DNA of 64,000 bases, taken from positions 1-64,000 of the forward strand of contig WTXI01000162.1 of assembly GCA_022376515.1 (NCBI GenBank), written 5' to 3'. Origin of the DNA: Lactifluus volemus. Lineage: Eukaryota > Basidiomycota > Agaricomycetes > Russulales > Russulaceae. The first letter of the stretch is position 1. The number at the start of each line of letters is the position of its first letter. Of this stretch, positions 1 through 64,000 are shown piece after piece. Made by a program: the position numbers and the translations under genes. The notes beneath the pieces were generated by a model, which made no database searches, had not been told where the DNA came from, and saw only the letters and a list, made by a program, of their open reading frames with translations.

Positions 1-174
1 GCCCGCACAATGCCATTCAACCGGGACTCGGATCCGAGTGACGGCCTCCTCTACCCGAGCCTCGTCAGGCGTTTGACTGATCCCTGGCCTTCCTCGTACC
101 CCGGAGGCCCCTGCATCATCCATGAGCCTCCAAGATACGATATTGATCTCTTCATTCCCCCAGCTCCTCGTTGA
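1..174 (+). CDS. Possible 3' end of a gene entering from the left
   Basis: The forward frame is open from the first base and stops with TGA at 172-174. It reads as about 57 residues rich in proline, arginine and aspartate, including LLYPSLVRRLTDPWPSSYP. An ATG at 10 is in frame, but the open frame reaches the window edge, so this may be the last exon of a longer gene. I do not recognise the protein. The only support is an open, protein-like frame, so it could be chance. Confidence 0.3.
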   Translation, partial: ARTMPFNRDSDPSDGLLYPSLVRRLTDPWPSSYPGGPCIIHEPPRYDIDLFIPPAPR

Positions 175-410
175 GGTACGTGCCATTGGAAGTCGAACGT
201 GTCGATTCTCCAGTCGTTGCGCGCCGCCATGGTCAATTTAAACTACAAGGTCGGAAGCTGGTTAGCTCGGGAACAGGTGAGAATGTATTGAAATCATCCA
301 GTCCGTGACCTGTAACTTGTGTGGGTCCTCAGGTAAAAAACCGTGCCTCGGACTAGTATTGTAGATGGTGCTTCAAGCTGCTGCCAAACTATGTTCTATT
401 CGTCCAGGCG

Positions 411-716
411 CGGTACTCAGAGTCTCTCCCAGGTGTTGACCTGATCCAATGTGTTGATCTCACGACCCATTGGCGCTTCCTTCTGCTGCAGTTGGGCCAG
501 TCGGAGCTCGATCGCACCTCATCAGAGTCAGCGTTTCGTACTGCCCTCAGCGTCATAGACGACTGCCGCGATAATAACATCATCATTACCGGCGCAGAGC
601 GCGAGCTCCGCAGTGCTGTGATAAAGGACAAGTTAGACATCTCAGCTTGCCTTGTTTGCCGCCCGCCACGATACACCCTTCTTCCATCGATGCCCTTTTA
701 TTCGCTCGTAGGCTAA
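411..716 (+). CDS. Exon-like open frame, unknown product
   Basis: An open forward frame runs from a possible splice acceptor (tccag before 411) to TAG at 714-716. It reads about 100 residues, beginning ARYSESLPGVDL and containing ELDRTSSESAFRTALSVIDD and ERELRSAVIKDKLDISACLV. The mixed charged and hydrophobic composition looks like real protein, possibly helical. No family is recognised and no upstream exon could be fixed. It could be the last exon of a small gene or a relic. Confidence 0.27.
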   Translation, partial: RYSESLPGVDLIQCVDLTTHWRFLLLQLGQSELDRTSSESAFRTALSVIDDCRDNNIIITGAERELRSAVIKDKLDISACLVCRPPRYTLLPSMPFYSLVG

Positions 717-1435
717 GGCGATTGACATAGCTTGACGGCTTGCCGATGCGGGTCGACTTGGCGGTGGTATGCACTCTATATGGGTTTGGGAATTGGGAGG
801 AGATGGTAGAATGATCTGATGAGACGATGAGAAGGCGCCCAAAAAGTCAGGACGGCAGCTAATCATCAACTGGCACTCCGAAGGCAACCTGGCATGGATA
901 ACGGTCGCTCCCTGTTGGGGCTCCCACGGCCGTTTACGATACCCTTTGTGCTTCAATTAACCTTCTTTTTACTCGTCAGCCTTCAATCTGGCGGCGCTTC
1001 GTGACGCAGCGTCGCCCCACCTACATGCGCCAACACCGGGCAGCAGCTGCAGCGGCTGGGGGATGCCTCTCCAACACGATACCTCGATCTTTCTCTGTTT
1101 TATCACCCAATGCCCCGCTACCGACTTTGGAGCTGGATTATCGTCTGCGCGATCAGCTGCCAATGGATTCATCTTTATTACTAAACGTTTAGAGACAATC
1201 TAGGTGAAGACACCATCATCATGCTTTCCTTCCTCCCCACTTCTCATGTGCCGCGCGATCGTTCACGCTCCACTCGATAGATGATGTTTTCACCAACATG
1301 CCTTATGTAAGAGGAAACTAGGAGTATCCGCCTTTTGATGAAAAAGGCTAATGTACAAAAGGGAAGTACAGCAGTGTTAGAAGCGAACGCAAAATCTAGC
1401 TAGGCCCATCACGGTGCAGGGTCTCACATGCGACT
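717..1435. other. No gene seen
   Basis: Only short frames occur here, none with convincing codon pattern or domain. This is probably the intergenic space downstream of the minus-strand WD40 gene. Confidence 0.5.
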
Positions 1436-3724
1436 CTATTTAGATGAGCCGTGAACGTATACCGTAGCCCAATTTAATCCATGCACAAAATTTGAGAGAT
1501 CTACCTCCGTTCTATCTTTGCCGGCAATCCACACTGTCTTAGCTTTATGAAGGTATGGCCGGTGAATGAGGGGAATCCACAAAAGGAATTCACCATCTTC
1601 CCCATACATCCATCCATCACTATTGATCGGGAACTTGTCCATAAAATCATCTTTCTCAGTATCTTCTGCCCCGAGCTTCCCTAGATGAATCATGTGATCT
1701 CGTAAGGCTGAAGTGATAGGCCCATCAAGGGTGGACGCACCAAGGTCGATCGTTTGAGTGAGTCCGGTAGACGAGCTCACAACATCCTGTCCTGCGTCCC
1801 ACATGCGAATCGTACAATCTACCGAGGCCGAAACGATCTGTTGCCCATCTGGTGAGAATGCAACCGAGCTGACCGGTTCAGTGTGTCCAATAAATGGGCC
1901 CCCTACAGCCACCCCTGTTGCAGAATCCCACAAGCGGATTGTGCGATCATATGAGGCCGATGCAATGCACCGCCCATCTGGTGAGAATGCAACACAGTAA
2001 ATAACACCGCCGTGCCCAGTAAATGGGCCTACTACGTCCTGTCCTGTCTCAGAATCCAACACACGAATCGTGGCATCTCCCGAGCCAGAGGCGATTCGCT
2101 GCCCGTCTGGTGAGAATGCAACACATTGGACCCGCATAGTGTGACCAGTAAACGGGCCTATGATGACCTCTCCTGTCGCAGCATCCCATATGCGAATCGT
2201 GCGGTCCGACGAAGCCGACACGATGCGTTTCCCGTCTGGCGAGAATGCAACAGACCAGACCAAATCAGTGTGTCCGGTAAACGGGGCCACTACAACCTCT
2301 CCCGTTGTGGCATCCCACACGCGAACCGTGTGATCGAACGAGGCTGAGACGATGCGTTGTCCGTCCGGCGAGAATGCAACAGAACTGACCGCTTCGGTAT
2401 GTCCAGTAAACGGGTCCACCACATTATTGCCTGTCATGGTATCCCACACGCGAATGGTGCGATCGTGCGAGGCCGAGGCGATCCGCTGCCCTTCAGGTGA
2501 GAAAGCAACGGAAATGACCCAATCGGTATGACCAATAAACGGACCGGCTGTGACCTCTCCTGTTGCGGCATCCCACACACAAATTGAGCAATCTGCAGAG
2601 GCCGAGGCTATCCGTTGCCCGTCGGGTGAGAGTACAACAGAAAATATTGTTTGGGTGTGTCCAGTAAGCGTGGCCCCTGCCCCTCCTTTTCTGGCATCCC
2701 ACACGCAAACCGTGTGATCTTCCGAAGCCGATGCAATGCGCTGCCCGTCTGGTGAGAGCGCAACAGAAAATATGGAATTGGTATGTCCGGTGAAAGGGCC
2801 TGCTACGATCTGCCCTGTTGCGGAATCCCACACGCAAATCGTGCGATCTACCGAGGCGGAGGTGATACGTTTCCCGTCCAGCGAGAATGCAATAGAGTTG
2901 ATAGCATCGGTGTGTCCATTAAACGGGCCTGCTATGAGCTGTCCTGTTGCGGAATCCCACACACGAATCGTCCGATCCTCCGAGGAAGAAGCGATGCGCT
3001 TCCCGTCTGGTGAGAATGTAACACAGACGACCGTTTCAGTGTGTCCAGTAAACGGGCTCGCAACGAGATCTCCTGTTGCGGCATTCCACATGCGAATCGT
3101 GCAATCTTTCGAGGCCGAAGCGATACATTGATCGTCTGGTGAGAATGTAACACAGATGACCTCATCAATGTGTCCAGTAAACGGGCCGGCTACGACCTCT
3201 CCAGTTGCGGCATCCCAAACACGAATTGTGTGATCGTTCGAGGCCGAGGCGATGTATTGCCCATTTGGTGAGAATGCAACACATCCGACCCAATCAGTGT
3301 GTCCAGTAAACGGACCTGCTACGGCCTCTCCTGTCGCGGCATCCCACACACGAATCGTGCAGTCCTGCGAGGCCGAGGCGATGCGTTTCCCGTCTGGAGA
3401 GAATGCGACAGAGAAGACGGAACCGGTATGTCCAGTAAACGGGCCCGCTACAATTTCCCCGGTTGTAGCATCCCACACTCGAATCGTGCCATCGAGCGAG
3501 GCCGATGCGATCCGTTGTCCATCCGGCGAGAATACAACAGACTCGACCGAATCGTCATGTGCCTGAATCGTCATTTCCAATGCTGGCCAATCAGACAACT
3601 GTCCGCGTTTCAAAATCAATGTGTGGGGGAATAGATGACGGTGGTGCTCGACGATGCGGGAAGAGGATGGTGCAAAAGGGAGAGCAGATATATATATGTG
3701 TGGAAGGCTTCTTGATATCGCCAT
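1436..3724 (-). CDS. WD40 beta-propeller protein (C-terminal half of a NACHT-WD40 receptor-like gene)
   Basis: The frame is open on the minus strand. The first ATG is at 3724; the open frame itself begins a few codons earlier at a GTG. The product is about 762 residues. After a short lead with the segments AISRSLPHIYISALPFAP and FPHTLILKRG, typical of the linker between NACHT and WD40 in Agaricomycete NLR-like proteins, come 14 WD40 repeats of about 43 residues (GHT..V.SVAFSPDGQRIASAS.D.TIRVWD), enough for two seven-bladed propellers. A tail with EFLLWIPLIHRPYL and DLSNFVHGLNWATVYVHG matches the usual C-terminus of these proteins. Known relatives such as HET-E of Podospora act in non-self recognition, the WD40 repeats binding ligand. 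Upstream sequence encodes the matching NACHT region but is frameshifted, so this may be a leftover half rather than a free gene. Confidence 0.8.
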   Translation of the reverse strand: MAISRSLPHIYISALPFAPSSSRIVEHHRHLFPHTLILKRGQLSDWPALEMTIQAHDDSVESVVFSPDGQRIASASLDGTIRVWDATTGEIVAGPFTGHTGSVFSVAFSPDGKRIASASQDCTIRVWDAATGEAVAGPFTGHTDWVGCVAFSPNGQYIASASNDHTIRVWDAATGEVVAGPFTGHIDEVICVTFSPDDQCIASASKDCTIRMWNAATGDLVASPFTGHTETVVCVTFSPDGKRIASSSEDRTIRVWDSATGQLIAGPFNGHTDAINSIAFSLDGKRITSASVDRTICVWDSATGQIVAGPFTGHTNSIFSVALSPDGQRIASASEDHTVCVWDARKGGAGATLTGHTQTIFSVVLSPDGQRIASASADCSICVWDAATGEVTAGPFIGHTDWVISVAFSPEGQRIASASHDRTIRVWDTMTGNNVVDPFTGHTEAVSSVAFSPDGQRIVSASFDHTVRVWDATTGEVVVAPFTGHTDLVWSVAFSPDGKRIVSASSDRTIRIWDAATGEVIIGPFTGHTMRVQCVAFSPDGQRIASGSGDATIRVLDSETGQDVVGPFTGHGGVIYCVAFSPDGRCIASASYDRTIRLWDSATGVAVGGPFIGHTEPVSSVAFSPDGQQIVSASVDCTIRMWDAGQDVVSSSTGLTQTIDLGASTLDGPITSALRDHMIHLGKLGAEDTEKDDFMDKFPINSDGWMYGEDGEFLLWIPLIHRPYLHKAKTVWIAGKDRTEVDLSNFVHGLNWATVYVHGSSK
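1775..3575 (-). repeat. 14 tandem WD40-coding units, period about 129 bases
   Basis: Fourteen nearly regular 129-base units are visible. One (unit 7, about 2650-2775) is one codon shorter. The scaffold is strongly conserved at DNA level, while the two or three residues after GHT and the residues around S.D.T differ between units. This is the pattern expected of repeats kept alike by recombination and diversified at contact positions. Confidence 0.9.
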
Positions 3725-3739
3725 CCCGAAATACCGCAC

Positions 3740-6425
3740 AAGGCGAACGCATCATTCATTAATCCCAACACATTCTGGCACTCTGATTGAGAGAACCGCT
3801 GCAATTTTATCCATTAGTCACTACATGTCGTATAATACGATAATATACGCCCACCTTCTGCTGGTCAGACTGCAACCATGTGTTCAGAGATCCCAATGCA
3901 CGTGATGCAAGACCGACACTGTTCTTGATGCTAAGCACTTCTAGCCAAAAAAGAAATCTGGTCTCGAACAGCAATCGAAGTTTTGGAAAGAGATCCTGTT
4001 CAATCCAAGACGTTCCAAATGATCGCCCAGAAAACGCACGCATACGATAGAGCAGGTGGAATATATTTGGAAATTCGAGATTCAAGGTCTGGGACATCCC
4101 TGTTGGAAAGGTATGACGATTCGAGCTTGCAAATGTTAAACTTGAGTTATTCAGCATCAATCCAAGGCAGGAATGTGCCAACCGACGTGGGCCCGGCCGA
4201 GGTCTATGTGAAATACCCCACTCTTCTCACTGGCCAGGAAGTCACGAAATGAGGTGTGCATGGGAGGATTGGAAGGGTATCGTCGGATGAGGTCACGTTA
4301 CTGAGCAGTGAGCCAAGGTGACGGAGCATTTCGACAACGCAATCAGATCCTCGGGTCAGGGTCCTCGGGGTCATCCTTGGGTGCATGTCGTCGCAGAATA
4401 GTCAAAGAATGGATGGAAAGTGGCACCATCGCAGCGAAAAGCTGTCCCATGACGGACCGAAATAGGATTTGTGCTGCAACCGGTTTGAAGTATCCTTCCA
4501 GAACTTCTCTGTATAGTTGGTCCAATGGATCCTGTCCACCGCGATCTCGAGTGTGTCCTAACAGACACTGTATCACCTGTTTCCTGCTAAACCCAAAGCT
4601 AGGAGGAGGATTGTTTATTAGCCCGGATGCAACGGCTGCCCACTGAAACAACCCTTCTGACGCCTTTGCGAGCTTCGCACCATGTCGTTCGAATAAGTTC
4701 AACGGGAGTTCCTTCTGGAGATACAAGCAAATATCTTGCTCCGTCTTGGCAGCCAGTATGTGATCGTCCATGTAGAGAGTGCGTACGGACAGCATGTTAC
4801 GGAACACATCTTCAATTCCATGCTCCGGCCTCGATGTGATGAGGATCCGGAAAGTGATGGCAACTCGAACAGTCGTTGAGCGAGAAATTGATGTACTCCT
4901 TTTTGGCCAATTGCATCACCACTCTCATCTAATGCATCGACCACGATAAGAATCGGATCGCTAGCGGAAGGTTCTGGCCGGTTCAAGGATGAGCCGTTCG
5001 AAGAGTGTACGATAGTGTCGAGTACTACAAAGAGATGGATCATTCTTGAGTACCTCCCAAGGGCGAGCTTGAACGGAGGATAGCGATTGAGAGATCGCGA
5101 GCGAGTGTCGTGAAGAGTTGGTGGGCCTCATCTTTGAGCCCTCCTTCCGTAGAAATGCGAAATAAGAGCCAAGATTCTTGTTCTCGAACCGACGAGCGAC
5201 TTCATGTGCGATCGACGACTTTCCTGTGCCGGCCTGGCCGAAAGGACGAGCCCACGTTGGGATTCTCGATTCTGGACCCAGTTGATGATATGGTCCAAGA
5301 ATCTTCTCGTGTGCCTGGAAGACAGCGCCTGTCATCGCCAAATCGCCAGCCTCCTTTATAAGGCAATTCTTTGATTTTTGCGTCCAAATCTTTGTGCCCC
5401 ACATGAGCTGATTCGAGGATCAATGGCCAAAGGATTACGCACCAGATTCCACAGTGCCAGCACAGCACCCCGACAGCCGCGAGGAAATTATCTCGCAGTC
5501 GAGCGAGGTTCGTGCGGTAATCATCAACTTTGCTGTCAACTTGGCGGACGACATTCTTCAAAGTCCGCTTTCCTGGATCAAATGTTTATCCTCAATCACC
5601 AATGAGAAAGGAAAGAAGACGTACCGACTTGCACATCCTCCGCATACGATATGATAAATTTGGCACATTCCGAGACGCACTCCAGCATCTCATCCAGGAT
5701 TTTCGCCTGCGTAGACTCCGGGTCCATGTTCCTCAAAATGTCCGCCATCTTCGCAATATCAAACGCATCCCGTATTGCCTGAAGTAGTGTTCTAACGTTG
5801 TCGTCACGCTTCAACTGGTGTAGCAAAGTCTGGTGGCAAGTGATTGAACGTTCCACATCCTCCGACAGAGCACAGAGACACACCTCAGGAATCTTTGAGA
5901 GCAATTTCCATGCTAACTTGCATGCGGGAACAACTGAACAGCGGAAGTTAATTTAGCAAGGGATACCCAAAAATGATGATCATGTTACTCATACTTCAGC
6001 AATTGGGTCGACAGTGTCCATCACTTGCTTGACAACATCAATGGCTGACTGCCATGCTTTCATCGTATCCATGGATTCCATGGATTCCTCGGCACGATCG
6101 AGAGTACGTGACATCTCCGCCTGACTGCCTGCTACTGGTCCCACAGGAGTATCGCCCTCAGTGGGAACGTCATGCGTCTGTGATAAAGGAGATACAAGGG
6201 TGGCAGCTGACGTGGGTTGCTGGTTTCATAATTGATAGTAGGACGTACAACTCCTTCAGCAACTGGATCGTCCAATTCTGTCGTCGCAGGATTCGACGTA
6301 TTGGCTGCCGTTGTCAGAGAGGAACTCGCGTTCGTGGATATTGTGATCGTCAACAGTGTATCCGGCCTCGTTTGCTGACCATCGTTTTCACCGGCATTGT
6401 TCAATACAATATCAAGTTCTACGTG
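3740..6425 (-). pseudogene. NACHT/STAND ATPase half of the NLR-like gene, frameshifted
   Basis: Reading the minus strand from 6425, a low-complexity Ser/Thr/Asn lead is followed by an exon with AWQSAIDVVKQVMDTVDPIA, a clean intron (about 5933-5993), the N-terminal helical region (LAWKLLSKIPEVCLCAL; ILDEMLECVSECAKFIISYA), a second intron, then the NACHT domain with Walker A GQAGTGKSSIA (about 5235) and Walker B ILIVVDALDES (about 4925-4955), and ARC/linker segments (RILITSRPEHGIEDVF; LGSLLSNVTSSD; ETRFLFWLEVLS). These pieces lie in different frames with no introns between them. At least six one-base shifts are needed, several clustered between 5140 and 4990. The partner WD40 frame is intact. 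This looks like a decayed receptor gene. Sequencing error is the main alternative, but the 6.8-kb Gypsy-B frame in the same window has none. Confidence 0.8.
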
Positions 6426-7562
6426 TAGGATAGTCAGCCAGATGGATGAGTAAAGATTCGAAAAAATAGACGAACCGCCACGGGATTCACAGGATATCTC
6501 CTGCTGTCCGAGAAGAATGTCTTTCCGCATGGTCCTCTTCGCATAAAGAGATATCATAATACGGGAGAGCGGTTACACAGCACTGCAGGAGAGTCAGTTG
6601 GACATGGAAATGGATGTACGAGAATTCTCACAATGCGTTGAGTTTCTCGTTCCATTCGACACGCTGAGCTACGCTCCGCATAGATCTGGACTGGCATAAT
6701 TTCTCCCCGTTGGTCGCTGTAACATAAAAGCGTCTCTCTTTCCCTGGGAGGGATTTCAGAGCAGGAAGATTGCGTGCCCTGATGACTGACAGAGGAAAGA
6801 GTTCAGTACTTATCAGAGCAGCATCACCGAAAATGTATACCAGTCACTTCGAGCTGGAGCATGCTCTGTTGTATTTCGCTGACTTGATCGCTGATAAAAG
6901 GCAGCTATGTGAGCAAATATCGATATGAAATGGATTTGACTGAGGTATGTACCGAATTCCAGATGTTTGAGGATCTGGGCTGTAGTAATGGTCAAGATCG
7001 GGGGACGTGAAGTGTGGGAGACTTTGGCATACGGATTTGGTTGTGGGAGCGGCATCGTAGATCGAAGTAAGAAGTTGAGATTGAGGATAACCACTGGCGT
7101 GCACTGCCAGTGGTCCACGTTTTGTCAGGGCGCTTCGCCATTGGGAACAAACAACCAAACAACTGCAAGGCGCCCGCGGTTTTCGTTCTGAGTCAGTAGT
7201 TCAACGGGAGGAGACCTGAAAACGGGGAATATCTCAAGATCTCAAGATCTATCGATTCGCTTCTTTACAGCTGCTACACTTCCACTCCCTGTTCTTAAAG
7301 GGGCTGAGCGGAATTTTGACTCGTGAATGCCTTGAATCTGGTATTACAGTTCAAATTCAAGCTTCTGAGGCTGTCTTTGGAAAAGAGTTGAGATTAATCT
7401 TATTTTTTCGCGCTTTGTTTCTGTTTTTCTTTTTTGAGAGAGAAGTAACTCATCAGATTTGCGATCCTCTGCGACGCCTCTACAATTTCCAGAACTTCTG
7501 CGCAGATGATGGCATTTGTAACGTAGGAGGCGACGTAGGGAGCTAACAGAACGCAATAGCGT
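6426..7562. other. Upstream region of the NLR-like gene; no firm exon
   Basis: A minus-strand stretch near 7056-6955 reads MPLPQPNPYAKVS and could be a first coding exon followed by a GTACAT donor, but the link to the rest is not demonstrable by eye. The remainder shows no gene. Confidence 0.3.
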
Positions 7563-8448
7563 GTTTAAAAATCGGATATACTATGCACTTCCTACACTGG
7601 CATAACATAAAAGGACTATAGTTGATGAACATTGCTGAAATCATGGTAACTTATACAAGGGAGGATGACACAGCAAAGAAAAGAATAAACAAGATATATG
7701 GATCCAATCGGTGCATAATAGCCAGCTGCATATAGTCCCATATACGATGAAGCTGTACTGTTTATACCCTGAGTCAGATGGACTCCCCCGGCGTCCCGTC
7801 CCGTTCCCCTGTGTCCTTACACTGGCAAGCAAAGCGTGTAGATGCCAGCACCCAGCACTAAGCCCTAGCGAGAAATCGGGGGACACTCAGGCGGACGACT
7901 TGGCTACCCCAAGTGCTGAGGAAGCTGGGAGCGCCCACCGGGACTTCGACTTCAACGCTTGTCAATCGCACGGCCTGGTGAAAGTCGTTGCATGTCTATC
8001 ATATCCACAACGATGGTGTCTCTCATCAGTGGTCGTTCTCAGCCGCTGACTGTATCTTGGATGGCCGAAAGCCGTCTTCGTCTGCGCTTCTGGACTCGAG
8101 TACGCAGAATGAAGGGGCTGGAATCCTGCAGCTGAAATTGTTGGCGTGCGTGTTGTCCCTGATAGCCGCTCTGCGCTCCCTCCCGTTCTTGCGGACAGGC
8201 CTTGGTTGTCCAGGTTACTCACAGGAAGGTGGACATCTGGAATCGGGGTGGTGACGGCAATGTGTTTTTTTCAGGAAGCGGGGACAGTTGCGGGATTGGC
8301 GGTCTACGACTAGCGAAATGAACGGCGAGCGAGGCTAGGAAGAAAGAAACCCTTGAAGCAGACCTTGCTGAGATAGGATGACGCATAGGAACCAGTGAGT
8401 AGGCCGGAGGGTAAAGATGCCGACACCACTACCGTGTAGTAGCGCTCA
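7563..8448. repeat. Dispersed repeat copy A, left half
   Basis: Matches 18845-20020 (copy B) in the same orientation with many small differences. Shared landmarks include actggcataRcataaaa, GTTTATACCCTGARTCAGATGG and ggtctacgactagcgaaatg. It stops abruptly at agcgctca/8448, where Plavaka-1 begins, and resumes at 16336. No coding content is recognised. Confidence 0.8.
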
Positions 8449-8729
8449 CATCAGCAAAATGTAAATTACTAGAGCAACTAGAAGTGACTAGAGTACTAGA
8501 GCGACCTAGGGCGCCAGCCTAATAACGCTAGTCACGGCCAGCCACTCCCAGGTCATCCTAGAACTCAATCGAGTTCTAGGCCGACTACTGGATCTAGTTT
8601 GGTATGTGCTCGCTCTAGTAACGTCTAGTCACTGCCAGCAACTCTCCGGTCATCTACAATTTATCATGTTCTAGACACAACCAGTATTAAATTAGATCTA
8701 GTATTGTATGAATTCTAGTTCTAAGTAAA
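8449..8729. repeat. Plavaka-1 left inverted repeat and subterminal CTAG-rich repeats
   Basis: CATCAGCAAAAT is followed by many copies of ACTAGAG/TCTAGT-type motifs in both orientations up to the stop codon of the transposase relic. Such clusters next to the ends are transposase-complex binding sites in CACTA elements; that role here is inferred. Confidence 0.75.
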
Positions 8730-11700
8730 TTAGAAAGCGATTTCGTGTGCATGATGATCTATATATTTGTTCACTAATATGCCATAAACGTGTCAAGCGA
8801 GACTATGGCGTCTATTTCTAATGGTAACGTTCACTACCGTAACGGATAAGATGAGCTGCGCGCAACAACGCATCGAGATGAACACTGATTTATTGGTCTT
8901 GCCAGCATGGATGAAGTCGGGACGCACTATCCACATCCATCACTTGGTCAGTCGTACTCTTGTGACACTCAAGTAATGCACCGGATATCTGTACATCATA
9001 TAGGAATGAAAAGAGTGTAACGCGTCCAATGTTAGTCCTCGTACACCTGGCTTTCATCGTCCTCAGTCACAAAGACGCAGTCATGCCTTGCCCTGTCCTC
9101 GCCATGATGGTGTCGATCGTATGCGCTCGCGTCGCATGCCGCGGATGCCACTGGGATCGCTCGGAGCAAAGAATGTTGCGGTAGCGGAGTGAACACACTC
9201 ACTTTAGATGTGATTAACGGCATAATCTCACCACTCAGGTGGAGCTGGTCAGCGAGGAATCCTTGTGTCAGGATAGGGAGGTCGGGTTCATTTATCTGGG
9301 CCGCAAGCCCCTGGAAATCCCGCAGATAGTCAATCACTAGAATGAGCAAAAGGTTAGTTCCCAAGACGCAAGACGCAGTGATATAGATAACAAAGAGTAA
9401 TACTTACTACGCGAGCGTGCAAGGACAACATGGCCAAGCACGCTGTCATCTACAGGTCCTCATCCTCGTCATCGCTTTCATCCTGATTGCTGTTCGTAGG
9501 TTGGCGTTCATCAGATTACCGTGAAAGAATGAAGTGCCTGCAGGAGGGCGATGACCAGCTGGCATCATCCACGAGCAACAAAGTCAGAACGTAATGCTGA
9601 GAGCTTGTCGAGGCGTTCGTTTACTCTGAGCATTTGTCCGAGTGCTTTGTAATGGTTGGAACGCCGCCATGGTTTCTTGACAGCAGTGATGTGTCGAGAC
9701 TCAGTGATAGACGAACAGAGGCCAGCCGGTGCACCAAAATCTTGAATGAGGGAGTGATAGTGAGTTAACACTGCTGACGCGGAAGGGAGAAGCCAGTTGG
9801 TCGGACACCGGTAGTGTGAAAGATATCGCGCAATTGAAGGTACTTCGAAACGACGTGTCGAATTTCTTCAAGGAGTCCTCGTCTAATCTTGGCGGCGGGC
9901 GATGTAGCATGTGTCGAGGAAAGCTGAAATACACATTACCATGTCGTCCGGCACATATCCAACGATCGCGGGCAGATAAACCTGTCTCAATGGTAAGTCA
10001 CAGGAATTGCATTATCACCAATGAATACGTACTTCATCAATGCCTCGAGTCATCCCCCGTCCATTGTTTGAAGCGGCGACCATGGGGAAGCGCGGAGGCC
10101 CGGGAATGGTGGCACAGCAGCAATTCTGCCTTAGAATGTGAGCTTGATACTAAAGCAAGAATTCGAGACGCACCGGCGATCGATATCATCAAGAATCGCG
10201 TTTCCCTGACTCTCAGTATTCGCGAGTGTTCAGGTAGCTACATACCCATGTCACAAGGTGGTCCTTGAAGGCCCCTTTAATGATTTGATGTAATAAATCA
10301 GGCGAGATCATTTCGTGAATATCGCACGCGGAAAGTCTGCGGTGAAAGGCTATAATATCTGTTAGTAACAATAGATGGTGGGACTCTTGGACTACAATGA
10401 CATCGTCATCGATTCCATACCGGTCCCAAAGCGTCTTCGAATCCAGAACCTGAACAAGTTGATCTGTGAGTGCCGTCGTTCGTGGTCTTGAAGCTGTGTT
10501 CAAGTCCTTTGTGATGCAAGCACACCCTGACATAACGATCAGTGTTAATCTGCCAAGCCAAAAAGTTACTTACTTGGGGCACCAACCCTGTACAATTCCT
10601 GTAAACATAACTTGCTCTGGTAGTCGGCGATGAAGGCCACGAGGTCATAGATGACCCGCCGGTAATGGCCATACTGGCATCGCCGAATGAACGGACTTGT
10701 CATCCCAAGTCGAAGTGTCTGGAGGATTGCTGATATTGACGCGTGAACAACTGCCGTTGAACTTGCGAAACTCGGGGTCATCATCGTATCTAACGGTCAC
10801 CTGGATCATATTGGTCACATATTAATCATTGCCCGATTACCATGACGATGACTCACCCTTTGGGATAGCTAGGAACGCTATTGGTATTACAGCATTGCGG
10901 TGAGCACTTCTCACGCTATTGTGTAAGTTCCCAATGGACAGGTACAATTGGGTGATACTCCACGTGCCTGTGGCGACTGAGACGGTAGTCTTGTCACTGC
11001 CCAAAATGATGGGACAGTACATCGCCCCATGTGTATCTGTGTGGGAAACAGCAATGGCATCCTTTATGAAGCAAAGATAATTAGTATATTGTACATGCAA
11101 CGAATGAATGCAGAAACGAGTACTTACACAATGATTCCAAGCAATGTTTGCCGACATGACATTGGCCCAACGACGCTTGTCATTCACGTCTAGCTCAATG
11201 TATGGGCATACATCGAATTGTCCACTGAAGTCGGGGTTGTCTAGCGTAAGGCGTACAACTTCGTCGGGATTGCGATACCAAACTTCGTAGGCCGTCTGTT
11301 TCCAGGTAGGAGCATTCCTAGAGACATCCTCCGAGAATCCAGTCACGAGCACTGCCATGGGGCATCACCAAGAGATGCTGAATCGATAACCGTATGCATA
11401 TGCCGGTGGGTCCGAAATGGCCCAGACGCCCCGAAAACGCCCATAGATGTCTCCCACAACTCCATTAACGTGTCGATATTGGAAGCGGACATCTCAACGC
11501 GGCGGTACAAGAGATCTGCTACGAGGAACTGGACCTCACTCTCAAAGGGGCTCCAGTCGTCCGGTGTCGCGTTCGCTCGTGGTGTTGGCTGAGTGCCAGG
11601 TGGAAGGAAATTCCCATTGGCATCACAGGGAAGGCCTTGTTGAGGGAACGTCAGTATGTACATATAGACTTAGATATGCAGCAAAGACTTACCGGTTAGA

Positions 11701-11913
11701 TAGGGATGTTCAATCCGTCGGCCATGACGTTGTTTTGGCCGTTGTGTGAGGTTGCCAGTGGGGGGGGACTCAGATAAATCTGGTCCTAGATTCAACTCGA
11801 TTGGGCATTGGAGTTTACATGGGCGTTGCGGATGTGATACGTACGACCATGTTGACTCTTGAAGGTGAGGGGACACCCGGGATACAAACAAGGAGCCTGT
11901 GTGACAACGACAT
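8730..11913 (-). pseudogene. Plavaka transposase, Plavaka-1 copy (frameshifted)
   Basis: Homologous along its whole length to the better copy at 57086-60305. It starts at ATG 11913, followed at once by a one-base shift, then a C2H2-like finger (CLYPGC...HIRNAH). It continues with DDWSPFESEVQFLVADLLY, the SDKTTVSVATG motif, DIHEMISPDLLHQIIKG, GLCSSITESRHITAVKKPW and a C-terminus ending HAHEIAF before TAA at 8730. Several exons are shifted relative to each other, for example between KKFDTS and MLTHYHSLIQDFGAP near 9770-9870, and twice in the last exon near 9070-9150. It is therefore unlikely to make active transposase. In the family the enzyme cuts and pastes the element in the nucleus. Confidence 0.8.
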
Positions 11914-12193
11914 AGTGAGTTTGAAGGACGATGCGAGGGACACCTGTATGCTTGTCAGAAGTACTCTGAGTCTGAGACCCGGTCTGACGAGGTCGGACCC
12001 CGACCCACCGTCGAGTGACCTGACTTCGATTGACGGGGTCATGATGGGTCAAGGGTCCGTGGGAAACTTCCATATCAGAGATCCTCGGATAATGGATCGA
12101 AATCGAGCAGATCTGACTCATCAATGTCAAGATCAGATGGTTCGCGCCCAGATTCGTGCTCACTTGGGCCGTATGACCCTTATCTGACCCTTG

Positions 12194-12241
12194 ACTTAGT
12201 CAACCGACGCGACGTGACTTAGTCAACCGACGCGACGTGAC
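12194..12241. repeat. 23-base direct repeat, two copies
   Basis: The unit gacttagtcaaccgacgcga (plus cgt) occurs twice in tandem in the space between the divergent transposase and accessory genes of Plavaka-1. Confidence 0.8.
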
Positions 12242-12394
12242 CTCACTGACCTCAAGTCAGCCTGACCTGTACAACACTGCTCTGAGTTGGCTGCGAACTT
12301 GGAATGCTTGGTTGATGGGTACAGACCCAAAAAGGACAAATGCACAAGAAATGAATGTGAGAAGAATTGAACGGATGGCAAGGCAACCGGAGAA

Positions 12395-12740
12395 AGGTAC
12401 GCACCGGTGGCAAATGAATAGAAAATAAGTGACAGGTACGCACAGTGGTGAGTGAATAACAGTCAGAGAAGGAAAGGAGAAAACTGCTGGATGATGAATG
12501 AAGGCATTGGAGATAGGCACGCACCAGTGGTTGACGAATGAAAAAAAAAAACCCAGAGAGTGTGTTTTGCACTGTTAGCAAATGAATAGAAAAAACCGGC
12601 GATAGGCACGCACCAATGGCAAATGAAAAGCGACAACGTGAACAGGTACAAACCAGCGGATAGTGAATGACTAGACAGCCAAGAAGGAGCAAACTGAATG
12701 AAATACGAGCCAGAGAAAGGTACACGCCAGATAGCTGGGG
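12395..12740. promoter_or_regulatory. Degenerate GCACCRGTGG repeats in the divergent promoter region of Plavaka-1
   Basis: About six copies of a GRTACGCACCGGTGGCAAATG-like unit, about 70-100 bases apart (for example 12401, 12440, 12521, 12610), lie between the two divergent genes. Plavaka-2 has the same GCACCGGT core at 60615, 60656 and 60697 in the same place, so the motif is conserved between elements. A regulatory or accessory-protein binding role is inferred. Confidence 0.55.
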
Positions 12741-13176
12741 CGCAACAAGGGACACAGTTATGGCCTGGGATATACGTCCACCGATCAAGATGGGTGCTAG
12801 TAAACGGTGATCAAAGAACCGGCATACGGGGTGGATGTGTCTGTAAGTACACAAGACGGGAACAAGAGCGACTTGGACATAGGCAATGAGATGGAAAAAA
12901 AGAGGCTCAGGCTGCAGGGAATTTCAGAAAGGAAAGTGAAAGAGGCTCGGGCTGCAGGGAATGTCACGGAGGAAAGTGATGAGTCCGACATGCAAGCATG
13001 ACTTGGACTCGGGTAACTCACCAGTATTCAATGGCAGTAAATGCCGTTGGGACTAGTGCAAGTAGCGGCGACCTTGGAGAAGACTGTGCAATAGTATCCC
13101 TAAATAGTTCGAACTTCAGCGTTTACAGAATACCCACCTGACAAACGCTCACCACACTCCTACTCTCTCGGAAATC

Positions 13177-15765
13177 ATGCCAATCATGACACGGAGGAAA
13201 AATGCACACACGCACCCCGGACATGTTGTTCTTGAGCTCCAGAAAAAACGTCGTACCCCTCAGCAGGTTGCGGAAGAGAAGATGTTGGAAAAGGCAGAGG
13301 CGGCTGCTGCTGCTGAGAGTGCAGCTGCCACTCAGCATGCCAACGTCAGGCGCGTTGCGGAACTCGAAGACATCGTCGAACGAGACTCCAGGGCGAAACA
13401 AAAGCACTCAGATAGGCCGGACTTGCGTCCGAGTCACGGACAAACAGCACAGAAATTCACATCGGAAGTCGCCTATGCGGCTCAGCTAAATGAGGTCGAG
13501 CCTATCGATGAACAATATGAGTATGTAACACGACTCACCTTAAATGTAGCTGATTTCACTGACATTGGGAACAGTATAAGCAGCAGCCTTGACTCTAGAA
13601 AAAATGCGGGTTTTGAGGTATATGGTGACGAGATATCAACTGTGTCACCAGCAACTTTTATAGATGCCGAGGAATCAATAATCGATGTGTCGAGCAGCGA
13701 GGGTAAAAACTCCACGGCCAGCCAAGGCAATGGCGATGACATGGGAGTATACGAGGACGATGGAGGTGATGAAGAGGATAGGGGAGACGTCAATGATGGG
13801 AACAAAAACAAAGATAAGGTTTGTTCCCCTCGTGTCCCCCTCGTGTACTTTTAGGTCACTTCACTGATTGGACCATCACGGTTTAGGCAAACCTCCGATC
13901 CGAAACAGTTAACGCCCGCCCGTCACCTCGGCCAAAGCCGCGCGCCATATACAGACGCATATCTGAGTAAGTGATAACTTGAACGCCTCTGTCCCTGAGC
14001 TCGAACCCAAGGCCCAGCTGACGGCAATTTGGAGGGGGAGGGATGAGCCAAGTTCATTGCCTGTGACTCGAACGCCCTCACCTCCACCGCCAACTCAGCC
14101 ACGGAATCCTGTCAAACGAAAACTCAAGCCACAGTCCGCTGGCACGTAAGTCATAGACATTACCTAGACCGGTGTGAGGCTCACCACCAGATTACTAGTG
14201 CCAGTGATCAATTCAAGCGCGCAAAGGTAGTAGCAGAACCAAGCGGCTTGCTATTTGATTGGAGAAAGAGGGTAAAGATAAACTCAGGTAATTTTCGCTC
14301 TGGGCTCTCTCCAAGTTAATGGCTTATCGTACCATTTAGCACCCCAGCTGAGTCAGACTTGGATGCGACCCACTGACACACCCGAACGTCGTGATAGCCG
14401 AGCTGCAACCCTAGATCTTGAGCTGGATATCTCGGGTTCTACCGCAGTCACAAGCGATTTTCACAATGAAGAGTATGAAGATGTACTCAAGCATCGCAGA
14501 TCTCGACTGGATCAAACTTCTAGAGCAGCTCAGAGTGGTGCTGCGCTCAGCGGCACCGTTGGAGCACGCGCCACAGCACAGGTAATGTCCAGATTAAAAC
14601 GCGTAGATTTGGGTTGATCATCACTGAAATAGATGGGGATTGTACTCGCTAGAGATACAAGTGCCACGGAGAGCGATGGCAAGCTTGAAGGATCAAAGTG
14701 TCCGAGAAGGACTAGGCCCACGATGTCTGACCTACCTTTCCCTCCAGCCGAGTCCAACAAAAACATGGAGAAGTGGCGTAAGACATTCGTCCCTGCTCTG
14801 TTGAGCTGGGCTGGCAGGCAAATCGATCCATTCGGCACAAATAGCATGATCCAAGAACCAGCGGAGGACATCTGGTTCTCCACATTCCCAGATGTGGCCC
14901 TCGACGATACGAAACTAGGTATTGTCATGGCTGTGGTACGTTCTACGATCCAATTAGACAGTGGGGGCGTGGGACTAACTGCTTCCAGGTTGAGAACACA
15001 CTTAACAATTGGCGCAGCGACATGGGGAAAAGTGGGTACCGCGCCGTCGCGGATATGTGGCTCGAGGACCCGGTCACGTTCGGGGATGCAGAGGCTTGCG
15101 CGGAGTATGTTGATATAGCATTGGATAAACTCAGATTCGTTTATAGAGACCCAGATGCAAAGGTAAGTCTCAAAAACGTGTGGTACAGTAGTATCTGACA
15201 TCGTCCGCAGAGTGCACGCGGCGCATTTTGCTCCGATCTGATTGTCAAGGTTTATGCCACACACATCCGTAAGTTACAACTGAAGTTACAGGAACTAGAA
15301 GATCCCCCTATGCATTTCGGAGCACTTGCACTTGCAACTGCAGCGGTAACAACATTTATTTATTTATTTCACTAGTACTTATCCAAAGTTGCAGGTCGAG
15401 CGTGGTCTCTCCGCATTCATGACTGATGAGGATGACACCAATTCGCTAACGTCACCGAGTGACCCCCTGACAAGCCAAGGAAGCAATGGAAAGGGTACAA
15501 GTCATCCCGTGTCTGGCTTCACCGACAATCCGTGGGGCGCGAAGACTCGCAAGTGGGTCGAGAGCACCGAAAGGCTCAACAGATCTCAGTGGGAGAAAGT
15601 TACTCACTACGCGTATGCGTTCATCCCGGCTGTTGAGCTGAGAGTAAAGGAGGCTTTCGACAAAGGCAATAGTAGCAAACGCGTGGCTGATCCTCGCTCT
15701 TGCATCGAACTGGATTGGTATGTCTTTTCTTTTCTTATGTGATCCTGTACTCAAACACTCTGTTT
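13177..15765 (+). CDS. Plavaka accessory protein, Plavaka-1 copy
   Basis: Multi-exon plus-strand gene starting MPIMTRRKNAHTHPGHVV (ATG 13177). The first exon encodes a basic, Ala/Glu-rich helical, coiled-coil-like region. An acidic segment follows (13680-13815), then a Pro-rich basic exon with TPSPPPPTQP and KRKLKPQ (about 14060-14140, a possible nuclear signal). The conserved core is MSDLPFPPAESNKNMEKWRK, LLSWAGRQIDPFGTN, then the VE(R)GL segment and FTDNPWGAKTRKWVEST. It probably ends at TGA formed across a junction near 15720-15765. Exons and introns (GT..AG) correspond one for one to the copy at 61488. It is divergent from the transposase. By position it resembles TnpA of CACTA elements, a subterminal-repeat binding protein, but that function is inferred. 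I assign no family name. Confidence 0.7.
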
Positions 15766-15977
15766 AATCAGATTCCCCTCGCGTACAGCCTGAGCCGCTT
15801 CAACAGCGTCAGGCAATGGCTCGGAAATTTGGAATGGACCATACTAGTAGAACAATTTGATTTACTCGTCTATTAGCGCTACAATTAGAATCTAGATTAG
15901 GATCTAGGTACAGTTCTCGAATAAGACAATCTATTGTCACGTATATGATCTAAGCGAGAAAGTAAGACAGTGGCTGA

Positions 15978-16205
15978 GAAACTAGAAAACATCGCGAAAC
16001 TAGAAACTGTCGAGAAACTAGAAATAACCGAGAAACTAGAAATAGGCGAGAAACTAGAAATGGTCGAGAGAAACTAGAAATGGTCGAGAAACTAGAAATA
16101 GTCGAGAGAAACTAGAAATGGTCAAGAAACTAGAACTAGATGAGAAACTAGGTCTAGACGAGAAACTAGATCTAGATGAGAAACTAGACCTAGACAAGAA
16201 ACTGG
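15978..16205. repeat. GAAACTAG array in the right subterminal region of Plavaka-1
   Basis: Twelve copies of GAAACTAG plus one GAAACTGG, mostly 17-20 bases apart in the pattern gtcgaGAAACTAGaaat, then merging into CTAGA-rich DNA and the right inverted repeat. This array is on the right side only. Confidence 0.9.
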
Positions 16206-16333
16206 TGTCACCTAGGTCTAGTTTTGCTAACTAGAGCATGACAAGTTTTCTAGGTCTAGTACGAAAACTAGAGCACTAGAGTGACTAGAAGGGCTTCTCT
16301 AGGTCACTCTAGTAACTTTTTATTTTGCTGATG
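16206..16333. repeat. Plavaka-1 right inverted repeat
   Basis: Read on the minus strand it begins CATCAGCAAAAT, then aaaaagTTACTAGAGtgac, matching the left end with a few mismatches. Confidence 0.85.
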
Positions 16334-16335
16334 CA

Positions 16336-17221
16336 TTGCTGCCTCCTTAAACCACTGGCTCTGAGTCTGGCCCTTCTCCTTCACCATCACCGGCGGCGGG
16401 AAACGGTTTCCCTCTCTCAGGGTGTACATGAGCGACAGGAGCGGCTACGTAGGCGGAAGGGGATGAGGCAGTGATGGGGACATGTCGGTGTCTGCGGTGG
16501 CGGTGGCAGATGGATCAAGATTTGCACTTTCTCACCCGCCAATCCCGGTGATGTGGGGCTGAATGCCCAGATAACGTCTTGTAATCGTAATCCATATGGA
16601 AGTGCTGGGGCCTCTGCAGCCCCAACACTGCGTCCGCGTCTAACATGGAGGCTAGAACACGTGCCTGAGTGTGAATACCGCGAACGCCATACGAGCTCGG
16701 GGCGCATGTGAAATACTACGCACCGATGTCCCCTCCAAGTCGAGCAAAGGTCAGGGGTGGCAGTATATGGCAGATTTGGGTCGGGTTTTGGCATTATTTC
16801 GATGGCGCCTTGCGCTGGGCGGGCGTAAAAGAAGCGTAGGGGCGCCGCACGATCACCAACGCACTCTTGCCAATTGAGCGACTCAAGCTGCTGGAGGAAA
16901 GAACAACGGCCCATCTCCCTGAGGTGCCGGCGGTGGAGAGAAAGAGAGAAAGTAAGGGGGGACAGAATTGGGGCACCTGGGGAGGTCCGCCAATTATTTG
17001 CGGTCTGGTGTCAACTGGGTGGCTTCGCGACTTTTCAAATTTCAAATTTCAAACTCGATCGTTCTTCACCTGGGATGGTCGATCGCATCGGATATAGATC
17101 TGTCACCACAACAAAATCTGAACCTTCACCTGATGCACCGAGTGTAAATAATGTCTTACCGCCGACTGCGATGCTATGTATGTACAATGTCCATAGTCAT
17201 GATTCACTTTCCCGATCACCA
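16336..17221. repeat. Dispersed repeat copy A, right half
   Basis: Continues the alignment to copy B (about 20021-20968), with shared segments such as gggacatgtcggtgtctgc and the final cccgatcaccaaa. Short minus-strand open frames here are not conserved in copy B as protein, so I do not call a gene. Confidence 0.8.
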
Positions 17222-18657
17222 AATTGACGTCCTCTTGATCATTATTGCGATGGAAAATCGTATTCGGATGGAGCTGCACCAGGTGGACATCAAGGGGGCA
17301 TCAATCAACGGTTTGTTGAACAAATTGTTTATCCGGTTACGAGGCACGTGACGCGGGACGCCTGGCGTGGTCAAACGCTCTATGGTCTCGAGAATCTGGC
17401 CGTCGATGTGCGTAATGCATTTCGTCCTCCCGGTCCACCGCCGCTCCAGCGCGCTAGATAGCTGATGAAATCTCCTGATACTTAGCACTTTATTTAGGTA
17501 GTTAGCGTCTAGTTAACTCCCCAATAAAAAGCGCTTTCCAAAAAAAAAAAAAAAAGAGCAATCTGGCCGTCAATGGTACCAAAAACTGTCCTTCACTCTC
17601 ACCTCCTTGGGTTTCACCCGATGTCCCATCGATCAAGCGGTCTTTTTCAAGTCGAGCGAGTGAGCGCACGAGCTCGCGGCCTCACGGGTGGCAGTGCATG
17701 TTGATCACTGCACCATTGTTGCCACCTCACCACACCTTATCGAAGAGTTCAAGCTGGTCTGTGAACGCATGTAGAGGTTACGGACCTCAGTGAGTTGCAT
17801 TGGATATTGGCATCAAGATCCGGTGAGACCACGAGGCTGGGACCATTCACTTGTCCCAGCGCGCTTACATCGACTCAATCTTGCATTGACTCAACTTCGA
17901 CGGCCTCAAAGCCACTTTGCACGCCCATGAACACCCAAGTCCGCCTCACATCCGAGCAAGCACCCACGACTGCGGCCAAGTTCACGATCATGTGGAAGTG
18001 CCCTGTGAGGCCGTGAGCGCCCTTAATAGGGCTGCCTTGGCTACTCGACCCAACATCGCTTTCGCCGTGACGACTGTGGCGGTTTTTGCCTCCAAATCCA
18101 GGCAGGCTCACTGGAGGCCGTAAATCGAATTTACCGCTACCTGGCCGACACGCGCGAGCTCTGGCTCACCTAAGGCGAAATGAAACGCACGCTCGAAGGC
18201 TTTGCGGATGCGGACGGCAGCATGGGCGAGGATCACCACGCCGTTTCTGGCCACGCGTTCCATCGAGGCCGTTTCGTGGTCGTTTAAACACCAAGAGATC
18301 GTCTCATTATCCACCACCGAGAGCGAGTATGTCGCCGCGACGCACGGGCCATTTGGCTCCGAAACCTCCTCTCTCAAGTCTTCGGACCTGCCACAGATAC
18401 CACCACCCTATTTTCCGACAAATATCCAGCCATTGCGCTCACTCGGCGCGACCACCAGTATCACGCGCGCACTGCAAGAAGCATATCGACGTGTGCTACC
18501 ATTGGATCCGGTGGGTGGTTGAAGAAGCTGTCCTCAGGCTCGTGTATTGCCCTATCGACGACTCGGACATGGTGGCTGATGCGTTGACGAAGGCGTTGCC
18601 GTCCCCAAAGGTCAAGCGTTTCGCGGCATGTCTCGGACTGCGCGCGTAATGAAGGAG
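17222..18657 (+). pseudogene. Ty1/copia polyprotein relic (RT and RNase H)
   Basis: Forward-strand fragments give a reverse-transcriptase start (ELHQVDIKGASING, about 17268-17310), TLYGL, WYQKLSFTLTSLGFTRCPID (about 17573-17635), and the RNase H end: LADTRELWLTY, GFADADGSMGEDHHAVSGHAF, LSTTESEYVAATHG, DMVADALTKALPSPKVK and AACLGLRA before TAA at 18647-18649. Frames change repeatedly and the region between RT and RNase H is shortened, so it is dead. Direct repeats A and B flank it and could be remnants of long LTRs, but their ends do not sit correctly for that to be certain. Confidence 0.85.
17391..17576 (+). mobile_element. Small poly(A) retroposed insertion within the copia RT
   Basis: The RT sequence is interrupted after AATCTGGCCGTC and resumes after a 16-base poly(A) at 17540-17555 with the same AATCTGGCCGTC, giving an imperfect duplication of about 17 bases. 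The insert is about 130 bases, with AATAAA at 17523 upstream of the tail. This is the signature of LINE-machinery retroposition of an mRNA 3' end or a short LINE/SINE. No tRNA-type promoter box was recognised. Confidence 0.75.
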
Positions 18658-20968
18658 TGTCAATCTCGGAATCTCACCGCAATCACCTCGGACAGTACTC
18701 TAGAATAGTGTTACCTGTTTCTTTTTCTTAGACAGCAGTGCGGCGACCCTACTCGCGCTCCCTGCGGCCCTTGCCCCTCTTCCCGACTCCATTTCCGATA
18801 GTACCTTATGGTCATATAATATAGCCTTTCACTTGATCCATAGGTAGAAATCAGATATATGCACTTCCTTACCGTCGCACACTGGCATAGCATAAAAAGA
18901 CTAGGTGAAACAGTTAATCGATGAATAATGGTAACTTATACAAGGAGAGAAAAAAAGAAAAAAAGACATATGGATGCAATAGCCAGCTACATAGTCCCGT
19001 ATATGATGAAGTTGTACAACCGTTTATACCCTGAATCAGATGGATCCCCCCATCCACGTAATGGTGTCGCTATCCATCATGCCCTGGAAAGTCAATGACC
19101 ACAGCTGACGCGTTTCACCCTCGCGTTTGGGCATCAACTAACCTAGAAATGTGATCAGACTACTAATGCATAGTATGTCTGGATCTAGCGAGCTTACGGG
19201 CTTCCAAAAAGAGCCCGTGTCGTCCTCTGTATCCTTTCACTGGCAAGCAAAGCGTGTGGATTCCAGCGCGCAGCGCCATTGATACTAAGCCCTAGCGAGT
19301 CGGGGACACTCCAGGGCTGAGGCTGGAGCACCGGCGGGGACTTCGACTTCAACGCTTGCCAACCGAATGCCTTGGTGAAAGATGTTGCATGTTTATCATG
19401 TCCAGCAGCAATGATGGTGTCTCCTCGTCAGTGATCGTCTTCACGCTATTACCCTAGATGGCTGAAGGCCGTCCTCGTGTGCCTCTGGGACTAGACGCAC
19501 CCGAGTTCGGAGAATGAAGAGGGTGGAACCCTTGAGCTGACATCGTTCGCGTGCGAGTTGTCCCCTGATAGACAGCCTCTGCGCTCTCTCCGTTGGAGGG
19601 CCGGGCGCTGCCCCGAGGAGGTAGTGGGATGAAGTCGCGTTGTCCGTGCTTATCTCAGCGTCGGGTAACTGTACAATGGTCCGCTACGCTTCCCACGCCC
19701 GTCATCCCGCCCCCGCTGTCCCTAATCCCTACTCCACCATTCTTGCGGTACAGGTCTTTCGTTGTCCACGGTCATGTAAACAGGAAGCTGGACATCTGGA
19801 ATTGGGTGGGGGTGACGGTGATGGTTGTTCAGGAAGCGGGGACAGTTGCAGGATAGTGGGTCTACGACTAGCGAAATGAACAGATGAGTTGGGGCTAGGG
19901 AAGAAAGAAATGAGCTTGGAAACAGATTTTGTTGAGATAGGATGACGAATAGGAACCGAGCGATCAGAGCGTGGCAGGGGAAAAGCTGCCGGGACCACTA
20001 CCAATGGTATTAGCGCTCATTGCTGGCTGCTCAACCCACTGGCTCCAAGTCTGGTGCACCCTCACCTGTGGCGAAAAACGGTTGCCCACTCTCAGGACCT
20101 ACATGAGCGACAGGAGCAGCTACATAGGTGGAAGAGGAAGAGGCGGTGATGGGGACATGTCGGTGTCTGCAGTGGCAGTGGCAGGAATGCATGTCAGGTT
20201 GAGTTGAGCGCGCCCAAACTTGTGATGAATCGAGATGTGCACGGCCAACCCCGGTGATGTGTAGCTGAATGCGCAGATAACATCTTGCAATCCATCTGGA
20301 AGGGCTGGGGCTTCTGCAACAGCCAGCAGAGGAGATCGTGAACCTCAAATGCCCAACACCTGAGTGCGCATATAAAATGGAGGCTAGAATACGTACCGGT
20401 AGGGTGAATGCCATATGCGCTGGGGGCGCATGGGCCGTACTAGTCCGGGACTACGCACCGATGTCCCCTCAATGTCGAGCGTAGGCCGGGAGTGGCCGTA
20501 AATGATGGGTTTTCGGCATTGTCTCGAATGGCGCCTTGCGCTGCGACAGTGTCACAGAAGCTTAGGAGCCGTCCGTGTTATGCGGCGGCCACATAATCAC
20601 CAACTCACTCTTTCCCGTTGAAAGACTAAAGCTGTTTAAGTAATGGCCCATCGCCATGTGGTGCCCGCGGCGGAGAGAAAGGAAGAGAGGGCACCAGCGG
20701 TCAGCCGTCAGCGTCACCCGTCACGTGTCATCTCACATGTCAGAATCTCGATCGTTCTTCACACTGAGAAAATCATTCAAAAGCCAAGTTGTCCATCTGT
20801 TTTAGCATCGAACATAGATTTGTAACAAACTATAACAAGTTTTGGTCGCGTTCATAATCTGGACCTCCACCCTGCTTTCCTCACGCATCGAGTGTAAGTA
20901 ATATCTTACCATCGACTGCGACACTAACTCAACGTCCATGCTCATGATTCATTTTTCCCGATCACCAA
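18658..20968. repeat. Dispersed repeat copy B (uninterrupted)
   Basis: The unbroken counterpart of copy A. The clear match begins near 18845 and ends at cccgatcaccaaa, 20968. The first 190 bases (from TGTCAATCTCGG just after the copia stop) have no partner in copy A. It provides the empty site for Plavaka-1. No gene is called; open frames are short and not conserved between copies. Confidence 0.7.
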
Positions 20969-22219
20969 AGATCGCCATTGGCCATCGTAAAACCGGCCGC
21001 AAAGTTGACCCTGCTGCGATCCCCTACCCGTTTAGACTCTGGGTTCTGGTTTTCATTAGCGAGGCGAGCAATCTCATCTAGAGTCGAGTGGAGCGGAGCG
21101 GAAATGTTCCGATCTGTTTGCTCTTCCTTCCTCTGGACACCGAGCAAAAGAAAATAAAAAGAAAGGACCACATATATCAGTTTTCCTGTAACCACCAGCT
21201 TGCTGACACGTTCACAAGAGCGTTCACAAGATCGCCACACTTGGGCATCTGACGGGGCTATTTTGGATGGAAACTGCGTCGCAAATGGAAGAAGTGAGTG
21301 GGGACTGTGACTTGGACCCACGTACCGGAAGAATGACGGCCAATGCGTCCATTTCTAAAGCGCAGTCGAGCCAGTGAGTAGCTGACGCGGAAGCAGCGCA
21401 AAACAGAAAGGTCACAGGGCCATCACGAGTAGGAAATAAGACAATCAAGTACTGTACGCGAATGCTCGTGCTCCCTCGGAGAGAGGGGAAATTTTAATGT
21501 TGATGTAGAAGTGGGCGCGGAACCGAAATTACCCTATCTAGCAGATGAAAGGGGGTCACGACAGCTAAAGGGAGACATTAAAGAAAAACAGAATCTGACA
21601 ACAAAACACAGCTTGGGGTGGATTCCGTGGTATAACAAGCGTTCGCGTATGACGTGGCATCGCAGCAGCACAGCCTAGGGTACGATGTAGTAGGGCACCA
21701 GTAAGCCAGGATCTTGTGAGAACGCTGAAGGCAGCGAGACTCGTAAGGGAGTATGGATGAGGAATGCGAAGCGAAGCGAAAAACAAAAGAGGTGGCTGGC
21801 CTAACCGATTTCATAAGCAGCGACCCGCAGGATAGTGAGCTGTAACAAAGAATGACATAATTTTCACGTGATCTACCTACCGTATATGGAAAAATTACAT
21901 AACATCACGCTGTCACACAAAGATTGCCCATTTCCGATAAGCGCCTATAATCCAAGTAAGGCAGTCTTACACATCGTCATGGTTGTAACGCCCCTCCCCG
22001 CCCCAGTAGCTTAAATAGGAAAGACGTCGGGATGAGTGCGATCCTTAGCGAAATACCAGCGCGATCTGTAGCGATATACCAGCATGATCTTGAGCGGGAA
22101 TAAATTAAACTTACGGGATATGTAGCAACCCGCATGGAAGACATCAGGCACTATTTAATCAGACCAAGGAGGGCACAAACAATTAGCCCATTCATGCTGA
22201 TGATGCCGACACAGCAGTA
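20969..22219. other. No gene seen
   Basis: No convincing exon, domain or repeat was found in this stretch. Confidence 0.4.
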
Positions 22220-22796
22220 ATGTACCTTGCAATGAGAGCGGGATTCTTGAGGGTTGAAATCACACGGTTGACAAGTATATTCAGATTGCGCAAATACTAC
22301 GTGCATGCCATTGCCAGAACTGGCGTTCTGTCCGGTGCAGAGGAGTTTAATGAGAATAGAATTTCATCCCGGTTAGTGGGATCAAGATCTACAAGTCCAA
22401 CTATGCTACAGAGTCAGACACCACACGTCGGTGTCTTTACCTACTAATCTTCCAATGGCGGCACCATCCCACATGTCTCTGATCAGCCCAACGTCTGTGG
22501 GTATTATTCCGTATCGACAGGATCTAAAACAAGATGGGGTCAAGGTATGCACATTAGGGTTACTAAGTCACCTGCTAATTATCTACATAGGTATCAACTC
22601 AAAGGCTGTGGTGTGATGATGTGCAAGCCCAAGCAATTGAAGCACACTATCAAAAGGAGCTGGTTATCCGACAGACATTCAACAGCTCCCCACCTTCCCA
22701 GGCATCAGCAAACGCTCTGCTTTCACAAAATAAGCTAGACTTACTGAGCTTGGAGCAACTCGAGAGCCGATGGATGACAGTGTGGTCATCCACATG
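22220..22796 (+). CDS. Gene-like fragment cut off by Plavaka-3
   Basis: Forward exons look plausible: LPMAAPSHMSLISPTSVGII followed by a donor (gtatgc at 22544), a short intron ending acatag (about 22590), then STQRLWCDDVQAQAIEAHYQ and LLSLEQLESRWMTVW up to the transposon boundary. The composition is protein-like, but I recognise no family and cannot fix a start. It could be a truncated host gene or part of a neighbouring element. Confidence 0.27.
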
Positions 22797-23170
22797 CATC
22801 AGCAAAACTCAAGTTTACTTAATTTCTTCTTAATGTTACTTAAATTGACACTAAGGAAAATTAAGGAGATTTTCTTATTAAGCAGATCTGCTTAAAAAAG
22901 ACGATTCCTTGTCTTATTTAAGTAGATTTAAGCACAATTCTCTTAATTTTTGCTTATTATATGCTTATTTCGTTGGATAGAAATGGATTCAGCAGCAATT
23001 CAGCATGGTTAAGGAATGCATTAAGTAGAAATCAAGGACAATTTAAGCAGAAATCAAGCACAATAAGAGTGATCAAGAACAACTTTAAGAAGCACATTCA
23101 GCAACAATCAAGCAAGTCTAAGGAGAATTTTAAGGCCACCAATCACACAAATCAAGCAAATCATAAGCAG
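22797..23170. repeat. Plavaka-3 left inverted repeat and TTAAG subterminal repeats
   Basis: More than a dozen TTAAG/CTTAA motifs in both orientations lie between the inverted repeat and the accessory gene. The motif differs completely from the CTAG motifs of Plavaka-1. Confidence 0.8.
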
Positions 23171-23237
23171 GCAATCACATTATCAAGCAGTGGGGAAAGC
23201 TATCAGTGGAAAGAATAAACTATGCTAATTGAAGTCC

Positions 23238-25594
23238 TTAGTAGTCCTCGCCATCACCTTCAGTGTCACCATCACCACCCTCGTCACCAGCGCCGATGGG
23301 GTTGTTCTCGCCATCGTTGCTGCAATCATTGTCACTGCTAACGCTGTCGTCGTCCGATGCTTCAAGAAGTAGAGCACGCTCACCCGGAGGCTCAGCATTT
23401 TCCAAGTAGGAGGGGACAGTACTCTTTGAATCTCCACATCGAGAATTTTTGACAAACACGGACGCTTCCTTCACAACCAGAGCAAACTTTTCGCGTGTGC
23501 GAAGATTAAGTGAGATCGACGTAGCATAATCTGAGGTAACAGAACCCCAGTTGGCCTGGGTGAAGTCAGTGGATTTGCTCGACAGTTTTCCGGTTGACTC
23601 ATTCATGGTTTTGATGATCCCACTGCCAGTCTTTTGGGCGGATCTCAAGGATTCCATTGTGATATTACCATCGCGCCACAGGGAAAACGCTCGCTCGACC
23701 TGTGGGATAAGGTATATTCACTCTGAACGCAAAAAAAAAGAGTACATACAGCCGCGGAAGCAAGTGCAAGTGCGCCTTTTGCATCCTTAGGATCACCGAG
23801 GCTGGGGACAATGGCCGCGGTGCTAACTGCGGTCAGATGAGCCGAAAAGACTTGAAGCACCAGCGGTCCACGATAAATGCCTTTGTGCTTCACCTAAAAG
23901 ACATGAGCGCAAAGCCCACTGTAGTACTGTTACTCACCTTGCCATTGCGTCTCACGGTGACATTAGTATAGAGAAAGTTATAGCCATCGAGTTGTTCCAA
24001 AGCATAGGCGCAGCGTTCTTCATCCGTGTTCAATTTCATCACAGAAAATAAGGTGTTAATAGCCATGAGGGCCGCAGAGCCAAAGGTGCTACGCCATTCC
24101 GTAAGGCGCTGATCAGCCTGTCAAATGTCAGTACTAGTGCGTTGAGAACAAAAAGGAAAACAAAAAAAACATACAACGACGAAGACGGGTCTGCCCAATG
24201 TTATCTGCGTTACGACTGTTGCCCCATACTGGTAGTCCCAGACTTCTCGAAGGGTTTCAACGGCATTGTGATCTGCCCCTCCCCAAACGTTGCCTTCGCC
24301 TGCAATATACTGAATGTAAGTTGGAATAACCTTACCCCTCCAGACGTTATCTTTTTGACATCCTGCAGGGAGGTCAGCGTTTGTGTATGAGTTCTTCTCC
24401 TTGCCCTGCCCGTCATCGCTGTTCTTTTTCGGAGGTGGCCTAGGGGAATGCTCCACTCGGATGAGACCCTATAGAGCCCAGTAGCACGCAAGACAAAGGT
24501 TTTGCATATGCCAGTGAACTCACCGCACTATCGAGTCGTCTGTTTCCCTTAACAGGACTAGACAACGCGTGATTGCGTTCTTCGGTCTCATCCTCATCTG
24601 CGAAACCTCCCAACCCAGGTTTAGTGCTGGAGACTCGAGCCTTGCTCATCACAGCACTCGATGATGACGTTGTATGTCCTTTTGAGTGGATTGTTGTTGA
24701 GGTGGCGGTACGAAGAGATCCCGTCGTACCTGCTCGTCCATCTTTGGCTCGGGGAGGGTTGGCTTCTTGAGCAACTATTGAACGCCAGTTCATGATGGTA
24801 GTGCCAGTGGCATTGGTAAACTTGTCTGAATGTCTGATCGTATGATAAAAGAGGGTAGTTTCATCAAGAATGAAGAAAGACATGGGAAAGACACCCACGT
24901 GTGCTATGCGGATCAACAAACGAATAAACAAAAGGCACAATCAAACGACAAGTGCCTTACCTTGACAATTGGCGTCTCCCACTCCTCCCGTCTCGCCTTG
25001 ATGGCCTCCCTCACTTGAACCTTCGCCCGTTTTTTCCTCAGCTTTGGCATGTCCTCGGCTTCGTTATGATTCCCGCTCTCCTCACTGGTCGCAGCGTCAG
25101 TTGCTTCCTGGTCGTAGGTCGGAACTACAGGAGTAGAGGAGCCATGCACAGGTGGGCCAGAGATACCTAACATCGCATATGTCCTTGTCAATTTCTTGCC
25201 CTGCGGTCCTTCGTTGTCTGTATCGATATCGATATAGTCGTCGTCACTTTCAACTTCGATCGGATTGTCGGTGATCGGCCTGCTGGTGCTATTGGCTCTC
25301 AAGGACTCTCCGAGTCTGTCTGTTCATATAGGTATGACATCAGCGACGTCCATAACGATCACACTTACCTACCTTGTGAAACTGTGCTGCCCACTTTACT
25401 TAGGACAGGTGTTTTCTTGGGCTGGGCTTCAAGTCCATAGCCAGATTCCATGTGTCCTATGTTAGCCCCTGCAGCAGACTTGCCTGAATTCTGTGTCACA
25501 TAATGGCTATGTTGAATAAGGGAGACATTACCACGACGACGGGCCCGGGGATAGGCAGTACCAGCGTTGTTGTCCTCAACTTCCATTGCATGCT
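23238..25594 (-). pseudogene. Plavaka-3 accessory gene, 3' part (interrupted by Gypsy-A)
   Basis: Minus-strand exons continue the gene begun at 51373. From the Gypsy-A boundary they read VEDNNAGTAYPRARRRGN, then EDMPKLRKKRAKVQVREAIK (about 25030). The core exon includes LPAGCQKDNVWRGKVIPTYI and WGGADHNAVETLREVWDYQY (about 24230-24380). Then come LTEWRSTFGSAALMAINTLF (near 24080), KGALALASAA and ESLRSAQKTGSGIIKTMN, and an acidic tail GDGDTEGDGEDY before TAA at 23238. The order and spacing match the accessory genes of Plavaka-1 and -2, though this copy is more diverged. The exons look open apart from the insertion. Confidence 0.75.
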
Positions 25595-26467
25595 TGTCAA
25601 GGCTCAGAAGGGCCTTGCGCTCGACGTGAGCTTAGTCGCGTGACTTAGTCCTTCAAGGGCTAACGTCACGTGACACTTGAGGTTGCTGACTAAACTCGAG
25701 GGCACGTGAGTCCTGTCACGTGACCGTCGGATACTTGATGATGATGTAAATGGGTGACTAAGCCGCAGTGGTCATGAGGCTTAGTCTGACTAATCAGGGT
25801 TCAGGGTTCTATGTCCCACTGGCTCTACTCAGGAGGAGGGCGTCGCGCTGACGGATGCACTCCTGGTATTGTCAATGATCTTTAGGGCCCCTCTCTGGTA
25901 GGCAAGAGCTAATCCTCCTAACACACTAGAGGTTAGGGAGGGAGACTTTAAGAGATGAGAGGGGAGACCGGAAGGTCTTTGGAAAGTGGGAAGATGGTGG
26001 TTCTGATTAAAGACGAAGTGAAGACTAAAGACAAGGGGCACTGAAAGTGCCGGCTTATATACTACTGGGGTGTGACGCTTACTAAGGGAGTCTCAGGGAT
26101 GTCACATAGGGTGACATCATGATATAATAATAGATAGGGGCTAATAGGGGCTGATCGAGATAGCATCGAGATAGGATCGAGATGTATCGAGATCCTGGGG
26201 TAACCTCGGCGCTGCGCCGGAATGATGTCGGGGTCACATCGGGGTAATCTCGGGGGAACTGTATCGTAACTGAATCTGTATAGTACTGTATAGTAGTTAT
26301 GTAAGCGAGATCGGATCGGGGATAGATCGAGCGTCACGTGTCTTCACTGTTTACTTAGCTGTTTTCTTGTTTGTTCTTGTTGTTTTATATGGCTTGAAAT
26401 GGTTTGAATTTCCCACGGTTGCAAGTGGTACTTTTCTGAACATCATGTGATGGTGAAAACCGTAACA
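25595..26467 (-). repeat. Gypsy-A 3' LTR
   Basis: 873 bases, TGTCAAGG...CCGTAACA on the plus strand. A purine-rich tract follows on the internal side (26468-26482; minus strand GGAGAAAGGAGGTAA), the expected plus-strand primer. Confidence 0.95.
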
Positions 26468-26527
26468 TTACCTCCTTTCTCCAGGGAAGCTGTGCCACCA
26501 GCTTCACCTTTGTCGTCCTCACTCTGT

Positions 26528-26627
26528 TTAGTGGTATCGGGTTCGCCACTCGCCGCTCATGGGGCATTGCCAGAAGATGTGGTACTGGTTGTCTGGCTCG
26601 GCGTAGGGGTGGTTGCTCGGGATAAGG
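26528..26627 (-). pseudogene. Gypsy-A polyprotein, last codons
   Basis: The final about 32 codons of the Gypsy-A frame lie to the left of Gypsy-B: minus-strand NHPYAEPDNQYHIFWQCP and a short tail to TAA at 26530-26528. The frame joins that of 35828 once Gypsy-B and one CATGC copy are removed, and it parallels the end of the Gypsy-B protein (FAEPEG...VWECP). Confidence 0.85.
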
Positions 26628-26632
26628 CATGC

Positions 26633-27211
26633 TGTCAAGGCTCAGAGGGGCCTTGGCGCACGACGTGTGCTTGGAGTAATACGAGGAGGGCTGAGCGTGG
26701 CAACTAGCCTCAGCACGACGAGGATTACTCGAGTTCTTCCCTTGGCTTTACTATAGAGGAGAGCGTCGCGCTGACGTATGCACTCTACTGTATTGTCAAA
26801 GGAGAGGTCAAGGGCAATCACAAGACGAGACTAAGTCTTGTATTGACGACGGTCAGGAGGTCTGACTTGAAGGGACAGAAAGGGAAGAAGGTTCAACTAG
26901 TCTGATTGCAGACGAAGCGAAGTCTAAGGAGACAAGCTACAGCGGACCGGTTTATATACTCCTAGGGTGTGATGCTGAGTCATAGAGTCCCAGGCATGTC
27001 ACAGCGTGACATGCCTCCTAAATAATATATCGTAGATCGAGCGGAGAAACTACGGAGATCTACGGAGATACTTCGGAAAGATCCTGAGATCTGTATCGTA
27101 CATGGAAAGATCCGAAGATCCGTATTGTAGATTGTCTCGGAACAAAGCGAAAAAGATACCCACCGTCACGTGGGGTTAATACATAAGCAGATCACGTGCC
27201 AAACCGTAACA
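26633..27211 (-). repeat. Gypsy-B 3' LTR
   Basis: 579 bases, TGTCAAGG...CCGTAACA on the plus strand, matching 35244-35822. The adjacent internal purine tract on the minus strand (27212-27227) reads TTGAGAAGGGAGGCAC. Confidence 0.95.
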
Positions 27212-27248
27212 GTGCCTCCCTTCTCAAGGGCGCTGTGCCACCAGCGCC

Positions 27249-30200
27249 TCAGTAGCTGCGTCGACGCATGACGAGGGAGGTCGGGCACTCCCACACGGGG
27301 TTGCGGACGCCTTCGGGCTCCGCGAAGTCGTGATCGCTAGGGCAGAAGCAGTCAGTGGCTGTGCACAAGAAGTGCGGCCACGGGCAATGGCACGAGAGAT
27401 GGCCGCCCGCGCAGTATAAGCAGCGGCTATCATTGGGGCACAGGTCGGCGGGGTGGTCGGGCTGCACGGTATTGCAGTGGTGACAGGACGGGTAGACGGG
27501 AGGCGGAGGTACGTAAGTCGGGATCCAGGTGGTGCCTAAAGGGGTGGAAAACTGCTGAGGGAAATACCACGCGCCGTGTACAAGAGGCGCGTATTCGGTG
27601 GCACAAACGCCGTGCCAAACGCCTGTGTGTTCCCGTCGGAGTCCACGAGGGCCACCATCTGCAGGAGCCTTGCCCTTCGCGGCGGAGGTGTAGGGCTCCG
27701 CGCCGGGATAAACGGGGTATTGAGGGGGTTCGGCAACATACCCTCGTGCGGGTCGGGGGTGAAAGGCGTCCAATGTAACTGACGCATGCGGGTAGGTGGC
27801 CGAGGGGTGGCCGGAGTAGGAGTCCTGACGTGGTAACTGGGACTCCTCGCTGGTGGCGGAGGCGGAGACGGACTGGTCAGATCGATGACCGTCGCTGTTG
27901 GAGGCGGGGGTGTTGACCCGCGTGAAGGGCCGCTCAGAGGCGTCGAGCGGCTCGGAGCGCGAGGAGGGTGTCGGAACGGGAGAGACTTCTTGGCCCGCTG
28001 CCTCGAGTAGCGGTGCCGACTGGGTTCTCCACTCGTCGACGCGGTGGAAGATATCGAGCGCGAGGGAAGGGGGCTCTTCCTCCGAATTGGGAGGAGCGAC
28101 GGGCGAGGGGTAGTTGTCGTCGTCGGGCTCGGGGGACCACTTGCTGTAAGCGGAAGGTCGAGTGGGCTGAGGGGCCCAGAGCATAGGTACGGGTGCGAGG
28201 GGCCTGGTGGACGGATCTGGTACTGGGAGGGGTGACAGTGAGGCGGCATCCTCGTTGTCGACGTCGAGTAGTTCGGGTTGGAAGTCTTCAGGGCGGAGGC
28301 CGGCAAGGATGATGGCAGCGTAGACGTCGTCAGGTATGTCGAGGGAGGCAGTGTCGAGATCAAGGATGAAATCTCTGACGGGGGAGAAATCCATAGAAGA
28401 GGGGGATGATGATGGTAGTGGGTCAAGAGGGGGGTTTATATCCCTCTCGATTTCTAGAGTTCTCACGGCCTCGGGGTTTGCCTCGTGGAATTCTCGGATT
28501 AACTCCGGGGAATTGACGTTCTCGACCGGCTCCCATGTGTTATGCGCTGCGGAATACCCTTTCCACTTTAGGAGATATTGCAGTTTTCTGTACCGCCTTC
28601 TTGATCCGAGGATCTCTTCGACTTCGTATTCCTGATGATCATCGATCAAATCTGGGGGTGGCTCGGTGTGATTTCGGCCGTGCTCGGCTGTTTCCGAATA
28701 GGGGGTTAGAAGGGACGCATGGAAGACGTCGTGGATCTTCCATTGGGGTGGCAAGTCCAATTTGTACACATAGGGCGAGACCACTTTGATGACACGGAAA
28801 GGCCCGAAGCGTTTCGGTTGAAGCTTCTTGGTTGGATATGGCAGGTTCAAGTTCGTTCCCTCAAGCAGCACCATTTGCCCCTCGGTGAAAGGTCGGAAGT
28901 GGCGTTGTCCCTTCTTTCGTGCGTGATATTTCTTTGTCATGTCCTGCGCCCATTGAATGGCCTTTTGCGCTCGTTCTCGAAGTCCGCGGAGGTAAGTGGA
29001 TCGTTCTTCTAGGGCCGGCAGGGTCGAGTCCATTACCTGTTGTTCCTGAGCGCGCGGGGTAAAACCAATGAGTAGCTCAAAAGGGGTTTTTCCGGTGGTA
29101 GAACTGGGCCAGGAGTTATGCACGAACTGGGCAAGTGGGAGCCATCGTGCCCAGTCGTTCTGCTGGAAGTTGCCGTAAATTCGAAGGTACTGTTCCAGCC
29201 ATTGGTTTGTCCTCTCTGATTGGCCATCTGTCTGGGGGTGGTATGCCGTACTGATGTTTTGGTTTATTTTGAGTCGTTTGCAAAGGTCCGTTGTCCATTT
29301 CGAGGTGAACCTCGTGTCCCGGTCTGATATGACGGTCTTGGGAATCCCATAGTGAGGGAAGACGTGCTGGGCGTAGAGTGCAGCCACTCCTTCAGAGTCG
29401 ATTTTCTGCGTACAAGGGAGGAAAAACGCCGCCTTTGTGCAGTCGTGGTCGGTAATCGTCAGGATAGAGTCAAATCCTTGCGAGGGTGGGAGGTCCACAA
29501 TGAGGTCAAGTGCAATAGTTTCGAATGGTAGCGCGTTTGGTTTAACGGTGATCGGGTAGATTGGGACTTTGGGCCGGACTGTGTTGCTCTTTGTGGTCTG
29601 ACAGGTGGCGCATCCTCTGACGTATTGTCGAACAAAGGTTTTCATATCGGGCCACCAATACCCTTGTTCCACTGCCTGTAGGGTTTTCGAAATTCCAGGG
29701 TGTCCAGCGGTAACGTGGTCGTGGTGCGCAGCAATCACCTCCCTCCTCAGGGCGTTGTCTGCCACGACAACGAATTTTCCAGAACGGGTCCACAGTCCAT
29801 GGGGCCCACGCTCGAGGCGGAAGGGAGTGATCCAGCCGGCAATGTCGGTGGGCGCCGCCGCTTGGGCGCGGAGTATCCTGCCTTCCCAAGGATCGAGGGG
29901 GGGCAAAGAGAGCGCAGCGACTGACGCAAACAGTTCGCTAGGGAGGACTATGACGTCCTTGTTGTCCAGCGCCCCAGTGTCAAAGTCGGGGCGACGAGAG
30001 AGGGGGTCCGCTCTCATCGACTTGCCGGGCTTGTGGACGAGGGAGAGGTTGAATTCCCCCAAGAGAGGAATGTAGCGGGCGACGCGGCGATTAATATCCT
30101 GAGGGTGGCGATAATACTGCAGATTCTTGTGATCGGTGTAGACTTTTACAGGGTGCCGTGCCCCCAGTAACAAGTGGCGCCAGTGTTTGAGCGCGTGAAT

Positions 30201-33200
30201 AACGGCCAGGAGTTCTCGGTCGTGGACATCATAACCCCGCTCTGGCGGGGACAGGGCATGGGAGTAATAGCTGATGGGGCGTGGCAGGCCGGTGGGGGTG
30301 CGTTGGAAGAGGATGGCCCCGAGGGCAAATTGGGAGGCGTCCACCTCCACTTCGAAAGGTCGATCGTGGTCCGGGCGGTTTAGAGCCATGTCACGCTCCA
30401 CTAGGCTAATGAGGCGCTTCACAGCCGCACGTTGTTCGTCTCCCCAATGAAAGGGGACGTCCTTCTTCAGCAGGTCAGTGAGAGGTCGCGCGATTTCCGC
30501 AAAGCCCGGGATGAAAGGGCGGTGGTAGCCAAATACCCCCAAGGTGCTCCGCACGCCAGAGACGGTGCTTTGTTCAGTTGGCCATTCCAGTAGCCCCTGC
30601 CGCTTCGCCGGGTCCAAGGAGATTTTACCATCTTCGACTACAATACCGAGGTAGTGAACGCGAGGTTGTTCGAAATGACATTTCGCCGCCTTTAGAAAGA
30701 AGGACTCGTCCTCGAAGCGCTGCAGTACCTGGTGAACGATGGTCCGATGCAGGGCCAAATCTGCTGCATTTCGGTTTGGGGTGGCGATGAGGAAGTCATC
30801 CATATAGATGTGGATAAAGTCAGGGTAAGCATTCAGGAGGTCGCGGAAGACGGTGTGCATGCAACGTTGGAAGGTCCCGGGCGCATTTCGGAGGCCAAAG
30901 GGCATGACATTGGGGAGGTACAGGCCAAAAGGGGTGATAAAGGCGGCCTTCCAGCGATCCTCTGCTTTGATCCGGATGTTGTTGTAGCCCCAGCGAATAT
31001 CGAGGGTAGTGAACAGTTGTTTTCCTTCTAACTGCTCTAAAATCGTCTCGATGCGGGGGAGAGGGTACACGTCTGGTATGGTCCATTCATTGACCTTCCG
31101 GTAGTCCTGAACCGGGCAGAGGGAGCCATCTTGTTTCTTCACAAAGAAGAACGGGGTCGCCCAGGGCGAATCCCCCTTTTCAATGTAGCCCAGCCGTTCA
31201 TTTTCGTCGATCCACTTGCGCGCCGCTTCCATTTCGGCTGGACTGAGAGGGTAGGTCTTACTTTTTATCGTGGTAGGGGCCCCTTCTTTTAGCTTGATTT
31301 CATGGTCGTCCAGCCGAGCGGGGGGAAAACGATGGGACAACTCTTCAGAAAAGACCCTCCAGTGGCGTTTATATTCCACAGGTAAGGAGGGGTCTCCCTG
31401 TTGTCGTGGTGCTTTGATGGCCCATTCTGTGGCTACGGAGGTTTTGTTCAGTCCCATAGGGGGTATGACCCGTGGCTCAGATATTTTGGAGACTCCGTTG
31501 GGCCACTCCGGGAAGTACTCTGCCCACTGCTGTAATTCGGGGTGCTTGTCTTCTAGATCCTTTTTCTGTTTTGCCGTTAACTTGTCGTCCTGTAGCCGGA
31601 GCTTCAGGTGGGCTAACATTTTGCGACTATTTTCCCGCTTGACGTCAGCTTGCCGGAGTCGTCGTCTAGCGTGGTCCTCCACCCCTAAGAAGCGGGCCCT
31701 GGTGACCGCGCGCGTGGCCACCTCAATAGGGAGGTCATCCCAAGTCATGTTCGTCCAATTGATCTTTGGGTTAAAGGCTTTGAGCCAGGTGAAGCCAAAG
31801 ATTACCCGGTCTTTTCCCAGGTTTGCAACGAGGAATAGCAGTTCTTCGCTCTTGCTTCCTCGGGTAACACGGAGCACGGCATATCGCGTAACTGCACCAC
31901 TCCGGTTGTGTGTTCCGTCCACATTGGTGACTTGTACCGGTATTGGGAGTTGTCGGGTGGCAATTCCCCACCGCTCCACCGTTCGCTGGTCAATAAAGTT
32001 TTCACTTGCCCCACTGTCAACGAGGGCTGCTTCTCCAACCGTTCCACGCATAGATCGAAAAATGAAGGGCATATTGATTGATTTTATGCCTCGGTGTCGT
32101 ACAAATGCAATACGTGGTAGCTCGGCTCCATGCCAGGTTGGCGGACAGGAGCCTAGAAAATCCTCCCCATCCTCTTTCTGTAACTCATCCCACACCTTTT
32201 CCCGCTCCTCTTGGTTCATCCTTCGAAGGTGTTGCGCCACCTCCGTCGGAGCCCCGGGGTTAACGGTGGGTGTGGGGTCTTCCGAGGAGGGGAGTAGGTC
32301 GATGAGAGGTTGCTCGGTTTCTGGGGCACTGTGGCCGGTCCCGTAGGATGGTGGTCGTGGCACATATGCTGGAGGGGGTTGGCGCCAGTCGCCCGAACGA
32401 GTTCGAGGCTGCACGTAGGATGGCCTGCTCCCTGAAGGTTGCCTGCTTTGTTGTCCGCTTCTGGTGGTCTGGGGAACGCGTCTGGAGGGTTGTCCCTTGG
32501 GGCAATTTTTGACGAAGTGGCCAAATTGTCCACATCCCATACATCGGCCTTCTTTACGGAACTTCTCTCGCTGGGCACGAGTTGCCAGGTTGGCTTCGGT
32601 GTAGGCAGTGTCAACATCCATGGCGAAGGGATCTCTCCTGGGCTGCGAGGGTCTCGGGGGCAGTCCCATCCCTTTCCTCAGCTGTTCCTGAGTCAGGGTT
32701 GGTCGGCTTGGCTGGCCTGGTCGCTGCCCTAGGAGGGCTACCCTAGCCTTGTGTCGGTTGTTCTGGTTTCTGGCATCTCGTTCCCACTGGTCTAAGGTGG
32801 TAGGCCAGGTCTCTTGGTTAAGGATGGCTTTCTTTAGTTCATGTTTCAGTCCTGCTTGGAACAGGTCCATAGTTCCGGCATCGTTTCGTGACCATCCGGC
32901 TTGTTTGACCAAGGTTTCGAAGCCGGCAATGTACGTGTCGACGTCGTCATTGACCATCTTATGGTCCTTGAGTTTCTCATAGGCGCGCTGTTTCTTATTT
33001 GAGTCGGTAAAGGCGTCTTTGAATGCCTGCTCAAACTCAGTCCAGATGGCCTCGTCATTGTGCGGGTGCGTGGTGCCTTCCAGTTTCGTCAACTGCTCTT
33101 CTTGCCAGTCATTGACCCTCTCTCCTTTGATGTAGCTGAGGGCCATGAGGACTCGGTTGAATGGGTTACTCATCTCGTCGCTGTTTCGGTTTATGAGTTT

Positions 33201-34076
33201 CCACTGTTTGAATTCCTTTAGGAAGAGGTCACTACGATTCCTATCCCCATAGAAGATTGAAGGGGCCAGCCCTTTCAACCCTCCAGTTCCTGGGTTCGCG
33301 GGAGTGGTAGCCGAAGCGGTGACAGTGCTCCCCGCCTGAACTGTCCTTTGGCTAGAGGAGGAGGCGGCAGCGACTGGTATGGGAGGTAACCCACTAGGGG
33401 TACTGGGGGCGGCTTGAGAGGAGAGTAGCGGGGGAAGGAGGCTCCCTCCTTGTTGGTAGAGGTCATAGACTTGTGAGGATATTCGCTGTGCCATTTCGGG
33501 CGGTTGTTCGGGAGTAAGAGGATGGGTTCCTTGTAGAGTAACGATGGCACTAGTAGCTGCGGCGAGGGTATCGTCCGCGAGGGGGTTTGGTTGTTGCTGG
33601 GGAGAGGCTGGAGGTTCTTCCTCGGCCTCTGAGTCGGAAGAGTTTGAGTTTGAGACTCCGAAACGCCCTGGTGGCCTAGGGGATCGGTACGCGGGGTGCT
33701 CCCTGTCAGTTTCTCTCCAGTAGCCTAAGCCTGCTGCAGAGCAATGTATGGGTTGTAAGAGGTTTCCTGAGCGGGTTCGGAAGATGTTTCCTTCTGGGTC
33801 TGGTTCGATGAGATACCAGGAGTTATTTATGAATTCACAAAAGTCGTTGAGGAGATTTCCTCGTCCGTCACGGGTGGTAACCTGATAGGCTCCCCTTCCA
33901 ACGTCTGGGTTGATCAAGATCCACTGAGCAACGCCTTTTACGTGTGCAGGTAGGCCGTCTCTGATTCGAAGAGGGATATAGGTCCAATGATTATTGTCAG
34001 GGATCGGGGCGTTTAAGGACGTGTTGCCTGAACTGCCGCTGCTTCTGGTACTCCTAGTAGTACCAGTAGCGCAACT
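27249..34076 (-). CDS. Gypsy-B Gag-Pol polyprotein (chromodomain type)
   Basis: Uninterrupted frame from after a TAA at 34079 to the stop at 27249, about 2275 codons. Order, numbering residues from codon 33917: Gag N-terminal part; Gag core (DRNRSDLFLKEFKQW); CCHC knuckle CMGCGQFGHFVKNC (about 458); aspartic protease ALVDSGASENF (about 632); reverse transcriptase with YMDD (about 1037); RNase H (EVDASQFALGAIL, about 1190); integrase zinc finger (HHDHVTAGHPG) and DDE core (YHPQTDGQSERTNQ, about 1560); chromodomain (YEVEEILG...YLLKWKGY, about 1760-1810); then an unusual proline-rich extension of about 400 residues ending in a Cys/His cluster (CHHC, CLYCAGGHLSCHC). Gag and Pol are one frame, as in Tf1/sushi elements. 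The first in-frame ATG is at 33494, inside the gag-homologous region, so initiation is unexplained. Confidence 0.93.
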   Translation of the reverse strand, partial: SCATGTTRSTRSSGSSGNTSLNAPIPDNNHWTYIPLRIRDGLPAHVKGVAQWILINPDVGRGAYQVTTRDGRGNLLNDFCEFINNSWYLIEPDPEGNIFRTRSGNLLQPIHCSAAGLGYWRETDREHPAYRSPRPPGRFGVSNSNSSDSEAEEEPPASPQQQPNPLADDTLAAATSAIVTLQGTHPLTPEQPPEMAQRISSQVYDLYQQGGSLLPPLLSSQAAPSTPSGLPPIPVAAASSSSQRTVQAGSTVTASATTPANPGTGGLKGLAPSIFYGDRNRSDLFLKEFKQWKLINRNSDEMSNPFNRVLMALSYIKGERVNDWQEEQLTKLEGTTHPHNDEAIWTEFEQAFKDAFTDSNKKQRAYEKLKDHKMVNDDVDTYIAGFETLVKQAGWSRNDAGTMDLFQAGLKHELKKAILNQETWPTTLDQWERDARNQNNRHKARVALLGQRPGQPSRPTLTQEQLRKGMGLPPRPSQPRRDPFAMDVDTAYTEANLATRAQREKFRKEGRCMGCGQFGHFVKNCPKGQPSRRVPQTTRSGQQSRQPSGSRPSYVQPRTRSGDWRQPPPAYVPRPPSYGTGHSAPETEQPLIDLLPSSEDPTPTVNPGAPTEVAQHLRRMNQEEREKVWDELQKEDGEDFLGSCPPTWHGAELPRIAFVRHRGIKSINMPFIFRSMRGTVGEAALVDSGASENFIDQRTVERWGIATRQLPIPVQVTNVDGTHNRSGAVTRYAVLRVTRGSKSEELLFLVANLGKDRVIFGFTWLKAFNPKINWTNMTWDDLPIEVATRAVTRARFLGVEDHARRRLRQADVKRENSRKMLAHLKLRLQDDKLTAKQKKDLEDKHPELQQWAEYFPEWPNGVSKISEPRVIPPMGLNKTSVATEWAIKAPRQQGDPSLPVEYKRHWRVFSEELSHRFPPARLDDHEIKLKEGAPTTIKSKTYPLSPAEMEAARKWIDENERLGYIEKGDSPWATPFFFVKKQDGSLCPVQDYRKVNEWTIPDVYPLPRIETILEQLEGKQLFTTLDIRWGYNNIRIKAEDRWKAAFITPFGLYLPNVMPFGLRNAPGTFQRCMHTVFRDLLNAYPDFIHIYMDDFLIATPNRNAADLALHRTIVHQVLQRFEDESFFLKAAKCHFEQPRVHYLGIVVEDGKISLDPAKRQGLLEWPTEQSTVSGVRSTLGVFGYHRPFIPGFAEIARPLTDLLKKDVPFHWGDEQRAAVKRLISLVERDMALNRPDHDRPFEVEVDASQFALGAILFQRTPTGLPRPISYYSHALSPPERGYDVHDRELLAVIHALKHWRHLLLGARHPVKVYTDHKNLQYYRHPQDINRRVARYIPLLGEFNLSLVHKPGKSMRADPLSRRPDFDTGALDNKDVIVLPSELFASVAALSLPPLDPWEGRILRAQAAAPTDIAGWITPFRLERGPHGLWTRSGKFVVVADNALRREVIAAHHDHVTAGHPGISKTLQAVEQGYWWPDMKTFVRQYVRGCATCQTTKSNTVRPKVPIYPITVKPNALPFETIALDLIVDLPPSQGFDSILTITDHDCTKAAFFLPCTQKIDSEGVAALYAQHVFPHYGIPKTVISDRDTRFTSKWTTDLCKRLKINQNISTAYHPQTDGQSERTNQWLEQYLRIYGNFQQNDWARWLPLAQFVHNSWPSSTTGKTPFELLIGFTPRAQEQQVMDSTLPALEERSTYLRGLRERAQKAIQWAQDMTKKYHARKKGQRHFRPFTEGQMVLLEGTNLNLPYPTKKLQPKRFGPFRVIKVVSPYVYKLDLPPQWKIHDVFHASLLTPYSETAEHGRNHTEPPPDLIDDHQEYEVEEILGSRRRYRKLQYLLKWKGYSAAHNTWEPVENVNSPELIREFHEANPEAVRTLEIERDINPPLDPLPSSSPSSMDFSPVRDFILDLDTASLDIPDDVYAAIILAGLRPEDFQPELLDVDNEDAASLSPLPVPDPSTRPLAPVPMLWAPQPTRPSAYSKWSPEPDDDNYPSPVAPPNSEEEPPSLALDIFHRVDEWRTQSAPLLEAAGQEVSPVPTPSSRSEPLDASERPFTRVNTPASNSDGHRSDQSVSASATSEESQLPRQDSYSGHPSATYPHASVTLDAFHPRPARGYVAEPPQYPVYPGAEPYTSAAKGKAPADGGPRGLRREHTGVWHGVCATEYAPLVHGAWYFPQQFSTPLGTTWIPTYVPPPPVYPSCHHCNTVQPDHPADLCPNDSRCLYCAGGHLSCHCPWPHFLCTATDCFCPSDHDFAEPEGVRNPVWECPTSLVMRRRSY

Positions 34077-35243
34077 TTATAGTAGCGGTAGGCGTTGAGT
34101 TTGGGCTGGTGGTGTGGGGCAAACTGTGGGTATTCCCTGATGTATTGTTCAATGAATTCGATCTCCCGTGTGATGTCGGCGAGTTCGTCGAGAGTGGATT
34201 GGATAAAACGGAGGCGGTCTACTTCTTCCTGTAGATCCTGGATTTGTTGGCTGGTTTCAAGACGGATCTCTTCTTCGTTTTCTGTTAGAGACTGGGGGTC
34301 TACTCGTTCGTAGGGGTTTGGGTTAGGTGGTCGAGACGTTGCGTGAGGCTTTCTCGGCGATGGATAAGGATTCCTACTGCAAAGGTGATGATCCCTTCCG
34401 GGTCTGGGTGTGTGGAGAGGTGGATGAGGAGTAAGTCGAGGCTCTCTTCAACGTTGAAGAGTTCTACAATAGTCTCGTCAACGAGGGCAGTGGTATCCTC
34501 AGTCGATGGTGACGTCGGCTCTGTTGTATTCAAGGATATGTTGGAGGAAGAAGCGATATTGTTCGAGGAGGTGGATGGTGTTCTCAAAGAAGGTGACGAG
34601 TTCTGGTTCTTCTTCACGTAGAGAGGCGAAGAGCAGTAGGTTGGTATGGACCCACTCGAGTTCCAGACGGATATGGAAGATAAGGTCCCTTGGTTGGCTT
34701 TGCAAGCGACGGTTAAAGAGGTGAGGTCTAAGGTTTGCTCTGTCTAGGAGGGGAGTCCTTTCGGGTGCTTGCGGTCTTTCTGGGTGGTCGGGTGCGTGTG
34801 AGGGATCTATCTTTTGGTATGGTAACGGCAACGGTCTTCCTTGCAGAAACACTCGTGCTGGAGAGCGTGGATATGGGTGTAGTGGACCTTCTTTCCTGGT
34901 ATGAACTCGTGGAAGGCGTGGGTAGTATACGGTGGTCCTCGAAGTAGGGCTCGGAGGTCAAGGGTAGGAGGGGGAACGGGAGTGATGGGTTCTCGGGGGA
35001 GTCGAAGGGGTTTCCTTATACGTGGTATGATGACTAAGGGTGACTGGGGCCTTGGTAGGGCACAGGGTTCTTCCTCTGGGTGCGACGATGCGACGGGGTT
35101 CTTCCTCTTCCTTCACTTATATGGGCACGTAGCTCCTTTACAAGTGGAGGGTCGACTTGGGTAACAAGTGGGTGGACTTAGCTAGTGGCTTGAAGACCAA
35201 CTGAGGTCTTGTAGGGTTTAGGGTTGTTAGGAGACTTCGCTTT
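34077..35243 (-). other. Gypsy-B leader with overlapping open frames and no ATG
   Basis: Between the 5' LTR and the gag-pol frame the minus strand has long open stretches in changing frames. One ends HECFCKEDRCRYHTKR (about 34805). The next contains LELEWVHTNLLLFASLREEE and stops at 34499. The next contains TALVDETIVELFNVEESLDL and stops at 34300. The last has a coiled-coil-like stretch (TSQQIQDLQEEVDRLRF, EIEFIEQYIREYPQF) and overlaps the start of gag-pol, one frame back. None contains an ATG. They may be relics of one reading frame, spliced exons, or products of non-AUG initiation or frameshifting. Confidence 0.6.
35232..35242 (-). promoter_or_regulatory. Gypsy-B primer binding site, self-priming type
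   Basis: The minus strand just inside the 5' LTR reads AAGCGAAGTCT. It is perfectly complementary to AGACTTCGCTT at 35536-35526 in the LTR, the predicted 5' end of the RNA, as in Tf1, where the first 11 nucleotides of the mRNA prime reverse transcription. One base separates it from the LTR edge. Confidence 0.75.
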
Positions 35244-35822
35244 TGTCAAGGCTCAGAGGGGCCTTGGCGCACGACGTGTGCTTGGAGTAATACGAGGAGG
35301 GCTGAGCGTGGCAACTAGCCTCAGCACGACGAGGATTACTCGAGTTCTTCCCTTGGCTTTACTATAGAGGAGAGCGTCGCGCTGACGTATGCACTCTACT
35401 GTATTGTCAAAGGAGAGGTCAAGGGCAATCACAAGACGAGACTAAGTCTTGTATTGACGACGGTCAGGAGGTCTGACTTGAAGGGACAGAAAGGGAAGAA
35501 GGTTCAACTAGTCTGATTGCAGACGAAGCGAAGTCTAAGGAGACAAGCTACAGCGGACCGGTTTATATACTCCTAGGGTGTGATGCTGAGTCATAGAGTC
35601 CCAGGCATGTCACAGCGTGACATGCCTCCTAAATAATATATCGTAGATCGAGCGGAGAAACTACGGAGATCTACGGAGATACTTCGGAAAGATCCTGAGA
35701 TCTGTATCGTACATGGAAAGATCCGAAGATCCGTATTGTAGATTGTCTCGGAACAAAGCGAAAAAGATACCCACCGTCACGTGGGGTTAATACATAAGCA
35801 GATCACGTGCCAAACCGTAACA
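35244..35822 (-). repeat. Gypsy-B 5' LTR
   Basis: 579 bases, apparently identical to 26633-27211. It contains a TATA box (35562-35569, minus strand TATATAAA). Confidence 0.95.
35526..35569 (-). promoter_or_regulatory. Gypsy-B core promoter: TATA box and predicted RNA 5' end
   Basis: Minus-strand TATATAAA at 35569-35562. About 33 bases downstream is AGACTTCGCTT (35536-35526), the partner of the primer site. The spacing fits a Pol II TATA-driven start. The start itself is inferred. Confidence 0.65.
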
Positions 35823-35827
35823 CATGC

Positions 35828-38800
35828 GTCCCGTAGGCATCTGGCATGAGGGGTGGTACAAGTGGTGGAGGGGTGGTTGCCGCCGCAGTAGGGGCATTCG
35901 AGGTCATAGGGGGATGCGAGCGATGCGTCATCGCTGGCCGTGTCGTGGTCGTGATCAAGAGGGGGTGGTGAAGGGGTCTTTCCCTTGATGTCGGCTGGGG
36001 CTTTGCCGAGGTAACGCTGCTGCCATTTGGGGACTTGGCCAGGGAGCGTGATTCGTCCGGTCCGGAGACCGTAGTCAAAGTTATCTTCATAGTGAGGTGC
36101 GCCGGGGTTGGTGTAGTTGGGTACGTAATCGTCGTTTTCGGGGTGTTCCGTGGCCGGATCCTCGGGCCATTCGTCTTCAGTGTACTCGTCGTCTGCCTCA
36201 GCTGCGTCAGCTGGGCCCGTGGGACTTCCAGAGTCCCGGTCAGAAGGGGAAGAGGGGTATACGCCCTCCGAGTGCTCAACACTCTGTAACGCGATCGGGT
36301 CCAAGCCCTTCACGTGCTGCGATTGCTCCGCAGCGTAGCCCTTTGTTAACGCTGTGTGGTCAGAGGCGACTTTCCAGTCGCAGGACTTTGATGACCCAGG
36401 GCTCTCTGGGGCGGTTTCATCGCCGCTCTGCTTTGGTAACCCGGTGAGCTCCGGGGTACTCCGACAACGGCGTCCGCTATCGAGACCTTGTTCTGCTTTG
36501 TTAACCCAGGTAGCCTCTGGGTTACTCTGGAGATCGAGCCCATCGAGGGCAACGGTGAGAAATGGGTGGATGGGTGAGGACATGATGGTTTGGGAAGAGG
36601 ATGGTGATGGTTGGTGGTCAAGAGAGGACGGGCCTTTATACCCGTCGATTTCCGTGTATGGGGTTAAGAGCGATGCGTGGAAGACGTTGTGAATCTTCCA
36701 TTGCCGGGGGAGGTCTAGTTTGTACACGTAAGGCGAGACGACTTTGGTGATTGGAAATGGTCCGAATCGTTTTGGGCGCAACTTCTTGATCGGGTGTGAC
36801 AGGGGGAGGTTTGTTCCTTCAAGCCAGACTTGCTGGCCGAGCTTGAACGGTTTAAAGGTCCGTTGACCTTTCTTTCGTTCCGAATGCTTCTGCAACAGAA
36901 GCTGAGCCTTTCTAATGGCGCTTTGCGCCTGCTCCCGTAGGGTCTTCAGGTGGGTGGCTCGGTCTTCGAGCGCCGGTATATTTGTCTGTTCCAGGGGGTT
37001 TTCTCTGATTCTTGGGGTAAAGCCGAAGAGGAGGTCCGAGGGAGTGAAGCCAGTAGTGCTGCTTTGCCAGGTGTTATGAACGTACTGAGCCACGGGTAAC
37101 CAGGTGGCCCAGTCATTTTGCTGAAAGTTGCCGTAGATGCGCAAGTACTGTTCGAGCCACTGGTTAGTGCGCTCGGCCTGTCCGTCAGTCTGGGGGTGGT
37201 AAGCCGTGCTCAAGTTCTGGTCGATAGAGAGCCGCTTGCAGAGTGCCGTGGTAAACTTCGAGGTGAACCGGGTGTCTCGGTCCGAAATGACTCTTCAGGG
37301 GATGCCGAAGTAGGGGAAGACGTGCTGTGCGTAGAGTGCCGCGACTCCTTCAGAGTCGATTTTCTGGGTACAGGGGAGGAAGACAGCTGCCTTTGTGCAG
37401 TCGTGGTCGGTGATCGTCAAGATTGAGTCATATCCGTGGGACAGTGGGAGATCCACTATCAGGTCAAGGGCAATCGTCTCGAACAGTTGCGCGTTTGGTT
37501 TCGTAGTTATCGGATAAATCGGGACTTTGGGCTTTGTGGTACCGGCTTTCGTTTCTTGGCATTGGGGGCATCCTTTAACATATTGCGTGATGAACTGCTT
37601 CATGTCTGGCCACCAGAAGGTTTGTTGGACTGCGTAGAGGGTTTTTGAAATTCCGGGGTGCCCTGCCGTGATGTGATTGTGGTTTTCAGTTACCACCTCC
37701 CTTCTCAAGGCGTTGTTTGCCACAACAACGATCTTGCCTTGCCGTGTCCACAGGCCAGAGACAGCGCGTGAGAGTCCGTAAGGGGTGGTCCAGGTAGCGA
37801 TATCCGTAGGTCGAGCCCGTTGGCTCGCAAGAAGGCGCTCCTCCCAGAAGGAAGGAGGGGAAAGGGAGAGGGCCGCGACGTTGGCAAAGAGCTGGCTGGG
37901 CAGGACAATCTGTTGCTTATTGTCCCCCTGCCCGTTGTTGAAGTCTGGCCGCCGAGATAAATGGTCCGCCTTCATTGTGACGCCAGGTTTGTGGATGAGT
38001 ACCAGATTGTACTCAGCCAGTTCGGGTAGGTAGCGCGCTACGCGCCGGTTGATGTCGCGGGGGTGTCGGTAATACTGGAGGTTCTTGTGGTCCGTGTAAA
38101 CTTTGACAGGGTGCTTTGCACCCAACAGGATATGGCGCCAGCGTCTGAGGCCAAGCATGACGGCGAGCAACTCGCGGTCATGAACATTGTACCCACGCTC
38201 CGCGGGTGTCAAGGCGTGCGAATAGTAACTGATCGGATGGGGGAGTCCATCCGGGGTCCGTTGGAAAAGTATCGCGCCCGTCGCGAACTGCGAGGCGTCG
38301 ACTTCCAGTTCGAAAGGGCGGTCGTGGTCGGGCCTATTCAAGGCCATGTCTTTTTCGACAAGCGCAATCAAGCGCTTGACGGCGTTCCTCTCCTCTTCAC
38401 CCCATTTAAAGGGGGTGTTCTTCTTAAGGAGGTCCGTCAGGGGCCGAGCCACCTCCGCAAAGCCGGGGATAAAGGGGCGGTGATAGCCGAAAACACCGAG
38501 TGTGCTCCGCACACCGGATACCGAGCTCTGTTCCGTCGGCCATTCCAGTAGGCCGCGTTGTTTCGTGGGGTCCAGGTGTATCTTGCCGTTCTCAACTACT
38601 ATACCTAAGTAGTTGACGCGGGGTTTCTCAAAGTGGCACTTTGCCGCTTTGAGGAAAAACGATTCGTCTTCGAATCGTTGCAATACCTTGTGCACAATCG
38701 TCCTGTGCAAGGCAAGGTCGGCGGGGGTTCGGTTCGGCGTTGCAATGAGGAAGTCGTCCATATAGATGTGTATGTTGTCCGGGTACTGGTTTAGGAGGTC

Positions 38801-40231
38801 GCGGAAGGTCGTATGCATGCACCGCTGAAAGGTGCCGGGGGCATTTCTGAGGCCGAAGGGCATCACATTGGGTAGGTAAAGTCCGAAGGGGGTGATGAAG
38901 GCTGCCTTCCATCGGTCCTCAGGCTTGATCCGTATGTTGTTATATCCCCACCTGATGTCCAAGGTGGTGAATAGCTGCTTGCCGCTGAGTTGTTCCAGTA
39001 TAGTTTCGATCCGGGGGAGTGGGTACGTGTCTGGTATCGTCCACTCGTTGACTTTCCTGTAATCCTGTACAGGTCGTAGTTTGCCGTCCGATTTCTTGAC
39101 AAAGAAGAAGGGGGTCGCCCATGGCGAGTCACCTCGTTCGATGTAGCCGAGTTGTTCATTTTCGTTGATCCATTCCTTTGCAGCCTCCATTTCAATGGGG
39201 TTCAAAGGGTACATTTTGCCAGGTATGGTGGTCGGTGCTCCAGGTTTGAGCTTGATTTCGTGGTCGTCGATACGAGATGGGGGAAAGCGCCTTGCCCCAT
39301 CCTCCAAGAACACCTTGTAGTGTCCCGCGTATTCTCTGGGTAGCTCGTCTGATGTCTTTTCCTTGGGGGCGTCGATCGCCCATTGAGTAGCCATAGAGGT
39401 TTTGTTTACCTCTATACAGTGCGCCAGGTCAAGCGTCTTGACCTCTGAAGTAGCTGGGGGTGGAGAGTTTCGTGGTGCTGATATAGCCGTGATTCCTGAG
39501 GGGTACTGGGGAAAGATTCTTCTAAACTCCACGAGTTCAGGGTGGCTTGATGTATCCAGTTCCGGGAGTCCCTGTGTCGAGGCGCGGAGTTCGGCGATCT
39601 TGCTTTGCTTCCACTTCTTTTGGCACCTGTCGTGTTGGATAGATTCCCGTATGCTGGCGATTTTCTTGTGTTGCCATAGCGTCTCCACCTCGGAGACCTC
39701 GGTGTCTTTGGGAAGTCCGTTGGGGTGCTCCGGGAAGTATTCCTTCCATGTTTCGGTTCCAATCACTTCGGGTTCCAAAGTAAGGGCGTCATAAGCTAGT
39801 TTCTTGCGCCGATTCTCGTATCTTATGTCCGCCTCCCTAAGCCGTCGCCTAGCGTGGTTTTCTACTCCCAGAAAGCGAGCTCTGGAGAGTGCGCGGGTGG
39901 TTATTTCGACGGGGAGATCGTCCCAAGTCATGTTTGTCCAATTGATGTACAGGTTGAAAGCTTTGAGCCAGGTAAATCCGAAAATTACGCGGTCCCTTCC
40001 CAGGTTCGCGACAAGGAATAACAGTTCCTCGCTCTTGCTTCCTCAGGTAACGTGTAGTACGACGTACTTTTTGACCGCACCATCTCGGTTATGTGTTCCG
40101 TCCACATTGGTGACTTGTACCGGTATCGGGAGTGTCTTGGTGGCAATTCCCCATCGCTCAACTGTCCTTTGGTCGATGAAGTTTTCGCTTGCTCCACTGT
40201 CAATGAGGGCTGCTTCCCCGACCGCCCCACG
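35828..40231 (-). pseudogene. Gypsy-A Pol region (protease to C-terminal extension), two stop codons
   Basis: A single minus-strand frame from the hAT junction: protease (AALIDSGASENF), reverse transcriptase (YMDD near 38760), RNase H (ELEVDASQFATGAIL), integrase zinc finger (HNHITAGHPG) and DDE core (YHPQTDGQAERTNQ, about 37200), then a C-terminal region with ECPYCGGNHPSTTC. It is very similar to Gypsy-B, but TGA codons occur at 40045-40043 and 37297-37295 where Gypsy-B has CGA (Arg) and AAG (Lys). The chromodomain is missing: the sequence passes from LLTPYTE straight to IDGYKGP (about 36650). Gypsy-B inserted in the last 40 codons. Confidence 0.92.
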
Positions 40232-40440
40232 TAGTGTTGCGGCAGCTTGCGGCTATTGGCAGCTTAGCCGAGAGCCGGAGCCGGCTTATCCTTAGCCGTA
40301 CGGAGCCGAGCACCTGTCAAGCCCCCATTTTAGTTAGCTTGTGGGAGCTTCCAATCACGGCTACAGGCGTGAGAAGCCATTGGCTAAGCCATGGCGGTTC
40401 GTGCCTCCCCGTTGCCCAACCAACCCGCCTCCCAGACACC
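40232..40440. repeat. hAT left terminal inverted repeat and subterminal AGCC motifs
   Basis: TAGTGTTGCGG is followed by clustered AGCCG/GGCTT motifs (agccgagagccggagccggc near 40266). Similar motif clusters occur at the right end, 47800-47985. Confidence 0.85.
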
Positions 40441-40448
40441 AGCCACCA

Positions 40449-42711
40449 ATGAGCATCACACCTCCTCGCTCAGCCAATTCGCTGCTTGCTCCTGGCACTC
40501 CAATACACACTCGCAGTTCGACTACTGGATGCCTCAACAAAGAACATCTCACACGAGACAAGATCTTTCAAGCATTATCAGCAGAAATAGCTCCTTTCTT
40601 CCTTGGTCCCATGCCTCCTACAGAGTTTCTCTCCACTTTCCTTCCGAGTTCGGAACCTTCGAGTTCTGTATCGGGTATATTTGATGAACTAGGCAACACG
40701 GCGGATGAGGCTCAGATGTACCCAATATTTGTAAGTTATCGAGTGCTCTCTGAGCTTTAGGTATAGAACACTGAAGGGAAACCATCAGGTTGCAGCTGTT
40801 CAGCAACACGTCAAAAGGCTCTGGATCCGTGATACAGCAAACAAAAGTGACATAGCCGTTACCAAGTACAACGTTTCCTTCTCACCCGACTGCACTGTTT
40901 ACGCCAAAGAACACCATAAAGTCATCACAGTTGATTCTCACCTCAGCGATATCTTTATCGAATTCAAGCACAACCAAGTGGATGATCCCTTTCTCCCTAA
41001 TCCAAGGCTTCAATCACATTCTAATCCGCTCATGCGTGAAAATGCAAAGGGACTCAAAACAGCCGGTCAGATTGCTACATACGCGGCTTTGCAACTAGAC
41101 TCTCAGTATTGCACGCACATTTTCAGTGTCCTCATTATGAAGACTTATGCACGGCTCATACGATGGGATCGGAGTGGTGCAATTGTCACCGGGCCAATCT
41201 ATTATGCAGAAGATTCCGCGCTATTGGACTTTTTCACCCGTTATGATCAAGCGGACAGAGCGACGCGAGGACATGACGACACCGTTCGCAGAGCCTCAGT
41301 AGACGAGACTGAGAAAGCTTGCCTCGCTGACGACAAATTCAAGAATCAGGAACTCCTTGTCGTCGCCGTCCCTCGAGTAGTCGTGCCACCACGCCTTGGC
41401 TACTACGTTATCACACCGCCCATAGCCCGGCCTCACATGCCTTTTGGTCGTGCGACCCGCACCTCAATCGCTTATGACATCGAATATGGCCGCATCGTCT
41501 TCTTCAAGGATTCGTGGAGGGTCGACCTCGAGGGAATGCTGAAGGAAGGTGATATCTACGTGGAACTGAATCGAGCGAATATACCCAATATCCCTCACTG
41601 CTCAGCCTTCGGTGACGTGAATGGTCATACCACGCACACCCACCAATATGTCAATGCGGAGTGGGTACCGCGGTCTAAGTTTCAAGTTGAAAACGCATTC
41701 ACTCGTCATACTCATCATCGATTAATCTTGAATGATATCGGTGAATCGTTGGAAACCTTCAAAACCAGTAAAGACCTGGTACAGGGCATTTTTGCAGCTT
41801 TGCAAGGTGCGTATCTGACCCCCCCTATCTGTTATGACTACCAACTGACCATTTTCTAGCTCATGAAGCCGCTTTTCAGAGATGTTACATCCTTCATCGT
41901 GACATTAGCTCGAATAATATACTATTGACTCCGAACAAAGGTGGACTTCTCATCGACTGGGACCTCTGCAAAAGAGTTGATTCGAGTGATTCATCACCTG
42001 GAGGTGCTCGCCAGTTCACCCGTACAGTACGTTACCACAATTTCCCAATGTGTGTTTCTTGACGATAGTTGGCAGGGTACATGGCGGTTTATGGCAGCGG
42101 ACATTGTCGAGGACCCCACAATTCATCAAACATTTGTCCATGACATCGAGTCCACTTTCTTCGTCCTGCTATGGATGGCTATCAACTACGTCAAATCCGA
42201 CTGGGACATAACGAAACGATCGTCCGAGCTTGGCATTATATTTGATCCACCTGTTTATGGAGATTCCGGAGGATCCACCAAGTCCCGCTTCATGCGCGGT
42301 GATTTCGACTCGGACTTGCCCAGATTTGTCAATAACCCACCTCTCACCGGTCTGTTGATCGAGCTGAGGTCTTTGCTTTCTCACCGTCATTACAAACAGC
42401 CCCAGCCCGTGATGGGCCACAACGAGAATCCCGAGAAGTTTAAGAAGCGTCTCGAACGTCACACTGAGCATGAAACGGGCATGAAAAGCCTCGAGAACTA
42501 CGATGCCATCATCGATTGTTTTAAGAGGTCCATCGAAGCCCTGGATTGGCCGCCCGGGGACTCCGCCGAAAAGCAGGCGGTTATCCTCTCGCAAGCAGAG
42601 CGGTATGATTTACTTTCGAGTTCCAAGAGATGTCGGGATGCTGCTCCGGAAGGTGAAGCGTCATCGCGGAAGCGAGCCAACATCAAATCGAGTCCTTTTG
42701 AATCGATATGA
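40449..42711 (+). CDS. FunK1-type protein kinase carried by the hAT element
   Basis: ATG at 40449. Introns are visible at 40731-40788, near 41806-41859 and near 42030-42078, all with GT..AG and readable joins. The N-terminal half carries conserved FunK1-like stretches, and the kinase core shows ILHRDISSNNILL (catalytic HRD with the loop Asn kept), GLLIDWDLC (DWD in place of DFG) and GTWRFMAADI (activation-segment end). It ends in a basic tail (SSRKRANIKSSPF) that could act as a nuclear signal. FunK1 kinases are a fungal-specific, expanded family with mostly unknown substrates. The gene lies inside transposon ends and on the same strand as the transposase. No stop or frameshift was seen, so it is probably functional. 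Confidence 0.85.
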
Positions 42712-42905
42712 CTCGGATTTCATCATTTGTATGTGTACTCTTATGTCTTGGACCATGGTGTATGCCATGTTTCTATCTTACGCTTCAGGGTAGTGTACAA
42801 CGTCCGAATAGTTCGGGCTCGGGCTTTACGTCTACACCCGTACTAAATGTTGAACTCTATTTACATGAATTCCATCTTTTGTAAACGACCGCGTGCTGCC
42901 TGAAG

Positions 42906-42977
42906 GTTCAACGTTCAACGTTCAACATTCAACGTTCAACGACCTCAGCGCCTTCAGTGACCCCTCACTGATATATA
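42906..42977 (+). promoter_or_regulatory. GTTCAAC x5 and TATA box upstream of the hAT transposase
   Basis: Five contiguous 7-base units (GTTCAAC x3, ATTCAAC, GTTCAAC) at 42906-42940 are followed by ATATATAG at 42971, 39 bases before the transposase ATG at 43016. The repeats could be regulatory or transposase-binding sites; that is inferred. Confidence 0.6.
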
Positions 42978-43015
42978 GTGACTGCATTTCTTCCCTTCCT
43001 CACCTCGGACACCTC

Positions 43016-46000
43016 ATGCCTCCCCGTGTCCCCAGGGCCTCGAAGGCCAAAGTCGTCAATGATATCCCCTCAGACCTACCGGAAGGTTCATCTCCTGCAG
43101 CTCAAGTGCCCTCTCGTCCATCAACTCGGCGTGCTTATTCTCGTGTACGTGTGTACCATCCATACACTGAAGGTTCTAGCTCTGAGCCACTGACTACATC
43201 GTCGTCATCATCATCGCCGTTGTCGTCCAGTCTACCACTACGAAGACCCAAGTTGTCGATAATGTCCCTCAGGAAGGCTTTCGTGAGCATGAGCCTGCTG
43301 TGCCCCGAGCCACTCGTCCGTCCAAGCCTACTTGCAGGGGCCGGCGTCCTCGTGTAATGGTGAGTTTCTTACGCTCCTACATTGAGGGTTCTAGCTCTGA
43401 CAATCGTGAGTACTAAGCCTGTTGCAGATGACGATCGTGAAGAAATCCAGTTACCTGACAACGATAGCGATAGCGAGTCCGATGGTCCCCCAGCTCAACC
43501 AACACTTGATCATTCAAACGGACTTCTTTCTCAATCTAACACACTTTGCACGGATACCGTCGACACCAACTCTGAGCTTCCAAATACTGATACGGATATG
43601 GCATTCTTTTTCACTGAATTTGTTAACGATGAAGGTGAGACGATGAGGCGATGCAATGCTTGTTTGTAAGTAACGCGTCCTTTGTCATTGGTGTGATTTG
43701 ACAGAACAACTTGAACAGGCTGGAGGGCCTTAGTGAAGAAAAGGCATCTTCCTATGGCCCGAACACGGGTAATACTAACCTTCGGAGACACCTGGACAAC
43801 AAACATAACGTCATGTATTGTGAAGCTCGCGAGAAGTACAAATGGCCTATCTTCAAGTCTCTCGAGCACCAGGACAAGGGAGGCGTCAAGAAAGACTCAC
43901 CTGGGCGCCAGCTTCCGGCCTATACTCCGGACGTATTCATCCGATACCTTGCTCGCTGGATCGTTGCAGATGACCAGGTGAGCGTTGTCCTGTCTCACTT
44001 CCGTTAGTAGCTTATATCTCAAACTTAGTCATTTCGCGTTGTCGATTGCCTCGAATTTCGTGATATTTGCTATGTTCTGCGACCTGAACTTAGCACCATC
44101 CCACATCGCGACAAAATGCGCGAACGAATTACTATTGAATGGGCAAATGCGTTCAAGAATTTGCGTAATGAACTCGCTGTTAGTCATTTCCTTTGATGAC
44201 AGGAGCACTGACCCATTACTCCAAATAGAGGTCGTGCGGTCGGATAAGTTTCACCGCCGATATCTGGTCAAGTGCAGACTTGACGCCATATCTCGCTCTA
44301 ACATCGCACTGGATTTCTCGGGAGAACAATATTCTTGTTTTGAAAGCTGCTCTAATCGGCTTTCACCACCTTCCTGATGCACATACGGGTAAAAATATCG
44401 CTCATGCCATCCTATCTCTTATCGATCGTGCTCAGATTGACCCGCTCAAGGTATGTGACCGTATATTAAACCGAGAGCTTTACTTAAATGACTAGATCGG
44501 TCATTTCACTCTTGACAACGCCGCAAATAATGGGACCGCCATGGAAGAGCTGCAAGAATTATTACGCGTCGAGCGTGACGTTGCATTCGATCATCGCAAT
44601 CATCGCATCATGTGTTTCCCACACATTGTTAACATCTGCACTGGCCACATCATCGCCGCAAGTACTCAAGACGATGAGTTTGACCCTCTGCAGGACGATC
44701 CTATCAAACGTGTTGCAGACTTTATCCGCTACATACGGTCATCGTACTCCAGAAGGGAATCGTTTGCGCGTAGTGTCAAGCTTTGCATCGACGATAACCC
44801 CGAGTTAGAAAAAAATCATCCCGAGTTGAATTCTCCCGAGACAAAGATGGGACGGCCACTAGAACTCAAGCTGCATGTCAAGACTCGATGGGATTCTGTC
44901 TACCTGATGATCCGGCGTTTTCGTTTCCTGAGGAAGGTGAGTACACACGTTCGAACTTCGAACGAAACTGTCGGCACTGACCCTAGGTATTCAGGCTGTA
45001 GATACGTACTTCGCGAATAATCCGTCGATCGAATCTATGAAGCTAAGCGCTACTGAGTGGGACCACCTAGAGCACATAGAATGTGTTCTAGAGGTATGTT
45101 CCCAAATACTCTTTTCGTGTCACGTTGATGATCATTGGTCAATCTTTACAGGCTGCGCATATAGTTTTGCAAACTATGTCGTCTGAATCGACGCCAGTCT
45201 TGTGTGGTGCCATCGCCAGTTTCGAACTTCTCATGACTACGTGGGAAAAACTCGGTGCTACATACTCAGAAGTAAAGCACTGGACAGATATTGGTTTGTT
45301 CTGGGCGCGGAAATATTACAAGCGGATGGACGACACTCATGCGTACATCATCACCTTGGGTAGGTTCCCTGATTTACCGGGGTCGGGACAGTTGCTGAAT
45401 CGCTTCATAGTTCTCGATCCTGCCACACGCTTCTCGTGGATCCAGCGCGAGTGGGAGAAAAAATATATAGATCTGGCTAGAAAAGTCATGTTCGATCTGG
45501 TAATATTTACCTGCAGGCTCTAGCTGCACTCTGACATTCACTATTTATCGTAGATGCGTGAGTATCGCGCCAAGAAGCCGTCAATTGTGGAATCCGCCCA
45601 ACCCCCCAAGCTTCCATCGTACGCGATGACGTCGACACGCTTCCAACTCCACGATCATCCCATACACCCCAGATCTGATGGCCCGGCATCGACGTGGAGC
45701 GTCGAAGACGAATTCACAAAGTACACTTCGAGTCCCTTGACCACGGAAAACACCAATATCCTGACATTCTGGGAGGTACGTAAATGTTATTGCTTAATTT
45801 TCAAATTTACAACTCATGCTTACCGCTAAGGCCCACAAGTCTGAATTCCCTACTCTCTTTGCTATAGCCATGGACTACCTCCCCATTCAAGCATCTTCTG
45901 TTCCAAGCGAACGAGTTTTTTCGTTAGCTGGGGATACCGATACCAAGAAGCGAAACCGGATCACCCCAGCCCTCATGGAGGCGTTGCAGATGCTAAAATT

Positions 46001-46169
46001 CCTGCTAAAGAAGCAGCGTCTCGAGTTCATGGTTGGTTGGAAGACGGAGGAGAGTGAAATGCTGGGAGAGAGCAAGCAAGAACCAGAGATTACGCTCGAG
46101 TCTTTGTTGGGCGGGGACGCCGAAACCGCGAGGGATGAACTACTTGGTGATGCTATGAATTTAGACTAA
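43016..46169 (+). CDS. hAT transposase
   Basis: ATG 43016, many short introns, stop at 46167-46169. Domains in order: a low-complexity N-terminus; a BED-type zinc finger with RRCNAC (about 43648) and, after an intron, NTNLRRHLDNKH; the RNase H-like catalytic core with SFTADIWSSADLTPYLALTS (about 44240-44300) and FTLDNAANNGTAMEELQELL (about 44505); and the C-terminal dimerisation region YLPIQASSVPSERVFSLAGD with KRNRITPALMEALQMLKF (about 45870-46010). These are the standard hAT parts. The exon joins read through without stops. The enzyme recognises the element's ends and makes 8-base staggered cuts in target DNA. It lies between the two kinase genes. It appears intact and could mobilise this element. 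Confidence 0.88.
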
Positions 46170-46407
46170 CCGTGACTGAGTCTACGACACTTAGGGATAA
46201 GGACCTTTACTGCTAGTTTAACGTGATACCATCCCAGATTTCGTACTTTCATACTTCATGCACCCTGAAACATTGTCTGATCCCCCGTCACTCGATTTGC
46301 AAAATGGCACGTGCGATCACATGCGGAGAGTCGGAGCTCGGAGTTCTAACTTCATCATGAAGGTCAACATCAACCCAACACAACTCGTGTATACAATACC
46401 ATACCCC

Positions 46408-47561
46408 ATGTCAGATTCAAGCAAACTCAGCAGCGTCCTTCAGCCTAGCGTAGTTCGCGTACGTGGACGATATAGGCTGGGAAAGTTACTGGGCTCTGGA
46501 ACCCATGGTAAGTTGTTCTGTTTCCGTCTCACCTTTCGATTTTGCTCAATCCTCTAGGACATGTATACTTAGGACGGGACATCAAAACTAGGCTGGATGT
46601 TGCACTAAAGCTTGAGCCTGTCAAAGCACGAAACTCCCGTCTCAGTAACGAGCATGCTGTTTACAAGGCCCTTTCAAATGTGCCCGGCTTCCCTGCCATG
46701 CATTGGTATGGCACAGAGGTCCCCTACAACGTGATGGTTCTTGAGCGCCTCGATCTTACGTTGGAAGAGGCAATATGCAAGTCCCACGACGACAACTTGG
46801 TGTTCTCCTTCGCCGATCAAATGGTAAATTTTCTCTGTTTCTCAAAATGTTTAATTCTTATCCCTTTCGACAGCTTTCACGTCTTGAATCGCTACACGAA
46901 CAAAGTTACATCCACCGCGACGTTAAACCGTCGAGCTTCATGACGGGCATGGGTGAAAAAGGCAGCCAGGTGTTTCTAATCGACTTTGGCTTGGCCCAAC
47001 TCTTTCGCAATCCCTTGACTCGTCAGCACCTTCCGCAGATGTCTGAACTGAAGACTGTAGGCACCATCGCCTTTACATCAATTAGCAGCCATCTAGGACA
47101 GACGCAATCACGCCGCGACGATCTTGAAGCACTCGTGTATACTATTATCTATTTATATCGTGGTCGCTTACCTTGGCAAGACGACCTTGTGGGAGACTCT
47201 GTTGGGAAACGTGGAGCAGCTGTTCTCAAGAAGAAGATTGCCTCGGCCGAAACTCTTTGCCTCGGCCTACCTGCACCCTTCCACACTTTTGCGCAGTACA
47301 TTCGATCGCTCAACTTCGACCAGAAGCCACAGTACAGCTACCTCCACACACTCCTCACGCAATGCTTGAGCAGCTCAGCTCCTGATTCCATTCATTTTGC
47401 TTCATTCGGCAAATCCTCCTCACCATCCAGCGACCGAATGTAAGTACTTTTGTTTGTCCCGACCCCGAGTCCCCGACCCCCGAGGCTGACAAACAAGAAT
47501 GTGCAGTTTACGTTCGTCGTTCAAAGGGCCGCGAGATGATCATTCAATGTTGAGTGGGTGA
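46408..47561 (+). CDS. CK1-like protein kinase carried by the hAT element
   Basis: Likely start at ATG 46408 (SDSSKLSSVLQPSVV follows); an in-frame ATG at 46258 is possible. Introns lie near 46509-46558, 46824-46874 and 47440-47506; the last joins to LRSSFKGPRDDHSMLSG and TGA at 47559. CK1 features: glycine loop LGSGTHGHVYLG, lysine in VALKLEP, HRDVKPSSFM, LIDFGLAQLF, and the CK1 signature GTIAFTSISSHLGQTQSRRDD with LEALVYTIIYLYRG. The usual loop asparagine (HRD.KP.N) is serine here (AGC), which may weaken catalysis. CK1 kinases are Ser/Thr kinases. This copy sits inside the transposon, downstream of the transposase on the same strand. Confidence 0.85.
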
Positions 47562-47985
47562 TAGGCCGTCATCGGCATGTTTGTGACTTGTACCACGATA
47601 TTTTAGTTGTTCCTTTCGCTGTAGGCTTGTAGCGCTGTGTAGACACGTTGCATGTGACGTGCAACGTGTTTGGCTTGTTGTTACTGTTCTTGTAGCCTGT
47701 GGGCCGTGGGCCCGTGGCACTTAGGTTAGAGTTTGTTGGACATTGAAGGGGTGGCGTCACCGCCATGCCACGTATCACAGATTCACGGGTACTTTGGAAA
47801 TGAGTGTGATGAGCTCCAAGCCGAGGGCTCCCCTCCGTAAGCCGGAACCATTAGCTAAGGCTAAGCGGCTTAGCCTTAGCTAAAGGTTCCGGCTAAGGTG
47901 GCTCGGCTAAATTTGGCAAGCCGATGCCATGGCTAAAGGGGGCTCGGCTTCGGCTAGCTCCGGCTCGTCGAGCCCCGCAACACTA
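47562..47985. repeat. hAT right subterminal region with a 55-base inverted repeat
   Basis: An almost perfect palindrome at 47840-47894 (arms gccggaaccattagctaagg and its complement, centre 47867) lies among many GGCT/AGCC motifs, followed by the right terminal inverted repeat ending CCGCAACACTA at 47985. Confidence 0.85.
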
Positions 47986-47993
47986 GCCCCACG

Positions 47994-50123
47994 CATCGAT
48001 CGAAAGATAAAGGGCATGTTTATTGATTTGACACCTCGGTGTTGCACAAATCCGATGGTGATTTTCTTGACGGGTCGGTGGCCTTCAGGTAGGAGGTCTA
48101 TGACCTCCTTTCTTTGATCAGGGGTCATCTTCTTCAGGAGACGAGCCACCTTTGCAGGTTCAGCTCGTGGAACTGGTGTTGTGACTGGGGGTGCCGTGGT
48201 GGTAATCTGTGTCCGGCAGACTTGTGCATAAGTCTGGCTTTGTTGACCCGGTGTGCTCCGGGTTCGTGGTATCAGCATGTCTCGGACCTCTTGCTCAGAC
48301 GTAGAGGGGGAGAAGGTCCGTCGTTCCGCTTGGTTGGGGACTCGTGGCAGCTGTTTATTGGGGCATGCATCCTTCTCGTGACCTTTGATCCTGCAGTGGT
48401 AGCAGGTCCGGTTTTTGAGGGCTGTTTTGGGTTTCTTCCGCACTAAGGAGGTAGCAGTGGTAACGTTGACCTGCACCGGAGGCGTCTTCCAGTGGGTCCT
48501 AGTCTCGTTGTGCTGTATGTGTCGTGGTGCCAGTGGTGGGGTGATGACAGGTTTGGGTATTTCTGGTGTGGACAAGAGAACTCGTCTGTTGAGTTCTCTG
48601 ACTTGCTCTTCGCGAGCCATACGTTTCCAGTCATCCAAAGTCTCGGGCCAGAATTCTCTGCCGAGGATGGCTTTCTTGAGTTCGTGAGTAAGTCCGTTTC
48701 TAAAGAGGTCGATTGCCCCAGCGTCGGAGCGAGACCAGCCAGCATGGTGTATCAGGGTCTCAAATCGGGCGATGTAGGTGTCTACATCCGTCTCGTGCAT
48801 GTGGTGTTCTTTGAGTTGTTCGTATGCGGTTTGTCGTTTGTTTGAGTCCATGTACGCGGACCTAAAGGCCGTCTCGAAGTCGGTCCATAGCTGTTCGTCG
48901 GTTTGCATCAGAGCGGTACCCTCCAGTTTTGTGAGTTGCTCTTCGTGCCAGTCGTTGACTTGGTTGCCGCAGATGTGGGATAGTGCCATGAGGACCCTGT
49001 CGAAGGGTACACTCATTTCTAGGGTGTTCCGGTTCAGCATCTTCCACTGTTTGAATTCTTTCAGGAACAAGTCGCTTTTGTTCCTGTCGCCAGTAAAGAT
49101 GGTCGGTGGCAGTCCAATAAGTTCTGTGGGCCGGGGTTTAGGATGCGTCGATGTTACAGGTGCCGCAACAGATACTGGCACTGTAGGGTTGGTGGGCGGG
49201 AATCGGATAGTGGGGAATATGGCCGTTGGTGCTGGGGGTGGAGCTGCTTGTTGAGTGATCTGGGGTACCGGTAACTGGTATCCTTGTCCGTGTATCTGGT
49301 AGACCTGTTGTTCGATGAGGGGTGCCGTGGTGAGAATGGGATCTTCTTCCATTCTCCTAGTTTCTTGTACCGTTACGAGTGCGTCGGTTACTGCTGCGAG
49401 TACGTCTTCCACGATAGGGGACAAGGACACGGGCAGTGGTTCTGGGGAGGAGTCTCTCATGAGTACTGGGCTAGCCTCAGTACCTTCTGAGACGGCTGAC
49501 ATGGGTTCAAGGGGTTCTGTGCGTAGTGGTAGGGTCATCGAGAGCGGGGTCAGCTGGGGACTAAACGTAGTGCTAGCAGGGGCGCTTGGCTCTTGCACGG
49601 TGACTGGGATTGCTGGGGTTGCGGGGGTTTGCCATGGTTGGATAATTTCAGGTTGAGGGGAGTGGAGTAATTCCCCTCCTAGCATCAGTCCGGTTTCTTG
49701 GTCGAGGACTTCCTCCTCGTCTTCTGGTGCCTCGTTCCATCGTCCGAGTCCAAGAAGGTCGGCTTTCACCTCCGAGATGATGTCGTTCTTCTTGACTTGG
49801 AACGTCTTTAGTAGCCTGTTGTATCGGATCATATACCATCGTCCGTTGATGAGCTCGACAGGTCCTCTTGCAGGGTTTGTCAGCGTCGTATCCAGAATAG
49901 AGTATGACCCGGTTCCTTGACCCATGCGTGGGTCCCAAATGGCTTTTCCTTTGATGTGGGGTGGTAGGTTGTCGAATTGTCTGATAGGGTAGCTGATAGG
50001 CTCGTTACTTGTGGCGGTGCTTTCTGTTCGGGAAAACTGATTCTCCCATGCAGAGACTCGGGTTTGTTGTAGTTCATCTATCCATACGGATACTCCGTGC
50101 CATGTTGGTATCTCGTCTAACAT
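47994..50123 (-). pseudogene. Gypsy-A Gag region (cut by the hAT insertion)
   Basis: ATG 50123 starts MLDEIPTWHGVSVWIDELQQ. The Gag core is DRNKSDLFLKEFKQWKMLNR (near 49070-49010), and the CCHC knuckle is CYHCRIKGHEKDAC (about 48405-48365). The frame then runs into the hAT element after FRSMRGA and ends inside its right end. Homologous to Gypsy-B Gag, including the N-terminal part (PPHIKGKAIWDPRMGQG) that in Gypsy-B lies upstream of the first ATG. Gag forms the particle shell and binds the RNA. Confidence 0.9.
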
Positions 50124-50284
50124 GGTCTTGTATGTGTGTGTGTCAGTACTAGGGCTGTCCTAGTATTGGTGTGGTTATGACTGGGTGCTTCCTTTTCGTC
50201 AACTATTGCTTGGTTGACCAATGTATGGTGCTGTGTGGTGGTGTCTTCGTCCTACGGAAGGTTGAAGAGGTAGATGGGTTTAGG

Positions 50285-50295
50285 AGTCTTCACTT
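50285..50295 (-). promoter_or_regulatory. Gypsy-A primer binding site, self-priming type
   Basis: Minus strand AAGTGAAGACT, complementary over 11 bases to AGTCTTCACTT (50728-50718) in the LTR. The two positions that differ from Gypsy-B change on both sides of the pairing. Confidence 0.75.
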
Positions 50296-50296
50296 T

Positions 50297-51169
50297 TGTC
50301 AAGGCTCAGAAGGGCCTTGCGCTCGACGTGAGCTTAGTCGCGTGACTTAGTCCTTCAAGGGCTAACGTCACGTGACACTTGAGGTTGCTGACTAAACTCG
50401 AGGGCACGTGAGTCCTGTCACGTGACCGTCGGATACTTGATGATGATGTAAATGGGTGACTAAGCCGCAGTGGTCATGAGGCTTAGTCTGACTAATCAGG
50501 GTTCAGGGTTCTATGTCCCACTGGCTCTACTCAGGAGGAGGGCGTCGCGCTGACGGATGCACTCCTGGTATTGTCAATGATCTTTAGGGCCCCTCTCTGG
50601 TAGGCAAGAGCTAATCCTCCTAACACACTAGAGGTTAGGGAGGGAGACTTTAAGAGATGAGAGGGGAGACCGGAAGGTCTTTGGAAAGTGGGAAGATGGT
50701 GGTTCTGATTAAAGACGAAGTGAAGACTAAAGACAAGGGGCACTGAAAGTGCCGGCTTATATACTACTGGGGTGTGACGCTTACTAAGGGAGTCTCAGGG
50801 ATGTCACATAGGGTGACATCATGATATAATAATAGATAGGGGCTAATAGGGGCTGATCGAGATAGCATCGAGATAGGATCGAGATGTATCGAGATCCTGG
50901 GGTAACCTCGGCGCTGCGCCGGAATGATGTCGGGGTCACATCGGGGTAATCTCGGGGGAACTGTATCGTAACTGAATCTGTATAGTACTGTATAGTAGTT
51001 ATGTAAGCGAGATCGGATCGGGGATAGATCGAGCGTCACGTGTCTTCACTGTTTACTTAGCTGTTTTCTTGTTTGTTCTTGTTGTTTTATATGGCTTGAA
51101 ATGGTTTGAATTTCCCACGGTTGCAAGTGGTACTTTTCTGAACATCATGTGACGGTGAAAACCGTAACA
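50297..51169 (-). repeat. Gypsy-A 5' LTR
   Basis: 873 bases, one base different from 25595-26467 by eye. It contains the promoter (TATA at 50756-50763). A five-codon upstream frame (ATG at 50477) precedes gag. Confidence 0.95.
50718..50763 (-). promoter_or_regulatory. Gypsy-A core promoter: TATA box and predicted RNA 5' end
   Basis: Minus-strand TATATAAG at 50763-50756. About 35 bases further is AGTCTTCACTT, the primer-site partner and predicted start of the RNA. Confidence 0.6.
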
Positions 51170-51174
51170 ATGCT

Positions 51175-51373
51175 CAAGCCTTGCCACTTGCTCAATGGCC
51201 TCTTGTCTTTTCTCAGCTTCCTTTGCCTTGTCAAAACGCACCAGTTCATCGTCTCGGGCCTTCTCTGCCCTGGTTCTGCGTCTTTTTGGCGCCACTACAT
51301 TTCCCGGATGCTTGTGAGCATTTGTTTCCCGGGTTTTACGTGTGGTAGCATGAGGTTGGGAATCATCGGGCAT
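51175..51373 (-). pseudogene. Plavaka-3 accessory gene, 5' part
   Basis: ATG 51373 starts MPDDSQPHATTRKTRETNAH, then KHPGNVV and a basic, Glu-rich helical stretch (EKARDDELVRFDKAKEAEKR) ending at EQVARLEH, where Gypsy-A is inserted. It matches the N-termini of the accessory proteins at 13177 and 61488 (MPI.TR.KNA..HPG). The rest of the gene is at 23238-25594. Only about 150 bases separate it from the divergent transposase ATG at 51527, much less than the 1.2 kb in Plavaka-1 and -2. Confidence 0.85.
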
Positions 51374-51526
51374 TTTCGATGGTGAGTGGGGACACGGAAA
51401 ATTTGAACTTGAATTATTACGCTTGACGTGTTTGTGCTCCACGTTTGAACCAAACAGTGTCAGCATGTGCCTTGAACGAGCCTTTGAATTCGCTAAGTCA
51501 AATTTCTCAGACAACTAAATCACGGT

Positions 51527-54500
51527 ATGCGTGCTCGCCGGACTGGCCAAAGGCCTCACCACCACCCCAACTCACTGCCATGTACCGCCAAAGGCTGTCC
51601 ACGACGATTCCGAGGTCATAGTGGCCGCACAAAGCATGTCCGCTCTGCTCATTGCGAGCAAATGCCTCCGCAAGTACGAGGGCATACCCCTTCACATGAC
51701 GATATAACCGTTCTGGACGACCCGATCTTCGACATATTTGACTATTACATGGACGAGAATGAGGGTATCAGACAGTCTACTCCGTTACCATGTCATTCTC
51801 CTGACGGCAGCACAACGTCCGAGTCATCTTCCTCACCACCTCCCGAAAATATCTATCCAAATTCATGGTGGTACCATCCATTTCTTGATGGTAAGAATCC
51901 CTCTTTTATCTCGCGTTGTAGTCTGTATGACAACACATACTTAGGTAGCCCTTGTGACGAAGATGGCAATTATTTACCGCTTGATGACGCTGGTCATTTT
52001 CCTCCCCCTGCTCGCCTACCTGCTTGTCTTGCTGATGATTGGACACCTTATCGGGGCCGCATTGAATTTGAGACCATGGAATTTTTGTTCTGCAAGAACC
52101 AAATGTCGGCAGGGAATATGGACATTCTACTAGATCTCTGGGCGGCGACTCTCCTACCACACAGTGATTCTCCTCCGTTTGCTGGTCATTCTAACCTCTA
52201 TGAAACAATCGACTCGACACCTTTAGGCGGCGTTAAATGGCAGAACTTTTCGATAAGCTATCAGGGCAAACTACCTGATGGTGTAGCGCATGAATGGATG
52301 ACCACCGCATATGAGGTCTGGTACCGTGATCCGCATCTCTTGGTAAAGGACATGCTTGCCAACCCCGATTACAAGGACCGTGTGGATTATGCTCCTCTTC
52401 AAGAATTCGATGCCGCGTGTCATCGCCAATACCATAACTTCATGTCTGGAGACTGGGCATGGAGACAAGCGGTCAGCCTGAGTCTTTACACCTCTTCACT
52501 TGCTCACTCATTCATCTCTCCCCAGGACATACTAGCTGAGGATCCGGAAACACATGGCGCAACGTTTGTACCAATTATTTTGGGAAGCGATAAAACAACC
52601 GTCTCGGTTGCCACTGGTCACAATGAGTACTATCCACTCTATGTATCAATAGGTAATGTTCATAACTGTATTCGTCGAGCACACCGTAATGCTGTGAGTC
52701 TCGTTGGTTTTCTTGCAATCCCGAAAAGTAAGTCTATGAGAATATCGACGCTTCAGTCACGCTGATTGAATTTTAGCCGGAAGGGTGCATTCGGGCCATC
52801 CCTCGTTCCGGAAATTTCGGCGACAACTCTTCCATACATCACTCTCTATCATCTTGCAAAACCTTAAACCAGGCATGACAGTCCCGGAGGTGGTCATGTG
52901 CTCCGATGGTCACTTTCGGAAAGTGGTTTACGGGCTCGGTCCTTACATCGCAGACTACCCTGAGCAAGTTCTGCTCACCTGTATCATGCAGGGGTGGTGT
53001 CCGCGGTCAGTATTATCTGGATATCACACCATGTCTCTCACACATGATGTTCTAGGTGTACTGCAAAGCTAACAAGACAGGATCAAGGAGGTGGGCGGCG
53101 CTCTCGTGAGCATACTGAACTCATCGTTCGGCTGTTAGAGCCGGGGGAAGTTTGGGTTGGGTATGGCTTCATGAGTGACGTTATTGTACGTTCGGCGTGA
53201 CGGGCATCCCTTTTTTTTTGTTGTTTCTAACGCCACGGCACCAAAACTTGATAGCCATTTACCAATGATTTCCCCCGAGCCGATATCCATGAGCTCATTG
53301 CGCCTGACATTCTACATCAAGTCATCAAGGGAGTCTTCAAAGACCACTTAGTTGACTGGATTGAAAAATACCTTGTCCTTCAACATGGCGCCTCGGGAGC
53401 AAGGCTTGTTTTAGATGATATTGACCGTCGGTGAGTTTCCCTTTTATTCTGGAGATAAGTCTTGATAGTGGTGTAGAATTGCGGCAGCTCCCCCATTTTC
53501 GGGCTTACGTCGCTTTCCTCAGGGACGGGGATTCAAACAGTGGACGGGAGATGATTCAAAGGCTTTGATGAAGGTACCCTCATAATCTCCTTGCTTTTCG
53601 ACACCAGATAATATAGTGTAGGTGTATCTGCCCGCCATTGACGGCCATGTACCCTGCAACATTCTCCGTGCGCTCAGGGCATTTTTAGAATTTTGCTATA
53701 TCGTTCGACACAATACAATCAATGAGCCGACTCTTTGGGAACTGAAAGACGCATTGGATCGGTTCAATCATTTTCGCACTGCGTTTGAGGACCTTGGGGT
53801 TCGTCCGGATGGGTTTGCGCTGCCACGTCAACACTCGCTCTTCCATTATTTTGCACTAATTCGGGCTTTTGGTGCCCCAAATGGCCTGTGTTCATCAATC
53901 ACCGAGTCAAAGCACATTAAGGCCGTTAAACAGCCTTGGCGGCGGTCGAACCGCTACAAGGCATTAAGCCAGATGTTACTGACAAACCAGCGTCTAGACA
54001 AACTTGCTGCCGCCCACGTAGATTTTACTAACCGAGGAATGCTCGATGGCACCGTTCTCTCCTCTACGTTAGAAATGATTGGTACGTCGTAATCCTTTCA
54101 CCAGATTCCCCCAAGGTGATAACATCCATCTAGAAAACCTGCGTAATGATAGCCTTCCCGATGCCGTCGACAACTCGGAGGACGGCAACAACGATGCCGT
54201 CGACAACTCGGAGGATGGCAACAACGATGACATCGATGATGGACCCAGTGTTCTCGCTCGCGTTGAACTGGCTCGAACTGTTGTAAGTGCAGAATCATGG
54301 TCCACTTGTTTTGTTGTATTCATTTCGACGCAGGACACTGGCAGCGGCTTGAACCAGCGGCATTTGCTGCAAAAATCCGGCTCTCTATCTTTCCACAACT
54401 TATTCGGCGCTTTCTATATGACCAGCTGTACCCCCAAAGTCGCCTCTCGTCATCCGACGTTGCCCTCAGCGCTTGTCCTGCTTTCTCTGGGCTGATCTCG

Positions 54501-54989
54501 ATTGTTCCCTCAGCCACCATTTCCTTCTATGCCCCAAGTGACCCAAGCAGGATTGATGGCATGCGTCGTGAACAGATACGAGCAACCATTCATGGCAAGG
54601 AGGCCCAGCCCGACACGATTGTGTTCTTGTCAATAGCCGCCCAAATCTTGATGGTATGCGCGGTCTTGATGTTGCACGTATCTTAGCCTTCTTTTCGTTC
54701 ACACATCTCAACAAGGTCTATCCTTGTGCGCTCGTACACTGGTACACTGTCATCGGAGACGCTTGCAACGAGAATACTGGGATGTGGATGGTAAAGCCAG
54801 ACATGGACAATAACGCGCCTGTCATATCAATCATCCACGTTGACACTATTTTTCGCGGCACATCTTCTTCCAATATTCAGTCGGAACTTTATTTCCCATG
54901 ACGTTACATATTCTAACTCCTTAGATAAATTTGAGGCTTACTATGTTAACAGATTTGCTGACCATCACACTTTCGAAATCACCAGTTGA
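51527..54989 (+). pseudogene. Plavaka transposase, Plavaka-3 copy (frameshifted near its end)
   Basis: ATG 51527. C2H2-like finger CTAKGCPRRF...HVRSAH (about 51580-51655), DDWTPYRGRIEFETMEFLF, ILGSDKTTVSVATGHNEYYP (about 52580), [56 protein letters not shown] (about 53285), GLRRFPQGRGFKQWTGDDSK, GLCSSITESKHIKAVKQPWR (about 53890), then an acidic linker and the C-terminal domain (SFYAPSDPSRIDGMRREQIR). At least two one-base shifts break the C-terminal part (about 54590-54610 and 54890-54900) before NRFADHHTFEITS and TGA at 54989. Most exons and introns are otherwise regular. The invariant Asp of GSDKT and Glu of SITE are candidates for catalytic acids; that is inference. Confidence 0.82.
54160..54225 (+). 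repeat. 33-base in-frame tandem duplication
   Basis: Two copies encode DAVDNSEDGNN in the acidic linker of the Plavaka-3 transposase. They differ at one base. Confidence 0.85.
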
Positions 54990-55755
54990 ATACCATTTCA
55001 TTGTACAGAAGGACTATGGGATTGAGATACATGATGTGCCAAATAAAAAGAATAGGGAAATGCGAGGCATTACAAGAAATACAAAGGGCTGGCAGCCTAG
55101 CATGATGTTGCCCATATGGAGGCACAAAAGGGTCGTGGCGCGGCGCAATGGAGCACGAGGCGCGGAAAGCTGCTGGAGACTGCCTCGGGGCTACATCCTT
55201 CGCTTGTGAGCGTGTCACGCTGCGTGTGACTGACAGTCGACTTCCCTGGCCAAGAACCTGCTAACTACCTCTCCCACCTAGTGTTGAGCATGGGTTTCTT
55301 CCTGCTGCCATCCTGTTTACTTCCCTCTCCTGCCCTTGATTCATCTTCCCTTCTGCCACATATTTCCACATCCAAGCACTCGGCAGCGTGAGAAAATGTC
55401 AACAACGTGGCCGAGAATGAACACCCACTTCGTCCTCAAAGAGCATCAGTCCCTGTCCTTCAACTTCTATGTCATCTTTTTTTTGTCTTTCTCACAGCCA
55501 CACAGGCATCAACACCCTCCTTTCCCATACCATCCGAGCCAGAGCCCCTTGTAACCGACCACCCTCCAAGCCGTGCTCAACGGCCCCTCATGTTCCCACC
55601 CCCGGAGTTATTGTGGCCACAGATTCCTGTGCCCACAATGTAGTCATCCAGATCGCGTGTCTCGGTGACTTGGACTGCATGGTACATACACCTCAGTCAG
55701 AAGGTATCATTCTCTTGGACGAGACCAGCTCTGCAGTGGTTTACGCAGGCACTTC

Positions 55756-56638
55756 ATGAAAATCCTCACGATCCGCTCAGGCACCGATATGGCCTTTCTG
55801 TCATGGCGCTTTACCGCTCGGGATTTCGACTTGTTGAAGGCTGCTCGAAAACTTTTCAGGCCTGCCCACCAAACTTCCCGTTTTTTCCGCACGAATTTTG
55901 CCAGCTCCAAGATGCTTTCTGTAGTCGTACGTGTTTTTGGCCTAACGCTTTCTTCCTTGAATCTCACCACAGCACCCAACAGATTGTCATGCATTTACTC
56001 GTGACCTCGGCACCCAAGTCAAACTTGGCAATGCCGCTCTTGATGTTCTCAACAATGCGGTTGCTCTGTTAGAGGCTGGCACTGAAAGTGGCAGCACCAA
56101 GAATATGGTGAGCTGCGCTTCGCGATGGCGCTCCCCAAATCGACAATAATGTTCCCTTCCACAGGAAATGGTGCGCAACCTACATCATGAGGCCCGCGAG
56201 GCAGTGGGAAAGGTCGGAGGCTCGGAAGATGACCTGCCTACGCAATTGGAAGCAGACCAACTCGACAGGCTCTCAGGCCGGACGCGGGTGGGTCACCTTC
56301 GAGTTCCTCATGTCCGAGCACCTTGCGACCGATTATCGTGCAGTGAGCAGGCTCGAAGCACCGACGCCTTCTCACCATGTATCAGCCTACTCGTATGCTC
56401 CACCGGACCCACAACTCGTGCAACAGTGCGCTCGGGCGCTTCGATCCCTCGTGTGTTCCCAGGTGAAGAGGACTTTGGGGTACCAGTGGGGCAGGACGCC
56501 GACAGCGATCCCGAAGCTGACATGAAGAGATGTGTGATGCTCTCCAGCCATACTTTCTTGTGTAGTTACATTGTATTAAGATTAAGGTCGTTTCAAATTC
56601 ATAGACTGCTTCAACACAGCTGGGGCCAAACCACCTGA
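55756..56638 (+). CDS. Unrecognised gene inside Plavaka-3, downstream of the transposase
   Basis: Three exons can be joined in one frame: 55756-55926 (MKILTIRSGTDMAFLSWRF, basic and aromatic), 55973-56107 (HPTDCHAFTRDLGTQVKLGN, ALDVLNNAVALLEAGTESGS) and 56165-56638 (EMVRNLHHEAREAVGKVGGS, EADQLDRLSGR). Donors gtacgt and gtgagc and acceptors ending acag are good. The middle part looks helical. No family is recognised. It lies between the transposase and the right subterminal repeats, so it would travel with the element. Plavaka-1 has no equivalent: its transposase ends 281 bases from the tip. The start could lie further upstream. Confidence 0.4.
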
Positions 56639-56744
56639 TCTCGCGGGAAACCTGCGCCCGTGGCCACGGGCACTCCATGGGCACGGGCATGGGGTCACCG
56701 AATTTTTGGCCGCGGGCCACGCGTGCTCATCATAACATAATAGA

Positions 56745-57066
56745 TCTGATTCTTAAAAAAAAAACTATCAAAGCAGAATTAAGCGGAATTAAGTAAAATT
56801 AAGACAAATTTGTCACAAAGTAGGTTTTCAAACAGGTGCTTAAACTTCCTTACTATTTGTTTTGGTTCTTAATTGTGCTTAGTCTGCTTAATCCGAAGTA
56901 ATTCTCTTAATCTTGCTTGAGACAATTTTAGCGCACAAAAAATAAGCAGAAAATAAGCAGAAATTTTTTTCCTTAGTGTCCTTAGTGTCCTTAATTCTCC
57001 TTATCGAAAAATAAGGAGTTCTAAGCAAAGCTAAGTGAAATTAAGTAACCTTAACTTTTACTGATG
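56745..57066. repeat. Plavaka-3 right inverted repeat and TTAAG subterminal repeats
   Basis: Many TTAAG/CTTAA motifs (gaattaagcggaattaag at the start). The inverted repeat ends cttttactgatg at 57066. It pairs with 22797-23170. Confidence 0.8.
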
Positions 57067-57085
57067 AGGTAGTACAGAAAGAATA

Positions 57086-60000
57086 TCAGAAAGCAATTTC
57101 GTGCGCGTGATGGTCAATATACTTATTCACGTAATATGCTTTAAATGTATCGAGTGATATTACTGAATTTATTTGTATTGGTAAGGGATTACGACCGTAA
57201 ATCGGGATAAGATGAGCAGCGCGCAGGATCGCGTCGAGGTGAATAACAGCATTGTGGCGTCTGTTGCAGATAAAATCGGGACGCACCACCCACATTCCAG
57301 TGATGCTGTCCATGCCTACGGTTGTGAACCATTCGACAAACGCACATGGAAACACTACATCGTTGTACACAAATGAAAAAAATGTCCGGATGCGGGCAAC
57401 GTTGAGTCCACACATTCCTGGCCTTTCGTCATCCTCGACCACAAACACGGTATCATATCTTGGTCCCCCTCCTCGCCACGAAGGCGTTGCTCGTATGCGC
57501 TCGCGCCGCATGCCGCGGATGCCACTGGGATCGCTCGGTGCAAAGAATGTTGCGATCGCAGAATTGAAGACTTTCACGTGGATGGTGGATGGCAGAAAGC
57601 CTACTGGGATTCCATCTATTCCAAGCTGATCGGAAAGGAATGCCTGTGTCAGCATGGGAAGGTCAGCTTCATTTATTTTGGCCGCAAGTTCTTGCAGAGC
57701 CAAAGGATAGGATCTCGCTAGTTCCAGCACAGTATATTAGATTCAAACTCATATAGATCGCGTAGAGGCGTTACAGTACTTACCACAAAGGACAACGTGC
57801 CCAAGCACATTCACATCCGAGTCCACAGGCCCTTCATCGTCATCGTCACCATCACTGTCATTGTCGTGTGCAGGTGGGTTATCAATTGGGCGGGGGAGGA
57901 ATGAGACATTGGGAGGAGGCATATGGCCAGCCGGCAGCATCCCACGGGCAACAAAGTCTGCCTGCATTGCTGCAAGCTTGTCGAGGCGCTGGTTTGTCAT
58001 GAGCATTTGTCCAAGTGCGTCATTCCGACTAGAGCGCCGCCACGGTTTCTTGACGGCAGTAATATGACGAGACTCTGTGATGGATGAGCAAAGTCCACCT
58101 GGGGCCCCGAAGTCTTGGATAAGGGTGTGATAGTGTGTTAGCATATGCTGACGCGGAAGGAAAAAACCTGTTGGTCGGACACCGGTAGCACGAAATACTT
58201 CACGCAATCGCAGGAACTCGGACAGTGAGTGATCGAAGTTGTTTAAGGCGTCTTCGTCTATGTCTTGGCGGCGGGAGATGTAGCAGGCGTCGAGGAAGGA
58301 CGCAATACATGCTACCATGTCATCTGGTACATAGCCAACGATTGCAGGCAGATACACCTATATCAAGTAAAAGTCATGGGGAATCGCATCACTAGCGGTG
58401 TGAAAATACCTTCATCAAGGCTTTGGAGTCATCCCCTGTCCACTGCTTGAAGCGGCGACCGTGAGGAAAGCGGCGAAGACCCGGGAATGGTGGTACGGCA
58501 GCGATTCTTCCTCGGTGTGTGAGCTTGATGCCAGTATGGAAAGAAATCAGTGACGCACCGATAGTCGATGTCATCAAGGATCTTGTTTGCCTGACTTTCA
58601 GTCTGAGTGATTCCCAAGTAGTCCACAACCCACATTACAAGGTGATCCTTGAACGCGCCTTTGATAGCTTGGTGTAGCAAGTCGGGCGAAATCATCTCAT
58701 TGATATCTGCGCGTGGAAAATCAGCGGTGAATGGCTGTAATATCCATCAATAATACATAAATGGAATGGGGGAATCCAATACTCACAATAATGTCGTCAT
58801 TGATTCCATATTTTTCCCAAAGTGACTTGGAATCTAGAAGGTGAATGAGCTCATCCGTGAGCACGGCCGTTCGCGGCACTGAAATGGCGTCTGGGTTATT
58901 TGGCGAGGCAGTACACCTATTCCAGTATTGGGATTGAGTTGGCGGCTGTTGGCCAACTCCGAGTCCAAGTCGAACTAGAGTACTTACTTTGGGCACCAAC
59001 CCTGGACGATCCCTGTCAACATGACTTGCTCAGGGTAGTCGGCAATGAAAGCTACCAAGTCGTAGATGACCCGCCAGTAGTGGCCATCCGGGCATCGTCG
59101 GATGACTGGCCTTGTCATCCCAGGTTGAAGCGACTGTAGCACTGCAGATATCGACGCATGGAATAACTGCCGCTTGAACTTGCGAAACTCCGGATCTTTG
59201 TCATATCGCCGGTCACCTAGATCATCACGTTCATATAAATTTACCTTAGTAGTTATAAAATATGATGTAACGTACTTTTGGGGATAGCGAGAAACGCTAT
59301 CGGTATCACGGCATTGCGGTGTGCGCGTCGCACTGTATTGTGTAGATTGCCGATCGATAAGTACAACAGATGATATTCGACATGTCCAGTGGCGACTGAG
59401 ACTGTGGTCTTGTCACTGCCTAAAATAATTGGGCAGTACATCGCGCCACGTGTCTCGACATCGTGCAGCGTGGCAATGAGATCCTATGATTAAGAAGTTA
59501 GCCTAATGTATGGACAAATGAATATAAACTTACACAGTGATACCAGGCGATGTTTGCAGACATTACATTGCTCCAGCGACGCTTACGATCTTTGTCAAGC
59601 TCGACATATGGAGAAAAATCAAATTGCCCATTGAAATCCGGATTATCCAACATCGTGCGTACGACCTCATCAGGATCACGATACCACACTTCGTAGTCCA
59701 TCTGTTTCCAGCTAGGAGCATCCCTCGCAACATCCTCAGAGAATCCGGTGATCAGACAAATCCATGGTACATCACCAAGAGCTGATGAATCAATTGTTGC
59801 GTGCAGGTGTTGGTGATTCTGGAATGGGCTGGACCCATCGAAACCTTCCACGGATGATCCCCACAGCTCCATTAGCAAGTCAATATTGGCGGCAGACATC
59901 TCGACACGGCGATACAAAAGATCGGCAATGAGGAACTGGACTTTGTCCTCAAACGGGGTCCAATCATCGGGCGTTGCAAGGGCTCGGGGTGTTGGCTGAG

Positions 60001-60305
60001 TCCCAGGCGGCAGGAAGTTCCCATCGGCATCGCAAGGAAGGGCTGGTTGAAGGCGCATCAGTGATGTTCATAGAACTTGGGATATGTAGAAAACACTTAC
60101 CAGTTAGGTGAGGATGTTCTATCCATTCGCCGCGCTGTTGTTGTGGCACTTGTGGGAGTTCGGGAGTAGATTGTCATTGTCCTAGATTCACCTGGAGGTT
60201 GGAATTTGTGTGAAATGTGCGGAAGTGATACGTGCGGCCATGCTGACTCTTGAATGTAGAGGGACATCCAGAAACCAAGCATGGGAGTCGGTATGATGAC
60301 AACAT
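57086..60305 (-). CDS. Plavaka transposase, Plavaka-2 copy (apparently intact)
   Basis: ATG 60305 (MLSSYRLPCLVSGCPSTFKS) begins a C2H2-like finger C-X4-C-X12-H-X4-H. Then come DDWTPFEDKVQFLIADLLYR (about 59970), YCPIILGSDKTTVSVATGHV (about 59440), PGMTRPVIRRCPDGHYWRVI, DINEMISPDLLHQAIKGAFK (about 58700), RFPHGRRFKQWTGDDSKALM, GLCSSITESRHITAVKKPWR (about 58090), an acidic Asp-rich linker and the C-terminal domain (ATFFAPSDPSGIRGMRRERI; MWVVRPDF; AILRAAHLIPIYG) ending DHHAHEIAF and TGA at 57086. About nine short introns separate the exons. No frameshift was seen. It probably encodes active cut-and-paste transposase, acting with the divergent accessory gene. Confidence 0.85.
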
Positions 60306-60539
60306 GGTGAGTAAGAAAGACAGGAGAAAGCGGTGCCAGTGAGGAAGGACTTACATGGAGAGCCCGATAATCTAGCCCACAGGCATGGGCGTGCTAGGCG
60401 TTGGTCACTGGCAAAGACTGGGAAGAGGGATGCAGGTAGGTGGAAATCGGGGGCGTTCCATGCCAGAAGTCAGAGGCGAAATGAACCTACGGGTAAAAAA
60501 TTTCAGTACAATGAATGCAATGGATCATGAGGCAACAGG

Positions 60540-60760
60540 AGATACACATACGCCGGAGAAAATGAAGAAAAATTGACATGTGCCAGTAATAGTGAATGTA
60601 CCGGGGAAAATTCCGCACCGGTGGCTACTGAATGTCAAGGAACCGGGGACGTTGGCGCACCGGTTGCCGCTAAGTGACAAGGGACCGGAGAAAAATGCGC
60701 ACCGGTCGCTACTGAGTGAATAAGGTAATGGGGAAAGTGTACACCCGACATGAGTGAATT
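60540..60760. promoter_or_regulatory. GCACCGGT repeats in the Plavaka-2 divergent spacer
   Basis: Copies at about 60615, 60656 and 60697, each followed by GCNNCTNAATG- or GAGTG-like sequence, share the core found at the same position in Plavaka-1. Confidence 0.55.
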
Positions 60761-60917
60761 GCGGGGAGCGGGAATACGAAGTCACTAATTTAAAGCGCCG
60801 GTACGCATGAATTTGCCATGAACTCACTTAGGACGTGTGCCAGTGCCAGCAGGTCCGAGACCAGGAAATCAACACAGAAATGTCTGTAAATGAGAGACTT
60901 AGAAAGGAGCAAGAGAA

Positions 60918-61489
60918 ACAATGAAAGTCGCACTGGCAGGAAGGACATTGACAGAACGAGACTGAAGGCGGTGAGGGGGGTGCAAGGAAGCGGGAGTAGT
61001 CAGTGCGACATATCCTTGACATGCGAGAATGCACACTAGTCGTCGATGACAGTAAATGCCGTCGGGACTGCAGGCTGGACGGAAAGGGAGTGGCGGGAAG
61101 AAGAGTTGGCGCAGGGTCTCAAAAAATTTCGAATTTCGATGCAAAAAGACAACAAACCTTCCCACACACCTGCCTAAGATTCTCTCAGTTATGCCAGAGA
61201 AACAACGAAAGTCGCACAGGGAGGAAGGACATTGGCAAAATGAGACTGAAGGGTGATGAGGCCCAGGGGGTGCAAGGAAGCGGGAGTAGCCAGCGCAACA
61301 TATCCTTGACAGGTGAGAATGCACACTAGCCATCGACGACAGTAAATGCCGTCGGGACTGCGGGCTGGACAGAAAGGGAGTGGCGCGAAGAAGAGTTGGC
61401 GCAAATTCTCAGAAATAGCTTGAGTTTCGATGCACAAAGACAACAAATAACCTTCCCACACACCCGCCTAATATCCTCTCAGTTAGTAT
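60918..61489. repeat. Tandem duplication of the accessory-gene upstream region
   Basis: Two units of about 285-297 bases (landmarks gaaagtcgcac at 60923 and 61207; cagtaaatgccgtcgggact in both). The second leads into the accessory ATG at 61488, and the first ends with a decoy ATG at 61191. The cagtaaatgccgt block also occurs once upstream of the Plavaka-1 accessory gene (about 13032). Confidence 0.85.
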
Positions 61490-64000
61490 GCCAATCACCA
61501 CGCGGAAAAAGAACGCAGAGGCGCACCCAGGTAAAATTATTCTCGATGCTCAGCAAAAGCGTCGTACTCCTCAGCAGGCTGCAGAGGATAGAATGTTGGC
61601 CGAGGCAGTAGCCGCTTCAACTGCAGAGGATGCTAATGCCAAGCTCAAGGCCGTCGTCAGCCGTATCAATGAGCTGGAGGAAGGACTCCAGCAAGGCTCA
61701 CAGCTGGCACAAAAGCACGCAGCTAGGCCGGATTTGCGTCACAGTGCTAGTGGACAGTCAACGGCAGTTCAGAAGTTCATGACGAGGCATATGAAACATG
61801 CCCTAGCTGCTCAACAAGACACAGATGAGCTGATTGATGAGGAAGACGAGTATTTCAAAACTCACCTTTTTCGTGATCGTTTTTACTGACCTTGGCAATA
61901 GAATAGAAAGTCCGAGCTATCACGGGGCCAGTGTCACGGCGTCTTACGACAACATATCAACAGTATCGCCAGCATCATTCACAGATGCAGAACCGATACT
62001 CAATGTTCTTAGCAACGAAGAAAGAGCGATCAGAGAAGAAAACGATGCCGCGGGATATGAGGATGATGGCGATAATGAAGACGAAGGGGACATCGATGGT
62101 TGGCTTGATAAGGACGCCCAGCCTGAGAACAAGAACAAAAAAAATTCTAAGGTTTGCCTGCCGCATGTTTTTTTACTCATTTGATTGATGGGAACTGAGG
62201 CGAACCGAATAGGCAACGCGGCCGTTGAACCCTCACTGGCATGCCGAAGTCGATAACGCCTGTAGTAGAGTCCCTCTACCTCCATCTCGTCCCAGGCCCC
62301 GGGCAATATACAGATCCGCTTCTCAGTAAGTGATGTCGCCTCCAGCTTAGACCCAAGCCCATAGTAATCAGAAGGGATGAACCAAGTGCCCTGACACCGG
62401 CTGTGACTCAGACTCCGTCACCTCCGCCACCAACGCAGCCTCGGGAGGTGACCAGGCTAAGTACCAGCACTAAACGAAAATGCCAGCCTCAGTTTTCAAG
62501 GTGAGTTATAGACATTCCCTAGGGCTCGAGACTCACCATGATTAGCAGGCATCAATCTAAGCGTGCAAGGGCAGAACCAGGCGGTCTGCTAACCAACTGG
62601 CAAAAGAGACTCGAAGCCCCAATAGCAGGTAACCGCCCCCGTCCTCTGAGTTAACTCATCTTGACAGTTATATACAGGGGCACAGCCCGGGACAAGACAG
62701 ACGAGATACATGCACGAGCCCAGCCATAGGACACCTGGGCCCATGGATCAAGACTCAGAGGTAATCATCAGCATCAGCTCAGGTTCCAGTGCGACGGTGG
62801 GTGAGTTCCACAATGAGGAATCAGAAGACGTATCGAGTCGAGCGAAGGCTAGTAAGCCTACCAGCATGGGTCAAGCTTCCAGTGTGGCTCAGAGTGGATC
62901 AAAAGGTGCGGCATTCGGTGGCAGGGTTGGAGCACGGGAAACGGCACAGGTGAGCGTGGTGATTTGACATCTGGTTCAAGATAAAACTCCTTGTCAAAAC
63001 AGATGGGCATCGTCCTTTCCAGGGGCGCAGAGGGTGACGCCGAGGTGTCTCAGGCCAAGCGTTCCAGGAAGCCAAAATATGTTATGACGGACCTTCCTTT
63101 CCCGGCGGTGGACAGAAACAACTATATGGAGATGTGGCGCAAGACGTTCATACCTTCCCTCCTGAGTTGGGCCAGACAGCAAGCTGATCCGTTTGGCACG
63201 AACGGCCGGATGAGAGGTCCAGTAGGTGTCATCTGGTCGACCACGTTCCCGGACGTGCTGCTTGAAGAAAGGGGACTTGAAATAGTCTTGACTGTGGTAC
63301 GTACTAGCATTCTACAGGCACATATATCCTATTGACACTTTCAGGCCAAGAATGCGCTTAACAACTGGCGCAGCGAGATCGGGAAGGCTGGGCATCGAGC
63401 AGTCGTTGATATGTGGCTTGAGGACCCGGCCTCATTCAACAACACGGAAGCTCGTGCACAATACATTAAAGCGGAATTAGAAGGGCTCAGGTTCATATAT
63501 AAATACCCAGATGCAAAGGTAAGTGTATATACAGAGTTTTACACCATCTGACATAGTCAACAGGGTGCGCGCGCCGCGTTCTGCTCCGATCTGATCTCCA
63601 AAGTGTTTTCTTTGCACCTTCGGAAGATCCTACCACTGGCAAACATGCAATTTGGGGCGCTGGCACTAGCAACCGCTGCGGTAAGGTCTCGTCATGTTTT
63701 AGTCGATGTTGCTACTTATCTAATGCTACAGGTCGAGCGTGGTCTGACCTTGTTCACGACCGGGGAGGACGTTACCGCGCGCGAAAAACGGAGGGCCAGG
63801 GTGTCCGGTGACCATGATAAAGCCAAGGCCAAATCTCGGGAGTGGAGTTTCAGTGACAACCCCTGGGGGAAGAAGGCTCGCATGTGGGCCGGGAGTACCC
63901 AACGGCTCAATGAAGACCACTGGCGCAAAGTTGTCGACGATGCGTGTGCTTACATCCCGGAAGGTGAGAAGATTGCAGAGGGGGATTGTGCCGAAGGTGA
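61488..64000 (+). CDS. Plavaka accessory protein, Plavaka-2 copy (3' end outside the window)
   Basis: ATG 61488 starts MPITTRKKNAEAHPGKIILD. A helical Ala/Glu-rich region and an acidic region (about 62030-62150) follow, then a Pro-rich basic exon (TPSPPPPTQPREVTRLSTST, KRKCQPQ), a Ser-rich exon (62710-62950) and the core: VMTDLPFPAVDRNNYMEMWR, SLLSWARQQADPFGTNGRMR, NALNNWRSEIGKAGHRAVVD, DLISKVFSLHLRKILPLANM, FGALALATAAVERGLTLF, then SFSDNPWGKKARMWAGSTQR. Introns are short and match those of the Plavaka-1 copy. The charge pattern and possible nuclear signal fit a DNA-binding partner of the transposase; this is inference, and I give no family name. Confidence 0.75.

Follow-up and report, generated by a model that had tools for sequence, protein, structure and literature searches.

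A hAT transposon of Lactifluus volemus carrying FunK1 and CK1-like kinase genes beside its transposase

A FunK1 (fungal protein kinase) gene, a hAT transposase gene and a CK1-like kinase gene were shown to move as a single unit between terminal inverted repeats (TIRs) in Lactifluus volemus, with 8-bp target-site duplications at several genome sites. The unit was found at positions 40232-47985 of a 64,000-nucleotide stretch of contig WTXI01000162.1 (referred to as the window). Judged from sequence, it is probably an autonomous hAT transposon with a gene set of its own made up of the transposase and the protein kinases, the kinases being working parts of the element, and this is the reading we favour with reasonable but limited confidence.

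Structure of the element and its insertion site

The element is 7,754 bp long and ends in 11-bp TIRs, the left one TAGTGTTGCGG at 40232-40242 and the right one, its complement CCGCAACACTA, at 47975-47985 (both + strand). It is flanked by a perfect 8-bp duplication, GCCCCACG, at 40224-40231 and again at 47986-47993 (strandless features), which confirmed the exact ends proposed in the first-pass annotation of this DNA. The subterminal regions at 40232-40431 and 47786-47985 (both + strand) are rich in AGCCG/CGGCT, with eight occurrences in the first and nine in the last 200 bp compared with 0.22 per 200 bp in the element interior, so the AGCC clusters noted earlier are real. The first 127-131 bp and the last 119-128 bp are shared with short non-autonomous relatives.

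The three genes follow one another on the + strand: FunK1 at 40449-42711 (exons 40449-40730, 40789-41806, 41860-42026 and 42076-42711; 700 aa), the transposase at 43016-46169 (12 exons, the N-terminal ones being a best guess; 838 aa) and the CK1-like kinase at 46408-47561 (exons 46408-46507, 46558-46823, 46874-47439 and 47507-47561; 328 aa). All three intron-containing models are open throughout and all 17 introns are GT-AG, in agreement with the annotated set of three readable genes on one strand. In the Pfam scan, FunK1 matched Pkinase_fungal (PF17667, 8.9e-40), CK1 matched PF00069 (1.2e-15) and the transposase matched the hAT dimerisation domain (PF05699, E 3.1e-15), the domain by which the hAT superfamily is recognized. 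Among homologues of the transposase, a hAT protein from Amanita scored highest (38% identity over 90%), and the motifs TADIW, LDNAANN, CFPH and SERVFS, which may hold the hAT DDE residues and CxxH, were visible by eye in the transposase translation. The closest relative of the CK1 protein among solved structures was casein kinase I delta (4kb8, E 2.9e-71, residues 13-284). For the products of the three genes, Pfam listed only kinase-type and hAT families and no TET/JBP gene, and a viral-contig scan with FunK1 gave no matches.

The element was said to have inserted into a Gypsy-type element, and this held. Two 400-bp flanks were searched separately, without joining them; at 27 of the 31 other sites matched by the right flank, the left and right flanks overlapped by exactly 8 bases, and these sites are thus taken as uninterrupted Gypsy relatives, that is, empty sites. 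One of the remaining four had a 49-base gap and three were without a listed left-flank match.

Copies and relatives within the genome and in other species

Eight near-identical loci at different genome sites, the window included, span all three genes (family 1), which suggests recent movement. Perfect 8-bp duplications were found in five of the six family-1 copies traced to both ends; L013 has full-length ends and no such duplication. The left TIR is common to five further full-length copies and is present in 12 short relatives (one base altered in one of these), and the TIR pair recurs in all 12 fetched short relatives, three with one altered base at one end. The hAT combination of short TIRs and 8-bp target-site duplication was therefore seen in five of six traced family-1 copies and in 12 of 12 fetched short relatives, and the expectation that other copies would share the termini and carry both kinases was borne out. 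Separate insertion of the kinases was rejected because the trio is constant over the eight copies; no separate scars were noticed in passing.

A second family carries the same trio in the same order and on the same strand, with a TIR core (TAGTGTTGC) in common with family 1, and its kinases are 31-43% identical to those of family 1. With family 2 included, the genome holds 11 trios. In two inverted family-2 copies on C596 the 8-bp flanks, GTAACGGT and AGTATGGG, are swapped between the copies, a pattern that later recombination of two ordinary insertions would produce.

The transposase-CK1 arrangement was seen in four transposase lineages of the genome, and two of the four have FunK1 in the position to the left of the transposase. 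In family 3, the one element whose left end was read (a TIR-like match, with the read ending short of the right end) has no FunK1, and a genome search detected none in families 3 and 4, the latter known from search matches alone with no letters read. These absences count against the kinases being components of the element. C125, a 77% relative, keeps CK1 (72% aa identity over the main alignment), and a specific search for its FunK1 gave only a 3'-end relic. The common ancestor of the window element and C125 thus had both kinases. In a decayed transposase lineage (C614/C168), whose transposase groups with that of C125 in the tree, 8.0 and 7.0 kb of sequence were read without any kinase turning up, which also speaks against a component role.

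At 23 of 34 CK1-like loci (0.06 expected) this transposase precedes the kinase on the same strand by no more than 6 kb, and 13 of 30 FunK1 loci adjoin the transposase, so the earlier proposal of transposon carriage as a route of kinase expansion is upheld for this genome. Among 240 listed kinase proteins from other species, two were found by BLAST to continue into hAT transposase sequence, both of them FunK1 models (P0140 of L. psammicola and P0152 of R. emetica); a third, P0135 of L. psammicola, was seen to do so by eye. The 120 CK1 proteins on the list gave no such continuation by BLAST, which again counts against a component role. Contigs of equal size bear FunK1 and CK1 entries in four of 13 Lactarius CK1 rows.

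Active sites, constraint and the role of the kinases

An HRDxKPxN loop and a DFG motif are needed for CK1 catalysis. The window protein has the overall sequence of a CK1 and retains DFG, but its loop reads HRDVKPSSF, without the usual Asn, against HRDVKPDNF in CK1 delta; its annotation as a CK1-like kinase stands as to family, with the 4kb8 match behind it, and the protein is an atypical member. C125 additionally has DFS, and family 2 reads HRHLKPSHI, both Asp and Asn being gone. With the loop Asn missing from family 1 and the catalytic Asp from family 2, CK1 catalysis is doubtful in both. The loop is complete in family 3 (HRDIKPGNF) and in six Lactarius F1-like CK1 rows (HRDVKP[TA]NF). The window FunK1 looks complete, with HRDISSNN and DWD; the HRD-S-N loop together with PF17667 identifies it as FunK1, for which a Ser where the catalytic loop normally has Lys is a reported trait (PMC3203195, passage on FunK1).

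In window and C125, the single diverged pair of copies open to comparison, CK1 appears to be under constraint similar in strength to that on the transposase: dN/dS was 0.47 for CK1 (315 codons, no stops; p = 0.001, Fisher test on rounded counts) and 0.50 for the transposase (824 codons, no stops). Compared with the near-identical copies, the window differs in CK1 by 0-2 synonymous and 2-5 non-synonymous changes, which are too few to judge and give no hint of constraint. The FunK1 dN/dS was discarded because C125 holds only the relic, and the indel figures of this comparison were set aside since alignment gaps are mixed into them.

A function of the kinases for the element would be consistent with this constraint and with their recurrence. 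They may have been retained because they help the element, and their likeliest targets would be the transposase-DNA complex, or host break repair and cell-cycle control during excision. FunK1 would then be the active enzyme of the pair, and the CK1-fold protein a regulatory or competing partner where its catalytic loop has decayed and an enzyme in families where the loop is intact. It is also conceivable, and we put this forward tentatively, that the CK1-fold protein is a standing part of the transposition machinery of an old hAT lineage across Russulaceae, free to turn into a pseudokinase, FunK1 being the second kinase and an active one.

Less probable is that the kinases are passengers of no help to the element, picked up by a lineage that often captures host genes, the kinases perhaps more than once. 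Host gene pieces have indeed been captured: C125 has an N-terminal piece of PRP8 (PF08082, 3.5e-23) and one short relative a piece of a prenyltransferase (PF00432, 8.2e-23). This resembles Pack-type elements, which capture pieces of host genes; the kinase genes here differ from such pieces in being whole, multi-exon and recurrent across diverged families. The slot left of the transposase is replaceable, and the CK1 loop is degraded in two families. The trees point the same way, although the kinase and transposase trees, whose comparison had been proposed, were only partly comparable: family 2 does not group with family 1 in any of them. In the CK1 tree (which contains no host fungal CK1) it joins algal and animal CK1s, its very long branch making the position unsure; in the FunK1 tree it is placed with a Boletus row; and in the transposase tree, from which family 3 was left out as too short, it stays outside a group made up of family 1 and hATs of Amanita and L. 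tabidus. Family 2 may thus have captured its kinases in parallel. Against mere passengers, CK1 follows the transposase on the same strand in all four lineages, with the dN/dS and absence of stops given above for one pair, and HRD, Asn and DWD are all preserved in the FunK1 of families 1 and 2 even though these are only about 40% identical.

That the kinases chiefly benefit the fungus, in signalling, competition or development, with the transposon as a vehicle, seems improbable. Russulaceae have multiplied copies of FunK1 and CK1-like genes (the largest of the named clusters at 90% identity hold 213 FunK1 and 152 CK1 members), and FunK1 expansions are reported from other fungi (PMC3203195, in its account of such expansions). 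However, what has been copied is the entire transposon, the insertion lies inside a Gypsy-type repeat for at least the window copy, and four of the eight trio copies have a broken gene. A duplicated host segment with coincidental TIRs, for which nothing speaks beyond the involvement of several genes, is refuted by the exact ends with 8-bp duplications at different sites and by the 27 empty sites, and the TIR core of the diverged second family also speaks against it. Chance TIRs were likewise rejected.

Relation to known transposons and significance

Accessory enzymes are known from fungal transposons, and the FunK1/CK1 pair was not found in print: a search of openly licensed PMC full text, which is weak evidence of absence, returned no paper describing this pair, in line with the earlier remark that no described hAT with this cargo pair is known. 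MarorhAT elements of Marasmius oreades are fungal hAT DNA transposons which, according to the passages on them, share with the window element the hAT C-terminal dimerisation domain and non-autonomous relatives with common termini (PMC9674265). The window element also has a short TIR starting TAGTG and an 8-bp duplication. Autonomous MarorhAT-10, as given there, measures 3,396 bp and carries a transposase, whereas the elements here are 7.75-8.9 kb with two kinases (PMC9674265). Fungal transposons carrying TET/JBP, including hAT7 of Puccinia, are described in parts of Kojima 2025 (PMC12730594); they likewise have a gene for an accessory enzyme next to the transposase, with an order that is sometimes conserved, but the enzyme is a dioxygenase and the hAT7 duplication is 7 bp, instead of FunK1 plus CK1 and 8 bp. 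The same source also mentions IS3EU transposons, a fungal DNA transposon lineage with an alpha-kinase gene adjoining the transposase; IS3EU differs from the window element in transposase superfamily, in kinase family and in the opposite orientation of transposase and kinase (PMC12730594).

FunK1 expansions in several fungi lack a known cause, and one transposon that multiplies two kinase families provides a testable mechanism. Related jumping genes with similar kinases offer one possible explanation of kinase multiplication in mushrooms. If the CK1-fold protein is indeed a standing part of the transposition machinery, with FunK1 as its active counterpart, much of the FunK1 and CK1-like multiplication in these mushrooms would reflect transposon copy number instead of host signalling, and mushroom kinase counts may need re-reading. 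A cut-and-paste element with dedicated kinases, one of which seems to be constrained despite its altered active site, would be a rare example of a transposon equipped with signalling proteins, and transposon control of host repair or cell cycle would become directly testable.

Some hATs prefer nTnnnnAn as target site. This pattern was not seen among 20 duplications, in which position 6 was A or G in 19.

The window element and its copies

The hAT element of the window spans 7,754 bp (40232-47985). Its TIR, TAGTGTTGCGG, is 11 bp long, and the 8-bp duplication that flanks it, GCCCCACG, is perfect. Its three multi-exon genes, all on the + strand, encode FunK1 (700 aa; Pfam Pkinase_fungal, 8.9e-40), a hAT transposase (838 aa; Pfam Dimer_Tnp_hAT, 3.1e-15) and a CK1-like kinase (328 aa; Pfam Pkinase, 1.2e-15), and 17 of 17 introns were GT-AG. 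The CK1 product had a match to casein kinase I delta (4kb8; E 2.9e-71). AGCCG/CGGCT words numbered 8 and 9 in 200 bp at the two ends, compared with 0.22 per 200 bp inside. The element was inserted in a Gypsy-type element. The two flanks were searched separately; besides the window site, 31 places matched the right flank, and at 27 of these the overlap between the flanks was exactly 8 bases.

This element and its near-identical copies (family 1) are mobile, and both kinases move as part of the element, as the first-pass annotation had proposed. In the genome searched (G000; 62.4 Mb, 628 contigs), the FunK1 half was found at ten loci at 98-100% identity, and FunK1, transposase and CK1 were all spanned at eight. 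Six copies were traced to both ends (window, L010, L011, L012, L013 and L016); five had perfect 8-bp duplications, with a different sequence in each, and L013 was the sole exception, no 8-bp duplication being found at its ends. That copy (C145:12681-21460) is full length with intact genes and unmatched flanks, GCCCCGTG and GTTCGGGG, perhaps through exchange with another copy. All three genes were open at four of the eight trio loci (window, L010, L012 and L013). Elsewhere, L011 had a gap codon in CK1. In L016, FunK1 contained one stop and one gap codon, and the transposase one stop. In L009 and L015 alike, both CK1 and the transposase had gap codons, and CK1 also had a stop. In the trio copies on contigs C344 and C120, roughly 1.43 kb is inserted at element position 7319. 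This insertion is common to three family-1 copies (C344, C120 and C334), which form a sub-family, and 20 element bases are repeated at its edges. Of 20 target-site duplications of 8 bp, 19 had A or G at position 6, a possible target preference.

Diverged relatives and apparent CK1 constraint

A relative on contig C125 (L037; 7,796 bp) was 77% identical to the window element over the transposase and CK1 parts. It was flanked on each side by GCTTCCC, a 7-bp repeat that lengthens to 8 bp when the final A of the right end is counted as part of it. CK1 was retained, and the left slot held GC-rich repeats and a PRP8 N-terminal piece (PF08082, 3.5e-23); these lie at about 1040-2490 and 2493-2745 of L037, in the FunK1 slot of family 1. 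In a pairwise comparison, the same slot also matched the FunK1 3' end over 120 bp (E 5.9e-10). Given this relic, the common ancestor of the two elements most likely had FunK1.

The single pair of window and C125 gave dN/dS ratios of 0.50 (transposase, 824 codons) and 0.47 (CK1, 315 codons), with no stops in either gene; for CK1, p was 0.001 (Fisher test on rounded, back-calculated counts). The CK1 genes of near-identical copies differed from the window by 0-2 synonymous and 2-5 non-synonymous changes, which are few and do not show constraint. The CK1 catalytic loop read HRDVKPSSF in the window and C125, with Asn lost and DFG changed to DFS also in C125, and HRHLKPSHI in the diverged trio-bearing elements (family 2), with Asp and Asn lost. 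It was HRDIKPGNF in family 3, a further transposase lineage with CK1, HRDVKP[TA]NF in Lactarius and HLDVKPDNF in R. decolorans. The FunK1 motifs were kept (HRDISSNN and DWD in family 1; HRDLSVGN and DWD in family 2). From these ratios and residues, CK1 looks like a constrained protein that is drifting to a pseudokinase in some families, and FunK1 looks like a working kinase.

The family-2 element on C596 (L040:552-9491; 8,940 bp; TIR TAGTGTTGCCGC) had the same gene order and strand as family 1, at 38.7% identity for FunK1 over the main alignment, 31% for CK1 and 30-71% in pieces for the transposase. An inverted partner on C596 had the same ends, and the 8-bp flanks GTAACGGT and AGTATGGG were swapped between the two, the outcome expected of recombination between two inverted insertions. 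The pair, read in L040 (C596:1000-10990), L041 and L042, is a clean signature of inversion by recombination between transposon copies. A family-2 trio was also present on C140, and family-2 transposase and CK1 on C493 and C68. Transposase relatives of the third and fourth families were followed on the same strand by CK1, either some 400 bp downstream (C20, C1, C89, C494 and C244; 51-53% in the main piece) or about 1.9 kb downstream (C596 and C620; 43%). On C20, a TIR-like sequence, TAGTGTTGCGGCGGC, lay upstream of the transposase, and FunK1 was not detectable between them.

Searching G000 with the left end gave 34 places, 24 of them, including C125, without FunK1. Twelve short elements (1.26-3.39 kb) were fetched; all had the TIR, with one base altered at one end in three, and a perfect 8-bp duplication. 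Neither transposase (DNA comparison) nor kinase (tblastn) was found in the 12. One group of short relatives carried a prenyltransferase gene piece (PF00432, 8.2e-23), which indicates that the hAT lineage is able to capture host genes. The piece is carried by both short elements of L027, for which this E value was obtained, and by L028, which has that DNA in common with L027.

Age and extent of the association

In the CK1 tree, families 1 and 3 fell within a 15-member Lactarius/Russula group split from algal and animal CK1s (99/98). Family 1 joined the Lactarius set there (100/99), and family 3 was placed with R. emetica and L. deliciosus (100/100). The family-2 CK1 lay on the algal/animal side on a very long branch (1.57). 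In the FunK1 tree, the window copy joined all eight Lactarius sequences used (100/99), and family 2 was outside that group, with Boletus (93/90). Family 1 joined one Amanita and two L. tabidus sequences in the transposase tree (90/99), with family 2 outside these. The trees thus support the view that the kinase-transposase association is old within the family-1 line, and the family-2 kinases may have been captured separately. Neither kinases nor complete ends were found in the transposase copies on C614 and C168. These copies are best read as decayed, because C614 was grouped with C125 (100/100) inside the family-1 clade; C614 was flagged for odd composition.

Across the genome, 34 CK1-like loci were counted (best E at most about 1e-11; weaker matches, namely generic kinases and fragments, were excluded). 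At no fewer than 23 of them, against 0.06 expected, this hAT transposase preceded CK1 on the same strand by at most 6 kb, and the full trio was present at 11 or more; the transposase lay downstream at 13 or more of 30 FunK1 loci. These counts are lower bounds, since 54 of 264 transposase candidates were scored; among the matches scored, 11 of the 34 CK1-like and 17 of the 30 FunK1 loci had no such neighbour. Inverted FunK1 pairs about 8.5 kb apart occurred on three contigs (C24:855154/863741, C268:285520/294094 and C122:40112/48472); these may be a further mobile unit or a cluster that was duplicated.

Proposed working and other species

The transposase would cut at the TIRs and insert with 8-bp duplications, as is established for hAT elements and in keeping with the ends of the window element. 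The kinases would probably modulate transposase activity or the host response to excision double-strand breaks. Since the yeast CK1 Hrr25 is known to act in break repair, a partner or competitor with a CK1 fold is plausible. No published hAT with FunK1 or CK1 was found in the full text of openly licensed PMC literature. The closest parallel is TET/JBP-carrying fungal transposons (Kojima 2025; PMC12730594). FunK1 expansion has been reported for Paracoccidioides and Fusarium, in passages that do not mention transposon carriage (PMC3203195; PMC6001611).

The best-scoring named CK1 and FunK1 relatives were from Lactarius and Russula, with one Amanita entry among the first 20 for FunK1. The largest named 90%-identity clusters were those of R. 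decolorans for CK1 (152 members) and R. emetica for FunK1 (213 members), in which several isolates may be included. For 4 of the 13 listed Lactarius CK1 entries, a FunK1 of the same species was on an equally long contig (L. hengduanensis, 38009; L. indigo, 258437; L. sanguifluus, 136187; L. psammicola, 56181), which suggests one contig, at whatever spacing; no such pairing was found among the Russula entries listed. Comparison of 240 listed kinase proteins with ten hAT transposases found two that continue into transposase sequence. These are the FunK1 models P0140 of L. psammicola (E 2.7e-5) and P0152 of R. emetica, the latter continuing into an L. tabidus hAT (E 5.8e-23). By eye alone, P0135 of L. 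psammicola also extends into a hAT transposase.
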